A DNA stretch of 64,000 bases, from assembly GCA_000531095.1 (NCBI GenBank), contig HG799464.1, positions 312,841-376,840 of the forward strand. The letters run 5' to 3'. The position numbers and the translations under genes are program-made. Source of the DNA: Gemmata massiliana. GTDB taxonomy: Bacteria; Planctomycetota; Planctomycetia; Gemmatales; Gemmataceae. Below, piece after piece: positions 1 through 64,000 of this stretch. How positions within the stretch are numbered: the first letter of the stretch is position 1; each line of letters begins with the position of its first letter. The notes beneath the pieces were generated by a model that saw only the letters and a program-made list of their open reading frames with translations, made no database searches and was not told the origin of the DNA.

Positions 1-268
1 CCGCGTTGTCGTCGCCCTTGACGTCATTCTTCGCGCGCTCGGCGAGGATCGCGTCGAGGCGCCAACCGGGGTCTTCGGCGTCCAGGCGGTTGGTCGTTGC
101 GTTCAACTGACGCTGCCCGAGCCGCCCAGCCTGCCACCGGCCGGTGAATCCGATCAACACAATGACCGCAATGAAAATGAACCCCCACCGGGCGACTTTT
201 CGTATCTTCCGAAAGCGCTGGTGCGGGGGCGGAGGGGCGAAATCATCGTCCGGGTCGATCTCGGTCAC
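1..268 (-). CDS. Membrane-anchored protein of unknown function, 5' part only
   Basis: The gene runs off the left edge and only the first 89 codons are present. Translation from the GTG at 268 gives an acidic/proline-rich head, a basic stretch (RFRKIRKVARW) and one transmembrane helix at about residues 29-44. A segment 'LNATTNRLDAEDPGW' follows. It matches 'LTAAHTQLDEQDPNW' in the gene immediately upstream (341-1834), so the two are tandem paralogs, probably co-transcribed (72 bp apart). An in-frame GTG lies further upstream, but the start at 268 places the membrane helix at the same depth as in the paralog. Function unknown. Confidence 0.6.
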   Translation of the reverse strand, partial: MTEIDPDDDFAPPPPHQRFRKIRKVARWGFIFIAVIVLIGFTGRWQAGRLGQRQLNATTNRLDAEDPGWRLDAILAERAKNDVKGDDNA

Positions 269-340
269 GAGCGTGTCTCGGGTGGGGAGGGACCAGATTG
301 AGACGCTTCTGCCGTTCGGCGATTTCGCCCGCACGAAGAA

Positions 341-1834
341 TCACGGGTTGTCGTTCTGTTGTTCCTGCTCGGGCGCGGGTTCTTCTGGGAGTGGGGGTTG
401 ATGCCGGTGTTCGGGGTTCCACAACCGGAACCGGCTATAAGTCGTGGTTGGAGATGGGGGCGCATTCAGTGTTCCGCCGTCCCCGCGCAGATCCTTCCCG
501 ACCGAGTGAATAACAACGCCTTGCTCGAGTTTCGTGAAGCGCAGCGGTTCCGCCGTATAAGGATCGAGTGGGACCGCGGGTAGATACGCCGGCACCAGTT
601 CGGCGAGCGCAGTGGGCCAACGCTTGTGTTGCTGGCGGAACCGCTCGCACGCGATGCCCACAACCGCACAGCGCGCTTCAGCGACCCCGCGCCAGTGTGC
701 GTGCGCGACGCGATCCACGGCCGGCAACAGGAGCCTTGACAGCATCCGGGTTGGCTCATTGGGCGGGACCGGGATCGTCGCAAAGAGCGCGGGCTGTTCG
801 GAGATCGGTCGGCGCGCGAACTCGACGCACTGCGTCAGCCAAGACAGTGTGTAAGCACGGTCGGCGGGCAAGTTGCTGCGGTAGTGCCACCATCCGAGCT
901 GCGCCCACGTGTCCTGGAAGCTCCGATCGATCGCCTGTGCGGGCGTCGCAGCGCCCGAATCGAGGTTCTCAAACAGGCGATCGAACGCGGCGCGCTCTCC
1001 GCGCACCCCGTACAGCAAAATCGGCTCTTCGGCGTCTTCTGTGAACGCCGCTTGCAGCTCTTTGAGTTTCACTGCGTCCGCGGTTTGTGCGAGGTGCCAT
1101 TCGACGGATTTGACCGTGATCGCGCGTACCGCCATGCGCACCAACTGCGAGACGAGGAACGGCTCATCACCCACCGAGCGCGACGCATTCAGAAGAGCGA
1201 GCAGGTCGTCCGCGGCTCGCGACCGGTCACCGTCCTCGGTCGCGAGTACGACGTCCCAGCGGAGCACGTCCGCGGTCTGGCGCGTGTCCTGAGTGTCTTG
1301 TAAAACGGTGTCGAGCACGTTCGGCTTCAGTACGATCTCGCGGTGCCCCGATGGGTAGTCCTTCAGTGAGCGCGCGAGGGCTGCGGCGTCGGCGGAGGTG
1401 GCCAGTTCGCGCCGAACTTCCTTCAGAATCGACGGTGAATAACGGACGTTAGGCTGGACATCCAGGCGCGACTTCCAGGTGCCCTTTGCGAGTTCCTTGC
1501 CCCATTCGGCGTGCGTCAGCTTTTTGATTTTGGGGATCAGTTCTGCGCTGTTCTTCCCTTCGGGCGCGTTTTGCCGGGTCGCGACGAGCCGATCCCACGA
1601 CCAGTTCGGGTCTTGCTCGTCGAGTTGAGTGTGAGCCGCGGTCAACGCGCGTTCGCCATCGCGCCGGGCCAACGACCGGTCCACGAGCGTGCAGCCGCCG
1701 TAGCCGACGAGTGACACGGCGATCGAGACGCCGATGCGTCGGACCCATCGCCACCGGGACGGTCTTGAGACTTCAAAGAAACTGCGATCCACGTCGTAAA
1801 CGGGCGGTTCGGCCACGAAATCAGCCTCCTGCAT
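341..1834 (-). CDS. Membrane-anchored protein of unknown function
   Basis: 497 aa. A cytoplasmic head of about 30 residues precedes one transmembrane helix (about 33-50, 'IGVSIAVSLVGYGGCTLV'). A long, mostly helical extracytoplasmic body follows. Near the C terminus, 'RWPTALAELVPAYLPAVPLDPYTAEPL...' ending in 'HSVGKDLRGDGG' resembles the tail of type II secretion pseudopilins (proline-rich 'yPtsl..Lvp..lP.DP' and 'S.G.DG'), a pattern I know from planctomycete proteins of this kind. I do not assign a function. The start overlaps the end of the AAA+ gene by 14 bp, so the two are probably translationally coupled. A truncated paralog follows downstream. Confidence 0.75.
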   Translation of the reverse strand: MQEADFVAEPPVYDVDRSFFEVSRPSRWRWVRRIGVSIAVSLVGYGGCTLVDRSLARRDGERALTAAHTQLDEQDPNWSWDRLVATRQNAPEGKNSAELIPKIKKLTHAEWGKELAKGTWKSRLDVQPNVRYSPSILKEVRRELATSADAAALARSLKDYPSGHREIVLKPNVLDTVLQDTQDTRQTADVLRWDVVLATEDGDRSRAADDLLALLNASRSVGDEPFLVSQLVRMAVRAITVKSVEWHLAQTADAVKLKELQAAFTEDAEEPILLYGVRGERAAFDRLFENLDSGAATPAQAIDRSFQDTWAQLGWWHYRSNLPADRAYTLSWLTQCVEFARRPISEQPALFATIPVPPNEPTRMLSRLLLPAVDRVAHAHWRGVAEARCAVVGIACERFRQQHKRWPTALAELVPAYLPAVPLDPYTAEPLRFTKLEQGVVIHSVGKDLRGDGGTLNAPPSPTTTYSRFRLWNPEHRHQPPLPEEPAPEQEQQNDNP

Positions 1835-4442
1835 CGGTCGTCGCTTTGAGCCTTCGGCGCTTCTCTGCGCTGGCGGTTAACAGGCGCTCGGGGGTATAGT
1901 CTTTCAGGCGGTCCTCGCGCCCACCGAGGTAGTCGAGCAACAGCGGCCGGACGTGGTGTTCCCACACCGCCGTGAGCCGCTCGTTATCGAGTTCGGGCAC
2001 CATAAACAGGCTGTGGCCGACCTGCTTTTCCGGCCCGAGGTCGCGCGCGAGCCGGCGGTTCAGTTCCTCGAACAGCAGAACCACTCGCGGAGCGATGGAC
2101 GTGCTTTCTGGTTCGGAGCCCGCGCGCGATTCCAGCCACGAAGCGAGAATCGCGGCGTCCGCGGGCATGTCCACGAACGAGAACCGGCGCCGGAGCGCCT
2201 GATCGAGCGCGACCGCGGAGCGATCGAGTTGGTTCATCGTCGCGATGAGGAACAGGTTCTCCGGCAGCCGGAACTGGCGCTTCGAGTATGGCAGGGTGAT
2301 CGCTTGGTCGCGGTATTCGAGCAGGTAGAGCAACTCGCCGAAGATGCGCGGCAGGTTCCCGCGGTTGAACTCGTCCACAATGAGCACGTGCGGCTCACTC
2401 GGCCGGCTCGCGGCCTGTTCCGCGAACTGGCACAACACGCCGTCTTCGACCGGGAACGTGACTTCCGTCTTGCCGTTGACCTCGGTCCCGCGTGCGCGGA
2501 TGCCCTCGACGAACTCCTCGTAACTGTACGCGGGGTGGAACTGCACGAGGCGCACGCAATCGGCGCGGTCGTGCGTGAGCAACCGCGCGAGGCACCGGGC
2601 GACGTGCGTTTTCCCTGTGCCGGGTACGCCCTGCAGGACGAGCTGCTTTTTGAGGCGCAGCAAGCTCAGAATGCGATCGAGCCACACTTCCGACAGAAAC
2701 GTTTCACGGTGGAACGAGACGGGGTCATAGATCGGCGCGTCAATCGGTACGCCCGCGCGCGTCGCGAGGAGCGGGCGCGGATCGGCTTCCGCTGCGCACG
2801 CGAACGCCGGGAGCAAGCGGTCGAACGTGAGCAGGATTTCCCCGGTGAGTGCGTCCTGGCGGAGCAGGGGAGAGGACGGTTCGAGTTGCTTCCCGACCGC
2901 GATCGTTTTGTGAACGGCCCACGCGCGAAGGTCCGCGGCCGACTTCACTGTGACTTCGTCGGAGAGGTCATCACCGGTCCAAAAGTGGCACTCGTTGAAC
3001 GCCGCACCGGAGTGCAGCGCCCGGAAAATGGACTCCGCGTGTTCCTGAATGTTGCGCCGGAACTGCTTGCCCGCGTCGCGCGCCATGCGGCCGAGGTGGA
3101 ACCCGTAGCTCACGCCCTCACCGGCCACGCGCACGAAAAACTGTGCGTCCGCTCGCTTGTTCGCCTGCGCTTTGCGATAGAACGTGATCCACTGAACGGG
3201 CTGGTACGGTCCACTCCGACCGAAATCGTTCTTACAAATGCTCGTAACCGCACGTCCGGTCTTCGCGTCGCACTCCAGATCCCAACCGTACTCGCGGTTC
3301 AGTATGGGGTGAATGTAGCGCTCCGCCACCGACTCGCACAACTCGATCATCGGCTCGCGCAGCACGAACTGATAGCGCTCGCGGTGCTCGGCCATCCAGT
3401 CTTTCGCGTTCGTTTCTGCGAGTTCGTCGAGGAACGCGAACGTGTCCGAACAGAAACCGTGGAAGTCACCGAGTTCCGGCTCAGAGGTTTCCGTGTCCGC
3501 GATCGCGAGCACCACGTCCGCGAGTTCGAGCGGGTGAACGCGGAACCGTTCGCGCAGGATGATCGCGACTTCGCCCCACAAACGTGCGCGATCTTCTTCG
3601 GGCAACGCGACGGAATACGCATCATCCAGCGCCGAGAGTGCCGTTTCCCAGCGCGAGTCCGGGAACGCGGTTCGGAACGCAGTGAACGCGGTCGCGTGGT
3701 CGCCGGTCCTTGCAGCAGCGAGGAACGCGCCGATTGCCTGGGCCTGTTCTTCGGAGACTGCGCGGATGCGCTTTTGCAGCGGGAACCGCGAACGCACTTC
3801 GCGGATGGCCTGCTCGATCTGCTCGGGTGTCGCAGCCCATGCGAGCGCGCCGGGAAGTGATCCCGCTGCTGGCAACTCGCGCCCTTCAATGCGCCCAACC
3901 CGTTCGAGGAATTGCGTTACATCGGCCGCAGTGAGGTCCGGGGCGTGTTCGCGGACCATCTCGCTCGCGCGACACATACTGTCGAAGCGCGAACGAACAT
4001 CGGGGGCGATCTCGCGCAACAGCCCCAATCGAAGCAGGCCGTTCTCGACGGCCGGGCACCAAACGGGAATGAATTCTGTTTCAGTGCTTGCGAGGACCGC
4101 GGACCAGAACCCCGGTCCCAGACCGGCGACGAAATAAACTTCGCCCGGAGTAACACACCGGGCCAAGCGTTCGGGTAATGGGTCAGTTGCCCGGAACAGG
4201 TGGTTCATCGCGTGCCGAATCAACCGGACCCGGCGCGTGAGAATTTCCGCGTGAAATGAGACTGGCAGGGTCGCAGTCGCGATCGAATTCAGGGCCGACG
4301 CGAGCTGGTCGTCGGTCGCACTGTCGAGAAACGCGACGGTTAGCGGTGATGCGGCGGGACGCGGAGGGGCCAACCGGCTGGCGCGGAACGCGATCAGCAA
4401 CGGAACGAGCGGGAGCACACGAGTACGGTTGCCAGTCGGCAT
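1821..4442 (-). CDS. McrB-like AAA+ ATPase with DUF2461-like domain
   Basis: 873 aa. Residues 1-320 are helical and unrecognised. Residues about 330-490 resemble DUF2461/TIGR02453 ('FLDELAETNAKDW', '...GRSGPYQPVQWITFY', '...GFHLGRM'). Residues about 590-850 form an McrB-type AAA+ module: Walker A GVPGTGKT (605-612), 'FHPAYSYEEFVEGIR' (635-649), Walker B VLIVDEFNRGN (686-696), sensor 'MNQLDRS' (736-742), arginine-finger region 'ALRRRF' and 'GHSLF' (809-813). In modification-dependent restriction, McrB hydrolyses GTP and drives the McrC nuclease. Here no McrC-like gene lies on either side; the downstream gene is a membrane protein. It could be an orphan restriction motor, a defence protein using another effector, or a housekeeping ATPase. 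The AAA family call is firm, the role is open. Confidence 0.85.
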   Translation of the reverse strand: MPTGNRTRVLPLVPLLIAFRASRLAPPRPAASPLTVAFLDSATDDQLASALNSIATATLPVSFHAEILTRRVRLIRHAMNHLFRATDPLPERLARCVTPGEVYFVAGLGPGFWSAVLASTETEFIPVWCPAVENGLLRLGLLREIAPDVRSRFDSMCRASEMVREHAPDLTAADVTQFLERVGRIEGRELPAAGSLPGALAWAATPEQIEQAIREVRSRFPLQKRIRAVSEEQAQAIGAFLAAARTGDHATAFTAFRTAFPDSRWETALSALDDAYSVALPEEDRARLWGEVAIILRERFRVHPLELADVVLAIADTETSEPELGDFHGFCSDTFAFLDELAETNAKDWMAEHRERYQFVLREPMIELCESVAERYIHPILNREYGWDLECDAKTGRAVTSICKNDFGRSGPYQPVQWITFYRKAQANKRADAQFFVRVAGEGVSYGFHLGRMARDAGKQFRRNIQEHAESIFRALHSGAAFNECHFWTGDDLSDEVTVKSAADLRAWAVHKTIAVGKQLEPSSPLLRQDALTGEILLTFDRLLPAFACAAEADPRPLLATRAGVPIDAPIYDPVSFHRETFLSEVWLDRILSLLRLKKQLVLQGVPGTGKTHVARCLARLLTHDRADCVRLVQFHPAYSYEEFVEGIRARGTEVNGKTEVTFPVEDGVLCQFAEQAASRPSEPHVLIVDEFNRGNLPRIFGELLYLLEYRDQAITLPYSKRQFRLPENLFLIATMNQLDRSAVALDQALRRRFSFVDMPADAAILASWLESRAGSEPESTSIAPRVVLLFEELNRRLARDLGPEKQVGHSLFMVPELDNERLTAVWEHHVRPLLLDYLGGREDRLKDYTPERLLTASAEKRRRLKATTDAGG

Positions 4443-4898
4443 GAGCCAGTGTCCGAGTGCGAGGACAACTCACCGAGTGGAGTAAATCGTATCAGATTTA
4501 ACGGTTTGGCCGAGGTAGGTTTGTGAACTTGCGGATGCGGGTAGGTTTGGTCGGCTTTGTGGATTTTAACTTGGAACCAACAAATGTGATTTTTGAAGTG
4601 AGAAACAAAAAGATCCCGCCGGAGGTCGCTACAGCGTCGCCCATTCACTGTAGATACCAACCGGCGGGACACTGGAATAATACCCCGGGCTTCCCCCGTG
4701 AGCAACTAATCGTGTCAGTTTTTTCTGCGTGGTTATCCGACACAGTCGGCTATTCGGACAATCAGGGCTAGTCTCACGGACTAGTTGAGTCTCGGTCTCG
4801 GGTTGAACAAGGAGGGTTTTTGGGACTATTCCACGAGCGAATTGCTGTTCTCTCAAAGCCTTCATCCGGTCTACACTCAGACACAATCTGGCGCAGCT
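4443..4898. other. Divergent intergenic region
   Basis: Separates the minus-strand AAA+ gene from the plus-strand phosphoesterase gene. It is less GC-rich than the genes around it and has no ORF with a recognisable product. It contains the nested inverted repeat at 4614-4669, listed separately. Promoters for both flanking genes should lie here but I cannot place them with confidence. Confidence 0.5.
4614..4669. repeat. Nested inverted repeat (candidate structured RNA or cruciform)
   Basis: Outer arms TCCCGCCGG (4614-4622) and CCGGCGGGA (4661-4669) are perfect complements. Inside them CTACAG (4629-4634) pairs with CTGTAG (4648-4653). The internal spacers are 6 and 7 nt and the apical loop is 13 nt, giving a symmetric two-stem hairpin. 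No T-tract follows on either strand, so it is not a convincing terminator. Confidence 0.5.
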
Positions 4899-5702
4899 AT
4901 GACAATAGTTGAAGTAGCGCCCGCCGTGCCGTTGGAGGCTTCCGTGCTCGACGCAGTTGTCATCTCCGACATCCACCTCGGTAGCCCGAACTGTCAAGCG
5001 AAGTACCTCGTTCACTTCCTCGCCGAAGTGCGCCGCGGGGAACTGCGGGCGAAACAACTGATCCTCAACGGCGACGTGTTCGACTCGATCGACTTCCGTC
5101 GGCTCAAGAAACACCACTGGAAGATCCTGTCCGAAATCCGCAAGCTCGCGGACCACATGGAGATCACCTGGATCAACGGGAACCACGACGGCTCGTCGGA
5201 GGTTATCTCGCACCTGCTCGGGGTGCGGTGCGCCGACGAGATCGTGGTCGAAAGCGGGAACCGGAGGCTGCTGTTTCTGCACGGGCACCGGTTCGACGAG
5301 TTCATCTCGCGCTACCCGTTCATCACCTGGGTCGCGGACCGCATTTACAACTTCCTCCAGCGCGTCGATAAGTCGCACTCGTTCGCGAAGTTCGCGAAAC
5401 GCCGGAGCAAGACGTTCCTCCGGTGCGCCCAGAAGATCGAACAGGACGCGGTGCGGTACGCGGCCAAGTTGGGGTGCGACGCCGTGTGCTGCGGCCACAC
5501 GCACCTGCCGGTCGCGAACACCAGCGGGGCCGTTCACTACTTCAACAGCGGGTGCTGGACCGAGAAGCCGTGTCACTACCTCACGGTCCAGGACGGCGCG
5601 GTGACCGTTTGCTCTTACACCGAGGAAGTCCCCGACGAACTCCTCAACGCGGGCGAATTGGTCGATCACCCGGTCACGGTCTCGCTCTCTTCGGTTGCCT
5701 GA
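4899..5702 (+). CDS. UDP-2,3-diacylglucosamine diphosphatase-type metallophosphoesterase
   Basis: 267 aa from ATG 4899. A TTG further upstream is open, but its translation adds only non-conserved sequence. Calcineurin-like phosphoesterase motifs occur in order: SDIHLG (D24, H26), GDVFD (D59), GNHD (94-97), LHGHRFD and GHTHLP near the C terminus, i.e. the two-metal site of the LpxH/COG2908 family. LpxH-type enzymes hydrolyse UDP-2,3-diacylglucosamine in lipid A synthesis. Planctomycetes carry several members, so the exact substrate is not proved. The 3' end overlaps the convergent MFS gene by 37 bp. Confidence 0.85.
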   Translation: MTIVEVAPAVPLEASVLDAVVISDIHLGSPNCQAKYLVHFLAEVRRGELRAKQLILNGDVFDSIDFRRLKKHHWKILSEIRKLADHMEITWINGNHDGSSEVISHLLGVRCADEIVVESGNRRLLFLHGHRFDEFISRYPFITWVADRIYNFLQRVDKSHSFAKFAKRRSKTFLRCAQKIEQDAVRYAAKLGCDAVCCGHTHLPVANTSGAVHYFNSGCWTEKPCHYLTVQDGAVTVCSYTEEVPDELLNAGELVDHPVTVSLSSVA

Positions 5703-7120
5703 ACCGGCCGTGAGGCGGGTTCGGAATCGCCCGCGATCGGTTTCGTGGGGTCGATGAGGAGCCAAAGTCCGACCCCGAGGAAGTAGACGACCCCGTACAT
5801 CGTGAAGCAAATCAGAATGCCCTGCGTGCCGGGGTACTTCTTCATCAGTAAGCCGGTGATGAGGAGCGTCGAGACCGCGCCGACGAGGTTGCCGAACATG
5901 TTCATCGCGCCGGACACGGTGGCCGCGTAGTCGCGCCCGATGTCCTGGCACACGGCCCACGCGGGCGCCATGATGAGGTCGTTCATGAACCCCATCAGCA
6001 CGAGGAAGAACGCAAATAGGAACAGGTTGTCCGGGTCCGCGAGTTTCACCCCCGCGGCAGCAAAGTAGCACAACCCGGCCCCACCGTAACCGATCATACC
6101 GAACAGTCTGCGCCCCCACTTGCGGTCACCTGTGCGTCGGATGTAACGGTCCGAGAGCGTCCCGCCCAACAAGCACCCGAACATCCCGATCAGGAGCGGG
6201 CACCCCGCGAGTAGAGCGAGGAGGATGCGCCCGTTTGGTTCTTCTGTCCACTTCTTGAACTCGGTCTGCAGTGTCCGAGGCAGGAAGTACATCAGGAAGT
6301 ACCAGCAGAAGTTCGTCACAACGTACATGAAGCAGATGGCCCACAAGTTCCGGGAGCGGACGAGCTTGCCCCACGGAACTTGAACCGGCCCTTTTGTTTC
6401 GATCCGCCCCGCATCGATCTCGGCGCGCTCCGCTTCGTTTACCAGCGGGTGCTCGGACGGTTTGTTGCGGAAGACGAAGTAGAATACGAAGCACCAGACC
6501 GCCGCGACGCTCGCGAACAACCACATCGCACCGCGCCAACTCAGCCCCGTTGCGACCCCGTCCGCGTCCGGCTTGTGGATACCGCCGATCTTCCAGTCCG
6601 TGAGTATCACCCATACGAGCGGCGTGAGCCCGCCCATGAATCGGGCCGACATCCAGATGATGGATTTCGCGAACCCGCGGTCCGCGGCCGGGAACCAGTT
6701 ATAAAGTGCCTTCGCAATATTCGGGAACGCTCCCGCTTCACCCACACCGAAGAAGAACTGGATCACGATAAGCGCGGTGAAACCGAGGTACACACCGCCG
6801 AGGTAACTGGTTCCGACGAAACCGGTTAGCCCGACGAACAGCGACCACCACAGCACAACGCGGAGCAGCGTGGAGCGCGGGCCGCGCGTGTCTCCGAGCC
6901 AGCCCGAAGGGATCTCGAACATCGCGTAGGCCAACTGGAACGCGATCAGCACCCAGAAGAAGTCCTCCTCACCCACGCCGAGGTCTTCCATGATCGCTTT
7001 TTTCGCACTGCCGTTTGCCGCTCGGTCCATGTACGTAATCATGGCCAGCAGACAGAGCAGGAAGAGTACCCAGTATCGCGTGCGCGTCGGTGCCTGATCG
7101 GGGACGGGAGCAGCGGTCAT
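5666..7120 (-). CDS. MFS transporter, anion:cation symporter type
   Basis: 484 aa with about 12 transmembrane segments. 'ITYMDRA' in the first helix is typical of the ACS (GudP/ExuT-like) branch. The MFS loop 2-3 signature is seen as 'GWLGDTRGPRSTLL' after helix 2 and recurs in relaxed form as 'GGTLSDRYIRRTGDRKWGRR' before helix 8. ACS carriers move organic anions such as hexuronates, glucarate or phthalate; the substrate here cannot be read. Transcribed alone, convergent with the phosphoesterase gene, with the last 12 codons overlapping it on the opposite strand. Confidence 0.85.
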   Translation of the reverse strand: MTAAPVPDQAPTRTRYWVLFLLCLLAMITYMDRAANGSAKKAIMEDLGVGEEDFFWVLIAFQLAYAMFEIPSGWLGDTRGPRSTLLRVVLWWSLFVGLTGFVGTSYLGGVYLGFTALIVIQFFFGVGEAGAFPNIAKALYNWFPAADRGFAKSIIWMSARFMGGLTPLVWVILTDWKIGGIHKPDADGVATGLSWRGAMWLFASVAAVWCFVFYFVFRNKPSEHPLVNEAERAEIDAGRIETKGPVQVPWGKLVRSRNLWAICFMYVVTNFCWYFLMYFLPRTLQTEFKKWTEEPNGRILLALLAGCPLLIGMFGCLLGGTLSDRYIRRTGDRKWGRRLFGMIGYGGAGLCYFAAAGVKLADPDNLFLFAFFLVLMGFMNDLIMAPAWAVCQDIGRDYAATVSGAMNMFGNLVGAVSTLLITGLLMKKYPGTQGILICFTMYGVVYFLGVGLWLLIDPTKPIAGDSEPASRPVQATEESETVTG

Positions 7121-7457
7121 GTGGAGAACCAGCGGGAGAGCGGCGGGAAAGTGTCTTACTGTAGCCGACTGCGCATGTGACGCGAAAGGAAAACTCCTTG
7201 CCCGTCGGTAGTTCGGTCCGGTAAGCTCGCTCCCGCGCGTCGGGTCGTGCCGGTTGAGTTAGCGGTTCCTGCGGCGCTACGCCGTGGACGGGTTGAAGTG
7301 TCGAGCAGTTCAGTTAGGGCCGGCCCCTGGGTCTAAACAGGTTCAGACCCGGGACGGCCGTGCGACAGCTAGAAAGTAGCTCCGGTGACGACCGCGCGCA
7401 AAATGACCCGGGCGCCACTCAAAAGTGTCGCCCGGGTTTGTTTGTGACACGAAGCAA
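7121..7457. other. Intergenic region with two hairpins
   Basis: Lies between the start of the minus-strand MFS gene and the stop of the minus-strand secreted-protein gene. It holds the terminator-like hairpin at 7406-7437 and a second stem at 7326-7353 (CCTGGGTCT pairing with AGACCCGGG, 10-nt loop, one G-T). The rest should contain the MFS promoter. No gene is visible. Confidence 0.5.
7406..7437 (-). terminator. Hairpin terminator after the secreted-protein gene
   Basis: ACCCGGGCG (7406-7414) pairs with CGCCCGGGT (7429-7437). The stem continues as CACT/AGTG past a C-T mismatch, leaving loop CAAA. It sits just beyond the stop at 7458. Read on the minus strand it is followed only by CATTTTG, a weak U-tract; the plus strand has the richer T-run TTTGTTTG. 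Confidence 0.6.
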
Positions 7458-7835
7458 CTATGGCTTCTTCGGCTCGGGCAATTGAGTGACGCCGACCTTC
7501 CCCTGCAACGTCGTCACGGAGAAAGACTGCATGTCGGACTTGCAGTTCAGGTTGCCGCTCCAGATAGACATCTTCGTGTTCGTGGCATCGACGATTTCGT
7601 AACTCTTGACGCCGGCCATGCTCTGGAACTCGCGGAACGATTCGCCCGCGAGCAGTTTGACCGGCTTCCCGCGAACCACCTTCCCGTTCACGGTGACCAC
7701 TTCTTGAACGACGATCGCTTTATTGGTGTCGTTCTTGATCGTTACCCAACCGGCGTCCGCAGCGCTCGCGAACGTCGTCATCACGGCGAGAGACGCCGCA
7801 ATGAATGCGAACAGTTTGGAGCAACGGGGGAACAT
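7458..7835 (-). CDS. Small secreted protein of unknown function
   Basis: 125 aa. A clear Sec signal peptide (basic MFPRCSK, hydrophobic LFAFIAASLAVMTTF, cleavage near ASA-AD at about residue 26) precedes a roughly 100-residue, beta-rich mature domain ('WVTIKNDTNKAIVVQEVVTV', 'VKSYEIVDATNTKMSIW'). It ends in 'LPEPKKP'. I do not recognise a named family. Transcribed alone with a terminator hairpin 20 bp after the stop. Confidence 0.7.
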   Translation of the reverse strand: MFPRCSKLFAFIAASLAVMTTFASAADAGWVTIKNDTNKAIVVQEVVTVNGKVVRGKPVKLLAGESFREFQSMAGVKSYEIVDATNTKMSIWSGNLNCKSDMQSFSVTTLQGKVGVTQLPEPKKP

Positions 7836-7960
7836 GGTAAGCAGCCTTGCACCGTTCAGCGCGCGACGAGCTGACTGCCAGCATCGCCATTCTCCCCGAG
7901 TAACGCCGGCGGGTGCAAGACTTGCGCGGAAAATTTGCGAAAAACACTAATCGACGTAAA

Positions 7961-8899
7961 TCACGCCGCAGTGCGAGGTTCTGGCTTCCCCTGTCGGGAG
8001 GCTTGGTCGAATTCTCGGACCGCGTCGACAGCCAGTTGGATCGCCGGACCGGTCCACTCGTTCATGTTCGCGGTGAAGCCCGCCTTAACCCCCGCTTGAG
8101 TGACATAGGCCAAAAGCGCCCCAACCGAACACAACTTTTGGGACGCGAGTTTCGCATCATACTCCCTGAGTCGGCGGTGCAACTCCTGGCCGTTCGATGG
8201 CAGATTCGCGTTTTTTGATGGATCGGCTTTCTGGGGGTCCGGTTTCAGTGCTTCGGTTTTGGGAACTTCTGTTTTTGGGGCTTCGGTTTTTGCTGTTGGT
8301 GCCTTTATGTTCGCTGGCGCCGGTTCATTAATTTTGGATACATCCGCCCGGGCCGCTTCTTTCTTCGGCTCAGTAGCAACGAACCCGGAAGGTGTGGGCT
8401 TTGCGCTGGGCTGGGACTTGGCTTTGGGAACCGCGAACGACGGTAGTTGCGGTGGTTGCACGATTTGCTTCTTCACCGGATCGTATTCCACCCACTGGGC
8501 CGAGAGCCGGTATAGATAGCGCCCGATTCCGAATTTCACAGCCGCACGCTTGAGCGCATCGCTGAACGCGGCCTTGAGCCGATCGCCCATGTCGGGCTGT
8601 TCGCTCGGTGACCCGACATCGGTTTTCGTGATCCACCGGTCGCCGAGTTTGCACCGGAGCCGGCACATTACGGAGCCGTCCGGCAGGATCTTGTAAACGT
8701 CCTCCCAGTTCTCGACTCCGAGTACCTCATCGAGCCGATCCTGAATGAGCCGGGCATCGATGTATGCCATCGCGAGGCAGCGGTTGTTTTTCACCATCTG
8801 CGGCTTGAACTTTACGTCGCGCGGGTTGAACGGTGCGGCGAGTTCCGAGGTGAGTGCGAGCATTTGTGGGTCGCGGGACATTACTGTTTCTGTGGACAT
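7961..8899 (-). CDS. Rad52/Rad22-family single-strand annealing protein
   Basis: 312 aa from ATG 8899, preceded by AAAGGG nine bases upstream; an open extension further upstream is not conserved-looking. Residues about 20-155 match the Rad52/Rad22 DNA-repair fold: 'CLAMAYIDARLIQDRLDEVLG', 'VMCRLRCKLGDRWI', 'KAAFSDALKRAAVKFGIGRYLY'. Such proteins coat ssDNA and promote annealing; in bacteria they are mostly phage or accessory genes but are recurrent in planctomycetes. A low-complexity linker (about 165-240) rich in K, P, T, E and A with 'KTEAPKTEVPKTEALK' follows, then a short conserved-looking helical tail. No phage genes are adjacent. Family call firm, in vivo role inferred. Confidence 0.8.
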   Translation of the reverse strand: MSTETVMSRDPQMLALTSELAAPFNPRDVKFKPQMVKNNRCLAMAYIDARLIQDRLDEVLGVENWEDVYKILPDGSVMCRLRCKLGDRWITKTDVGSPSEQPDMGDRLKAAFSDALKRAAVKFGIGRYLYRLSAQWVEYDPVKKQIVQPPQLPSFAVPKAKSQPSAKPTPSGFVATEPKKEAARADVSKINEPAPANIKAPTAKTEAPKTEVPKTEALKPDPQKADPSKNANLPSNGQELHRRLREYDAKLASQKLCSVGALLAYVTQAGVKAGFTANMNEWTGPAIQLAVDAVREFDQASRQGKPEPRTAA

Positions 8900-9334
8900 A
8901 TTTGCCCTTTCAAAATTTGGGTGATAGTGTAGTATACGGATGTAATTGTGGTGGTTTCCATGTCCGTTGGGATTTAGCGGTCGATTGATTTGGGGTGATT
9001 GTGCCGGTTTTGTGAGCACGAACGTGGGTCGACAAAATACTGATGAAAGCTGGGAGAGGTGGCGTGATTGGGAGTGAATTCAGGTGGAAACAGCGGATTT
9101 GTTAGCGAATGTTACCCCACAATCGACGCCGAACAGGAACGTACAGAGTTGCTAATGTACTTGAGGTGAAACGGTTTACGGCGCGATTGGAGTTCGCCGT
9201 CCTATGCGCGCGAGGCACGGGCCGGAAATGTTAGCATTTGTCATCAACGATCCTGGGACGGAATTTTGCGCGATGAGACGTGTTCTCGCAAAATCCTCGT
9301 CCCAGTACCCACTGGTGCGTTCGGGCACCTGGGT
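8900..9334. other. Intergenic region upstream of the Rad52-family gene
   Basis: Holds the 3' flank of the phosphohexomutase gene and the 5' flank of the Rad52-family gene, both minus strand. A TATACT on the minus strand (8931-8936), about 32 bases before the start, is a plausible -10 element without a good -35. A long inverted repeat lies at 9255-9303. No ORF looks coding. Confidence 0.4.
9255..9303. repeat. Long imperfect hairpin after the phosphohexomutase gene
   Basis: GGGACG (9255-9260) and ATTTTGCG (9263-9270) pair with CGCAAAAT (9287-9294) and CGTCCC (9298-9303), with 2- and 3-nt internal bulges and a 16-nt loop. It lies 32 bp past the phosphohexomutase stop. It may serve as a 3'-end structure, although no T-tract follows. 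Confidence 0.5.
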
Positions 9335-11305
9335 TTACCGACTCAGTTTGTCCGCCCCTGGCGCTGGCGTCTGGCCGATGGTCGCAAGGGCGTTAGTCAG
9401 AAAGTTGGTCGCGATTTTCTGCACGCGGACATCGATCGCGGCGCACGAAGAGTCCCAGGCGTCTTGCGGCATACCGGCCTTCCAAGGCGCCCCGGACACT
9501 TCGATATACGCCTTGGCCTTCGGCTCAGTGCCGCTCGGACGCAGGCAGACTTTCGCGGTCTGACTGTCACCACCCAAGCGGAAGATGAGGAAATTTCGCG
9601 CGGCCTTGTCGGTGTCGCCTTTGAACGGCCCCATGCGGCCGTCGGGGTCTTGGAGATCCTCGAAACTCGTGACCGGTAGGCCGCCGATTTCCTTCGGAGG
9701 GTTCTGGCGCAGCGCGTCCAGCATGCGCGCCATGTTGACCTTTCCCTCCAGGCCGGTCAGCACAATGTTCAACAGTTCGTTGCGGAAGTAGCCGAACTGC
9801 CGGTTGAGGTCGTCGAGGTAGTCCACGAGTGTGCGCCCCTGGCGCTTCTGGTAGAGCGCGGCTTCGGCCAGGAGCAGCGCTGCGCACGCGGAGTCCTTGT
9901 CGCGCACCCCCGCGGTGGCCATGATGCCGTGGCTTTCTTCGGTGGCGATGACGAAGTCCGCGATCGAGCCGCGCACGTCACCGTACTGGCCGGTGGATTC
10001 GATCTGCCAGAGTGCGTCCGCGTGGTATTTGAAGCCCACCAGGAGGTCGCTAATAACTTGCGCGCCGAACTGCCGGCCGATCCGCGTGACCTGACCCGTG
10101 GTCACTTCCGTCGTGATGACGATGGGCGCTGCGGGCAACGAGCCGGAGCGCGCCAATTGCGCGAGTTTGAAGTGCGTGAGCAGCGCGGCGAGTTCGTTCC
10201 CGGTGATGAACCGGAACGTGCCCTTACCATCGGGCGAGCGGTTCGCCATTGCGCCCAACCGGTCCGCGTCCGGGTCGGTGGAGATGATGAGGTCCGCGTG
10301 GCGCTCGATGCCGACGCGCTCGGCCCGGTCCATGCACTCCGGCACTTCGGGATTCGGGGTCTTCGTCACGTTCGGGAACTGACCGTCGGGCGTCGCCTGT
10401 TCGGGCACCGGGATCGGGCGGAACCCTTGTGCTTCCAGCACCTCGCCGGCACAGAACCCGCCGCACCCGTGCATCGGCGTGAACACGACGCGGAGTTCGT
10501 CGACCTTTGGCGGCCCGAGCGCGCTCTCGTGGCGACACAGCTCGATGAACGCGCGGTGCGGTGCGTCATCGAGGAGTTGGACCTTCCCGGCCCGCAGCGC
10601 GTCTGCGAACGGGATGTGCTTGATGACCGAGACCTCTTCAACCATCTCGCTCATCAACTGGTCTTCGGGCGGTACGAGCTGGCTCCCGCGGTCGTCGTAA
10701 AACTTACTCCCGTTGTCGTCCGGCGGGTTGTGGCTGGCGGTCATGTTCAGCCCGCCGTGCGCGCGGAGGTAGCGGATCGTGAACGATAGTTCCGGCGTGG
10801 GAATGTAGCGCTTGCTGTCGGGCGGCAAGATCACGGCTTGGATGCCGTTGGCCGCATACACCCCGGCCGCGTGCTGGCAGAACTCGCGGCTGGAGAGGTG
10901 CAGAACCGGGTTCGGTAGCGCGGAGTTGTAGACCTTCCGCTTGTCCTCGAACTGGCGCACGTCGAACGCGAGCACCACGCGGAGCGGCGACACACCCGGG
11001 AACCGCTGGCGCAGGTATTCGCAGTGCCCCTGCACGCTCGCGCCGAGGGTCCAGAGGTTCATGCGGTTCGGCCCGATGCCGACCGCCCCGCGGCGCCCCC
11101 CGGTGCCGAACGGCATCACCTGATAGAAGGAGTCGAGCAGGACGGACCAGGCTCCCGCTTGAAAGAGGCTCTCAATCTGTGGCCGGTACGCGGCGAAATC
11201 GGGGTGCGTGAGCCAAGTGTTGAGGTTCGTGAGCGCCTTCTCTTTAAGTGCGGCGTCGGCATCGATCCCGGCGAACCCGGCCCGGGCTTGGGAGATAAGG
11301 TCCAT
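9335..11305 (-). CDS. Phospho-sugar mutase (phosphoglucomutase/phosphomannomutase family)
   Basis: 656 aa. All four alpha-D-phosphohexomutase signatures are present: catalytic serine loop TASHNPP (phospho-Ser191), metal loop DPDADRLG (344-351), sugar-specificity loop EESHG (456-460) and phosphate-binding RPSGTEPK (589-596). It interconverts hexose 1- and 6-phosphates through a bisphosphorylated intermediate. The length is near the long PGM2/PgcA branch rather than the short PMM/GlmM branch. EESHG is common in phosphoglucomutase-like members but does not settle glucose versus mannose. A single cytoplasmic enzyme with no obvious operon partner. Confidence 0.9.
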   Translation of the reverse strand: MDLISQARAGFAGIDADAALKEKALTNLNTWLTHPDFAAYRPQIESLFQAGAWSVLLDSFYQVMPFGTGGRRGAVGIGPNRMNLWTLGASVQGHCEYLRQRFPGVSPLRVVLAFDVRQFEDKRKVYNSALPNPVLHLSSREFCQHAAGVYAANGIQAVILPPDSKRYIPTPELSFTIRYLRAHGGLNMTASHNPPDDNGSKFYDDRGSQLVPPEDQLMSEMVEEVSVIKHIPFADALRAGKVQLLDDAPHRAFIELCRHESALGPPKVDELRVVFTPMHGCGGFCAGEVLEAQGFRPIPVPEQATPDGQFPNVTKTPNPEVPECMDRAERVGIERHADLIISTDPDADRLGAMANRSPDGKGTFRFITGNELAALLTHFKLAQLARSGSLPAAPIVITTEVTTGQVTRIGRQFGAQVISDLLVGFKYHADALWQIESTGQYGDVRGSIADFVIATEESHGIMATAGVRDKDSACAALLLAEAALYQKRQGRTLVDYLDDLNRQFGYFRNELLNIVLTGLEGKVNMARMLDALRQNPPKEIGGLPVTSFEDLQDPDGRMGPFKGDTDKAARNFLIFRLGGDSQTAKVCLRPSGTEPKAKAYIEVSGAPWKAGMPQDAWDSSCAAIDVRVQKIATNFLTNALATIGQTPAPGADKLSR

Positions 11306-11379
11306 GAACGTGCGTCCTCGCGGCGAACAGAAGCGGTCGGAGAAAACTTACCGGCCGCTCCCCGCGAAGACTACTGCAT

Positions 11380-11829
11380 TCACTCGGCAGGTGTGCCGGC
11401 TGTGACCATTGTGAACCCTACCGGTGGTGTGGTGTGGACGTTGATCGTGTGGTCGAGGTGTGGGGGGGACGCACCGTCCGCCGGGTCCACAAAGACGAAG
11501 ATCTCGTAGACGCGGTTCGTTTGCAGGTTCGCGCCCGGGATGACGAGAGTGAAGCCCGCACCACCATTAGCGGGGATGTTTGTTGTGAGCGGGGCGGGCG
11601 GTGCCGGTGGGGGCGGAGTGAGGTCGGTGAAGGTGACCTTGTACCGCAGGTCGCCTCGATTGGTCGTGATGTTCACCGTGAGATCGACCCCGGGTGGAAC
11701 GAACGAATTCGCAAATGGATTAATAATGTGGGGGGCTGCGGCAACACCACCCGGGCTCTGCCCCGCTGCCAATAGTGGGGTGAGTTGTTTGTTCTGTTTA
11801 GTTGGTTTTGTCAGTTTCTTTTTGCCCAC
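11380..11829 (-). CDS. Small proline-rich protein downstream of a Ser/Thr kinase
   Basis: 149 aa from GTG 11829, chosen because GGAAAGG lies nine bases upstream and translation then begins 32 bp after the kinase stop. The head is basic ('GKKKLTKPTKQNKQL') and without a signal peptide. It is followed by a possible beta-sandwich: 'VDLTVNITTNRGDLRYKVTFTD', a polyproline run (PPPPAPPAP) and 'AGFTLVIPGANLQTNRVYEIFVFVDPADG'. I do not recognise the family. Spacing and orientation suggest co-expression with the kinase; a substrate or partner role is only inference. Confidence 0.6.
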   Translation of the reverse strand: MGKKKLTKPTKQNKQLTPLLAAGQSPGGVAAAPHIINPFANSFVPPGVDLTVNITTNRGDLRYKVTFTDLTPPPPAPPAPLTTNIPANGGAGFTLVIPGANLQTNRVYEIFVFVDPADGASPPHLDHTINVHTTPPVGFTMVTAGTPAE

Positions 11830-11861
11830 GGGCGGGAACCTTTCCGAGAGTGAGGAACGTG

Positions 11862-13820
11862 TTACGGATCGAGCTTGGAAACGGTGAGGTCGCGCACGAT
11901 GCACTGCCCGCCCTGGCAAAAGATGCCGATCCCCGATCCGAGGGTCGGGGATGTGAACTTGTAATCACGGAAAGCGGGTGGCAGTTTCGTTGCTCCCAGT
12001 CGGTTGAGTCTTGCTATTGTGCCGGTTTCGATTCCTTGGCGATTATCCGTGAGGCGGTTCAGTCGCACGCCGTCGATCCAGGTATCCACGGCATCGGGTC
12101 GAACTTCCATGACGACGCGGACGAATTGGACCAACAATTTTTCCCCCTCAGGATCCCAAGGCGCTTCCCGTTTCTCGACCGTTACCGGTGAGCCGTTCTC
12201 GTTGTCTTGCCACCAATACAACCCGCATTGGCTCTGGAGGATCTGTTTTGCCGGACCTGAACCGGGCGGGTTTGGTAAGGCGGTTCTGGGGCTGGGGCCG
12301 GCCCAAATTAGCGACTCGTGTTTAAACGGTAGCCCGTCCCACGTGCGGCGCCCGGCGTAGATCCCCGCGCAAATTTCCTGTAGCGTCGTCTGAAATGCGA
12401 CGCCCACTTTTGCCTCCACTTTGTACGGGAAGGACAATGGTTCGTTGGCCAAACTCGTGATGCCGACCTGAGAATTTGTGAACGAGTGGTACCCGTCGAT
12501 TGTGTCGGGGTGTAGTTCGTGCCCGGGCTCGTGAGTGGGTTGGACGAGGAGCTTACCCTTCTCATCGGTCAATCTGACTTTCTCCCCACCCGCGACGCGC
12601 TCGGCGAATGTCTTCGGCGGGTTCTCCAGTTTCGTGGGATTGCTGAACAGCGCGGCGAAAGCCACGAGAGCCACCGCGCTGCACGACATTAGTACCACGC
12701 GGTCACGCCGCGGATATTTGTTGCGCTCCGGTTCTGGGAGGACTACGGTGGTCGGCGGCGAGGGGGCTGGCACCGGAACGCTGATCGGCTTACCGCCGAG
12801 CCAGCAATCGAGATCGTCGGCGAGGGCCGCTGCGGTCGAATAGCGGTTTTCCGGCTTCTTCGCGAGACACTTCCATACGATCGCCTGGAGCGCCACCGGG
12901 ACGTCCGGCGAGAGTGTCGTGATCGGCTGCGGTTCGGCGGTGCGGATGCTGTGATAAACGTCGGTGATACCGTCGTCGATGAAGGGGCGTTGGCCGGTGA
13001 GCAGTTCGTATAGGGTGACTCCCAGCGCCCACACGTCACACCCGGCAGTGAGGTTACCCTTTTTGCCGAGGGTCTGTTCGGGCGACATGTACTGCCGCGT
13101 GCCGACGGGCAAACCGGTGTAGGTCAGGTCGGAATCGTCGTCGATACACTTTGCGAGCCCGAAGTCCGCGACCATCGGTTCGTTACCCGGTCCGAGCAAG
13201 ATGTTGAGCGGTTTGAGATCACGGTGAAAGATCCGGACAGCGTGCAGAGCCTCGACCGCGCGCGCGACTTTCACCATGAGGCGGACCGCGGCGCGAAGAT
13301 CCGTGCGGATGCGGTTGAGTTGCTCGCTGAGTGTACCCCCGGGCACGAACTCCATCGTGCAGTAGGGGAACCCGTGCCAGTCGCCCGCGTCGTAAACGGG
13401 CACGATGTTTGGGTGTTTGATGGACGCGAGCGTGTGAACCTCGCGCACGAATCGGTCACGAGTGACGTCATCGTTGTTGCCGGGGTTAGTGAGCTTCAGC
13501 GCGACGAGGCGCCCCGTCGCGGTGTGTGTGGCGCGGTAGACCACACCCATTCCCCCGCGCCCGATGAGCTTCTCGATGACGTAGCCGGGGATCGGTGGCA
13601 ACGAAGCCGCGCGCGGCGCGACCATGTTTTCGGTCGATTCGGGGTGCGTGATCCGTTCGGGATCGTTCGGTCCGGGGGTGGATACGGCCGGGAGCGTAGC
13701 ACCCAGAAGGTCGGCACTGATAGGAGCACCCGGCGCAAGCCAATCCTCAGTTGGACGGCGCAGCTCCTGGGATCGGTCCGCGTCTGGGGCGAATTGTGTT
13801 TCGGTGTTCGAGTCAGGCAT
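11862..13820 (-). CDS. Membrane Ser/Thr protein kinase with extracytoplasmic domain
   Basis: 652 aa. A Hanks-type kinase domain spans about 78-342: glycine loop GRGGMGVVY (87-95), Lys109 (VALKL), catalytic HRDLKPLN (199-206, Asp201), DFG (219-221), and activation segment ending MSPEQ. A Pro-rich linker and one transmembrane helix (about 375-392) lead to an extracytoplasmic domain of about 250 residues with many Trp, Gly and beta-prone stretches. This may be a concanavalin/LamG-like fold, which is a guess. All catalytic residues are present, so it should be active. A small gene follows 32 bp downstream; mnmG is divergent. Planctomycetes have many such kinases and no substrate can be inferred. 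Confidence 0.88.
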   Translation of the reverse strand: MPDSNTETQFAPDADRSQELRRPTEDWLAPGAPISADLLGATLPAVSTPGPNDPERITHPESTENMVAPRAASLPPIPGYVIEKLIGRGGMGVVYRATHTATGRLVALKLTNPGNNDDVTRDRFVREVHTLASIKHPNIVPVYDAGDWHGFPYCTMEFVPGGTLSEQLNRIRTDLRAAVRLMVKVARAVEALHAVRIFHRDLKPLNILLGPGNEPMVADFGLAKCIDDDSDLTYTGLPVGTRQYMSPEQTLGKKGNLTAGCDVWALGVTLYELLTGQRPFIDDGITDVYHSIRTAEPQPITTLSPDVPVALQAIVWKCLAKKPENRYSTAAALADDLDCWLGGKPISVPVPAPSPPTTVVLPEPERNKYPRRDRVVLMSCSAVALVAFAALFSNPTKLENPPKTFAERVAGGEKVRLTDEKGKLLVQPTHEPGHELHPDTIDGYHSFTNSQVGITSLANEPLSFPYKVEAKVGVAFQTTLQEICAGIYAGRRTWDGLPFKHESLIWAGPSPRTALPNPPGSGPAKQILQSQCGLYWWQDNENGSPVTVEKREAPWDPEGEKLLVQFVRVVMEVRPDAVDTWIDGVRLNRLTDNRQGIETGTIARLNRLGATKLPPAFRDYKFTSPTLGSGIGIFCQGGQCIVRDLTVSKLDP

Positions 13821-14159
13821 AGGTTGCTGGTGCGGTTGGGTGAAAGGTCACGCACTTTTGGCGCAACTTGTGAGTGCAACTCCTTCAATCAAAGCCGGGT
13901 GAAGATGAGGTGGCACGATTGTGTTCGCGAACGGGGCCGTGGAGTTTCGTCAGGTGCGATCATGGTGTGGCTCGGGGTTCAAGAAACGCCACACATAATA
14001 CCCGATGCTCAGGCGCTGTGAAGAATGTGCACCGTGGAATTCATCTTCGCCGCACGAACTTAGTCGGACCGAAGATCGAACCCGGTGGTGGCCAGGTGCG
14101 TCGATTTTCCGACGCTATCATGAACGGAGCGTCTGTCGATCGAGTTTGGCGAGGCAATC
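13821..14159. other. Divergent intergenic region (kinase / mnmG)
   Basis: Should hold both promoters. The only structure I see is a 7-bp stem GTGTGGC (13965-13971) / GCCACAC (13988-13994) with a 16-nt loop. No ORF with a recognisable product and no clear -35/-10 pair. Confidence 0.4.
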
Positions 14160-15995
14160 GTGAGCACCCTGGAATATCGGTTCGATGTCGTTGTGGTCGG
14201 CGCGGGGCACGCGGGTACGGAGGCGGCGATGGCCGCCGCTCGCCTGGGCCTTAAAACGTGCCTCCTCAGTATGAATGCGGACGCGGTTGCTCAGATGAGC
14301 TGCAACCCGGCCATCGGTGGCGTGGCGAAGGGGCAAATCGTCCGCGAGATCGATGCCCTCGGCGGCGTGATGGGGAAGTGCATCGATGCCAGCGGGATTC
14401 AGTTCCGCGTGCTGAACGCCTCGAAGGGGCCGGCGATGCACTCGCCGCGCGCCCAGGCCGACAAGAAGCTCTACCAATTCACGATGAAGCGGTGGGTCGA
14501 GGAGCAGGAAAACCTCACGCTCCGCCAGGAACTTGTCGAAGGTCTGCTGCTGGAAGAGTTCTCCGATTCCGGTTCGGCCGCAACGAAGCGCGCCATCGGC
14601 GTCGTGACGCGCGGCGACACGCGCTACCTGGCGCCAGCGGTGATTCTGACTACCGGCACGTTCCTCAAAGCGATCATGCACACGGGCGAGGCGAAGACTG
14701 TCGGCGGGCGCGCCGGTGATTCGTCCGCCGAGGGGATGAGTAACAGCCTCGCCGCTGCGGGGTTCGAGTTGGCCCGATTCAAGACCGGCACCCCGTGTCG
14801 GCTCAACGGGCGCACGATTGATTTCACGAAATGTACCGTTCAGCCGGGTGACGACACTCCGCGGCCGTTCAGCTTCAGCACCGAGAAGATCACCGTTCCG
14901 CAAGTCGTTTGCCACAGCACCGAAACTACGGCCGCTGTTCACGACATCATCCGCGCGAATTTGCACCGCGCCCCGATGTATTCGGGCCAAATTTGCGGGC
15001 GCGGACCACGATACTGTCCCAGTATTGAGGACAAGGTGGTGCGGTTCGCCGACAAGGATTCGCACCTCATCTTCCTGGAACCCGAGGGTCTGAATACGCG
15101 GGAGTATTACTGCAACGGCATCAGCACCAGTCTGCCGAAGGACGTGCAGGCCGAAATGCTAAAGCACATCCCGGGACTGGAGAACGCGGAAGTGATGCGC
15201 TGGGGGTACGCGGTCGAGTACGACTTCGCCCCGCCAACGCAACTTCACCCGACACTCGAAACCAAGCCGGTCACCGGGCTTTACTTCGCCGGGCAGATCA
15301 ACGGCACCACAGGTTACGAAGAAGCAGCAGCTCAGGGGCTGATGGCTGGTTTGAACGCGGCCCTCAAGCTTAAGGGGGAACAGCCGCTCGTCCTCGACCG
15401 GAGCCAGGCGTACATCGGCGTGCTGCTCGACGACCTCGTGACGAAGGGGGTGGACGAGCCGTATCGCATGTTCACGTCGCGTGCGGAGTACCGACTCCTC
15501 CTACGGCACGATAACGCCGACCGACGGCTCACCCCGTTGGGGCGCCGGGTCGGGTCCGTGAGCGATGCCGACTGGGAGCGCTTCCAGCGGAAGGAGCAAG
15601 GCATCACTGAGCTTCAGCACACGCTGAAAACGAACCGCAGTGACGGCGACAACCTCGCGACGTGGTTGCGACGCACGGAGGTCGAGTGGTCCGCGGTCGT
15701 CACGCGCTTGCCGGCCCTCGCCGAGTGGGACGCTCGGCCCGATGTCGTCGAGCAGGTCGTTCTAGAGGCGAAGTACAGCGGGTACATCGACCGTCAGGCG
15801 GCGGAGGTGGAGCGCTTCCAGCGCCTGGAGCACCGACGCATCCCCTCCACCTTTGACTTCGCCGCAGTTCACCAACTCCGCCACGAAGCGCGTGAGAAGC
15901 TGAGTCGGGTGCGCCCCACGAGTTTAGGTCAGGCGAGCCGCATCAGCGGCATCACCCCGGCCGACTTAGCAATGCTGTTGCTTTATCTCGATTGA
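14160..15995 (+). CDS. mnmG: tRNA uridine-5-carboxymethylaminomethyl modification enzyme MnmG (GidA)
   Basis: 611 aa from GTG 14160. N-terminal FAD-binding motif '[19 protein letters not shown]' is followed by the GidA signatures '[25 protein letters not shown]' (split across the two halves of that stretch), '[11 protein letters not shown]', '[21 protein letters not shown]' and the C-terminal helical domain ending '[15 protein letters not shown]'. With MnmE it installs the carboxymethylaminomethyl group on wobble U34 of several tRNAs using FAD and methylenetetrahydrofolate. Length is close to the usual 620-630 residues. mnmE is not in the window; the gene stands alone. Confidence 0.95.
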
Positions 15996-15999
15996 GCAG

Positions 16000-16212
16000 T
16001 TATGGGCCGCTTGCCCGTTGGGGAGAAGCCGGGTAACCGGCACCACCCGCGGGGTCGGTCGCGGACTCGCTGACGCGCACCACCCGCACAGGTCTCACGG
16101 TTCCCGGCTCCGCTACGCGGAAAGCTGGCAAAATCGTGTGGGCTGCGGTAAGTGGGGCGCCGATGATTGACGCGACCGAGTCGGCAGGAGCCTGAGTCTG
16201 GTTCACGGGCAA
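16000..16212 (-). CDS. Possible small protein, uncertain
   Basis: 70 codons, ATG to TAA, convergent with mnmG and ending 5 bp after its stop. The translation begins MPVNQTQAPADSVASIIGAP and ends with GYPASPQRASGP. Composition is plausible but there is no signal peptide, domain or clear ribosome binding site. It could as easily be chance in GC-rich DNA. Confidence 0.28.
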   Translation of the reverse strand: MPVNQTQAPADSVASIIGAPLTAAHTILPAFRVAEPGTVRPVRVVRVSESATDPAGGAGYPASPQRASGP

Positions 16213-16334
16213 GAGCCGCAGTTTGTTCCGGCGCGAACGCGCGTGACGGGGCGACCTGGGTAAGGTGTCCGGATCAAAAGGTCGGAAGTTGGGTCGGGTG
16301 TGAATTTCACCCCGATTACGATGATCTCGACCCG

Positions 16335-16362
16335 TTGATCGGACAGCGACCTTAGGTATGAT
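16335..16362 (+). promoter_or_regulatory. Sigma-70-like promoter upstream of the two-component genes
   Basis: TTGATC (16335-16340) and TATGAT (16357-16362) are separated by 16 bp, close to the TTGACA/TATAAT consensus, and face the HTH-receiver gene. The start codon is about 246 bp away, implying a long leader. Confidence 0.35.
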
Positions 16363-16608
16363 GGGGTGAGGCAGTCGTAGCCGCTCCGTCTTGCACCGCT
16401 ACTGTGTCGCTTCACCCGGATCGATCGGCTGTCTTCCCCCTCCTGCGCCAGTCCGTTTCGTGCTTCGAGCGCGAGACGGGAAACGGCGCGGCCAGATGTC
16501 CTGCGTGAGTCACGGACGAAAGTTTCGGTCCGCAGCCCGGCTCGGTCGTTCGGCCGTGCGCGGATCTCCCCCATGCGAGCCGGCTGAGCCGGCCAGGTGG
16601 ATGCGCGT

Positions 16609-17190
16609 ATGAAGACGGTGTTCACAACCGGCGAAGCGGCGAAGATTTGCAAGGTTTCGCAGCAAACCATCATCCGCTGTTTCGACAACGGGCAGCTCAA
16701 AGGGTTCCGCGTCCCGGGTAGCAAGTTCCGGCGCATCCCCCGCGAGGCCCTGTACAAGTTCATGAAGGACAACGGCATCCCCACGGACGCCCTAGAGAGC
16801 GGCAAGCGCAAGGTGCTGCTCGTGGACGACGAGCCGGAAATCGTTCAGGTCGTCAACGACGCGCTCCAGGCCGACGGGCGCTTCGAGGTCCGGATCGCGT
16901 CCAACGGGTTCGACGCGGGCATGATGGTCAAGGACTACCGCCCGGACCTCATCATCCTCGACGTGATGCTGCCGGACATCAACGGCAAGGAAGTGTGCCA
17001 CCGCGTGCGCGCCGACGCTTCGATGGAAGACGTCCGGATCATCTGCATCTCGGGCATGATCGAAGAGGACAAGGTTCAGGAACTCAAACTCGCGGGCGCC
17101 GACGACTTCCTCCCGAAGCCGTTCGATGTGGACCACCTCATCGAGAAGATGTGCGCCCAACTGGATATCGAAACCGGCGTTCTGGCCTGA
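16609..17190 (+). CDS. Response regulator with N-terminal excisionase-type HTH
   Basis: 193 aa from ATG 16609 (AGG 11 bases upstream; a GTG four codons earlier is also open). Residues 1-55 are a MerR/excisionase-like helix-turn-helix ('FTTGEAAKICKVSQQTIIR', 'FRVPGSKFRRIPREAL'). Residues about 67-190 are a receiver domain: acidic pair D73-D74, phosphoacceptor D118 (LIILDVMLP), switch Ser148 and Lys170 (FLPKPF). The order is unusual because most response regulators carry the output domain after the receiver. It probably binds DNA in a phosphorylation-dependent way. The histidine kinase gene starts 62 bp downstream, so the pair should be one two-component system. Confidence 0.88.
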   Translation: MKTVFTTGEAAKICKVSQQTIIRCFDNGQLKGFRVPGSKFRRIPREALYKFMKDNGIPTDALESGKRKVLLVDDEPEIVQVVNDALQADGRFEVRIASNGFDAGMMVKDYRPDLIILDVMLPDINGKEVCHRVRADASMEDVRIICISGMIEEDKVQELKLAGADDFLPKPFDVDHLIEKMCAQLDIETGVLA

Positions 17191-17251
17191 AGTTGGTCCG
17201 GACGATCGGCCGGCACGGACCGGCCGTTCGCCTCAACCGAGGAGTCTCTCA

Positions 17252-18937
17252 GTGCCAGGGAAGGCGGTGGGGCGGACCGCGGCGGGAGTGCCGTGGCTGT
17301 GCCCCAATACAGATAGCCTGATTCGGCTCGCCGATGCCCCGGCGGGTCTCGCACGGCAATCTGCCGCCGACGGCTCCGTCGATGTCGGGCTGCTCGCGTT
17401 CCTGCTCCGGTTCGCTCCCCCGGCTGCACAGCCGGAACTGAGTTTGTTTTGTCCGTCTGCACTTTCTGTCGCCGCACTTCCAGACACTGCTGCTGCGTAT
17501 CTGGCTGCCACACCAAGTGGTTGGGCCGATCCCGAGTCGGCAGTTGCGAAACGGTGTCGTGAGTTTTCCACTCGCGCGAACGCATTCGCACGAGCGCTGG
17601 TTGCCCATACGCGCCGGACGAGCGCCGAGCGAGTGGCCGCGATCATGTGGCTCGCGCCGTTGGGCTGGCTCGCGGTGGCGTCTGTCGATCCCGGCGCGGC
17701 CGGGGAACCACTGCACGATCCCGCTTCGCTGCCCACGCCAGAGCTTCAGGCCGAACTCTGGGGACTCGACCAGAACGCGATTGCTCGCCGACTCGCGAAC
17801 CGTTGGCGCCTGCCCGACTGGATCGCTACCGTTCTGGGGAACCTGAACCTGCCGCTGGTCGCGGCCCGCGCGGTTGCGGTCGACTTCGATCTCTTTATTC
17901 TCGCACAATTTGCGGCACTTGAAACGGAACGCCGGGGCCACTCGCTCGGGCTTACGGCTGGCGCGGACCGCGCGTCGCTGCTCAAGGAACTCAAACTCGA
18001 CGACGCGACTGTCGGTGAACTATGGGCCGCAGCCACAGCAGCCCGACAGACGGAAACTGTGACTCCGTCGAATGTCGATCCGAACCCGCACAAAGTTCCG
18101 CTCGTTACTAACCTCCTGAAGATGGCGGGGGAGAGCCGGCGCCGAAACGGTGCTTCGCTCGTTGTTCGGCTCGAAGACCGCCTCGACGACCTCCACCGCG
18201 CGGTTGCTCACGTAGGTGGTGAAGCCGACACGCGAGTGCGGGACGCGAAACTCGCGGCGCTGGCCGAACTTGCGGCCGGAGCCGGGCACGAGATCAACAA
18301 CCCGCTCGCGATCATTTCGGGCCACGCCCAACGACTCGCTCGCACGGAACCGGACCCGGATCGTGGCGCGACGTTGCAAACCATCATTCGCCAAACGCAG
18401 CGAATTTCGGGGATCGTGCGCGATCTCATGCAGTTCGCGCGACCGTCGCAGCCGAAGCCGCACCGCGTGACGGCAGCCGATCTCGTGAACGCGGTCCGCG
18501 ACGAACTCGCGCCGTTCGCGGCGGAAAAGCGCGTCCGTCTGGAAGTCGGCACCGTTCCGGCCAACGCATTCGTTCGCTGTGATCTCGCCCAACTCAAACA
18601 CGCTCTCGTCGCGGTCGTCCGTAACGGCATCGAGGCCGCAGGTGCCGACGGCTGGACGCGGATCAGTTGTCACGACAGCGACGAAGAGTTCGTTACGTTC
18701 ACCATTGAGGACAGCGGACCGGGACTGAACGCGGCGGCCCTCGAACATGCGTTCGATCCGTTCTACTGCGGGCGATCGGCCGGTCGCGGTCGCGGGTTGG
18801 GACTACCCACCGCGTGGCAATTCGTGCGGCAAAACGGCGGCGACGTGCGCCACGAACCCGTGAGCGGCTTGACGCGGTTCGTCGTGACTGTTCCGCGCTC
18901 CATCACACTTGATTTCCTCGACCGTCAGTCCGCTTAG
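17252..18937 (+). CDS. HDOD-like domain sensor histidine kinase
   Basis: 561 aa from GTG 17252, with GAGGAG seven bases upstream. Residues about 20-260 are helical and resemble a degenerate HDOD domain ('AFARALVAHTRRTSAERVAAIMWLAPLGW'... reads like the HDOD core without metal ligands). A linker follows, then HisKA with His346 (AGHEINNPLAII), and HATPase_c with N-box Asn458 (VVRNGIEAA), G1 DSGPGL (487-492) and G2 GRGRGLGL (511-518). There is no transmembrane segment, so it senses a cytoplasmic signal. It should phosphorylate D118 of the adjacent receiver protein. The signal is unknown. Confidence 0.85.
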   Translation: MPGKAVGRTAAGVPWLCPNTDSLIRLADAPAGLARQSAADGSVDVGLLAFLLRFAPPAAQPELSLFCPSALSVAALPDTAAAYLAATPSGWADPESAVAKRCREFSTRANAFARALVAHTRRTSAERVAAIMWLAPLGWLAVASVDPGAAGEPLHDPASLPTPELQAELWGLDQNAIARRLANRWRLPDWIATVLGNLNLPLVAARAVAVDFDLFILAQFAALETERRGHSLGLTAGADRASLLKELKLDDATVGELWAAATAARQTETVTPSNVDPNPHKVPLVTNLLKMAGESRRRNGASLVVRLEDRLDDLHRAVAHVGGEADTRVRDAKLAALAELAAGAGHEINNPLAIISGHAQRLARTEPDPDRGATLQTIIRQTQRISGIVRDLMQFARPSQPKPHRVTAADLVNAVRDELAPFAAEKRVRLEVGTVPANAFVRCDLAQLKHALVAVVRNGIEAAGADGWTRISCHDSDEEFVTFTIEDSGPGLNAAALEHAFDPFYCGRSAGRGRGLGLPTAWQFVRQNGGDVRHEPVSGLTRFVVTVPRSITLDFLDRQSA

Positions 18938-19057
18938 TTGATTGTTAATCATTGTCGCGTAAGCACTTCCGTCGAAATTGCTAACAAAAGATAACAATTT
19001 GGCCCGGTGGGGCCGTCACCGCTGTGAAATACGCCGTGGAAACTGCGTAAACGGCTC

Positions 19058-19168
19058 CAAATTTTGGCCAATTTGTAGCATCTGCGTTTCAAAAAACGGC
19101 TCTGGACGCTACAGGGTGTCTGTCGTCGGCTAACATCCAGCCAAAATTTGACCCGTTTGGCTACAAAT
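19058..19168. repeat. Two crossed inverted repeats (A-B-A'-B')
   Basis: CAAATTTTGG (19058-19067) is complementary to CCAAAATTTG (19141-19150), and ATTTGTAGC (19071-19079) to GCTACAAAT (19160-19168). The order A, B, A', B' means the stems cannot nest and would form a pseudoknot if transcribed. Alternatively, it is an inverted duplication whose halves have been rearranged. Confidence 0.5.
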
Positions 19169-19186
19169 CGCACAAAAACAAAGGGA

Positions 19187-19220
19187 AGAACCGCGGATCA
19201 CACAGATAACGCGGATCGGA
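19187..19220. repeat. Dispersed-repeat-like segment
   Basis: The sequence contains CCGCGGATCACACAGATAAC followed by GCGGATCGGA, with CGCGGAT occurring twice 16 bp apart. Phrases of this 'accgcggatcacacagat' type are common short dispersed repeats in planctomycete genomes. Only one copy is seen in this window. Confidence 0.35.
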
Positions 19221-19410
19221 CTCGGACGCCCCCCAACAGTCTCAACGGGCATTATACCCAGATGTGTACGGAAATTCAGTAAATTTCTTAAAATCGTGGA
19301 ACGAGGCATGAGGGAAATGAACTGTTCGGACGGTTCCGAAACCGTGCTTTAGAATAAGTGCGCTTGGCTCATGCCGGAGATTGCCAACCATCGGTCGCGC
19401 AGCCAGTGAC

Positions 19411-20406
19411 TTAGTCTTCAAACGACACCACATCACCGAACCGGGCTTTCAACGCCTGTTTGCCTCTCTGCCCAATCTTTCTGCACTTCCAGAGTGTCAG
19501 CCCGTCCAACCGCCCCAGGTGCGGGGACGAGGCAAGCGCCAGCGCCCCGGAATCCGTCAGCGGATTCCCCGCCAAACCGAGGTGCGAAAGAGACGAGACC
19601 ACCGGCGAGGCCGCCAGGACGCCAACTCCGTCGTCACCGATCCGGTTTTGTCCCAGGTCCAGGTTATCCAGCCGGGTCAGATGGGTAGAGTTGCCCAGTG
19701 CCCGCGCGCCCGCATCCCCGAAGCGGTTGTCCGAGAGATGGAGCTCGGTCAGGTTGCACACGTATGACGATGAGGCCAGGGCACGGGCGTCGGCCGGACC
19801 CAGCCCAAAGCCGTCCAAGATGAGCCGCTTGATCCGGGACAGTTCCGGCACTTCCAGTACCGGCGCGAGGGCGCGCAAGCGCATGAAACTCGCACTTTGG
19901 ATAGGAGCCGCCGCGAAGATAGCGGCCGCGTTCCGGCGGAACGCTTCGCTGTCATCACACCACACATCCCAGACGAAGCCACGCGGGAAGTTGGTGGAGT
20001 TCCAGCGGACGCCGTCGAGCATCGGGAGTTCGTTCGCCCACCGGTCGCAGTTGGTTTCGAGCACACTCTTGCGTTCGTTAATTTGCCACCGCCGCGCGCT
20101 CGGCAGGTCGGGGCGAGCCAACTCGCACTGAACGCGGATGAATTCGGCACGTAATGCGTCGTCCGGGTCGCCGGTCGCCTCCAAGAACTCGGCGTATTCC
20201 AGTCTGGCTGAATCGTCATCGGGGCGCTCGCATACGGCACGTAAACGCGCCTCGCGCTCGTCCAGTGCTGGACCTGCCTGCTGATCCGCTTTACGATTCC
20301 TTTCGCCACGCCATCGATCCATGATCGGCTCGGTTGAGGTGTCACCCACGACCCATTTCTTTGGTTCAACTACGACTTGTTCAGCAGAGTGTCGACGACG
20401 TGGCAT
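19411..20406 (-). CDS. TIGR02996 domain + leucine-rich repeat protein
   Basis: 331 aa. Residues about 48-95 match the Gemmata-enriched TIGR02996 domain ('LRAVCERPDDDSARLEYAEFLEATGD', 'ALRAEFIRVQCEL'). Residues about 190-320 are RNI-type leucine-rich repeats: 'LTELHLSDNRFGDAGARALG', 'LDNLDLGQNRIGDDGVGVLA', 'LSHLGLAGNPLTDSGALALA'. No signal peptide or membrane helix. The family is expanded in Gemmata and has no assigned function; LRRs suggest a protein-binding role. An internal ATG at 20322 is an alternative start. A relative lies at 31686-32924. Confidence 0.82.
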   Translation of the reverse strand: MPRRRHSAEQVVVEPKKWVVGDTSTEPIMDRWRGERNRKADQQAGPALDEREARLRAVCERPDDDSARLEYAEFLEATGDPDDALRAEFIRVQCELARPDLPSARRWQINERKSVLETNCDRWANELPMLDGVRWNSTNFPRGFVWDVWCDDSEAFRRNAAAIFAAAPIQSASFMRLRALAPVLEVPELSRIKRLILDGFGLGPADARALASSSYVCNLTELHLSDNRFGDAGARALGNSTHLTRLDNLDLGQNRIGDDGVGVLAASPVVSSLSHLGLAGNPLTDSGALALASSPHLGRLDGLTLWKCRKIGQRGKQALKARFGDVVSFED

Positions 20407-20552
20407 TCTCTCAAATGCGGCCCTGGTCCTCGGCCGTGCATCAGGATCTCTTGATTGTCGCAGCCCGCATTTTCGAGCGCGTCAACCAGGATCGGCATCC
20501 CGGAAAAGTCACGAGAATCGCATCACGAGTGTTGGATCGGGGAGAAGTAACC

Positions 20553-21314
20553 TTACTCTCTTCCAGTGTCGTCGAGCAGAACGGACAACGCTCGCTGATG
20601 GTTCGTCAGGAACCCGCGGGTAACGACGTAGTGATCGGTTTCGGTGTAGGGCGTCTCGCGGATACCATCCGCTCCAAAAACGTAAATTCGAGCATCCGGG
20701 TGCGCCATGATGATTGGCGAGTGAGTCGCGATAACGAACTGCGCGCCGGTTTTGCAGAACTCGTGTAACAGCGCCAGGAACTCGATTTGTCGTTGGGGCG
20801 ATAGTGCCGCTTCGGGCTCATCCATCAGATAGAGCCCATTCCCTCGAAACCGGTTCTTGAACAGAGCGAAGAACGATTCCCCGTGAGATTGTTCGTGGAG
20901 TGAGCGGCCACCGTAGGCGGAGAGCAGGTCTGGATCCAAGCGCTCGATCTCGGTCGCCACGTTGTAGAAGCTCTCGGCCCGAAGGAAGTAACTGTCCCTC
21001 GGCACCACCGATTTTGCAAGTCTCAGCGCCTCGCCGAGTTTGGAGTGCGAGGCCCGGGTCGCGAAGTTGAAGTTCCGGCTCCCGCCTTCCGGGTTGAGTC
21101 CGCACTCAACCGCAATCGCCTCCAACAGAGTCGATTTCCCGGCCCCGTTCTCACCAACGAAGAACGTCACTTTCGGATGAAGGTCGAGCGTTTCGAGGTT
21201 GCGGATCGCGGGTAAGCAGTACGGAAAGCTGTCCGGAGCGGTGATGCGCTCGCGTAGTAGTTGGACGCGGAGCAGGTACGGGCCGGGACGTGTTGGTAGC
21301 TTTCGGCGGGCCAT
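20553..21314 (-). CDS. SMC/ABC-like AAA ATPase (AAA_21/OLD-type)
   Basis: 253 aa. Walker A GENGAGKST (54-62), ABC signature-like 'SHGESFFALF', Walker B 'GLYLMDEPEAALSP' and switch 'IATHSPIIM' make it a compact SMC/RecF-like ATPase of the 'predicted ATPase' type. There is no TOPRIM nuclease domain as in OLD proteins and no membrane partner, so it is neither a transporter nor an obvious nuclease. Homologs are found as stand-alone proteins in many bacteria and sometimes in toxin-antitoxin or phage defence loci. Nothing in the neighbourhood supports a specific role. Confidence 0.85.
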   Translation of the reverse strand: MARRKLPTRPGPYLLRVQLLRERITAPDSFPYCLPAIRNLETLDLHPKVTFFVGENGAGKSTLLEAIAVECGLNPEGGSRNFNFATRASHSKLGEALRLAKSVVPRDSYFLRAESFYNVATEIERLDPDLLSAYGGRSLHEQSHGESFFALFKNRFRGNGLYLMDEPEAALSPQRQIEFLALLHEFCKTGAQFVIATHSPIIMAHPDARIYVFGADGIRETPYTETDHYVVTRGFLTNHQRALSVLLDDTGRE

Positions 21315-21519
21315 TGTGCTTTCTCATCGGCGAAATGGGTTCACTACTTTGGGTCTTCTCGCGGCCATTTTCATTAGCTGAAAGAAGCCAACACGGAATC
21401 TCGGCACGTCTTTCTTGAATTGAATCCGGTCACCGCTTGCGGGCGGGCGTTCCGACCATTAATCTCGGGGTGTTGGTTCTCAATTCGCGATCGAACATTA
21501 CCCGGAAGGACGCCGGTTC

Positions 21520-22257
21520 ATGTTGCGCGTCGTGGCGGATCTCGCCCGCAACATCGCTCAGTTGGTTTACCCGAACGAGTGCCTGATTTGCGACGCCCGG
21601 GAGGGCGAAGCGGGCACGTTCCGGCACGGACTCTGCACCGACTGTCACCGCGCCGTGACCACGGACCCGTTCCCGGTGTGCCCCTGGTGTGCTCAAACGG
21701 TCGGCCCGCACACCGATACCGCGAACGGGTGCGGCGAGTGTCGCGGGGTGTCGCTCGGTTTTGAACGCGCGTTTCGGCTCGGCCCACACGAAGGGAAATT
21801 GCGCGACGCCGTGTTGCGCACGAAAGTGCTCGCGGGCGAGGGCTTGGCCGATTTGCTCGGGCGCACGTTCGTAGAGCACCGCGGCACCGATCTTGCGAGT
21901 GTCCCCGTCGATTTAGTGTGCCCCATTCCCCTCCACTGGTGGCGCAAATGGACGCGCGGTTACAACCAAGCCGAAGCTGTTGCCCGCGAACTCGCGGCGG
22001 GGTTACGTGTCTCGTTCGATCCGAGGTTGCTTGTGCGAACGCGACACGCGACACAACACGTGCAGGCGTCACGCACGGCGCGACTGGCGAACATGAAGGG
22101 TGCTTTTCGGGTGCGGGCCGGCGCAAGGCTACTCGGCCAAACGGTACTGCTGGTAGATGATGTGATGACCACGGGGAGTACGGTGAGCGAGGCGGCCCGG
22201 ACGCTTCGGGCCGCCGGCGCGGATCGCGTGGTGATCGGGGTTCTGGCCCGTCGGTAG
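21520..22257 (+). CDS. ComF-family phosphoribosyltransferase
   Basis: 245 aa. N-terminal zinc-binding cysteine pairs (C21/C24, C39/C42, C54/C57, C71/C74) precede a phosphoribosyltransferase domain with 'PIPLHWWRKWTRGYNQAEAVAREL', 'RTRHATQHVQASRTARLANMKGAF' (the TxxQ..l....R..N..gaF ComF signature) and the PRPP loop LVDDVMTTGST (211-221). ComF proteins support DNA uptake or recombination in some bacteria; their exact reaction is not established. The gene stands alone, followed by a DUF1573 gene with its own ribosome binding site. Confidence 0.9.
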   Translation: MLRVVADLARNIAQLVYPNECLICDAREGEAGTFRHGLCTDCHRAVTTDPFPVCPWCAQTVGPHTDTANGCGECRGVSLGFERAFRLGPHEGKLRDAVLRTKVLAGEGLADLLGRTFVEHRGTDLASVPVDLVCPIPLHWWRKWTRGYNQAEAVARELAAGLRVSFDPRLLVRTRHATQHVQASRTARLANMKGAFRVRAGARLLGQTVLLVDDVMTTGSTVSEAARTLRAAGADRVVIGVLARR

Positions 22258-22469
22258 GAGTCGTGCGGGTCGGACCAGTGGAACAGGGACGTGCGCTCGT
22301 AACGAGCCAGCGGGTCGCACCGGAAGCGGCAGCCCGCGGCCATAAATCGGACAGGCTTCCGACCCGGTTTCCTGCTGAGGGGGCCGGTCGGAGTGTGATA
22401 CCAAATAGGTTAAGGATCGCGGCACTCCGGGGGGTATGCTGCGGTCCCCTTAATGGGGGAGAAGAGGAA

Positions 22470-23456
22470 ATGACACGTTTCGTCTTGGGCCTTGTCGGTG
22501 TGCTGGCGTTCAACACACTGGCGTGGGCCGGCCCGAATGATCTGTTCACGGAAAAAGACAAAGACTTCGGCGTCAGCCCGAAGGGAACCGTTCTGGTTCA
22601 CTACTTCCGGTTCACCAATACGACCAAAGAAACCATCACGCTGGGTCAGCCCCGCGTGTCGTGCGGTTGCGTGACCCCGGCCCTCACGACGAACCGCGTC
22701 GCCCCGGGCGAAACGGCCGCCGTGATCGCGTACATGGACACCAAGCGCATCCCGAACGCGGGCATCACCAAGACCGTTCTGGTCTACGTGCCGTTCACGT
22801 CGCCGACGTTTGAAGAGGTGGCCCTGAAGGTCACGACCGTGACGCGCGACGACCTGATGATGTCGCCGGACACGCTCGCGTTCGGCACCGTCACGAAGGG
22901 GAAGGGCGCGAAGATTTCGACGAAGGTGACCTTCACGAGCGACGCGAACTGGACCGTGAACAAGGCCACCAGCACCGGCGGGTTCGTGAGCGTGGAAGCG
23001 AAGCTCAACTCCCGCAGCGGCAGCATTGTGACCTACGACGTGACCGCGACGCTCGACAAGGAGTGCCCGGCCGGTAACTGGACCTCCGACATCTACCTCG
23101 AAACCTCCAACACGGCCGTCGCGAAGCTCCGCATCCCGGTCACCGTGGCCGTGAGTGCCGCGGTCGCCGCGTCGCCCGAAATCGTGGCCTTCGGCAGCGT
23201 GAAGATGGGCAGCGCGTCCGAACAGAAGGTGACGATCCAGAGCGCCACGCCGTTCAAGATCCTCGAAGTGAAGGGCGCGGACGAGCAACTGTCGGTGAAG
23301 GTCGACAAGGATAGCGCGAAGCCGGTCCACACGGTCGTCATCGCCGCGAACCCGGCCGCGGCCGGCGGGTTCACCCGCAGCGTCGAGATCGTGACCGACA
23401 ACAAGGACCAACCGTCGATCATCGTGCCGGTGACCGCGAAGGTCGTGAGCAAGTAA
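22470..23456 (+). CDS. Secreted DUF1573 domain protein
   Basis: 328 aa from ATG 22470, with GAGAAGAGGA directly upstream; the open sequence before it is not coding-like. A signal peptide (MTRFVLGLVGVLAFNTLAWA) leads into 'DKDFGVSPKGTVLVHYFRFTN' and 'VSCGCVTPALTTNRVAPGETA', the DUF1573 Ig-like signature with its CGC. Two further beta-sandwich repeats follow ('LAFGTVTKG', 'VAFGSVKMG'). This family is abundant in planctomycetes and probably acts in the periplasm or cell envelope; function unknown. A strong terminator follows the stop. Confidence 0.85.
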   Translation: MTRFVLGLVGVLAFNTLAWAGPNDLFTEKDKDFGVSPKGTVLVHYFRFTNTTKETITLGQPRVSCGCVTPALTTNRVAPGETAAVIAYMDTKRIPNAGITKTVLVYVPFTSPTFEEVALKVTTVTRDDLMMSPDTLAFGTVTKGKGAKISTKVTFTSDANWTVNKATSTGGFVSVEAKLNSRSGSIVTYDVTATLDKECPAGNWTSDIYLETSNTAVAKLRIPVTVAVSAAVAASPEIVAFGSVKMGSASEQKVTIQSATPFKILEVKGADEQLSVKVDKDSAKPVHTVVIAANPAAAGGFTRSVEIVTDNKDQPSIIVPVTAKVVSK

Positions 23457-23479
23457 CTGGTTCGGTTCGTGACTTCTGC

Positions 23480-23520
23480 GAAAGCCCGCCTGCACCAACA
23501 GGCGGGCTTTCTTATTTGTT
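23480..23520 (+). terminator. Intrinsic terminator after the DUF1573 gene
   Basis: GAAAGCCCGCCTG (23480-23492) pairs perfectly with CAGGCGGGCTTTC (23499-23511) around a CACCAA loop, followed by TTATTTGTT. A textbook rho-independent terminator 24 bp after the stop. Confidence 0.9.
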
Positions 23521-23586
23521 GGGCGCGGTCGCGTTCTCTATCACAACAGTAATTCCAGAAGTCTGACGCCCCGTGAGGCTCGCCGC

Positions 23587-27060
<3,474 letters not shown>

Positions 27061-27079
27061 CCCCGTTTTAGGGTGCGCG

Positions 27080-28156
27080 ATGCTGCCAGTCGTGTTGTTG
27101 GTGTGTTCGGTGGGCGCGGACCCCGCGCCCACGATTACCTCCCCCGTCGGTACGGGGGAACAGGGCTTCGCGGGGGACGGTGGCCCGGCGGCGAAGGCCA
27201 AGCTCGATCAGCCGTTCGACGTCGCGTTCGATAAGGCCGGCAATCTCTACTTCTCCGACACGTTCAATCACCGGGTTCGCAAGGTCGATGCGAAGACCGG
27301 TGTTATTTCCACCGTTGCCGGGAACGGCAAAAAGGGCTTCGCCGGTGACGGGGCAAAAGCCACCGACGCGAGCCTGAACGAGCCTTACGGCGTCGAACTC
27401 GATGCCGACGGCAACCTCTACATTGTGGACCGACTCAACTTTTGTGTGCGCAAGGTGGACGCCAAAACCGCGTTCATTTCTACTGTGGCCGGCACCGGCG
27501 GGAAGTCCGGCTTCGGCGGCGATCGTGGGGCCGCGGACAAGGCGCTGCTCGTGGAGCCGAACGGCATTTGCCTCGACGGGAAGGGGAAGCTCTACATCGC
27601 GGACGTGGCCGGCCACCGTGTGCGGGTCGTGGACGTCGCGAAAGGTACGATCGACACGCTCGCGGGCACGGGGAAGGGGGCGACGGTCGGCGACGGCGGC
27701 CCACTCAAGGACGCGGTGCTCTTTGGTCCGCGTGCGGTCGCGATGACCCCGGACGGGCGGCTTTACATCGTCGAGCGCAACGGGCACTGCGTGCGGGTCG
27801 TGGACCTTACGAAGGGAACGATCGCTCGTTTCGCGGGCACCGGGAAGAAGGGGTATACCGGCGACGGCGGGAAGGCGCTTGACGCGACCTTTGACGGCCC
27901 GAAAGAAATCGACGTCGACAAAGACGGCAACGTGTTTCTCGTGGACACAGAGAACGAAGCGATTCGGCGGATCGATGCCAAAACCGGAGTCGTCACGACG
28001 GTCGCGGGGAAGGGCCGGACGAAAACGCCGGGTCTCGGCGACAACGGCCCCGCGACTTCCGCAACACTCGGTCGGCCGCACGGGGTCGCGGTGAGTCCGG
28101 ACGGTGCACTTTACATCGGTGACACGAACAGTCACCGCATCCGCAAGGTGAAATGA
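27080..28156 (+). CDS. Secreted NHL-repeat beta-propeller protein
   Basis: 358 aa. A short hydrophobic leader (MLPVVLLVCSVGA) is probably a signal peptide. It is followed by about six NHL-type repeats of roughly 55 residues: 'GFAGDGGPAAKAKLDQPFDV', 'GNLYFSDTFNHRVRKVD', 'GVISTVAGNGKKGFAGDGAK' and so on, ending 'DGALYIGDTNSHRIRKVK'. A closed beta-propeller is expected, usually a binding scaffold outside the cytoplasm; some members are lyases or bind ligands. It lies 19 bp after pyc on the same strand and may be co-transcribed. The stop is 2 bp from the convergent zinc-ribbon gene. Confidence 0.85.
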   Translation: MLPVVLLVCSVGADPAPTITSPVGTGEQGFAGDGGPAAKAKLDQPFDVAFDKAGNLYFSDTFNHRVRKVDAKTGVISTVAGNGKKGFAGDGAKATDASLNEPYGVELDADGNLYIVDRLNFCVRKVDAKTAFISTVAGTGGKSGFGGDRGAADKALLVEPNGICLDGKGKLYIADVAGHRVRVVDVAKGTIDTLAGTGKGATVGDGGPLKDAVLFGPRAVAMTPDGRLYIVERNGHCVRVVDLTKGTIARFAGTGKKGYTGDGGKALDATFDGPKEIDVDKDGNVFLVDTENEAIRRIDAKTGVVTTVAGKGRTKTPGLGDNGPATSATLGRPHGVAVSPDGALYIGDTNSHRIRKVK

Positions 28157-28158
28157 CC

Positions 28159-28728
28159 TTACCGCCCGGTGAAGTACCCGGCGGCGAACGCGATCCCGAG
28201 CATGACGGTAACTGCACCGGCGAGTAGAGTCGCCTGCTGGGAATTGAGGACGATCACCCGGGGAGGTTCGCCGAGGCTCATCGCGTCCGGGCCGGAAACG
28301 CGCGCGGGTGCGGGGCGCTCCGGTTCTTTCGGGATCTCGTCTAACCCCAAAAGCTCGTCCATGTCGCGCTCGAACAGCGGGCGCTCGTCGGGCGACTTCG
28401 CGGGCGCTTTTACCGCGGGCTTCGGAACCGGCGGTGGGGCCATTCGCGCTTTTGGCGCTTTTGCTACTGGTACATCTTCCAACACCATCGGTGGAGCCGC
28501 GACCGGTTGCACGAGTTGAGCCGCCGGCTTCACGATGCGCTCGGTCGCCACGTTCTCGAGCATTTCCTCCACGTCGTCCAGGTTGAGGTGCTCGGTCTTC
28601 GCGTCGTCCGGGTGTGCGGGCACGACGATCGCACCGCCGCAGTGTGGGCAGGTCGTTTCTGTGCCGGCTTTGCGGGTCGCGATCCCGAGTCGGCGGGTAC
28701 AGTGTGTGCAGCGGAACCGGATGGGCAT
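28159..28728 (-). CDS. Zinc-ribbon protein with C-terminal membrane anchor
   Basis: 189 aa from ATG 28728; open sequence upstream is not conserved-looking. It begins 'MPIRFRCTHCTRRLGIATRK' and continues 'TTCPHCGG', a two-CxxC zinc ribbon also found at the start of many planctomycete proteins. The middle is a proline/alanine-rich linker with acidic clusters ('RDMDELLGLDEIP'). The end is one transmembrane helix ('ATLLAGAVTVMLGIAFAAGYF') with a GR tail. Probably a cytoplasmic sensor or scaffold tethered to the membrane; function unknown. Convergent with the NHL gene with only 2 bp between stops and no terminator. Confidence 0.75.
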   Translation of the reverse strand: MPIRFRCTHCTRRLGIATRKAGTETTCPHCGGAIVVPAHPDDAKTEHLNLDDVEEMLENVATERIVKPAAQLVQPVAAPPMVLEDVPVAKAPKARMAPPPVPKPAVKAPAKSPDERPLFERDMDELLGLDEIPKEPERPAPARVSGPDAMSLGEPPRVIVLNSQQATLLAGAVTVMLGIAFAAGYFTGR

Positions 28729-28884
28729 TCCGAAGTCTCCGGCCAACGACGGACTACGAGGGTGGTTAGTGCAGTATACCCGATCGCCCGGTCCCGGGTG
28801 TCCGAATCCGGTCGGGAGCTTGATCCGCCGGCCGCCCCGGGAAACAATGAGTGTCCGAGGCGCGAACACCGATTGGAGCACCCC

Positions 28885-31398
28885 ATGACCCCACGCCGCA
28901 CTCGTTTAGCTCTCGCCCTGGCACTGTTCCTGGGCTGTGCCTCGATCGCGGTCCCGGCGGACGTCGTCGTCCTCAAGGACGGCTTCGTGATCCAGGGGGA
29001 CGTGCGGAAGGAGACCACTTCGATCGTCGACAAGGCCAGCGGGCGCTCGATTCCGATCGTGAAAGCCGACGGGCTCGACATGATCGACGAGGGGCCGAAG
29101 TGGACGATCTTCAGCACCCACGCGAAACAGCTCGGTGCGATCTCCCCGGACATCAAGCTCCGCCCGGAGTACCGGGCGTACAAGATGCCGTTCCCGGGGC
29201 GGAAGGGGAACAACCCGCTCACCGACATCGGCGAGACCGTGAAGGTCAGCGAGTTCGACTCGAAGTGGATCCGAACGATCGAGGCGAAGTCGTTCATCGC
29301 CGCGAACGCGAAGATCGACCAGCAGATCACGTACATGGACCCGTACTTTATTTACATGGTCTCGGCGACGCACCTCTGGCGCCTCTCGTTCCGCACGAAC
29401 GAGTGGGATCCGAAGCTCGTCCGTAAGCTCCTGCTCATGCACCCCGATCTGGCCGAACCCGACGGCAAGTGCGACCCCCTGAAGCGGATCGCGCTCGCCC
29501 GGTTCATGCTCGACGCCGGGTGGCTCCAGTTCGCCAAGGACGAGATGGACCGGCTCAAGCGCGACTTCACGGGCGCGCTATCCAAGGACGCGCAAGAGGC
29601 GCACGACAAGATCACGAAGGACATCGACACCGTCACGGCCGACCTCGTGGCGCGCGAGGCCGAAAAAGCGCTCGCGGCCGGGCGCTACAAGTACGCGGCC
29701 GAGGTGCTCGCGGTCTTCCCCGAGAAGACCGCCGACTCGAAAGAAGTGGCCCGGGCCGCGAAAGTGGGCGCCGAACTGAAGACCGGTCAGGAGCGCCACG
29801 ACACCGCGCGCCGGGTGCTGAACGGCCTCGTCGACGACGTGGGCGGGAAGCGCCCGCTCAACGCACTCGTTGCAGTTGGTGGGGGGCTGGCGCAGGGGGC
29901 CTGGAAGCCGGAGAAGGCCGTCACCTCGCAGGCGCTCGAACTCGCGACGGCGGGCGCGCAGGTGATCGAGGAACTGCACCCGGATTCCGCGATTCGCATC
30001 GAAACGTTTGTAACCCTTGCGACTCAAGCCGAGCGGGAGCGCGCGGCCGGTAAGGAGCCGACCAAGAAGCCCGACGAACTGGTCGCCACCGCAATTAGCG
30101 GGTGGGCGATGGGCCGGAACGGGGCGACGCCTAACGTGGAATCGGCACTGAAGATCTGGACCGCGCGCCAGTTGGTCCTCGCGTTTCAGCGGGGCGAATC
30201 GCAAGCGAGCCGGAACGACGCCCTGACCCGCTACCGGAAGAACGCGAACCTCGACATCCCGCAACTCGCTCAGATCATCTCGCTGCTCCCGCCCGCGGAA
30301 CCGGAGGACCTCGAAAACCGTACCGGGAAACCGCTCTCCATCGGGAAGAGCGTGCCCGGGGGCGTGTACCAGCGGAAGTCGATGCCCGCACCCGGACACG
30401 CGGCGGGCATCGACTACATCGTCAAGCTCCCGCCCGAGTACCACCACGGGCGCGCGTACCCGGTTCTCATCGTTCTCACGCACGCGGGGGTGAACCCGGA
30501 AGACGTGCTCGGGCCGCTCATGACCGAGTCCGAGCGGAACGGGTACATCGTCGTCGCGCCCGAGTGGACCAACCAGTTCGGGAAGGGCTGGCAGTGGAAC
30601 CCGGACGATCACGTGTACGTGACGGCCGTGCTCCGCGACGCGGTGCGGCACTTCACCGTGGACAACGACCGCGTGTTCCTTTGCGGCGTGGGCGAGGGCG
30701 CGAACATGGCGATGGACGTCGGCGCGTCGCACCCGGACCTGTTCGCCGGGGTGATCCCGATGGCCCCCATCCCCAAGTGGGGGAGCTTCTTCATCGAGAC
30801 CTGGCGCAACGCCCAGAAGTTACCGTTCTACGTCGTAACGGGCGAACTCGCGGGCCAGTCGCTCCCCAACCTGCGGAGCATCTTCGAGCGCTGGACGCGC
30901 CACGGGTTCCCGGCCGTGATGACGATCTACAAGGGGCGCGGAATCGAGTGGTACGCTTCGGAAGCGACAACGATATTCGACTGGATGAGCCGCAAGACCC
31001 GCGTGAACGGGACCGCGACGCTGGCGCTCGGCGCCAATCGTCAGTCGTGGGCGATGTTGCGCGAACACGACAACCGGTTCTATTGGCTCCAGGCGGACAA
31101 GGTCGTCGTCGGGAAGAACGGCGGCGCGGTGGTCCCGGCGCTCATGCAGGGTGACGTGCGCGGGAACCTGATCGATCTGAAGTGCGAGAAGGTGAAACAC
31201 ATAACCGTGTGGCTTAGTGCGGACATGATCGATTGGGCGAAACCGGTGAAGGTGCAGATCAACGCCGCGGTGCCGGCCGCGTGGCCCAAAGCGAAGGTGA
31301 TCGCGCCGAGCCTCGACGTGCTCCTCGAAGACTACTTCGAGCGCGGCGACCGCCGCATGCTGTTCCTGAACAAACTGGAACTCAAGACCGGGCCGTGA
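28885..31398 (+). CDS. Large secreted protein with esterase-like alpha/beta-hydrolase domain lacking the usual Ser
   Basis: 837 aa from ATG 28885. Signal peptide MTPRRTRLALALALFLGC... then 'ADVVVLKDGFVIQGDVRKE', a short beta-domain common in planctomycete secreted proteins. A long helical middle follows (about 130-480, TPR-like in places: 'LAAGRYKYAAEVLAVFP'). An alpha/beta-hydrolase domain is at about 495-720 ('DYIVKLPPEYHHGRAYPVLIVLTHAG', 'RVFLCGVGEGANMAMDVGASHPDLFAGVIPMAP'). The nucleophile elbow reads G-V-G-E-G (601-605), so the expected Ser is Gly603. It may be a non-catalytic binding protein. A C-terminal domain of unknown function follows. A perfect palindrome lies 60 bp after the stop. 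Confidence 0.72.
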   Translation: MTPRRTRLALALALFLGCASIAVPADVVVLKDGFVIQGDVRKETTSIVDKASGRSIPIVKADGLDMIDEGPKWTIFSTHAKQLGAISPDIKLRPEYRAYKMPFPGRKGNNPLTDIGETVKVSEFDSKWIRTIEAKSFIAANAKIDQQITYMDPYFIYMVSATHLWRLSFRTNEWDPKLVRKLLLMHPDLAEPDGKCDPLKRIALARFMLDAGWLQFAKDEMDRLKRDFTGALSKDAQEAHDKITKDIDTVTADLVAREAEKALAAGRYKYAAEVLAVFPEKTADSKEVARAAKVGAELKTGQERHDTARRVLNGLVDDVGGKRPLNALVAVGGGLAQGAWKPEKAVTSQALELATAGAQVIEELHPDSAIRIETFVTLATQAERERAAGKEPTKKPDELVATAISGWAMGRNGATPNVESALKIWTARQLVLAFQRGESQASRNDALTRYRKNANLDIPQLAQIISLLPPAEPEDLENRTGKPLSIGKSVPGGVYQRKSMPAPGHAAGIDYIVKLPPEYHHGRAYPVLIVLTHAGVNPEDVLGPLMTESERNGYIVVAPEWTNQFGKGWQWNPDDHVYVTAVLRDAVRHFTVDNDRVFLCGVGEGANMAMDVGASHPDLFAGVIPMAPIPKWGSFFIETWRNAQKLPFYVVTGELAGQSLPNLRSIFERWTRHGFPAVMTIYKGRGIEWYASEATTIFDWMSRKTRVNGTATLALGANRQSWAMLREHDNRFYWLQADKVVVGKNGGAVVPALMQGDVRGNLIDLKCEKVKHITVWLSADMIDWAKPVKVQINAAVPAAWPKAKVIAPSLDVLLEDYFERGDRRMLFLNKLELKTGP

Positions 31399-31415
31399 TG
31401 GTGTGTTTGACGTCT

Positions 31416-31458
31416 GAGATCGAACGAAGAGTTTTGACAGGATCGACAGGATAAACCG
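31416..31458 (+). repeat. 43-nt dispersed repeat, copy 1
   Basis: Contains AACGAAGAGTTTTGACAGGA and a second ACAGGAT nearby. It is 38/43 identical to the reverse complement of 33528-33570. The pair forms inverted repeats enclosing the LRR and TIGR03067 genes. Confidence 0.75.
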
Positions 31459-31489
31459 CGGCGCTGGGGGCGGCCGCCCCCAGCGCCGC
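31458..31489. repeat. 32-bp perfect palindrome
   Basis: Left half begins GCGGCGCTGGGGGCGG and the right half is its exact reverse complement, with no loop; a NotI site lies at the centre. There is no T-tract, so it is a cruciform-type element rather than a classical terminator, though it may stop transcription after the gene ending at 31398. Confidence 0.75.
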
Positions 31490-31685
31490 CGATGGGAGAT
31501 GAACCCGGGGAACACGTGCCTATCCGAACTCCTCATAGTTGGGGCAATATCACCGGATTCATTTCGTGTTGCTCCAAGTATTGTGTATTCATAATTGGGC
31601 TGGTAGGCCACATCCGCCGCAGGTACTTGTTTAGCGCCCTGTGCTGAGTGTGAGTGAAGAACAGGAGCCTTCTTAAAGTGAGTTG

Positions 31686-32924
31686 ATGAGTGAGCGAGAT
31701 GCCTTTCTGCGTGCGATCAGCGCTAACCCGGACGATGACACCACTCGGCTAGCGTTTGCCGATTGGCTCCAGGAGCATGGCGAACCCGACCGCGCCGAGT
31801 TCATCCGGCATCATATTGAATGGTGCCGGCGGGACGTGAACGCCCCGGCAGATGATGAATTGTGGCTACGGCTGTGTGTCGCTTGGGAAGCGTCCGGTTT
31901 GGTTAATGAAGCGGCCTTCGGTGAGTGCCCGGATGCCTATGACCGCGGGCTCATTGCGGGTACGTGGTTCGGCCCACGCACCGCCCGGGAGCGGATCGAA
32001 GCGGCATTCAACAGCGGCCCCATCCAGGTCGCAAGATTTTCGTCGCCCACAGAAGACGAATGCAAATGGTTGGCAGATGCGCCGTTCCTCGCCCGGTTAC
32101 GCGGCCTTTGCTACCGTGAGGATCTGGGCTTTCGGGCCGCGGCGAGGCCCCTTCTCGCATCCCCCTGCTTCGGTGACCTGGAACTTCTTCACCTTTACGA
32201 AGAGAGTCCCGACTACGCGCGAGAACTGATGCGTTTGCTGGCGTCCGCCACGAACCTCGACCGGTTAACGGTGTTGGACCTGGACGGGTGCCATATCGGA
32301 AACGAGGGTCTGGCGATGCTCACGGAAGCGGAACATCTTCGCTCCGTCCGCAAACTCACTATGGGAAGTTGTGGCCGCTACAAACACGACATCGGTGAGC
32401 CGGGCCTCCAGGCACTCGCGATGTCGCGTTCGCTAACGGGTGTCACTCATCTGGGGTGTGGCGATTGTGAGCTTGGGCCGTCCAGCGTGCATCAATTGCT
32501 TCAGTGGTCGGGCGTCGAAAACCTTGTCGAACTCGATTTGAGCTTCACACGCATTGGGAGCGCGGGGGTGATCGAATTGGCCGAGAGCCCGCGCCTCAAA
32601 AATCTCCGACGGTTGTGCCTGGACGCCTTCGAATTGACTGATCGGGCGCTTGAGGCTCTGGCGACGGCCCCGTGGCTCCCGCACCTGCGGCAGTTGTGGA
32701 TCGAGGCACGGGAATACTACGGTGATTATGAAGAGGGCGCATCGGAGGAAGGGCTTGCCGCCTTTGTGAAGCGACTCGGCCCCCAGTTATGCATGCCCGT
32801 TGCCGCGGAGTATAAGTACGGCTTCCAACTGAGCCCTATCAACGAAACGGAGAGGATCTGGCATCGGCTTCGCCATTGTGGGCACCGCGAGAAGACGGAC
32901 CTCAACCTCGCGAGCATCCTGTAG
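31686..32924 (+). CDS. TIGR02996 domain + leucine-rich repeat protein
   Basis: 412 aa from ATG 31686 (TTG one codon earlier is also open). It starts directly with the TIGR02996 domain: 'DAFLRAISANPDDDTTRLAF', 'ADWLQEHGEPDRAEFIRHHI'. RNI-like leucine-rich repeats follow at about 165-345 ('LTVLDLDGCHIGNEGLAMLT', 'LVELDLSFTRIGSAGVIELA', 'LRRLCLDAFELTDRALEALA'), then a C-terminal extension of about 70 residues. No signal peptide. Same family as 19411-20406. It sits between inverted copies of a 43-nt repeat, which may mean the segment was inserted or shuffled as a unit. Function unknown. Confidence 0.85.
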   Translation: MSERDAFLRAISANPDDDTTRLAFADWLQEHGEPDRAEFIRHHIEWCRRDVNAPADDELWLRLCVAWEASGLVNEAAFGECPDAYDRGLIAGTWFGPRTARERIEAAFNSGPIQVARFSSPTEDECKWLADAPFLARLRGLCYREDLGFRAAARPLLASPCFGDLELLHLYEESPDYARELMRLLASATNLDRLTVLDLDGCHIGNEGLAMLTEAEHLRSVRKLTMGSCGRYKHDIGEPGLQALAMSRSLTGVTHLGCGDCELGPSSVHQLLQWSGVENLVELDLSFTRIGSAGVIELAESPRLKNLRRLCLDAFELTDRALEALATAPWLPHLRQLWIEAREYYGDYEEGASEEGLAAFVKRLGPQLCMPVAAEYKYGFQLSPINETERIWHRLRHCGHREKTDLNLASIL

Positions 32925-32999
32925 GATGCCAAATCGAATACAGGTGCTTTTTATCACTCGAACAGCAGCGGGCGCGGCAGGGCCGGTTCCCAAAGGCGA

Positions 33000-33431
33000 C
33001 TATTTCCCCCGTTTCACGTGGATGAGCATTTCGGCCTTGTCCTTGGTGTCGAACCCCTCGGGGCGCTTGTTCTCGAACACCTTGCCCGAGTCCTTCGCCG
33101 GCGCCATCGGCAGACAGATCTTCAGCTCGTCCCCCTTTAGTTCGTAGATGGCGTTCACGGTGACGTCTTTCCCGTCCCGGACGAACGTCATCCCTAGCCA
33201 CTTGGGGGTCTTGGTCGCGTCCGTGTCTAACTGCATCTCGGGTCCGAACCCGGTTAACTTGCCGTCTTTGATGACGAGCTTCTTGGGAGCGCTGTCCTTG
33301 GGGATCTCCTTCCCGCCCACGACGAGGGCGACGACCTCCCACGTGCCCTCCAACTTCTTCACCTCGTCCTTCTTGTCGTCGGCCCCGGCCGTTGCCGCCA
33401 GGAGAAACAATACGCCATACGCCACTTGCAT
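33000..33431 (-). CDS. Secreted TIGR03067 domain protein
   Basis: 143 aa. Short signal peptide MQVAYGVLFLLAATAGA, then 'KKLEGTWEVVALVVGGKEIP' and 'YELKGDELKICLP', the hallmarks of TIGR03067, a planctomycete-enriched lipocalin-like domain (opening 'L.G.W....' and closing 'y.l.gd.L..c'). Presumably an envelope protein binding a small ligand or acting as an inhibitor; function not established. Convergent with the LRR gene 75 bp away. Its upstream region is filled with dispersed repeats. Confidence 0.82.
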   Translation of the reverse strand: MQVAYGVLFLLAATAGADDKKDEVKKLEGTWEVVALVVGGKEIPKDSAPKKLVIKDGKLTGFGPEMQLDTDATKTPKWLGMTFVRDGKDVTVNAIYELKGDELKICLPMAPAKDSGKVFENKRPEGFDTKDKAEMLIHVKRGK

Positions 33432-33486
33432 GTCGCGTCCTCCAAACGTGATGGTCTGCGTACCAACCGTTACGAGACTGTGACCA

Positions 33487-33513
33487 CTAGCCGGCTTACG
33501 CTGGCCGTTCGCC
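33487..33513 (+). repeat. 27-nt direct repeat, copy 1
   Basis: CTAGCCGGCTTACGCTGGCC plus GTTCGCC. It matches 33581-33607 at 23 of 27 positions. This 'AGCCGGC..(G)CCGGCCGTTCGCC' phrase is a typical Gemmata dispersed repeat. A diverged third copy lies at about 17206-17232 ahead of the histidine kinase. Confidence 0.6.
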
Positions 33514-33527
33514 TCGCACAGCTTATC

Positions 33528-33570
33528 CGGTTGATCCTGTGAATCCTGTCAAAACTCTTCGTTGAATCTC
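33528..33570 (-). repeat. 43-nt dispersed repeat, copy 2 (inverted)
   Basis: Reverse complement contains AACGAAGAGTTTTGACAGGA. It differs from 31416-31458 at 5 of 43 positions, two of the differences being the same CG-to-TC change at two internal sites. It sits between the two 27-nt direct repeats. Confidence 0.75.
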
Positions 33571-33580
33571 GCTCGTACTA

Positions 33581-33607
33581 CCAGCCGGCTCATGCCGGCC
33601 GTTCGCC
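33581..33607 (+). repeat. 27-nt direct repeat, copy 2
   Basis: CCAGCCGGCTCATGCCGGCC plus GTTCGCC, immediately 3' of the inverted 43-nt repeat copy and 12 bp before the stop of the UvrA C-terminal gene. Confidence 0.6.
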
Positions 33608-33618
33608 CGGAGTCGTAC

Positions 33619-35721
<2,103 letters not shown>

Positions 35722-35881
35722 CCCCTCCCCAACCCCTCCCCCAGAAGGAGAGGGGCTTAAAACCGGCGCTGGAACCTGCGCTGCTTTTTTGGTTTTCTCC
35801 CCCTTCCTTTGGCGCCGGTCCGCGGGAAGCTCTGCTGACAGGACCGGCGAGAGCAGAGGCGAAGGGGTTGGGGGTTAGGTT
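35722..35881 (-). repeat. Dispersed repeat of about 160 bp interrupting tandem uvrA
   Basis: On the minus strand it starts AACCTAACCCCCAACCCCTT and ends with GGGGAGGGGTTGGGGAGGGG, around a middle 'GGCGCCAAAGGAAGGGGGAG'. Pyrimidine/purine-rich 'aacccccaacccctt ... ggggttggggagggg' ends are a common dispersed repeat in Gemmata genomes. About 160 nt is 1 modulo 3, which explains the frame break between the third and fourth ABC modules. Boundaries are approximate. Confidence 0.65.
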
Positions 35882-38800
35882 CCTACTCCCCTCCGCCGTG
35901 CGCCGGTTCGTCGGGACCGGGATCGCGAGTTTGCCGCTCAGGTACTTCCCGGTGAGCGACTCCGCGCTCTTGGCGATCTGCTTGGGCGTGCCGCTCGCGG
36001 TGACTTCGCCCCCGCGGTCGCCCGCGCCGGGGCCGAAGTCGAGCAAGTGGTCGGCGGCCGCAATCACCTCGCGGTCGTGCTCGACGACCACCAGCGTGTT
36101 GCCGAGGTCGCGGAGGCGGTGCAATGCTTGAAGCAGGCGCTCGTTGTCGCGCGGGTGGAGCCCGATCGTCGGCTCGTCGAGCACGTACAGCACGCCTGTC
36201 AGCCCGCTGCCGATTTGCGACGCGAGCCGAATACGTTGCGCCTCACCACCCGAGAGGGTCGGACCCTGTCGCGCGAGCGTGAGGTAATCCAGGCCGACAT
36301 CCACGAGGAACTTCAAGCGCGACGCGATCTCACGCAGCACTTCGCCCGCGACCTGTCGTTCTGTTTTTGACAGCTTGAGCGCATCGAACATGCCGAGCGT
36401 ATCGCCGAGCGATTTTGCACAGAGTTCGCCGAGCGTAAGCCCCACGAACCGCGTGGCGGCCGCGTCGGAACGAATCCGCGCGCCGCGACAGGCGGAGCAG
36501 GGCACTTCGTCTACGAGGTGGTCGAGGCGCTGGCGGTACACCCACGACACGCGCGAGGCTTCGTCTACTGCTGGGAACAGTCCCTTGTACTGGAAACGCG
36601 GAGCGTGAGATCGTTGCGCCGCGGGAGCCGATTTCTTGCCTTTGGTTTTCAGTTCCGCACTCCGCGTTCCGGGTTCCGCGCTCAGTTCGACCCAGGCGTC
36701 GCCCGTTCCGTGAAGCACCGCGCGCTGGTGGGCCGGGTCGAGTTTGCCGAACGGCGTGTCGAGCGAGAAGCCGACGTGCTTCGCGAGTGCTTCGGCGAAC
36801 GGCAGCCACGGCGAGCCTTTCTCCAGCGACGGCCACGCGGTCACCGCGCCGGCGCGGAGCGAGAGCTTCGTGTCGCCGACGAGCAGGTTGGCGTTCGCGC
36901 CGCGCTGGAACCCCAATCCCTCGCACGTGGGGCACCAACCGAGCGGGCTGTTGAACGAGTAGTGGTGCGGGTTGAGCGGCTCGAAGCTCAGGTTGCAGTA
37001 CTCGCACGCGAGGTGCTGCGAGAACTTCTCGACCTTCCACTTGGTTTCATCGACGTCGGCTTCGACGTAAGCGATGTGCATGACCCCGCGCCCGAGATCG
37101 AGCGACTGTTCGACGGCTTCGGCGATGCGGGTCCGGGTACCGGGTTTCACCACGTTGCGATCGACCACGACCTCGACGTTGTGCTTGCGGCGGTGGTCGA
37201 TTTGGGGCGGTTCGTCGATGGTGTAGCTCTTGCCGTTCACCCGCATGCGCGTGAACCCGGCGCGCCGGATCTCGTCGAACAGCGTGTCGTACTTCTCCTG
37301 CCCCTTGCGCTCCAGTGGAGCCATGATGTAGAGCTTCGTCCCTTCCGGGAGCGACAGCACCTTATCGACGATCTCGTCCGCGGTCTGCGTACCCACGGGC
37401 CGCGAGCAGTTCGGGCAGTGGCGCTGGCCGAGTCGTGCGAACAGAATTCGCAGGTAGTCGTAAATCTCGGTGACGGTGCCGACCGTGCTGCGCGGGCTCT
37501 TGCTCGTCGTCTTTTGTTCGATGCTGATGGCTGGGGACAGCCCGGTGACGTGCTCCACGCGCGGCTTCTGAACCTGCCCCAAGAACTGCCGCGCGTAGCT
37601 GGAGAGGGATTCGACGTACCGGCGCTGGCCCTCGGCGTAGATCGTGTCGAGCGCGAGCGACGACTTGCCCGACCCCGATGGCCCGCAGAACACGCTCATT
37701 TTCTCGCGCGGCAACCGGGCCGACACGTTCTTGAGATTGTGCTGGCAGGCGCCTTCCACGCACAAGTGCGTGATGTATTCCTGGCCCGTGCTCGGCGCGG
37801 CTTTAGCACTCTTTTTCTTGCCGTTCGTGGCTTTCTTGGTGGAAGCGAGTAGCGGCGCGAGCGCCTGGCCCGTGTACGACTGCGCGGACTTCGCGACCGT
37901 CTCCGGCGTCCCCGCGACGACGATCTGGCCACCCCCGGAACCTCCCTCGGGACCGAGATCGATCACCCAGTCCGCGGTCTTTACCACATCGAGGTCGTGC
38001 TCGATCACGAGCACCGTGTTCCCCTGCTCGGCGAACCCGTGGAGCACTTCGAGCAGCTTGCGCACGTCCTCGAAGTGGAGCCCGGTCGTCGGCTCGTCGA
38101 GGATGTAGAGCGTCTTTCCGGTACTGCGCCGGACGAGCTCCTTGGCGAGCTTGATGCGCTGGGCCTCGCCGCCCGAGAGCGTCGGCGACGGCTGGCCCAA
38201 CTTGATGTAGTCGAGCCCGACGTCGTGGAGCGTCTGCACCATTAGGCGCACTTTCGGGACGTGCTCGAAGTGCCCGAGCGCCTCCGCCACTTCCATTTCC
38301 AGCACGTCCTGGATCGTCTTGCCGCGATATTTCACCTGGAGCGTTTCTCGGTTGAAGCGCCGGCCCTCGCAGACCGGGCACTGCACCCACACGTCCGCGA
38401 GAAAATCCATTTCGAGCTTGTTCGCACCGTTCCCCTCACACGCCTCGCACCGGCCACCGGGCTTGTTGAAACTGAAGCGGCCGGGTTGGTACCCGCGCAC
38501 CTTCGCGTCCGGCATTTCCGCGTACAGCGAGCGGATCTCGTCCCAGAGCTTGATGTACGTCGCCGGGTTCGAGCGCGGGGTGCGGCCGATCGGCGTCTGG
38601 TCGATGTCGATGACCTTATCGATGTGCTCCGTGCCCTCGATCTGAGCGCGAAGCTCGGAACTCGAAGTGCTAACTTCATCGACTTCTTCGGTTTCTTCCT
38701 CGCTTTCGGTTCCGCGCTCCAGGTTCCGCATCCCGTAGCGGAGCACGTCGTTAATCAGCGACGACTTGCCCGAGCCGCTTACGCCGGTCACGCAGACGAA

Positions 38801-39992
38801 TACGCCGAGCGGGATCTCGGCGGTGACGTTCTTCAGGTTGTTGTGCTTCGCCCCAACGATGCGCAGCGTTTTGCCGTTGGGTTGTCGGCGCTTGGGTGGA
38901 ACCTCGATCTTCTTCGCGCCCGTAAGGTATTGCCCGGTGAGACTTCGCGGTTCCGCGAACACTTCTGCGGGCGTTCCGGCCGCGACCACCTCGCCCCCCC
39001 GAACGCCGGGGCCGGGGCCGAAGTCCACGAGGTAATCGGCCGCGCGCATCGTGTCCTCGTCGTGTTCGACCACGAGGACCGTGTTGCCCATATCTCGGAG
39101 ACGTTCGAGGCTCGCGAGGAGTCGCGCGTTGTCGCGCGGGTGCAGCCCGATGCTCGGTTCATCGAGCACGTACAGCACGCCCACTAGCCCACTGCCGATT
39201 TGCGACGCGAGTCGGATACGTTGGGCTTCGCCGCCCGAGAGAGACGGTGCTTGGCGGTCGAGCGTGAGGTAGTGCAACCCGACGTTCAGCAAGAACCCGA
39301 GCCGCGCGCGGATCTCCTTCAGCAGTTCGCCGGCGACGATCTTGGAGGTGGGCGAAATGGTCTGTTCGTAGTCGTTGAACCACGGCATCAGGTCGCCGAT
39401 GGGCGTGTGCCCGACCTCCACGAGCGTGCGCCCGCCGACGCGAACCGCCCGCGCTTGGGGATTGAGCCGCTGTCCGTCGCACGCGGGGCAGTGGACCCGG
39501 CGCATGTACTTTTCGAGTTGCATGCGCCGCGGACCGGCCGCGGTCTTCTTGAACTGCGCGATCAGTTGCGGGACGATCCCCTCCCACTTCCCGCCGTGCT
39601 TCCAGACTTTCCCTCCGCGTTGCTTCCATTCCCAGACGATGTGCGCATCTCCACCCCCCTGAAGGATGAGGTCTTGGTGCGCAACCGAGAGTTTGCTCCA
39701 CGGCGTTTTCAGGTCGATCCCAAGCGACTTCGCTACTCCCTCGAAGATGTGCTTCCGCCACCGGCCCATTCCTTTGAGCGGCCCCACGATCGGAATCGCG
39801 CCTTCGTGGAAACTGAGCGCCGGGTCGGGGATCAGGAGATCGGGGTCGAAGGTGTAGAGCGTGCCCAAACCGTCACATGCCGGGCACATCCCGTGCGGGC
39901 TGTTGAAGCTGAACAACTGCGGGGTCGGCGGTTCGTAGCTGATGTTGCAGTGCGTACAGGCGTAGTGGGCCGACAGGAGAATGTCCGCGGCG

Positions 39993-40020
39993 TTCGGAGC
40001 GCGGAGTTCGGAGCGCGGGA
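39993..40020 (-). repeat. 14-nt tandem repeat inside uvrA
   Basis: Plus strand TTCGGAGCGCGGAG followed by TTCGGAGCGCGGGA and a partial third unit. It encodes part of 'EIPRSELRAPNA' (residues about 261-272) in an insertion relative to normal UvrA. Related coding repeats occur at about 36651-36690 and 38641-38735. Confidence 0.6.
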
Positions 40021-40804
40021 TTTCGGAATCGGCCTCCTTCGGCTCCAGTTCCGCTTTCTCCTGTTCAACGGAGATGATGAGGTTGCCTTCGGCGAGATTC
40101 AGCGCCTGCTCAACGGCTTCTGCGACGCGAACGCGGAAGCTCCCGTCTTCGGCGGTCCGCGCCGCGCGCTTCTGGAGCCGATCAACGACGATTTCGATCG
40201 TGTGCTTGATGCGCTTGTCGAGCTTCAGGTCATCGGTCAATTTCACGAGTTGACCGTCGACGCGGGCGCGGACGTACCCGCGCTTCACCATGTCCGCGAA
40301 GAAGTCCTTGAACTCCCCCTTTTGTCCGCGCACAACGGGAGCAAGGAGTTGGAACCGCGTGCCGTCCGGGAGCGCGAGAATGCGCCCGATGATCTGCTCG
40401 CGCGTCTGGGCCGTAATCGGCCGTTCGCATTTCGGGCAGTGACCTTGTCCCAGTCGGGCATAAAGTACCCGGAGGAAGTCGCTCACTTCGGTGATCGTGC
40501 CGACCGTGCTGCGCGGGTTGCGCCCGGCGGTCTTCTGTTGGATGCTGACCGACGGGGACAGCCCGCCGATGTAGTCCACGTCCGGCTTCGGGAGCTGCCC
40601 GAGGAACTGGCGGGCGTAACTGGAGAGCGACTCGACGTACCGGCGCTGGCCCTCGGCGTAGATCGTGTCGAACGCGAGCGACGACTTCCCGCTCCCGCTC
40701 ACGCCGGTGAAGACGATGAGCTTGTTGCGCGGGAGTTCGAGGTTCACCCCGCGCAGGTTGTGTTCGCGTGCCCCGCGGACGACGATGCTCTTGGTGTCCA
40801 TCAT

Positions 40805-41100
40805 GCCCGGAGACTCCTCCTGAGTGTCGAACGCGATCTGGGCTTTTTGGGGCGAGCGAGAGGGGTACAGATGGTTACTATATGGCTAGTGAACGGGAGT
40901 GGATAGGCGAAGTCGGCAAAGCGGGTAACTCGGTTGGCGGTACAGTTCGGAACGTTCGTACATGCCGCAAATCCGATTGGATTCTCATTCTGGTCTCATT
41001 TATCTGTTGGCGTGATATAGTTTCTGTAACGCACTGGACCAGTTTTCGGCCGCTTCCGGGAACTTCGGCTCTGGGCGGAACGTCGAACCGGTAGAAGGTC
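40805..41100. other. Divergent intergenic region (uvrA / ECF sigma factor)
   Basis: Contains the putative ECF-type promoter at 41059-41084. The SOS-type box that might be expected ahead of uvrA was not recognised. No gene visible. Confidence 0.4.
41059..41084 (+). promoter_or_regulatory. ECF-sigma-type promoter (probable autoregulation)
   Basis: GGAACTT (41059-41065) followed by CGTC (41081-41084); AAC to CGTC spacing is 17 bp, the usual -35/-10 arrangement of ECF promoters. It lies about 17 bp before the GTG start of the sigma gene, so the leader would be very short. ECF genes are commonly autoregulated. Confidence 0.45.
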
Positions 41101-41811
41101 GTGAGTGACGACGATCGCCGGCTCATTGCGGACTGTTTGGCTGGCCAGTGGGACGCCTTCGGCGAGTTGGTATCCCAATACCAGGCAAGACTTTATAACT
41201 CCGCCTTGCGCCTGGTACTCAGCCCCGAGGACGCCGCCGATGTCGTTCAGGACACGTTCCTGAGCGCCTACCAGGCGCTTCACACCTTCAAAGGCGACGC
41301 CGAATTTTTCACGTGGTTGTACAGAATTGCGTTTAACACCGCAATCAGTTTGAAACGGAAGAAGAAGCCGTCTGTAAGCCTGGAGAGCCACACGCGGGAA
41401 ACCGGACTCGACCCGAATGACCCGTCGGAGTACGTAAAACCGTCCGCCGCGATCGAACGAACCGAAGACGAACGGCAGCTAAGCGACGCGATCGCCCGGC
41501 TCTCCCCCGAACACCGCGATGTGCTCGTACTCAAAGACCTCGAAGGCATGAAGTACGAGGAGATCGCCGAGGTGCTGGGCGTGCCGATCGGAACGATCCG
41601 CAGCCGCCTGCACCGGGCGCGACTGGAGCTGAGGGACTTGCTCGTTCCCCCGAACGAACGGGCCGCGCTTGAGCGTGCGGCAAACGACGACCGAGGGGAG
41701 TTTCGCGTGGAGGATGTGAACACCCCGCGCCCGAGCGATACCGACAGAAACGCAGGGAGCGAAGAGAAAGAACCCCCTACTCAGTCGCGCTCGACTCGCC
41801 GAAGCGATTGA
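41101..41811 (+). CDS. ECF RNA polymerase sigma factor (RpoE-like)
   Basis: 236 aa from GTG 41101 (AGAAGG just upstream). Region 2 reads 'DAFGELVSQYQARLYNSALR', 'DAADVVQDTFLSAYQAL', 'FFTWLYRIAFNTAISLKRK'. Region 4 reads 'LSPEHRDVLVLKDLEGMKYE' and 'EIAEVLGVPIGTIRSRLHRA'. Sigma-70 regions 1 and 3 are absent, as in ECF factors. The acidic/polar C-terminal tail of about 50 residues beyond region 4 is unusual for the smallest ECFs. The gene for its probable membrane partner starts 11 bp downstream. The inducing signal is unknown. Confidence 0.92.
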   Translation: MSDDDRRLIADCLAGQWDAFGELVSQYQARLYNSALRLVLSPEDAADVVQDTFLSAYQALHTFKGDAEFFTWLYRIAFNTAISLKRKKKPSVSLESHTRETGLDPNDPSEYVKPSAAIERTEDERQLSDAIARLSPEHRDVLVLKDLEGMKYEEIAEVLGVPIGTIRSRLHRARLELRDLLVPPNERAALERAANDDRGEFRVEDVNTPRPSDTDRNAGSEEKEPPTQSRSTRRSD

Positions 41812-41822
41812 AGCGAACGAAC

Positions 41823-43151
41823 ATGACTCCTGCTCAACTCGAACTGATTACCGCCGCGGTCGACGGAGAACTGTCCCCGACAGAAACTCGGGGGCTGAAC
41901 CATCTCCTGTCGACTTCCGCCGAAGCACGCACCCTTTACGCGAAGCTCCAGGCCAACCGCGACCGCGTGCGTGCGTTGCCGCGTGTCGCCCCCCCCGCGG
42001 ACCTCAAAGCCAAGGTCATGACCTGCGTGGCCGCGCTCGCACCGGCGCCGCGCGTGAAGCCGAAGTCGATCATTCAACCCGTGCCCGTTCGTTCTCGATC
42101 AGGAGGCGTGCTCGCGTGGGTGCCGCTCGCGCTTGCTGCGAGTGTGTTCCTGTGTATGGCGGCGGCTTCGTTCATGTACTTCAGCAAGCAGGGCGATTCG
42201 CCCTCGGTCGCGAAGGACAACGGCCCGGGAACCGAGCTTCCACCGCACACCGGCACCCCTTCAACCATTCCGTCGCCGATCGACCCGCGACCCGAGCGCC
42301 CGAATCCGGGCACGATCGCGCAAAACGATCCGTCGGTTCCATCCGCCCCGGCTCCGCACGCGCCCGCACCGACCGAGGTCGCGATTGCACCGGAGCCGCG
42401 TTCGACGACGCCCGATTTGATCGGCTTCCCTCTCGTTCCGAAGCTCCCGCCGTTCGAGCGTGTGGAAGTGCGCGTGCCGTTCCTGCGTTCGGCAACTGAC
42501 CTCGCCCGCGAGGACGTCACGCAGGAATTGCTCAACGAATTGCGCCGCGATCCCGATCCGGTGTTCAAGTTCGATCTGTTCGTGCGCGACACCGCTCGCG
42601 GAGCCGAAGTGTTCCAAAACGCTGCGAAAGCGAGCGGATTAACGGTGTCCGCTGACTCTGCGACGCTCGAAAAGCTGAAGAAGAAACAGGCCCACGCGGT
42701 CGTGATTTACACCGAGAGCCTGACCGCCGTGGAACTGACCGCGTTGTTCGCGAAGCTTTCGAGCGAGGACGCGAAGTTCTCCCCGAAGGTGTGCGACTCC
42801 CTCCACGTCGGGCCGGTCGTGCGCTCCGACGAACTCGAACTGAAGGCGATTCTGGGTGCGGACGTGGGGCTGTTCAAGCGCGCTGGGCAGGGGGGGGACA
42901 AGATGCACGACAAGTCCGACCCCAAGCACGTGAGCGCCGGGACGATCGACAGCGTGGTGAAGTCGGTGACGACCCCATCCACGAAGCCGGGCGAAAAGCA
43001 CGCGGTCCTACTGACGTGGCAGACCACGCACCCGACGATCGGCCGCACAAACCCGGCAGCGTCCACGGAACTGAAGCACTACCTCTCGAAGCGCGGCAAC
43101 CGCAAGCCGAACGCAGTCCCTGCAATCATCGTCATCCGCTCGGTGGGATGA
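41823..43151 (+). CDS. Membrane protein, probable anti-sigma factor
   Basis: 442 aa from ATG 41823. The cytoplasmic head 'LELITAAVDGELSPTETRGL' followed by 'LHLLSTSAEAR'-like sequence resembles the anti-sigma helical domain but lacks the His-x3-Cys-x2-Cys zinc motif. One transmembrane helix at about 100-120 ('VLAWVPLALAASVFLCMAAA'), a Pro/Thr-rich linker (about 130-205), and an extracytoplasmic domain of about 235 residues with 'FKFDLFVRDTARGAEVFQNA' complete it. Position directly after an ECF gene plus the head-TM-tail layout make anti-sigma function likely, but it is inferred. A hairpin terminator follows. Confidence 0.75.
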   Translation: MTPAQLELITAAVDGELSPTETRGLNHLLSTSAEARTLYAKLQANRDRVRALPRVAPPADLKAKVMTCVAALAPAPRVKPKSIIQPVPVRSRSGGVLAWVPLALAASVFLCMAAASFMYFSKQGDSPSVAKDNGPGTELPPHTGTPSTIPSPIDPRPERPNPGTIAQNDPSVPSAPAPHAPAPTEVAIAPEPRSTTPDLIGFPLVPKLPPFERVEVRVPFLRSATDLAREDVTQELLNELRRDPDPVFKFDLFVRDTARGAEVFQNAAKASGLTVSADSATLEKLKKKQAHAVVIYTESLTAVELTALFAKLSSEDAKFSPKVCDSLHVGPVVRSDELELKAILGADVGLFKRAGQGGDKMHDKSDPKHVSAGTIDSVVKSVTTPSTKPGEKHAVLLTWQTTHPTIGRTNPAASTELKHYLSKRGNRKPNAVPAIIVIRSVG

Positions 43152-43188
43152 GTTCAACTACCCGTTCAGGCTCAATCAGACGCATTAA

Positions 43189-43208
43189 GAAGCCCCAATT
43201 GGGGCTTC
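43189..43208 (+). terminator. Hairpin after the sigma/anti-sigma operon
   Basis: GAAGCCCC (43189-43196) pairs with GGGGCTTC (43201-43208) around AATT, 37 bp after the stop, followed by GCTCATTTCT. The T-tract is short. Confidence 0.65.
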
Positions 43209-43424
43209 GCTCATTTCTGGCACAACTCCAGAACACGGATTGGTACTTCCGGAGCCAATGATTGGCGCGAGCTGGTGAGTTGTAGGCTTGGATACTCTCT
43301 CGTTGTGCCAGCCGAGCAGTAGCGTCGCTCAACTTCCGTCACTAAAGCGAGGTAATGCAGGGTACCTTTGCCAACCGTGAGTCGAGCAAACGGTTGTCTC
43401 GTTGGTGTTTGTGGAGTGAATTGC

Positions 43425-44828
43425 GTGAGCGATACAAATAAACCGCCGGATACAACGCGAGGTTTCTGGCAGTGGGTGAAGAATCCCTGGATTCGGCGCC
43501 GGGCCGAGCACGATGCCGCTGATCTGGAAGCCAACTTAGAAACTTTCGATCCCGATCAATTGAGTCAGGAGAAAATCGACCAATTCGTCGGCGATCTAAT
43601 CAAGAAAAAGCTTGAATGGCCGATGCCAAGGATATTCGATCGACTCGGGGCACGGGCGGTCCCAAGTCTGTTACGCGCCCTGGACGATTCACGATACTTG
43701 CAACCATACCGGGGGCGGTACGCGCCGGGCCTTCCCCTCGAATCGCTCATTCGTTTACTGGAACCATTCGCACCGGCGGAGATGCTCGGGCGCCTCATCG
43801 AACTGGCCGCTCACAAGGATGCGAAAATTCGTCGTGCCGTAGCCGGAATGTTTGGTCACCTTGCAGCGCTAGATGTTTGGCTCACTGTGAGCCGCGATCC
43901 CGACGAGGACGTGCAACGGTACGCGCTCTGGGGAATCGATTCCGCTTTGACGGCGAAACGTGTCACGCCCGAGTTCGCAGTCGGGGCACTCGACCGCGTC
44001 ATTGAACTCGTGGACTATAGCGGTTCAGATTCCGACATCGTGAGAGCGGCCGCAAAAGTCGCCGCCCGACTGGACCCCGCTCGGGCGCTCACGGAGTTCC
44101 TAAACCTTAAACGCTTTACGGCTAATAATCCGCGACTGTATTACCTTTTAAAGGCCGCAAACGAACACGACATTCAACTCCCACCGGATCGGGTTTCGTT
44201 GCTTTTAATAGAGCTCCGACCGAAAGCAGATGAATATTTTGGTGGCTGTGCGATCGGCTACCTTCTCCTCCAACTGGCTCGTCAGAAGACAGATGATGCG
44301 CGTCGGTGGGCTGAGGAGGTTAACAGTTGGTCCCGGCCCGGATCGGCCGGAGGGAAGTACATTAGCCGTGCGGCCGCGGATGCCTTGGCTCTACTCAACG
44401 GAATTAACAACCCGACAAGTGTTGTCCTGAATCGTCTCGAAACTGTGCGCGACGTTGATTTGCTAACGGCCCCTCAGAGCGCGTACTACGTCGCCTGGAT
44501 TCTAGACGCTGAGGTGTGTAACGGCGGCTTCGCACAATATTTCGTAAACTCGTCCGGTGGTACAGCGGGCCGTGCGGTGTTGGCGTTCGAGACAATTGGG
44601 GCACTTGGTCACGCGGCGGTCGTCCGAAAGGCAGTGGCCCTTTTTGGTAAGCAGGGACCGGCTACAGACTGGGAGGAACGACACGACCAGTTGGCTAAGA
44701 TGTCTGCGAAACAAGATGCCGAAATGAACCAGCTCGCGACCGAATACTACGACGTGCCAGAAGATGTGACTGTCAAGTTGATGAGCTTCGCCAATCAGCA
44801 CGCGGAGCATTTCAGAGACGGCGTTTAA
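43425..44828 (+). CDS. HEAT-like repeat protein with C-terminal DMP19/DUF4375-like domain
   Basis: 467 aa from GTG 43425 (GGAG eight bases upstream). Residues about 30-330 are helical repeats of HEAT type ('LIELAAHKDAKIRRAVAGMF', 'VSRDPDEDVQRYALWGIDSA'). Residues about 345-460 match DUF4375/DMP19: 'SAYYVAWILDAEVCNGGFAQ', 'YFVNSSGGTAGRAVLAFETI'. DMP19 of Neisseria is a DNA-mimic protein that sequesters a transcriptional repressor, but most DUF4375 members are uncharacterised, so that role should not be assumed. Cytoplasmic, no signal peptide. It stands alone after a terminator. Confidence 0.75.
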   Translation: MSDTNKPPDTTRGFWQWVKNPWIRRRAEHDAADLEANLETFDPDQLSQEKIDQFVGDLIKKKLEWPMPRIFDRLGARAVPSLLRALDDSRYLQPYRGRYAPGLPLESLIRLLEPFAPAEMLGRLIELAAHKDAKIRRAVAGMFGHLAALDVWLTVSRDPDEDVQRYALWGIDSALTAKRVTPEFAVGALDRVIELVDYSGSDSDIVRAAAKVAARLDPARALTEFLNLKRFTANNPRLYYLLKAANEHDIQLPPDRVSLLLIELRPKADEYFGGCAIGYLLLQLARQKTDDARRWAEEVNSWSRPGSAGGKYISRAAADALALLNGINNPTSVVLNRLETVRDVDLLTAPQSAYYVAWILDAEVCNGGFAQYFVNSSGGTAGRAVLAFETIGALGHAAVVRKAVALFGKQGPATDWEERHDQLAKMSAKQDAEMNQLATEYYDVPEDVTVKLMSFANQHAEHFRDGV

Positions 44829-45002
44829 GTCACCGAAGTAAGTCATGTTCGGCGGATGGGTTGGCGGGTGGAATCAAACTTGGTTCCGCCCGTAACCCGT
44901 TCGTAACAGACCCGTCGCGTTTCAAGCGCATTTCCCGCAACCCTCGTCATAATGACAGGCGCGTCGACTCGGGCCGCGCTGTTCATTTGTTGGAGGTGCG
45001 CC

Positions 45003-47468
45003 ATGCGGTTCCTGCGATCCACACTCGCCGTACTCGCTGCGGCTCTCGCTAGTGCGAGTTCCGCGTCCGCGTCGGGGATACTGATCCCCGAAGACAAGAA
45101 GCTCCCGCCGCTGGCGATGGTCAACCACAAGGTGACGGTTGCCATCGATGAACAAGTGGCGATCACCACCGTCGAGCAGTCGTTCCGCAACCACACCGAC
45201 CGCAACCTCGAAGCCACGTACCTGTTCCCGGTGCCCAAAGGGGCGACCGTGGACAAGTTCACCATGTGGGTGGACGGCAAGGAGATGGGCGGCGAACTCC
45301 TCGACGCCAAACACGCGCACAAGGTCTACACCGACATCGTTCGGCGCACCCAAGACCCCGGGCTGCTCGAATACTTGGGGAACAGCCTGCTGCGGTTGAG
45401 CGTCTTCCCGGTGCCGCCGAAGTGCGATCAGAAGATCAAAATCAGCTACAAGTTCGTGGCGCAGAAGGACGGGAACGTCGTCGAGTACATCTACCCGCTC
45501 AAGACCGACGGCAAGGCCAACCGCACGCTCGAAGCGTTCTCGGTGAACCTTACGATCAAGTCCCGGCACGCGGTCCAGAACGTGTACAGCCCGACGCACG
45601 CGATCACGACCACGCGCAAAGGCGACCGGGAAGTGAACGTCGCGTTCGAGCGCAACCAGGCGATCCTCGACAAGGATTTCCAGCTTTTCTACGGCTTCGG
45701 CGACAAAGACATCGGCCTCACGCCGCTGCTCTACAAGCCGATTACCGGGGAAGACGGGTACTTCATGTTCCTGGTGTCGCCACAAGTCGAAGCCGAGAAG
45801 AAGCGCGTGCCGCGCGACCTCGTGCTCGTGCTCGATACGTCGAGCAGCATGTCGGACATCAAGATGCAGCAGGCGAAGAAGGCGCTCAAGTTCTGCCTGA
45901 CGCAACTGAAGCCGGAAGACCGGTTCGCGATCCTGAAGTTCTCCACAAGCGTCGTACCGTTCCGCGACAAACTCGTGGAAGCGAACAAGGACTATCTCGA
46001 AGCCGCGAACAAGTGGGTCGACGGGCTGAAAACGAGCGGTGGGACCGCCATCTGGCCGGCACTCGATGACGCACTGGGGATGCGCTCGGACGACCCGTCG
46101 CGGCCGTTCACGATGGTGTTCTTCACCGACGGCCAGCCCACCGTGGACGAAACGAACCCAGACAAGATCGTGAAGAACGTGATGGGGAAGAACAGCGGAA
46201 ACACCCGCATCTTCACGTTCGGTGTGGGCGATGACGTGAACGCCGCGATGCTCGATCAACTCGCGGACGCGACCCGCGCCGTCACGACTTACGTTCGTGA
46301 AGCCGAGGACATCGAAGCCAAAGTCGCGAGCCTGTACGGGAAGATCAGCAACCCGGTTCTGACCGACGTGAAACTCGCAACGACCGGCGGCATTCAGCTT
46401 CACGAGATCTACCCGCCAAAACTCCCGGACCTGTTCCAGGGAACGCAACTGGTCGTGATCGGCCGTTACACCGGTAACGGGCACTCTGCGATTAAATTGA
46501 CCGGCACGGTGGGGAAGGAGAAGCAGGAGTTCGTGTACGAATTGAACTTCCCGCCCAAAACCGAGAGCGACACGGGGAAGGACTTCGTCGAGCCGCTGTG
46601 GGCGCGGCGCAAGGTCGGGTACATCCTCGATCAGATCCGCGTGAACGGCGAAAAGAAGGAACTCATTGACGAAGTCGTGGCGCTGGCGAAGCGCTACGGG
46701 ATCGCAACCCCTTACACGAGTCACCTCGTGGTGCCGGATGGCCCGATGCCGGTTGTTCCGCCGACAGTGCGCCCCGGCGGTCCACTTCCGCGTCCTGGGA
46801 CGCTCCCCGCAGCGCCAATCGCGGGCGGATTCGGTGGTGCATCGGGCATTCCGGCGGGACCGGGCGGGGCACCGCAACGAGTCGAAGACTTCGCCAAGAA
46901 CCAGGCCGCTGGCGATAAGGGCGACGGGAAGAGCGGACTCGCGGGGAACCGCGGCATTATGACCGAGCAGCAAGTTAAGGAGGCCGTCGACAAGGTCAAG
47001 GCGGAGAAAGATCCGACCGCCCGAGCGAAGATGACCGAAGAACTGATGCGGTATCAGGCCCAGAAAAAGACGTGGGACGATGCCGACCGTGCCCTCAAGG
47101 GAGGGAAGAGCGGGTACCAGACGGGGCAACTCGGCGTGGACCTCTCGTGTGCGGCGAACGGTCTGCGTAACCAGGATCGCGTCAGTCTGACCGCGAACCG
47201 ACAGGTATACGGCCGCAACTGCCTTGAGATCGGCGGGGTGTGGATCGACGACGGGTACAAGGCCGACACGAAATCCGTGACGGTGAAGGCCCAGAGCGAT
47301 GCGTACTTCCGCATTCTGGAGAAGCACCCGCAAATCAAGGACGTGTACCGACTCGGCAACCACGTCGTCTGGATGACACCGAGCGGCACTGCCTTGGTGG
47401 TCGACCCGAACGACGGCAAAGACAAGATGGAAGACGCCGACATCGAAGCGTTGTTCGTTAAGAAATAA
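45003..47468 (+). CDS. Secreted VIT + von Willebrand factor A domain protein
   Basis: 821 aa from ATG 45003, with GGAGGTG four bases upstream. Signal peptide to about residue 25 (ASASG). A VIT domain at about 30-165 ('VAIDEQVAITTVEQSFRNHT', 'ATYLFPVPKGATVDKFTMWV', 'KVYTDIVRRTQDPGLLEYLG') precedes a VWA domain at about 270-445 with intact MIDAS D278-x-S280-x-S282 and 'FFTDGQPT'. A Gly/Pro-rich segment (about 580-640) and a C-terminal tail follow. The layout resembles inter-alpha-trypsin inhibitor heavy chains and bacterial VIT/VWA proteins; a metal-dependent adhesive or envelope role is likely. A large hairpin follows the stop. Confidence 0.88.
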   Translation: MRFLRSTLAVLAAALASASSASASGILIPEDKKLPPLAMVNHKVTVAIDEQVAITTVEQSFRNHTDRNLEATYLFPVPKGATVDKFTMWVDGKEMGGELLDAKHAHKVYTDIVRRTQDPGLLEYLGNSLLRLSVFPVPPKCDQKIKISYKFVAQKDGNVVEYIYPLKTDGKANRTLEAFSVNLTIKSRHAVQNVYSPTHAITTTRKGDREVNVAFERNQAILDKDFQLFYGFGDKDIGLTPLLYKPITGEDGYFMFLVSPQVEAEKKRVPRDLVLVLDTSSSMSDIKMQQAKKALKFCLTQLKPEDRFAILKFSTSVVPFRDKLVEANKDYLEAANKWVDGLKTSGGTAIWPALDDALGMRSDDPSRPFTMVFFTDGQPTVDETNPDKIVKNVMGKNSGNTRIFTFGVGDDVNAAMLDQLADATRAVTTYVREAEDIEAKVASLYGKISNPVLTDVKLATTGGIQLHEIYPPKLPDLFQGTQLVVIGRYTGNGHSAIKLTGTVGKEKQEFVYELNFPPKTESDTGKDFVEPLWARRKVGYILDQIRVNGEKKELIDEVVALAKRYGIATPYTSHLVVPDGPMPVVPPTVRPGGPLPRPGTLPAAPIAGGFGGASGIPAGPGGAPQRVEDFAKNQAAGDKGDGKSGLAGNRGIMTEQQVKEAVDKVKAEKDPTARAKMTEELMRYQAQKKTWDDADRALKGGKSGYQTGQLGVDLSCAANGLRNQDRVSLTANRQVYGRNCLEIGGVWIDDGYKADTKSVTVKAQSDAYFRILEKHPQIKDVYRLGNHVVWMTPSGTALVVDPNDGKDKMEDADIEALFVKK

Positions 47469-47478
47469 CCGCTTTAAA

Positions 47479-47525
47479 CCGATTAAATGGGTTGCACCGA
47501 CTGTTCGGGTGACCCATTTAATCGG
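47479..47525. terminator. 14-bp stem hairpin after the VIT/VWA gene
   Basis: CCGATTAAATGGGT (47479-47492) pairs perfectly with ACCCATTTAATCGG (47512-47525); the 19-nt loop has a small inner stem CACC/GGTG. It lies 10 bp past the stop. No T-tract follows, so it may be a 3' stabiliser or a bidirectional structural terminator. Confidence 0.6.
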
Positions 47526-47536
47526 GGACCATCAGC

Positions 47537-47562
47537 GTCCGATAGTAAATGTTATGTAATGA
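47537..47562 (+). promoter_or_regulatory. AT-rich motif, copy 1 (candidate operator)
   Basis: GTCCGATAGTAAATGTTATG plus TAATGA. It matches the motif at 51541-51566 (reverse complement) at 20 of 26 positions and that at 51605-51634 with a 4-nt insertion. It lies 140 bp upstream of the TIM-barrel gene at 47703. It may be a repressor site or a small dispersed repeat. Confidence 0.4.
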
Positions 47563-47702
47563 TTTAAGCCACATTCTGATAACCACTAAACCAAGCCGCC
47601 ACGACCAGCAGGGAAGGGCACTTCAACACACTTTTCTCGTGGCGTTCCACCTTCGGTGATGGCACAATCCAGCCGCCTGAATTCCACACCGGAGCTTCTC
47701 CC

Positions 47703-48563
47703 ATGTCACAAAAGATGGACCGCCGATCGTTCCTCGCGGCTACCGCCGCGACCGCAACCGGTCTGCTAGCAACACACACCTCAACGGCTGCCGACGACTT
47801 CGCCGGGTTCGCGGTCGGCGTGCAAACGTATACGTTTCGCAACTTCGATCTGGAACAGATGCTAAAACGCACGAAAGAACTCGGCCTTAAGTCGGGTGAG
47901 TTTTACGCCAAGCACATCCCGATCGACAGCCCGCCCGAGAAGCTCAAAGCGATTCTCGCGCTGTGCAAAGAATATGATGTGACGCCGAAGGGCTTCGGCG
48001 TCGTCGGTTTCAGCAAAGACCACGACGCAAACAAGAAGCTGTTCGACTTCGGCAAATCAATCGGCGCGCAGTATCTGAGCGCGGACCCGTCGATGGACAG
48101 TTTCGGCAGCCTCGACAAGTTGTGCGAAGAGTACAAGATCGCGATTGCGATTCACCCGCACGGACCTGTCGGGGGAGGGAAGCGCCACCGGTGGTGGTCG
48201 GCCGAGCAGATTCTGAAAGCGGTCAAGGATCACCACAAACTCATCGGTACCTGTCTCGATACCGGGCACCTCATCCGGATGGCCACGCTGGGAGAAAAGC
48301 TGGATCCGGCCGAACAAGTTAAGGTCATGGGCGATCGCAACTTTGCCCTGCACCTCAAGGACCACGACAACAAGAAAGACACGGACGTGCCGTTCGGCGA
48401 TCCGGCCGGCGTTCTTGACGTCTCCGCGGTCCTGAAAGCGCTCAAAGCGGTGAAATTCACCGGGCACTTGGCAATCGAGTACGAAGCGAATGCCGATAAC
48501 CCTTCGCCCGACATGAAGAAGTGCGTCGCGTTCCTCAAGGAAACCGCAGCGAAGATCTCCTAA
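47703..48563 (+). CDS. Secreted sugar phosphate isomerase/epimerase-like TIM barrel
   Basis: 286 aa. A Tat-type leader ('MDRRSFLAATAATATGLLAT') gives export in folded form. The mature part is an AP-endonuclease-2/xylose-isomerase-like TIM barrel: 'VGVQTYTFRNFDLEQMLKRT', 'GLKSGEFYAKHIPI', 'IAIHPHG', 'GTCLDTGHLIRMA', 'NFALHLKDHDNKKD', 'GHLAIEYEANADNP'. His, Asp and Glu positions fit a divalent metal site. Such exported isomerases are numerous in planctomycetes and their sugar substrates are unknown. Upstream lies the AT-rich motif at 47537; a strong terminator follows. Confidence 0.85.
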   Translation: MSQKMDRRSFLAATAATATGLLATHTSTAADDFAGFAVGVQTYTFRNFDLEQMLKRTKELGLKSGEFYAKHIPIDSPPEKLKAILALCKEYDVTPKGFGVVGFSKDHDANKKLFDFGKSIGAQYLSADPSMDSFGSLDKLCEEYKIAIAIHPHGPVGGGKRHRWWSAEQILKAVKDHHKLIGTCLDTGHLIRMATLGEKLDPAEQVKVMGDRNFALHLKDHDNKKDTDVPFGDPAGVLDVSAVLKALKAVKFTGHLAIEYEANADNPSPDMKKCVAFLKETAAKIS

Positions 48564-48619
48564 CGTTCGCGAAAGCCCTAAAAGGGGTGCGCGCCGTATA
48601 ATCTTCATAGTCCGTACAT

Positions 48620-48660
48620 ACACCCTCGCGAACCGGTCGCGGGGGTGTTGTATTTGGTTT
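48620..48660 (+). terminator. Intrinsic terminator after the TIM-barrel gene
   Basis: ACACCCTCGCGA (48620-48631) pairs with TCGCGGGGGTGT (48637-48648), 12 bp with one G-T, loop ACCGG, followed by TGTATTTGGTTT. It ends only about 30 bp before the next start codon, so that gene needs a promoter within or just after it. Confidence 0.8.
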
Positions 48661-48690
48661 CTCTGCTTACCTCTCCAGGCAAGTGCCCAA

Positions 48691-49620
48691 ATGACGGTCG
48701 AGGAAATCACCGAACTCCGACAACGACGGTACAACGCGACCGTCGTCTCGCTGAAGCTCCTGAACCCGGACCTGATGGTCCTTCGAGTTAAACCTGATTT
48801 TCCACGACCTGCGCATCACCCGGGACAATACTGCACGCTCGGTTTGGGTTATTGGGAACGGCGCACGGAAGGGTGCCAGGTCGAAACGCTCGCGGCCGGG
48901 GAAGAAACGAAAGTCGTTCGCCGCGCCTATTCGATCAGCTCTTCTGTCCTCGACGAATCCGGCCACCTCATGCGCCTGGAGGACAACGACTGGCTGGAGT
49001 TTTACATTGTCCTTGTGCGCGAGAACGCGGACGGTCGCGTGCCGGCGTTAACGCCGAGACTATTTGGGCTGAGTGAAGGTGACCGGATTCAGATCGGTGA
49101 GCGGATTACGGGCCATTACACGCTCGATCCGGTGAAGCCCGGTGACACGGTAATTTTCCTCGGAACTGGCACCGGCGAGGCGCCACACAACTACATGACG
49201 TGGGAGCTACTCTCGCGCGGACACACAGGAAAGATCGTGAATGCGTGCTGTGTGCGCTACGGTCGCGATCTCGGCTACCACGACACGCACAAGAAGCTGA
49301 TGTCGCAGTTCCCGAATTACACCTACCTCGCGTTAACGACGCGGGAACCTGGGGTTACGCGAAAGGTTTACATCCAGGATCTGATCACGAGCGGGGAACT
49401 CGAAGAGCGAATCGGTGAAGCGCTGGACCCGGCGAAAACGCACGTGTTCTTGTGTGGTAACCCGAAGATGATCGGCGTACCGCACCGAGACCGGGAAACC
49501 GGAACTCTCTCGTATCCGCAGCCCGTTGGTGTGATTGAGGTGCTGGAGGCACGCGGCTTCAAAGCCGATATTGCAGCGGTGAAGCTGAAGGGCAACGTTC
49601 ACTTTGAAGAATACTGGTAA
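48691..49620 (+). CDS. Ferredoxin--NADP reductase
   Basis: 309 aa. FAD-binding RRAYSISS, NADP-binding GTGTGEAPH, 'LCGNPKMIG' near the C terminus and a terminal aromatic ('FEEYW') identify the bacterial FNR family. It transfers electrons between reduced ferredoxin/flavodoxin and NADP(H). Compared with the short (about 260 aa) enterobacterial type it has inserts around residues 55-75 and 255-275. Ten base pairs separate its stop from the kinase gene, which has its own AAGGAG, so the three genes FNR, kinase and accA likely form one transcript. Confidence 0.92.
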   Translation: MTVEEITELRQRRYNATVVSLKLLNPDLMVLRVKPDFPRPAHHPGQYCTLGLGYWERRTEGCQVETLAAGEETKVVRRAYSISSSVLDESGHLMRLEDNDWLEFYIVLVRENADGRVPALTPRLFGLSEGDRIQIGERITGHYTLDPVKPGDTVIFLGTGTGEAPHNYMTWELLSRGHTGKIVNACCVRYGRDLGYHDTHKKLMSQFPNYTYLALTTREPGVTRKVYIQDLITSGELEERIGEALDPAKTHVFLCGNPKMIGVPHRDRETGTLSYPQPVGVIEVLEARGFKADIAAVKLKGNVHFEEYW

Positions 49621-49629
49621 GGAGTACGG

Positions 49630-50499
49630 ATGGCGGATATCAACACCACGATCGCCGGCTACCGCTTGCGCTCCCTGCTCCAAACTGGTCAAACGTCGCA
49701 AGTGTTCGAGGTCGTGGAGTTGCAGAGCAACCGGCACTTCGCGATGAAGATTTTGCTGCCCGAGGCTGCAGATAACCAGGAGCAGCGTCGCGCGCTGTTC
49801 AACGAAGCGGAAATCGGCGTCAAGCTGACCCACCAGAACGTGATACGCATCGTAAAAGTGAACAAGGCTAAGGACACGCCGCACTTTATCATGGAGTTTT
49901 TCCCGTCCGGTAGCCTTCGACTGCGTGTCCAAGCGAAGGACTTTGCGTTCATCAAAGAGCACGCGCGGAAGATCTTTAAGGGAGCAGCAACCGGTTTGGC
50001 GTACATGAACGCGAGTGGCTACGTTCACCGCGACGTGAAGCCGGACAACATCTTGGTGAACTCGCTCGGCGACACGAAGATGATCGACTTCGCCATCTCG
50101 AAGCCGATGCCAAAAGGCTTTGCCAAGTGGTTTTACCGCAAGAGTAAGCCGCAAGGCACGCCGAGTTTCATGAGTCCCGAGCAGATCCAGGACGAAATGC
50201 CGGACGGTCGGTCGGACATCTACAGTTACGGCTGCACCCTTTACGAATTGACCACCGGGCGCCCGCCGTTCCGCGGAACCTCAATGAACGATTTGCTCGG
50301 CCGCCACTTTACAGAGAAACCCTCGCCGCCATCGGCTTACAACTCGGACCTGACCGACGAGTTCTCCGCTTTTGTTCTTAAAATGCTCGCGAAGAAGAAA
50401 ACCGACCGCCCAACGAACTTCCACGAAGTTCTGATGGAAATGCGCAAGGTCAAGCAGATCTACAAGTCGGTTGTGGAAAAAGACGTCGAGGAAATGTAA
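49630..50499 (+). CDS. Small soluble Ser/Thr protein kinase
   Basis: 289 aa, essentially only a Hanks-type kinase domain. Lys40 (FAMK), Glu59/61, catalytic HRDVKPDN (133-140, Asp135) and MSPEQ are present. The glycine loop is degenerate ('LLQTGQTSQVFEV'), and the Mg-binding DFG is DFA (153-155). DFA kinases can be active since the Asp is retained. No transmembrane segment or sensor domain, so it is cytoplasmic. Being sandwiched between FNR and accA in a tight run suggests that it regulates or is regulated with fatty acid synthesis or redox metabolism; this is inference. Confidence 0.88.
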   Translation: MADINTTIAGYRLRSLLQTGQTSQVFEVVELQSNRHFAMKILLPEAADNQEQRRALFNEAEIGVKLTHQNVIRIVKVNKAKDTPHFIMEFFPSGSLRLRVQAKDFAFIKEHARKIFKGAATGLAYMNASGYVHRDVKPDNILVNSLGDTKMIDFAISKPMPKGFAKWFYRKSKPQGTPSFMSPEQIQDEMPDGRSDIYSYGCTLYELTTGRPPFRGTSMNDLLGRHFTEKPSPPSAYNSDLTDEFSAFVLKMLAKKKTDRPTNFHEVLMEMRKVKQIYKSVVEKDVEEM

Positions 50500-50540
50500 G
50501 GATTCGTTTCCCAGAGTGATTATCGGACTCAAGGTGACTA

Positions 50541-51494
50541 ATGGTTTCAGAACCGTTGCCGTTTGAACAAGACATCCACGAACTCGAAATCGAACTTGCG
50601 CGTCTGGAAACAAACCCAGACGCTGAGGGGACTGGCGAAACGATCAAGAAAGTTCGCCGAGATCTCGTTGCGCTGAAGAAGCAGAAGTACTCGAATCTGA
50701 CGGCCTGGGAGACGATTCTGGTGTCGCGTCACCGCGACCGACCACAGTTCCTCGATTACGTGGATATGGTGTTCGAGGAGTTCGTTGAACTCCACGGCGA
50801 CCGGGCCATCGGTGACGACCGAGCGATTCGCGCTGGTTTCGCTCGCTTAGACGGCCAGAAAATCATGCTGGTCGGTCACCAGAAAGGTAAGACACTCGCA
50901 GAACGGCAACAGTGTTACTACGGCTGCGCGCACCCGGAGGGTTACCGTAAGGCGCTCGCAAAAATGCGTTTGGCGGCCAAATACCGGATTCCTATTGTGT
51001 GTCTGATCGACACTCCTGGAGCTTTCCCGGGCATTGGTGCTGAAGAGCGCGGGCAGTCCCAGCTCATCGCGACCAGTATTTTGGAAATGACGAAGCTAGC
51101 AACACCGATTGTCTGTGTCGTGATCGGCGAAGGCGGCTCCGGCGGCGCACTAGGCATCGGAGTCGGCGACTCAATCGGGATGCTTCAGCACGCATATTAT
51201 TCCGTCATCAGTCCCGAAGGATGTGCCGGCATCCTGTGGAAAGTCGCGACGGACGAGTCGAAGCCACGAGCGGCAGACGCACTGAAACTAACTGCCGCCG
51301 ATCTTAAACGATTTGGAATCATCGACACGATTGTCTCCGAGCCGCTCGGCGGCGCCCACCGCGACCCGCGGGGAATGGGGACAAATCTCAAGACACACCT
51401 GTCTCGTGAGTTACGCGGCCTAGTTTCTCAGACTGATGAAGCACTTCTCGCTGGTCGCTACAACAAGTTCCGACAGATGGGCTTCTTAGCTTAG
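50541..51494 (+). CDS. accA: Acetyl-CoA carboxylase carboxyltransferase subunit alpha
   Basis: 317 aa, the usual length. 'FEQDIHELEIELARLE', 'WETILVSRHRDRPQFLDYVD', 'ELHGDRAIGDDRAIRAGFAR', 'CLIDTPGAFPGIGAEERGQS', 'GEGGSGGALGIGVGD' and 'YSVISPEGCAGILWK' are AccA signatures. With AccD it transfers the carboxyl group from biotin-BCCP to acetyl-CoA, giving malonyl-CoA. accB, accC and accD are not in the window. It lies 41 bp after the kinase gene, and its own ribosome binding site (AAGGTGA) is visible. Confidence 0.96.
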   Translation: MVSEPLPFEQDIHELEIELARLETNPDAEGTGETIKKVRRDLVALKKQKYSNLTAWETILVSRHRDRPQFLDYVDMVFEEFVELHGDRAIGDDRAIRAGFARLDGQKIMLVGHQKGKTLAERQQCYYGCAHPEGYRKALAKMRLAAKYRIPIVCLIDTPGAFPGIGAEERGQSQLIATSILEMTKLATPIVCVVIGEGGSGGALGIGVGDSIGMLQHAYYSVISPEGCAGILWKVATDESKPRAADALKLTAADLKRFGIIDTIVSEPLGGAHRDPRGMGTNLKTHLSRELRGLVSQTDEALLAGRYNKFRQMGFLA

Positions 51495-51540
51495 TCATTT
51501 CGCGCATTGGCTTTACCCAAGCTAGTGTGCAGGGCCATGA

Positions 51541-51634
51541 ACATTACATAATATCAATTATCAGACCTAACCCAATCCCACACCAATTGTTGGCAATAAA
51601 TTAAGTCCGATAATGTATCTTATGTGTCTAATGT
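51541..51634. promoter_or_regulatory. AT-rich inverted motif pair upstream of the six-gene operon
   Basis: 51541-51566 and 51605-51634 are imperfect inverted copies of one AT-rich motif; the right arm carries a 4-nt insertion and begins GTCCGATAATGTATCTTATG. Between them CCAA/TTGG (51583-51593) forms a small inner stem. The right arm ends 66 bp before the ATG at 51700. Either an operator with two half-sites or the terminal inverted repeats of a tiny non-autonomous element. A related copy is at 47537-47562. Confidence 0.45.
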
Positions 51635-51699
51635 CATGTTTTTCCGGCTTTCGTTTTGGCTGTGATCTTCGATGTGGTCAAAGCTCCTAGAACGACCGC

Positions 51700-52983
51700 A
51701 TGCGAACTCTAAAAGACGGCGTGCCGAGCCTTCGTTGCGGGATGATCGGCTTTGGCATGATCTTCGACGAGACTTATCGCCCCGTTTTTGAACACTGCCC
51801 TTCGTCGCTTCTTTCTTTCAGCGGTTCGCCTTTCAACGCGGAGCTTTGTGCCGTTGCAACGCGAACCGGTTCGCGTGCGGCGCGCTACCTCGCATCTAAA
51901 ACTGAGCAAGCGTCGTTTCAAAACTTCTCCGGTCCAAACGCGGTTTCGCGACTTCTCGCTTCCGGTGTGGACGTGGTCTGCGTGGCGACGCCCGACGATC
52001 GACACTTCGAGGCCGCCCGAGACGCGATTCGCGCCCGCAAGCACGTCCTGATTGAGAAACCTTCAGTCCTTTCTCTTTCGGAACTGGATGAACTGACACG
52101 ACTTGCGACCGAGAATGAAGTGCTGGCAAAGGTCGTTTACCACAAACTTGCCGACCCCGACCACAAAAAGCTCCGCACCCTTTACCGAGACGGCGTGCTG
52201 AAGCACGTCAACAACGGGTACTGCTCGTTGCTCGAACCCAAGTCGATTAGCGGTGGACAGTTCGCCGAGTGGATCACCGGCCGCAATCCGGCCACTTACG
52301 TCGCGGTCCATTACCTCAAATTGATCGACTTTACTTTCGGCCCGAATTGGTCGCTGGACCGCGTATCTGCGACCGGACAACGCGGGCTGGTTGGTCCGGC
52401 TGACGGCCCGACTTGGGATTCGGTTCAGCTTCAAGTTGTTTACCGGCATCCGGATACACGAGAAGCCGCGTTCGACATTCACACAAGTTGGGTCACGCCT
52501 GATAACTTTCCGGGATACGTCGAACAGGAGGTTCAGTTTCGTTTCGACAATGCAGTTTGGTCGGCCCACCAGCGTAAACGCGGCGTCGAATTGACCGTAG
52601 AAAATCGCACTCCGGGCGAACTCAAGAACACCCCGAACTATCACTACAACGGAACGTTTCTCGAACCGTGGGGAGAACGATCTCAACGCGGCTACGGGAT
52701 CGAAGTCATCGAGCGGTTTTTCCAGGAAGCGGCGTTCGTCGAGTTCGATGGGCCGAGCGAACAGCGGAATCAGCGTCTCGCGCAAATGCGAACACTCACC
52801 TACAACGACATCACGGCCGACCGGAACTGCGTCGCGATCGTCCAGAGTCTCGAAGCAATTCTCGCGCGAGCGGCTGGGGGCGCTCCCGGTTGTCTCGTCA
52901 AGGTGAATGGTTCCGCAGGTGGCCTCGCTCTTTACGAACCCGGCAACGCAAAACCGCTCGTCCTATACGAAGGACGGGTGTAA
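51700..52983 (+). CDS. Gfo/Idh/MocA family oxidoreductase
   Basis: 427 aa. Rossmann start 'LRCGMIGFGMIFDETYRPVF', then 'VDVVCVATPDDRHFEAARDA' and the family hallmark EKP in 'HVLIEKPSVLSLSELDEL', with 'VVYHKLADPDHKKL'. These NAD(P)-dependent enzymes oxidise or reduce sugars, inositols or related compounds. It is longer than the usual 330-390 residues because of its C-terminal part. No Tat signal, unlike many planctomycete paralogs, so it is cytoplasmic. First gene of a tight six-gene run; the kptA start codon is 2 bp after its stop. Confidence 0.88.
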   Translation: MRTLKDGVPSLRCGMIGFGMIFDETYRPVFEHCPSSLLSFSGSPFNAELCAVATRTGSRAARYLASKTEQASFQNFSGPNAVSRLLASGVDVVCVATPDDRHFEAARDAIRARKHVLIEKPSVLSLSELDELTRLATENEVLAKVVYHKLADPDHKKLRTLYRDGVLKHVNNGYCSLLEPKSISGGQFAEWITGRNPATYVAVHYLKLIDFTFGPNWSLDRVSATGQRGLVGPADGPTWDSVQLQVVYRHPDTREAAFDIHTSWVTPDNFPGYVEQEVQFRFDNAVWSAHQRKRGVELTVENRTPGELKNTPNYHYNGTFLEPWGERSQRGYGIEVIERFFQEAAFVEFDGPSEQRNQRLAQMRTLTYNDITADRNCVAIVQSLEAILARAAGGAPGCLVKVNGSAGGLALYEPGNAKPLVLYEGRV

Positions 52984-52985
52984 CT

Positions 52986-53531
52986 GTGGACGAAAAGAAG
53001 CGCGTTCGGCTCAGCAAGTTTCTGTCAAAAGTGCTGCGTCACGAACCAGAATCGATTGGTATCACACTCGAATCGGGCGGTTGGGTACTCGTTACCGACC
53101 TACTCTCCGGACTGGAAAAAGCCGGTACACGCACGTCGCGTGAAGAGCTGAACCTCGTTGTCACAAAGTGCGAGAAACAACGATTCGCATTCGACGAGAC
53201 GGGCACAAAGATTCGCGCCAACCAAGGCCATTCGACGGACGTCGATCTGCAACTCGAAGTGACCGCCCCCCCGGCGGAACTGTTTCACGGAACCGCACAC
53301 ACCACTGTGCCCGTCATTCTCCGCGACGGCCTTCTCAAAATGGCCCGGCACCACGTTCACCTGTCGGCCGACCCCGTCACCGCCACCAATGTCGGTCAGC
53401 GACACGGGAAACCGGTTATACTCGTGGTTGATACCGCGAAAATGCGGGCCGATGGGCACATTTTTTATCGCTCCACCAACGGCGTGTGGCTTGTCGAACA
53501 CGTTCCACCACAGTACCTTCGGGTGCAGTAA
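52986..53531 (+). CDS. kptA: RNA 2'-phosphotransferase (Tpt1/KptA)
   Basis: 181 aa from GTG 52986. All KptA motifs are present: 'LSKFLSKVLRHEPESIGI' with R18-H19, 'TKIRANQGHS' with R77, 'LFHGTAHTTVPVILRDGL', 'HVHLSAD' and 'VGQRHGKPVILVVD' with R139. These are the R-H-R-R set that in yeast Tpt1 transfers the RNA 2'-phosphate to NAD+, giving ADP-ribose 1'',2''-cyclic phosphate. Yeast uses it in tRNA splicing; the bacterial purpose is unclear, possibly repair of 2'-phosphate RNA ends. It sits between an oxidoreductase and an aminotransferase gene with gaps of 2 and 19 bp. Confidence 0.93.
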   Translation: MDEKKRVRLSKFLSKVLRHEPESIGITLESGGWVLVTDLLSGLEKAGTRTSREELNLVVTKCEKQRFAFDETGTKIRANQGHSTDVDLQLEVTAPPAELFHGTAHTTVPVILRDGLLKMARHHVHLSADPVTATNVGQRHGKPVILVVDTAKMRADGHIFYRSTNGVWLVEHVPPQYLRVQ

Positions 53532-53550
53532 AAGTACCCGGAGATTTCAG

Positions 53551-54954
53551 ATGCCCCCACCGATCCAGCACCTGCACGAGCCGGACTCGAACGCCGGCCG
53601 CGCGGAACTCGCTCGCGTCGAACCGTACTCGCTCCGCACGTTCACTCCCACCCAGGCCGTTCTCGCCCAAAGTGCGGGAATCTACCACTGGACTCCCGAA
53701 GGGCGCCGACTCTACGACTTCTCCTCCGGCGTACTCGTTTCCAACCTCGGTCACAACCCCGCAAACTGGCTGCGCGGATATTTTCGCTACATGAACTGGA
53801 ACACCGGAGAAGTCACTAACTCCGTACAGCCAGTGCAGGTTCCGCTCGGGTTTACGCCGGCCGTACCCATGACGGCCTACAACGCGATCACGTCCGTCGA
53901 AGTCGGGGCCACCAAGCGCTTGCTCGAATTGATGCGCAAAGCCCCCGGCGGCGGGCGGATGGAACAGGTGATGTGGGCCGCGTCGGGATCGGAAGCCATT
54001 CAGAAAGCACTTTGGGCGTCCCTCGCACGCGACCGCACGCGACCGATAATCCTGGCCACGCGGTTCGGCTTTCACGGTAAGAAAGGTCTGGCGAACGCCG
54101 TAACGGGTTCCGAAACCGACACCGAGCGTGATCCGCGTGTCCGGTTCATTTCGTTCCCGATGGCCGAATGCCACGATGTTGCCACGCGCGACGAGCCGTT
54201 TAACTTCGCTCCCTACCAGAGGGAGTTGGACGCCCTGCTCCACCAGTTCGGGGCGAAAATCGGCACACTCATTACGGAGCCGTACCTCGGCGGCGGCGGT
54301 TCATATCACCCGCCAAAGGCTTATCTCCAGGGCTTGCAGCAGTTCTGCCGGGCCAACGACATCACCTTGATCCTCGACGAAGTGCAATCGAACTTCGGTC
54401 GAACGGGGGCGATGTTTGCCTACGAGACTTACGGCCTCGAACCGGACGTCGTAGTGTTAGGGAAGGGGCTCGGGAACGGTATCCCTGTAGCGGCCGCTGT
54501 GGGGCGCGCGGAGATCTTCGGCTCTCTGGGATACGGCGAAGGCTCCGACACTTGGAGTGCGAACCCGCTCTGTTGCGCGGCCGTACAAGCTACATTGGAC
54601 GAATTCGAGCGGCGCGACGTGATCGCGGGCATGAAGGCCAGCTCCGCGATCATCGAAAACGGCCTACTCGCGCTGAAAGAGTTCCCGTTCGTCGCGCACG
54701 TTCGCGGTGAACTCGGCGGAATGGTTTGGGGCGTCGAAATGTGCGACCGTGGTAACCGCACCGCCGCGGAATGGGCGAACGAGTTCGTGCTCGCATGCTA
54801 CCGGGGCGACGGCCAGTGCCCCGACGGCATTCACCTGCTCGGTCCGCTCGCGAAGAAAGTTGTTCGGATCTCGCCTCCGCTCGTCATTACAACAGAAGAA
54901 GCGACTGCCGCGATGAACCTGATGCAGCGCTGTGCCCGCCGCCTGCTCGGTTAA
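53551..54954 (+). CDS. Class III (PLP) aminotransferase
   Basis: 467 aa from ATG 53551. 'YDFSSGVLVSNLGHNP', 'MWAASGSEAIQKALWAS', 'FGFHGKKGLANAVTGS', 'LILDEVQSNFGRTGAMFAYE' (Asp276 contacts the PLP ring nitrogen) and 'VVLGKGLGNGIPVAAAVG' (PLP Lys305) define an acetylornithine/GABA/4-aminobutyrate-type aminotransferase. The N-terminal 40 residues and the long 'MNWNTGEVTNSVQPVQVPLG' stretch differ from canonical ArgD or GabT, so the substrate is uncertain. Third gene of the run; the metal permease start follows 15 bp after its stop. Confidence 0.9.
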   Translation: MPPPIQHLHEPDSNAGRAELARVEPYSLRTFTPTQAVLAQSAGIYHWTPEGRRLYDFSSGVLVSNLGHNPANWLRGYFRYMNWNTGEVTNSVQPVQVPLGFTPAVPMTAYNAITSVEVGATKRLLELMRKAPGGGRMEQVMWAASGSEAIQKALWASLARDRTRPIILATRFGFHGKKGLANAVTGSETDTERDPRVRFISFPMAECHDVATRDEPFNFAPYQRELDALLHQFGAKIGTLITEPYLGGGGSYHPPKAYLQGLQQFCRANDITLILDEVQSNFGRTGAMFAYETYGLEPDVVVLGKGLGNGIPVAAAVGRAEIFGSLGYGEGSDTWSANPLCCAAVQATLDEFERRDVIAGMKASSAIIENGLLALKEFPFVAHVRGELGGMVWGVEMCDRGNRTAAEWANEFVLACYRGDGQCPDGIHLLGPLAKKVVRISPPLVITTEEATAAMNLMQRCARRLLG

Positions 54955-54969
54955 TCAGACGAGGAACTC

Positions 54970-55971
54970 ATGCCCGATGTGTGGATGGCGGATCTGATCC
55001 AGTGGATCGCTCACGTTGCGGGGGTGGAATACCCCTTCGTCGTGAAGAGTATCCTCACCATCGTCGTCATGTGTCTGTTGTGTGGCACGGTCGGTGCGAT
55101 GGTCGTCGGTAACCGGATGGCGTTCTTCAGCGACGCGATGGCCCACTGTGCGTTCGCGGGCATCGCGTTAGGTTTTCTAACAGTGCTGCTCAGCAACCTT
55201 GGTACCAACGCGGCCGCGTGGCTGGTCCCACTCATCATGGTGGCTTTTGGTGTGGTCGTCGGGGTCGGAATGATCTACGTGCGCGACCGCACCAATCTCG
55301 CCCACGACACCGTCATCGGCGTCTTCTTTGCCCTCGCTCTCGGTTTCGGAGCGATGCTAACGAAGTTGGTGCAACGGGTCAGCAGCCAAAACCTCGAAAC
55401 GTTCCTGTTCGGGAACCTCACTCTCATTCCCGAAATGCACCTCCTCTACCTGTGTGGTGCGCTCGTCCTTGTGTGCCTTGTGTTCCTGTGGCGGTACAAC
55501 CAACTCATGTTCGCGAGTTTTAACGCCAGCCTCGCGCGCACGCGGCGGATGAACGTCAGCTTCAACAACTACCTGTTCATCATTCTGCTCTCGCTGGTCG
55601 TGAATTTGTCGATCCAGGCGGTTGGTGCGCTCCTCATCAACGCGCTCCTGGTTGTCCCCGCCGCCGCCGCCACGAACGTCTCACGGAACATGCGCCAGAT
55701 GTTCTGGTTCACGATCGCGTTCTCCCTCTCCGCGGGGCTCATCGGGTACTCTCTGAGTTCATGGACGGTCACCGTCGGGCCGATTCGCGACGTCCAATTC
55801 AGTCCCAGCGGGGTTATCGTGGTCGTGACGGTCGGGATGTTCTTCGGGTCGATGGTCGTGGTCGCAGTGTGGAACCGGTTCGCCCCGATCTTCGGCGGGA
55901 AGCAGTTCCGCGGGTTCCACGGCCCGAACGACCCTTGCGGCACCGATCACCCGTTCGGACAATGCCCCTAG
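54970..55971 (+). CDS. Metal ABC transporter permease, ABC-3/ZnuB type
   Basis: 333 aa with about eight transmembrane helices and GAGGAAC before the ATG. 'VVGNRMAFFSDAMAHCAFAG', 'FGNLTLIPEMHLLYL', 'NLSIQAVGALLINALLVVPA' and 'AAATNVSRNM' match the ZnuB/MntB/TroC family that imports Zn2+ or Mn2+. The C-terminal tail (after about 300) carries His and Cys ('GFHGPNDPCGTDHPFGQCP'). The matching ATPase (ZnuC) and binding protein (ZnuA) are not adjacent, so either they lie elsewhere or this permease is used differently. Two more metal-linked membrane genes follow. Confidence 0.88.
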   Translation: MPDVWMADLIQWIAHVAGVEYPFVVKSILTIVVMCLLCGTVGAMVVGNRMAFFSDAMAHCAFAGIALGFLTVLLSNLGTNAAAWLVPLIMVAFGVVVGVGMIYVRDRTNLAHDTVIGVFFALALGFGAMLTKLVQRVSSQNLETFLFGNLTLIPEMHLLYLCGALVLVCLVFLWRYNQLMFASFNASLARTRRMNVSFNNYLFIILLSLVVNLSIQAVGALLINALLVVPAAAATNVSRNMRQMFWFTIAFSLSAGLIGYSLSSWTVTVGPIRDVQFSPSGVIVVVTVGMFFGSMVVVAVWNRFAPIFGGKQFRGFHGPNDPCGTDHPFGQCP

Positions 55972-56037
55972 CCCCGAACCCACTTAGGGATTCGGGCGTA
56001 TTAATTGTGTCCCACCGTTCCCGCGTCGGGTGATCTG

Positions 56038-57027
56038 GTGCAGCCAAGTATTTACGACTTCCTCTTTCGCTTCAGCGCCGTCTTGTGGGAGGCGATGCCG
56101 TTCGTCGTCCTCGGCGCGCTCATCGCCGGCATCCTCGAAGAGTTCTTACCGCAAGAGTTCCTCACGCGGTTGCTGCCGAAGTCCGTGCTACCGGCCGTCA
56201 TGATCGGTGCGGTCCTCGGTCTGCTCTTCCCGATGTGCGAGTGCGGCATCGTGGTCGTGATGCGCCGGCTGCTCCGCAAGGGGCTGCCGCTCTCGTGCTG
56301 TATCGCGTACATGTTGGCCGGGCCGATCATCAACGTGGTGGTCATCTTCAGTACGTGGGTCGCGTTCCGCGATCACAAGATCGGGCCGGAGATGGTCGGG
56401 TTCCGGGTGGGGATGGCCTTCGTCATCGCGTGCGCGACGGGGCTGATCGTTCACCTTCAGTACAAGAAGTACGGCAACGCCCTTCTGACCCCACTGACCG
56501 CACCGCCCGCGACACCGCCGGCAGAAACGAACGAGCCAGTGGCGGAACAGCCCCGGCAGCCGTTCATGCAGCGATTGGGGAACATCTCCGCGACGGCGCT
56601 CCATGACTTCGTGGACATCATGGTGTTCCTGATCCTCGGTTCGGTGCTGGCCGCGTTCGCGCGGATGTACATCACCGAAAACGAAATCGAGGTCATCTCG
56701 CGCGACCAGCCGTTCCTCGCGATCCCCGCGATGATGTTCCTCGCTGTTATGATGTGTTTGTGCAGCGAAGCCGATGCGTTCGTGGCCGCGAGCTTCACCA
56801 AGTTGCACCTGTCGGCGAAACTCGCGTTCCTCGTTTTGGGGCCGATGCTCGACCTGAAACTGATCCTGATGTTTACGCGCGTGTTCCGGCTCCGGCTCAT
56901 TGTCACGATCGCAACGTCCGTAGTTATTCTGACGCTCGTTCTGTGTATCGGGCTCCACCTCGTTTACCAAGCTAACGGCTGGACCGGGTTGCCCCCCAGT
57001 GCCTTGTCCAGTTCGACATTACCGTAG
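56038..57027 (+). CDS. Permease of the DUF318/ArsP (YcgR-like) family
   Basis: 329 aa from GTG 56038 (GGGTGAT nearby); a TTG 11 codons earlier is also open. About eight to ten transmembrane helices in two halves separated by a cytoplasmic Pro-rich linker (about 155-180). The core motif 'GLLFPMCECGIVVVMRRLLR' with CEC, and the second-half 'MMCLCSEADAFVAASF', are the duplicated motif of PF03773. Relatives include ArsP (organoarsenical efflux) and Bacillus YcgR, which is zinc-regulated together with YcgQ. Here a YcgQ-like gene follows 21 bp downstream, supporting the YcgR assignment. Substrate unproved. Confidence 0.85.
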   Translation: MQPSIYDFLFRFSAVLWEAMPFVVLGALIAGILEEFLPQEFLTRLLPKSVLPAVMIGAVLGLLFPMCECGIVVVMRRLLRKGLPLSCCIAYMLAGPIINVVVIFSTWVAFRDHKIGPEMVGFRVGMAFVIACATGLIVHLQYKKYGNALLTPLTAPPATPPAETNEPVAEQPRQPFMQRLGNISATALHDFVDIMVFLILGSVLAAFARMYITENEIEVISRDQPFLAIPAMMFLAVMMCLCSEADAFVAASFTKLHLSAKLAFLVLGPMLDLKLILMFTRVFRLRLIVTIATSVVILTLVLCIGLHLVYQANGWTGLPPSALSSSTLP

Positions 57028-57048
57028 GGCGAACAAGGAGACACGATC

Positions 57049-58077
57049 GTGGCACACAATCACGCCGGGTGTCAGTCGCCGCGCGACTACTTCACCGAGC
57101 AACTCCTCACCATTCTGGTGTGCGGGGGGCTCGCGTTCGTGGCCGTGCAGCTCTACCGGTACGACATGTTGAGGCACATCCTCGCCCCGCAGTTCCACCT
57201 GCCGGTGCTGATCGGTGGCATCGCGGTGTTCGGTTTAGTCGTGTTACGTGCCGTCGCGGTGTGGCGCGAAGCGGGGGCGCTGGTTCCCGTGAGCGACGAC
57301 CCCATGTGCCAACAGAACCACGTTCACACAGCGAGCTGTAACCACCTGCCGGGGTTGCCGGGCGGGGAACCGGACCCGAACCTCGTGGACGATCACGGTC
57401 ACAGTCACGACATGTCGTGGATGTTCGCCCGGATGCTCATCCTGGTCTTCCCGATCGCGCTCTTCAGCCTCGGCATCCCGAACTCGGGCCTGAGTAGCGA
57501 AGCGCAGCGCAAGGCACTCGGCCAGGACGTGTCCCTCGACCCGGTGATGCTCAAGGAAATGGCGAAGGCGAAAACCACCAAGGTCGAAGAAGAGTCGTCC
57601 GCTTCTGACGGGGCCGTCACGCGCACGCTGCGCACCGAATCGGGCCTCATGATCCGGGAGATGATTGCGAAGGACGGAACGGAGACGTATTCGGTCATCG
57701 CGCAGGGCGGCGAGGAAATGCGGTTCAACACGCTGACCGAGGCCGCGTTCGACGCCGACAAGCGCAGGTCTTACGCCGGCCAAACGGCGATCATGGAAGG
57801 ACGGTTCAACCCGATCGTCGGCGGTAGCGGTAAGGAATTCACGCTGTTCCGGCAGAAGATGACGTGCTGCGGTTCGGACGCGGTGCCGCTTAAGGTGCGG
57901 ATCGTCTCTCCGCAAGCCGTCGACCGAAAGTATTTCGACTGGGTGCGGGTAAAGGGCGTCGTTCAGTTCCGGCAAGTGCCCGGCCAGGACCGCTACATCC
58001 CCGTGCTCATGCTCGGGGACGTGACCGACATCCAACTCATTCCGAACGACCAGGTCAAGAACGAGTACGAATTCTAA
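57049..58077 (+). CDS. TIGR03943/YcgQ-like membrane protein
   Basis: 342 aa from GTG 57049 (AAGGAG nearby). Two N-terminal transmembrane helices (about 17-35, 50-68), then His/Cys-rich loops that look metal-binding ('CQQNHVHTASCNH', 'DDHGHSHD'). A third helix (about 122-144) and a soluble C-terminal domain with 'TLFRQKMTCCGSDAVPLKVR' and 'WVRVKGVVQF', the signature of TIGR03943, follow. In Bacillus the homolog YcgQ is encoded next to permease YcgR under Zur control. The pairing is reproduced here, so zinc or another metal is the likely cargo or cofactor. The operon ends at a strong hairpin. Confidence 0.85.
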   Translation: MAHNHAGCQSPRDYFTEQLLTILVCGGLAFVAVQLYRYDMLRHILAPQFHLPVLIGGIAVFGLVVLRAVAVWREAGALVPVSDDPMCQQNHVHTASCNHLPGLPGGEPDPNLVDDHGHSHDMSWMFARMLILVFPIALFSLGIPNSGLSSEAQRKALGQDVSLDPVMLKEMAKAKTTKVEEESSASDGAVTRTLRTESGLMIREMIAKDGTETYSVIAQGGEEMRFNTLTEAAFDADKRRSYAGQTAIMEGRFNPIVGGSGKEFTLFRQKMTCCGSDAVPLKVRIVSPQAVDRKYFDWVRVKGVVQFRQVPGQDRYIPVLMLGDVTDIQLIPNDQVKNEYEF

Positions 58078-58084
58078 AAGATAC

Positions 58085-58126
58085 GTCCCTTGGGAACGCG
58101 GCGAAATACCCGCGTTCCCAAGGGAC
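58085..58126. terminator. Bidirectional terminator between convergent operons
   Basis: GTCCCTTGGGAACGCGG (58085-58101) pairs perfectly with CCGCGTTCCCAAGGGAC (58110-58126), 17 bp with an 8-nt loop, 8 bp after one stop and 5 bp after the other. The T-tracts are minimal, but the stem is very strong. Confidence 0.75.
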
Positions 58127-58130
58127 AAAC

Positions 58131-61100
58131 TCACTTACCCGCAGTGCGTAAGTAAGCGAACAGGTCCGCCACGTCTTGCGGTTTCAACTCCTTCTCCAGT
58201 CCGGCCGGCATGAGTGACAGCCCGGTCGAGCGCAACGACGCGATGTTCGAGCGCAGGATCGTCTCTTCCTTACCGTCGGCCCGACGGAGTGTGATACTCG
58301 TTGGCGTTTCGGTCGCGACGACGCCATTGAGCACGCGCTCGTCGCCCGTCACCACGTTATAAGAGACGAAACGCGGATCGACCTCGCGGTTCGGGTCGAA
58401 CACGGCCACGAGCAGGTCTTCACCGGACTTGTTTGGAAGGGCCGCGAGTAAGTTCGCCCCCACGTCGGCCCCGAACCCGTCGAGCCGGTGGCACGCGGCG
58501 CACGTCTTACGGAACACCCCCTGCCCTCTCATCGCATCTCCCTTGAGATCGAGCGCGGAGGCGTATTCCTTCACGACTTTCGCGCGGTCCGCGTCGACGG
58601 TCTGCTTAAAGACCGTCTCCGATTTTGCACGCACACCTGTGTTTGGATGGGTCTTGAGCGATTGAATTTGTGCGAGGCTGAAATCAGCGAGAGCAACCTT
58701 CTTCGCTTCGACCGCGGTGAGCAGCTTCAGGATGCGGTCCGGGTGCGCCATGAGTGCGTCGAGAACCTCGCGCCGAAGAGCCGGACCGTAACCCGCCCAC
58801 CCCTCCATCAGCAACTCACTCACTTTCGGGTCTGTGTGCGCCGAGAGCGCTTTCGCAGCCGCGAGTTGTAGGTCTCCCGGTGTTGTCGGGGTGAGGCATT
58901 CAGCAAGCGCCGGTCCCGCAGCCTTGAACGACCCGAACGCGAGCATCTCCGCGAGCCGCACGCGGTCGCGCGTTTCGAGCTTCGAGTCCCGGACTTGTGT
59001 CGCGTTCAATTCGTACCGTTTCCGGAGCCGGTCGCAGACAATTTCCGCCCCTGCGGGCGGCTTGTCCCACCACGTCGGGAGCGGGTTCTTTGTGCCTCGC
59101 ATCCCCTGCCCCAACCCCTCGTAGATGAGAACCTGAGCGTCGCTCACGGCCGTTTCGTCGGCGATCAGGGCAAGCGCCTTCGTAATCGCCTTTGTGTCGC
59201 CCGTTGCACCAATAAGAGCAGCGAGTTTGGTGATAACCGCTCGGTTCGAGGTGCTCGGCTTCTTACTGAGCGCTTCGAGCACCTCGAACCCGCACTTGCT
59301 AGCAGAGCTAAGAGCCGCGGTGACGGTCCAGGGATCGCTCGCGTCTTTCTCCAGGACCACCGCGAGCACTCGCGCCGCGTCCGAAGTCGGGAGCGCGCCA
59401 GCCGAGAGAGCGAGTTGGAACCGCACACGCGGCGAAGGGTCGCTCGCCAACTTCACCGCAAGTGCGCAGAGAACCGGAGCGTCTGCGAAGAACGATTCCG
59501 ACAGCCGGAGCGCTTGTTCACGAATACCCGCCTCTGGGTCAGCAAAAGCGGACTGCACATCGGCTGTTCGCAGTACACCGAGGCCGTGCAGCGTCCAAAG
59601 CAGGTTCGCCCGTCCCGGCGTTCCTTCTACCTTGGGTGTGGCAAGCAACTCACGAATCCGAACGACCGCGTCCTTCTCTTGCTTCTCGACGATGAGCCTC
59701 TGAGCCGTGATTCGGCGCCAGGGGTTCGCGCTGGTTAGCTCATCGGCCAGTTGCGCGGGCTTCAGCGCAGTGAGGTCAGGCAATTTCGCCGGCGTAAACT
59801 CTTTCGGGGTGACGCGCCAGATGCGCCCGCGCCCGCGGCTCTCCAGGTTCAGTTGCTTCTTGATGTCGTCGGGAAGCGACAGTGGAGTTTCGATCACCTC
59901 GCGATAGAAGTCGAGGACGTAGACCGCTCCGTCCGGCCCCGTGGTGAGATGGACCGGGCGGAACCAGTTGTCAGTTGAGGCGAGGAACTCGCGGTCCTCA
60001 TACGCCCGCACCGCCGTGAACACCGCACCCCTTTCCTTCAGGATCTCGCGGTGAATCAGATTATTCGCGGGGTCACAGACGAAGTTGTTCCCGCGGTACT
60101 CCTTCGGGAACAGGTCCGCGGTGTAAATAAGCGGACTACACCCGGACGTAATGTACCCACCGGGCACGAGTTCGGTACCCGGGAAGCGCTTCGCGTCCGC
60201 ACTGCCCGCGCGCCGCGTGGTGCGCTCGACACGCCACGGCTCGAAGGGGCTGATGCGGAACACCTTCGCCGCGGCCCCGTGCTCGGGGATGTCGAGCGTG
60301 ACCGCGTTCACTGCGAGGTACGGATTTCGCAGCAAGTAATGATCCGGCAGAACAATCTGTCGGAGGTGCTGGCTGTTCGTAGCGGTAAACCACCGCTGGT
60401 AATCGTCCGCGCTGAGGCCGTACTGACCGCCCGAACTCGTCGGTTCGAGGCTCCCCTGTTCATGCGGCTTGAAGCGCAACCCTCGATTGCGGAGCGAGAC
60501 GAGCGGCAAATTCGGCCTCTCGACCGAGCGCACGGTTCCGCCGTCGCTGCCCGCGCAACCGTAAACCCAGTTGTCCAACCCCCATTGCAGGCTGTTCAGC
60601 ATCTGCTGAATGTTCGCGGTGTTGAACCCCGAGTATAGGACTGTTCTTCGGTCCGCTTTGCCGTCACCGTCAGTGTCCTGGAGGTAGACCAATTCTGGTG
60701 CCTCCGCAACAAGTAGCCCACCGCGATACGGCTGTAACCCCATCGGGAACCGCAACCCTTCGGCAAAGGTCGTCACGGTCTCGAAGATGCCGTCGCCGTC
60801 CTTGTCCTCAAGGCACTTGATCTTCCCGCGAGTTTCGTTGCCGGTCCCCACGCCGCCGTTCGGGTACCCGCGCATTTCGCACACAAAAAGCCGTCCCTTT
60901 TCGTCGAAGCACATCGCGACGGGGTCAACGATGTCCGGCTCACTCGCGGCTAGTTCGATCTTCATTCCTTCCGGGAGCTTGAACGTTTTTCGTTCCTCAA
61001 CCGGCGAAAGTGGACCGGGCGGCTTCGCTAACTCGGCCACTTTCACCGTGAGTTCCTTCACCTTGCCGACGATCGCGTCCTCGATCGTGGTACTCCACTT

Positions 61101-62393
61101 TCCGGGCATCCCGTAATACACCTGCGACGAATCCGCCTCGTACCCGCCCTCGCCGAGTACGCGCGCACTCGGAATGTACGCCATGACGTCGTTCGCGTAG
61201 CCCATCACCCAAAGCGTGCGAGTCGTGGACAGGTCTTTCTTCAGTCGAATCGCGTAGTCAACGACAACTTCGCCCCCAAGCGCCACCCACAGCACCTGAT
61301 CGCCGAGTGCCCACGTTTGAACCGGGTAGTGCGGGTAAGTGTCATCAACCTTCCCGTTGGCTTCGAGTTGCTTGAGCAACCGCTGGGCGCGTTTCTGGAT
61401 TACGGGCGTCTTGCTGAGCGTGTCGGCCGCGAGTTGGGCTTTGGTGGGCACGGACTCGAACTTCAGCGCGATCTTCTCGTACTTCGCCCCGAACCTGCCG
61501 GTTACTGGCTTCGCGGTTTTGATCGCACCCACCGCGGCATCGGCGAGTTCCTTACCGTACTTCTCGCACAACTCGATCTTCCGACGCGGGAGCGGGTTCG
61601 CGTCCGCGCCGCACCCGGTCCAGAACATCCCCACGGTTCCCGGCAGGGCTTTCTCGACAGCGATTTGTGCGAAGCCGGCGAAGTCACCGGACCACTGCTG
61701 CAAATCGAGCGTGGTGTTGTGGCAGGCGTACCCGAAGACAACAGCCAACGGCTGTGAGCCTTTCCCCTCGACCACGAGCACCGGAACCGTGTGATCGACC
61801 GGTCCCTTCGGGTTGCTCCCGTTGATAACACCCTTCTCTGTTTGCTCGCGCCGGTTCACGGCGAACCCGGCCGTACCCGAACTGTACTTGAGCGACACCG
61901 GTTGCAAGTCTTTCAGGCTCGCACCGATGACCGCGACCAGGTCGTCTTTGAGCTTCTTCGTGTACGCATCGACTTTCGCAGCGTCCGCTGCGGTGAGCGG
62001 GTACATGTCGACGAGGTTCTCGCGAATCACAGGCCCCGAGTGCGTGTGCGATGCGCTCAGGATCAGTTCCTCGCGCTTGAGCCCGTGCTGCTTCTCGACC
62101 TCGGCCGCGACTTGCTCACCCAACTTGTGCGGGATTCCGATGAGGTCCGTGGTCACCAGCACGAGGCGCTGACCAGCGGCATCTTTAAGGCAGAGCGCCT
62201 TTGCGTAAAGGTCGTGAATCTTGCCGTCGGCGGGCTTGGTGCGGGAAGCGTACCCGGCCATCCACACGGGTTCCGTTGGCGTGATGACCTTCACCGCAAC
62301 CCCGGCCCTGTAAGCGGGAGTTGGCTCCTCAGCCGCGAACGCGGGCACAGTAAGAATCAGTCCAACGGCGAGCGCGAGCAGCGTTTTCATCAC
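58131..62393 (-). CDS. Secreted fusion: ceramidase-like + PVC dehydrogenase propeller + HEAT + cytochrome c
   Basis: 1420 aa with signal peptide MMKTLLALAVGLILTVPAFA. Residues about 25-455 are a neutral/alkaline ceramidase-family domain ('LSASHTHSGPVIRE', 'GYACHNTTLDLQQWSGDFAG', 'WTGCGADANPLPRR'). About 465-880 is the PVC-type membrane-bound dehydrogenase propeller ('GMKIELAASEPDIVDPVAMC', 'FDEKGRLFVCEMRGYP'). About 900-1255 are HEAT-like repeats. The end is a cytochrome c domain with CAACH (1298-1302) and possible axial Met1395 (SLMPAG). In the ceramidase domain the usual GDVSPN is replaced by GADANP. A periplasmic redox enzyme acting on an amide- or sugar-containing substrate is plausible, but unproved. 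The gene downstream of the paralog overlaps by 4 bp. Confidence 0.88.
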   Translation of the reverse strand: MMKTLLALAVGLILTVPAFAAEEPTPAYRAGVAVKVITPTEPVWMAGYASRTKPADGKIHDLYAKALCLKDAAGQRLVLVTTDLIGIPHKLGEQVAAEVEKQHGLKREELILSASHTHSGPVIRENLVDMYPLTAADAAKVDAYTKKLKDDLVAVIGASLKDLQPVSLKYSSGTAGFAVNRREQTEKGVINGSNPKGPVDHTVPVLVVEGKGSQPLAVVFGYACHNTTLDLQQWSGDFAGFAQIAVEKALPGTVGMFWTGCGADANPLPRRKIELCEKYGKELADAAVGAIKTAKPVTGRFGAKYEKIALKFESVPTKAQLAADTLSKTPVIQKRAQRLLKQLEANGKVDDTYPHYPVQTWALGDQVLWVALGGEVVVDYAIRLKKDLSTTRTLWVMGYANDVMAYIPSARVLGEGGYEADSSQVYYGMPGKWSTTIEDAIVGKVKELTVKVAELAKPPGPLSPVEERKTFKLPEGMKIELAASEPDIVDPVAMCFDEKGRLFVCEMRGYPNGGVGTGNETRGKIKCLEDKDGDGIFETVTTFAEGLRFPMGLQPYRGGLLVAEAPELVYLQDTDGDGKADRRTVLYSGFNTANIQQMLNSLQWGLDNWVYGCAGSDGGTVRSVERPNLPLVSLRNRGLRFKPHEQGSLEPTSSGGQYGLSADDYQRWFTATNSQHLRQIVLPDHYLLRNPYLAVNAVTLDIPEHGAAAKVFRISPFEPWRVERTTRRAGSADAKRFPGTELVPGGYITSGCSPLIYTADLFPKEYRGNNFVCDPANNLIHREILKERGAVFTAVRAYEDREFLASTDNWFRPVHLTTGPDGAVYVLDFYREVIETPLSLPDDIKKQLNLESRGRGRIWRVTPKEFTPAKLPDLTALKPAQLADELTSANPWRRITAQRLIVEKQEKDAVVRIRELLATPKVEGTPGRANLLWTLHGLGVLRTADVQSAFADPEAGIREQALRLSESFFADAPVLCALAVKLASDPSPRVRFQLALSAGALPTSDAARVLAVVLEKDASDPWTVTAALSSASKCGFEVLEALSKKPSTSNRAVITKLAALIGATGDTKAITKALALIADETAVSDAQVLIYEGLGQGMRGTKNPLPTWWDKPPAGAEIVCDRLRKRYELNATQVRDSKLETRDRVRLAEMLAFGSFKAAGPALAECLTPTTPGDLQLAAAKALSAHTDPKVSELLMEGWAGYGPALRREVLDALMAHPDRILKLLTAVEAKKVALADFSLAQIQSLKTHPNTGVRAKSETVFKQTVDADRAKVVKEYASALDLKGDAMRGQGVFRKTCAACHRLDGFGADVGANLLAALPNKSGEDLLVAVFDPNREVDPRFVSYNVVTGDERVLNGVVATETPTSITLRRADGKEETILRSNIASLRSTGLSLMPAGLEKELKPQDVADLFAYLRTAGK

Positions 62394-63706
62394 TTCCCCT
62401 TCCCTTCTGCCTTCAGCAGCTTCCGCATTGCAGCCATGAGGATCTCTTCCGAATCCGGGCCGGCGAGCGCGACCGTCGGTTCGTAGCCGCCTTCGAGGTA
62501 GGCTTTCGCGGTCGGAATATAGCCCGGACCGTCGTCACCGTAAGAGGCGACGTTCACGACCGCGTCCGGGCGCATTTTGGTGGCCGCAAGTTGGTACTCG
62601 ATGAACGCCTCACCGGGCAAGAAGAGATTGAGAACCTTACCCCCGAAATCGAGGCAGTTCACTTCGATGGGTGTGTCCTTGCGCTTCAACCAAGCGAGTT
62701 GATAGGCTGCGTTGTTTCGCTTCGCGGCCGCGGCCTTCTCGTCGTTCAGCGCCTTTGTGCTCTCGTCCGCACCGAACGACGGTTCTTTCCGGGCCGGCAG
62801 TTTGATGGCCTCGAACCGCCAGTCCCACTCTTTCACCTCGTGTCGCTTCGTGTCCTTCCACGCCGCGGCCATTGCGGTGTAAATGCGGTCGCGTAAAACC
62901 GGACGGTTCTCTTTGGAGCCGTCGTTGTACTTGCCCGCGGTGATGTTCCCGCCGCACCCGTTGAAGTACACCTGGAACACGCTCGTTTCGTCCTGAAACT
63001 TCTGTCGAGCCAGCCCGCAGAAGTCCGCGCTCACGCGACCGTCTCCGTAATAACTCATCGGGTGGCACGCATAGAAATGAAGTGCAGCGCGTGCCTTCTC
63101 ACCGTCCCAAAAACTGAGAGTGCGCAACTTCGGATCGATCAACCCCGCGGGGGCGTCGCGTGCCTCTTTGCTCTTGGTTGCGCTCGTGCGAGTGAATTTC
63201 ACTTTCCCGTCGTCGCCGAGCACCCGACGGTTGGATGCCACGTCCTTCACTTCCGCCGCACCAACACCGATGTGCGTGAAGCGAGCAGCTTTCGGCAGCG
63301 CGGACTTAAGTGCGTCCGCGGACTTCTTCACGCACTCGTCGAAGTATTTCAAATCCAGCGATTTCGGCGCTTTGGCCGCGGCGATGAGTCTCTCGGCTTC
63401 GAGGTCCGCAAAGGGCGTGTTGTGCGGGTGAACACAGTGCAATGAGACGTGGTCGGGCGTGGTGTGGGCCGCGTCCGCGAGAGCCGCGCGCCAGACGCGG
63501 AACGCTTCGTTGCGCACCCCGGTCCAATCGACTGCACACAACACGACCGGCTTCCCCGCGCCGAGGAGAACCACGCCGAGAGCTTTCAGCGGGTCGTCGA
63601 CCCCTCGAACGGGCGTGATCCACCCACCGCAGAGGGGATGATCTTCGGGCGGGGTCACGTCACATGCGAACGTCGCGATGTGGAGAGGCGGCATGGCGGG
63701 TTCCAA
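62390..63706 (-). CDS. Ceramidase-family protein (neutral/alkaline non-lysosomal type)
   Basis: 438 aa, start M1 or M5 (63694). 'IATFACDVTPPEDHPLCGGW', 'SLHCVHPHNTPFADL', 'FYACHPMSYYGDGRVSADFC', 'YFNGCGGNITAGKYND' and 'FLPGEAFIEYQLAATKM' parallel the N-terminal domain of the adjacent fusion protein and the family PF04734. There is no evident signal peptide, so it may be cytoplasmic unlike its neighbour. The His pairs fit a zinc site, but the ceramidase nucleophile motif GDVSPN reads GGNITA, so ceramide hydrolysis is doubtful. Its stop overlaps the next start as ATGA (62390-62393), showing translational coupling. Confidence 0.8.
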   Translation of the reverse strand: MEPAMPPLHIATFACDVTPPEDHPLCGGWITPVRGVDDPLKALGVVLLGAGKPVVLCAVDWTGVRNEAFRVWRAALADAAHTTPDHVSLHCVHPHNTPFADLEAERLIAAAKAPKSLDLKYFDECVKKSADALKSALPKAARFTHIGVGAAEVKDVASNRRVLGDDGKVKFTRTSATKSKEARDAPAGLIDPKLRTLSFWDGEKARAALHFYACHPMSYYGDGRVSADFCGLARQKFQDETSVFQVYFNGCGGNITAGKYNDGSKENRPVLRDRIYTAMAAAWKDTKRHEVKEWDWRFEAIKLPARKEPSFGADESTKALNDEKAAAAKRNNAAYQLAWLKRKDTPIEVNCLDFGGKVLNLFLPGEAFIEYQLAATKMRPDAVVNVASYGDDGPGYIPTAKAYLEGGYEPTVALAGPDSEEILMAAMRKLLKAEGKGK

Positions 63707-63741
63707 CGCGGAGGGCGCATACGAAGAACCGCATTATGCCA

Positions 63742-64000
63742 TTACTCTGGTGGCTTGTCTGCTTTCAATTCTGCGTTCTCCGCGCCCTCTGCGGTGGAGT
63801 CATTTTTCGCTCGTGCAGGCAAATACCGCCACACGAGCGCGAGCAGAATCAGTCCACCGCCGAGGAACATCCACTCGTTCGGCGTATCCTTGTGCGGAGT
63901 GATGAGGTACGCCCAGATCGGGTTAATGAGCGGTTCAATTAGGGTAATCAGCGCGGCTTCTTGGGGCGAAACGGTGCGCAGCCCCCGTGCGAACAGCCAG
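63742..64000 (-). CDS. EamA/DMT-family transporter, 3' end only
   Basis: Only the last 86 codons are inside the window. 'RGLRTVSPQEAALITLIEPL' and 'INPIWAYLITPHKDTPNEWM' followed by 'FLGGGLILLALVWRYLP' are the final two helices of an EamA drug/metabolite transporter. The hydrophilic tail 'NDSTAEGAENAELKADKPPE' includes sequence derived from a dispersed DNA repeat (63771-63797). Substrate unknown. Confidence 0.8.
   Translation of the reverse strand, partial: WLFARGLRTVSPQEAALITLIEPLINPIWAYLITPHKDTPNEWMFLGGGLILLALVWRYLPARAKNDSTAEGAENAELKADKPPE
63771..63797 (-). repeat. Dispersed repeat encoding the transporter tail
   Basis: The plus strand reads CTGCGTTCTCCGCGCCCTCT followed by GCGGTGG, a 'ccaccgcagagggcgc..gagaacgcag' phrase that recurs in many environmental bacterial genomes. 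Here it lies inside the reading frame and gives the peptide STAEGAENAE. Confidence 0.5.

Follow-up and report, generated by a model that had tools for sequence, protein, structure and literature searches.

Inverted pair of dif-like sites beside a conserved metal-permease gene row, with kptA as a probable late passenger, in Gemmatales

We analyzed a 64,000-nucleotide stretch of the Gemmata massiliana genome, hereafter the window. Six plus-strand open reading frames, gfo-kptA-amt-znuB-arsP-ycgQ, follow one another from position 51700 to position 58077 (Table 1). Their coordinates gave gaps of 2, 19, 15, 66 and 21 bp, reproducing the six same-strand genes and the spacing reported in a preliminary description of this DNA. 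Two 28-bp dif-like sites, each with an 11-6-11 layout, form an inverted pair with 34 bp between them. The pair follows accA at 47 bp and precedes gfo at 70 bp. The limits of the 28-bp sites were set from conservation.

Table 1 Features of the six-gene row and of the dif-like sites, in window coordinates
Feature	Position	Strand	Remarks
Third dif-like site, solitary	47537..47558	+	1 mismatch
Left dif-like site (11-6-11)	51541..51568	-	XerD-type arm outwards; pattern match 51545-51566, 0 mismatches
34-bp loop between sites	51569..51602		Unrelated or inverted in relatives
Right dif-like site	51603..51630	+	Pattern match 51605-51626, 1 mismatch
gfo, Gfo/Idh/MocA-type oxidoreductase	51700..52983	+	PF01408 (GFO_IDH_MocA), 72.8 bits against cut-off 24
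kptA, RNA 2'-phosphotransferase (Tpt1/KptA)	52986..53531	+	GTG start; Pfam PTS_2-RNA; NCBIfam PRK00819.1-4
amt, class III aminotransferase	53551..54954	+	PF00202 (Aminotran_3)
znuB-like ABC-3 metal permease	54970..55971	+	PF00950 (ABC-3) over cut-off
arsP, ArsP_1/YcgR-type permease	56038..57027	+	GTG start; PF03773 (ArsP_1) over cut-off
ycgQ-like protein	57049..58077	+	GTG start; PF21537 (DUF1980_C) over cut-off
18-pair stem-loop, likely terminator	58084..58127		Consensus scan; between the ycgQ-like gene and a convergent gene

All six row proteins scored above the Pfam cut-off for the domain listed in Table 1. For amt, no NCBIfam equivalog exceeded its cut-off among those displayed, and the PDB matches for amt and gfo indicated broad families only. 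The znuB-like permease fell short of the NCBIfam equivalogs ZnuB (84.1 of 284 bits) and AztB (112.3 of 280 bits), the arsP protein fell short of SO_0444 (87 of 300 bits), and the ycgQ-like protein of TIGR03943 (55.8 of 88.8 bits). The names ZnuB, YcgR and YcgQ in the preliminary description therefore hold for the Pfam domains but not for the equivalogs, and with all four cut-offs missed, a zinc specificity of the row is something that we infer. Our literature search for YcgQ or YcgR together with zinc returned nothing, PMC2770081 included. A promoter scan of the row found one site compared with 1.4 in shuffled sequences, a result too weak to speak on internal promoters.

We then compared the row across 102 genomes of the order Gemmatales. 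The amt gene was matched in 90 of them (E≤1e-80), and 77 loci were mapped, 76 of which contain amt. At 67 of these 76, gfo lies on the same strand within 1.2 kb upstream of amt, and two of the remaining nine loci start at the contig edge. Downstream of amt, within 8.5 kb, a znuB match is present at 64 of the 76, and some of the other 12 end early. As far as the contigs extend, all six genes are present in 17 of the 19 genomes of the window's own genus; the other two, G011 and G017, have the row without kptA, with gfo-amt distances of 53 and 65 bp in the alignments. Members of the sister family (G037 and G040) also carry the row without kptA. Homologues keep the same order in many related genomes, the outcome of a gene-order check that the preliminary description had suggested, and this order is not due to chance. 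Judged from these sequence comparisons, the older core across Gemmatales is gfo-amt-znuB-arsP-ycgQ. Neighbours of the row in other genera (an HD domain protein, an M17 aminopeptidase and a glyoxalase) revealed no pathway.

The preliminary description had called znuA and znuC missing. This is correct for the operon but not for the genome, where a ZnuA-like/ZnuC-like pair lacking a permease occupies another locus. On contig C5, a second ZnuA-like binder gene overlaps the following ATPase gene by 4 bp; the best NCBIfam match of that ATPase is ZnuC, below the cut-off, and no permease match was found on the contig. In the first 30 loci compared, including that of the genome itself, a znuC match adjoins the znuA homologue in 28, with one of the two misses ending at a contig edge; znuC also stands beside znuA in 9 of 11 further genomes, the exceptions being G043 and G046. 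No permease query matched around these znuA-znuC loci, in flanks of about 1.5 kb for the 30 loci and longer ones for the rest. The genome has three ABC-3 permeases, namely the one in the row and two in a manganese-type cluster. The likeliest arrangement is a single importer with split genes, in which the row's ABC-3 permease would work together with the binder/ATPase pair encoded at the other locus, and ArsP and YcgQ may handle the same or a related divalent metal. Such a system would resemble a ZnuABC-type importer with a YcgR/YcgQ pair in its ABC-3, ArsP_1 and DUF1980_C domains, and would differ from it in having the permease gene apart from the binder and ATPase genes and in scoring below the NCBIfam equivalog cut-offs. 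The apparently missing znuA and znuC are thereby given a likely place.

The manganese-type ABC cluster (L107:5973-10614) comprises a binder, an ATPase, two permeases and MntR-like parts, and its binder gene is interrupted by in-frame stops in this assembly. The genome also has a xerC-like gene (L106:7464-8368, minus strand), located about 600 bp from znuA, which fits a dif reading of the sites described below. A frameshift divides this gene in the assembly; its two pieces share one frame in all five relatives where both were found.

In different genomes, the DNA upstream of gfo contains AT-rich blocks that are almost the same and are inverted relative to each other, with unrelated loops between them. 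A comparison of left and right sites from 44 genomes showed an inner arm with GATAA at its end, then a 6-base centre that varies, then an outer arm that opens with TTATGT, and co-variation of the two sites within genomes extended through position 27 (44 pairs). Conservation and within-genome co-variation together delimit two 11-bp arms around a 6-bp centre, the layout described for dif in passages of PMC2958812, PMC5052618 and PMC12907356. The form TTATGTTTAAT, frequent among outer arms, agrees with an Acinetobacter XerD arm at 10 of 11 positions, whereas the inner, XerC-type arm is less like known ones, matching an Acinetobacter XerC arm at 7 of 11. The site pattern matched three times in the window, compared with 0.01 matches expected in shuffles, and the 9.27-Mb genome has no further match at up to three mismatches. 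The third match, which is solitary and 4 kb upstream of the pair, has counterparts at that place in G008 and G012, and also in G002 and G001, where mismatches are more numerous.

The inverted pair was seen in at least 67 of the 102 genomes scanned: at 45 of the 77 mapped loci, at 16 of 20 further loci and in at least six more genomes among the matches listed. The distance between the 21-base cores of paired sites ranges from 30 to 74 bp overall and from 31 to 74 bp at the 45 mapped loci. At up to one mismatch, 89 of the 102 genomes matched the site pattern, 60 of them with exactly one match per strand, and 13 had none; a reversed-pattern control matched in 8. Matches cover 40 of 44 genera in both families, usually as one pair per genome. 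When we searched a collection of 84,980 species for the exact twin pattern, 43 stretches were returned, all planctomycete by record title, including one titled Zavarzinella formosa, two Kuenenia and one Singulisphaera. The loci of G081, G083, G025 and G099 (L385, L404, L398 and L399, respectively) showed a single site, whose core is perfect, indicating that the second site can be lost. Between the sister genomes G034 and G074 (L199 and L200), the loop is inverted (z 9.1 inverted vs. 2.9 direct), and it is likewise inverted between G091 and its relatives. Over evolution, therefore, the two sites undergo exchange or the element inverts.

The 6-base centre follows a strict rule. Its last base, position 15, beside the XerD-type arm, was identical between left and right sites in 0 of 65 pairs from 32 genera, compared with 36% identity between genomes; when each genus was represented by a single genome, zero identity was not reached in any of 20,000 permutations. 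The first centre base was identical in 59 of the 65 pairs. General avoidance of long palindromes would not pick out one position and so does not explain the rule. The 65-pair table omits G040 (weak arms), G072 (whose arms fall on two contigs), genomes in which one arm matched at 1 mismatch (G014, G021, G025, G066, G075, G077-G079, G081, G083, G099, G103, G114 and G115) and genomes whose positions were not among the matches listed (G036, G038, G039, G042 and G108-G110). It also omits G017, whose second arm has more than one mismatch; this genome was later seen to have a pair that obeys the rule as well.

An inverted repeat between two genes could instead be an RNA hairpin, acting as a terminator or attenuator, or a Fur/Zur-type operator pair for gfo. 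The closeness of the pair to accA and gfo fits this idea, as do the ability of the arms to pair, the co-variation of outer-arm positions 22-27 within genomes and the presence of one Fur-family gene in the genome. We nevertheless consider it unlikely, for the 6-base centres mismatch (at position 15 in 65 of 65 pairs) while the flanking blocks are nearly invariant, the element has no Rfam match, and one pair per genome persists where gfo or accA is elsewhere. In G081, the element lies at 6.30 Mb and amt at 2.71 Mb, 3.6 Mb apart, and there too the element is opposite a DnaA-like gene.

We next located the element on the chromosome. Eight chromosomes could be measured: six from single-contig genomes, the other two being the largest contigs of G016 and G012. 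In these, 42.6-50.0% of the circle separates the element from a DnaA-like gene (327-380 residues), a reference gene that we chose after the table had been seen and that starts the record in four chromosomes. Measured by hand from the stronger DnaA homologue, the element lies at 30.8-49.1% of the circle. Twelve genomes had been examined, and G000, G013, G045 and G050 were left out of the distances because of their contigs or because no element was known in them. With the DnaA-like gene of our choice, the element thus takes the terminus position expected of a dif in all eight chromosomes. Each of the twelve genomes has two or more DnaA-domain genes, and the shorter one starts four records though it scores lower.

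Base composition was examined as well. The cumulative GC skew of the window is highest at 51,263, close to the left site (about 280 bp away), but fitting the skew with two segments favors 32.9 kb over 51.5 kb. Of 19 loci flanked on either side by 4 kb or more, 18 showed a higher GC skew on the left; because the loci are related, these are not independent tests. The octamer GGGNAGGG, examined as an FtsK-orienting (KOPS) sequence that should converge on a dif, occurred 58 times in convergent and 11 times in divergent orientation, compared with 35 and 14 for the control GGGANGGG, and other 8-mers were equally biased.

The layout, conservation and position of the sites and the base rule lead us to favor, if with little more than even confidence, a head-to-head twin dif at the terminus of Gemmatales chromosomes, with XerD arms facing outwards, centres kept different and each site pairing with its sister copy. 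From the sequences, their conservation, their position and the base rule, which are what we observed, we infer recognition by Xer and every step of the reaction. Each site would recombine with its own copy on the sister chromosome, leading to dimer resolution. Since the XerD-type arms face outwards, FtsK moving along either chromosome arm would meet XerD first. According to a passage in PMC5052618, the first strand exchange at dif is made by FtsK-activated XerD; the constant difference at position 15, beside the XerD arm, should therefore keep the two sites apart and would stop recombination between left and right. The element resembles the chromosomal dif of XerCD/FtsK in its 28-bp 11-6-11 layout, its TTATGT-type outer arm and its once-per-genome locus near the point opposite the origin. 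Known dif, however, is one site per chromosome, whereas here at least 67 genomes have two inverted copies, with centres always different at position 15. A 2011 survey by Kono et al. (PMC3025954) obtained dif predictions for 641 organisms and, by its authors' account, failed in Cyanobacteria and Planctomycetes. If our reading is true, the twin sites would be the dif that this survey missed in Planctomycetes and would represent a new layout for chromosome dimer resolution. An order-wide pair with so strict a base rule makes planctomycete dimer resolution, and the reason for having two sites, directly testable.

The place of kptA in the row was then analyzed. KptA reached 255.8 bits, exceeding the family cut-off of 239 (NCBIfam equivalog PRK00819.1-4), and its catalytic Arg-His-Arg-Arg tetrad corresponds to R18, H19, R66 and R121. 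The tetrad is kept in every linked KptA that covers the position (22 or 23 of 24). The protein is thus like known KptA/Tpt1 enzymes in passing the family cut-off and keeping the tetrad, and its gene differs in being placed in a metal-permease row in six genera. Passages in PMC6582358 and PMC6333775 still call the role of bacterial KptA unclear, and repair and toxin-like roles are discussed in parts of PMC9503650 and PMC11833690.

A KptA match was found in 41 of the 102 genomes. In 24 of these it lies in the row (24 of the 76 amt loci, in six genera of one family): 17 in the window's genus plus G111, G113, G116, G063, G077, G092 and G071. Another 16 genomes carry kptA elsewhere only, with no row genes found beside it, and the match in G011 was treated as spurious (E 9.3e-4, 57 residues, on another contig). 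Neighbourhoods of kptA away from the row were mapped at L080-L089. At 23 linked loci kptA is flanked by gfo and amt. The remaining one, in G071, has lost gfo and retains a 46-residue remnant of kptA just before amt. The kptA of G092 is frameshifted and split between two frames. In both of these genomes amt and the permeases persist.

On a KptA tree, the 24 linked rows required two label changes, compared with a mean of 16.1 after shuffling, and on a quickly built operon tree kptA presence required eight changes, compared with about 20, although such counts cannot separate gain from loss. A single origin of the linked rows appeared in 26% of the bootstrap trees, and beside or inside the linked rows fell four unlinked ones, of which two belong to another family. 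The g50 rows of the operon tree are based on amt alone and have an unsure position. G092 fits a single insertion poorly: its operon proteins are nearly identical to those of G031, which lacks kptA, and this calls for either another arrival of kptA or its recent loss. The simplest history suggested by these comparisons is one main insertion and several losses: kptA would have been inserted between gfo and amt at a later time, mainly in a single event within one family, and would have been lost repeatedly since.

The preliminary description had proposed that kptA, gfo and amt, together with the permeases, form an RNA-repair or stress unit governed by metal status. An absence of kptA-permease linkage in relatives, which it had named as part of a refutation, was not what we observed, since kptA stands ahead of the permeases in all 17 genus members with a full kptA and at seven more loci in five other genera; each of the 24 linked loci has a permease downstream, and only 2 bp separate gfo from kptA. 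However, the core persists without kptA in two of the 19 genomes of the genus as well as in other genera and the sister family, two copies have decayed while amt and the permeases stay, and 16 genomes keep kptA only away from the row genes. These observations do not support a functional RNA-repair/metal module, and nothing found in this analysis links KptA to metals. Nor does any near match of the motif upstream of gfo precede znuA in 29 upstream regions, the same result on which we dropped a zinc-operator reading of the element. We therefore regard such a unit as quite improbable. The dif-like terminus sites next door offer another reason for the conserved neighbourhood of the row, and for the original finding they are a warning not to take conservation of gene neighbours at the terminus as proof of a common function. 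As a passenger, kptA would probably be co-transcribed in the row, and KptA would most likely be an ordinary NAD-dependent enzyme acting on RNA 2'-phosphates or RNA ends, with no tie to metal status. That kptA is retained in 17 of 19 genus members allows for some use of it within the operon. An old row, a late passenger kptA, a split importer and an inverted dif-like Xer pair at the terminus together make up the explanation that we consider reasonably probable as a whole.

Inverted dif-like parts are known from other settings. Passages in PMC5357621 describe CTX-phi attP as two inverted dif-like sites about 90 nt apart, and passages in PMC12907356 describe pdif modules flanked by oppositely oriented Xer sites. 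The Gemmatales pair is like CTX-phi attP1/attP2 and Acinetobacter pdif in its inverted dif-like sites, but it has no phage or cargo and is kept vertically at one chromosomal place across the order. We have not seen a chromosomal twin kept across an order described; in our literature search, which left most subscription journals outside, no title or abstract on planctomycete or inverted dif described the element. That the pair is a remnant of an Xer-using mobile element, a CTX-phi-type attP or an emptied pdif fixed early in the order, is suggested by these precedents and by the extra solitary sites in some genomes, but it is very unlikely, since both families and 40 of 44 genera have matches, mostly a single pair in each genome, and the 30-74 bp between cores leave no room for cargo. 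A viral scan with one site gave at least 120 matches, where chance matches are expected.
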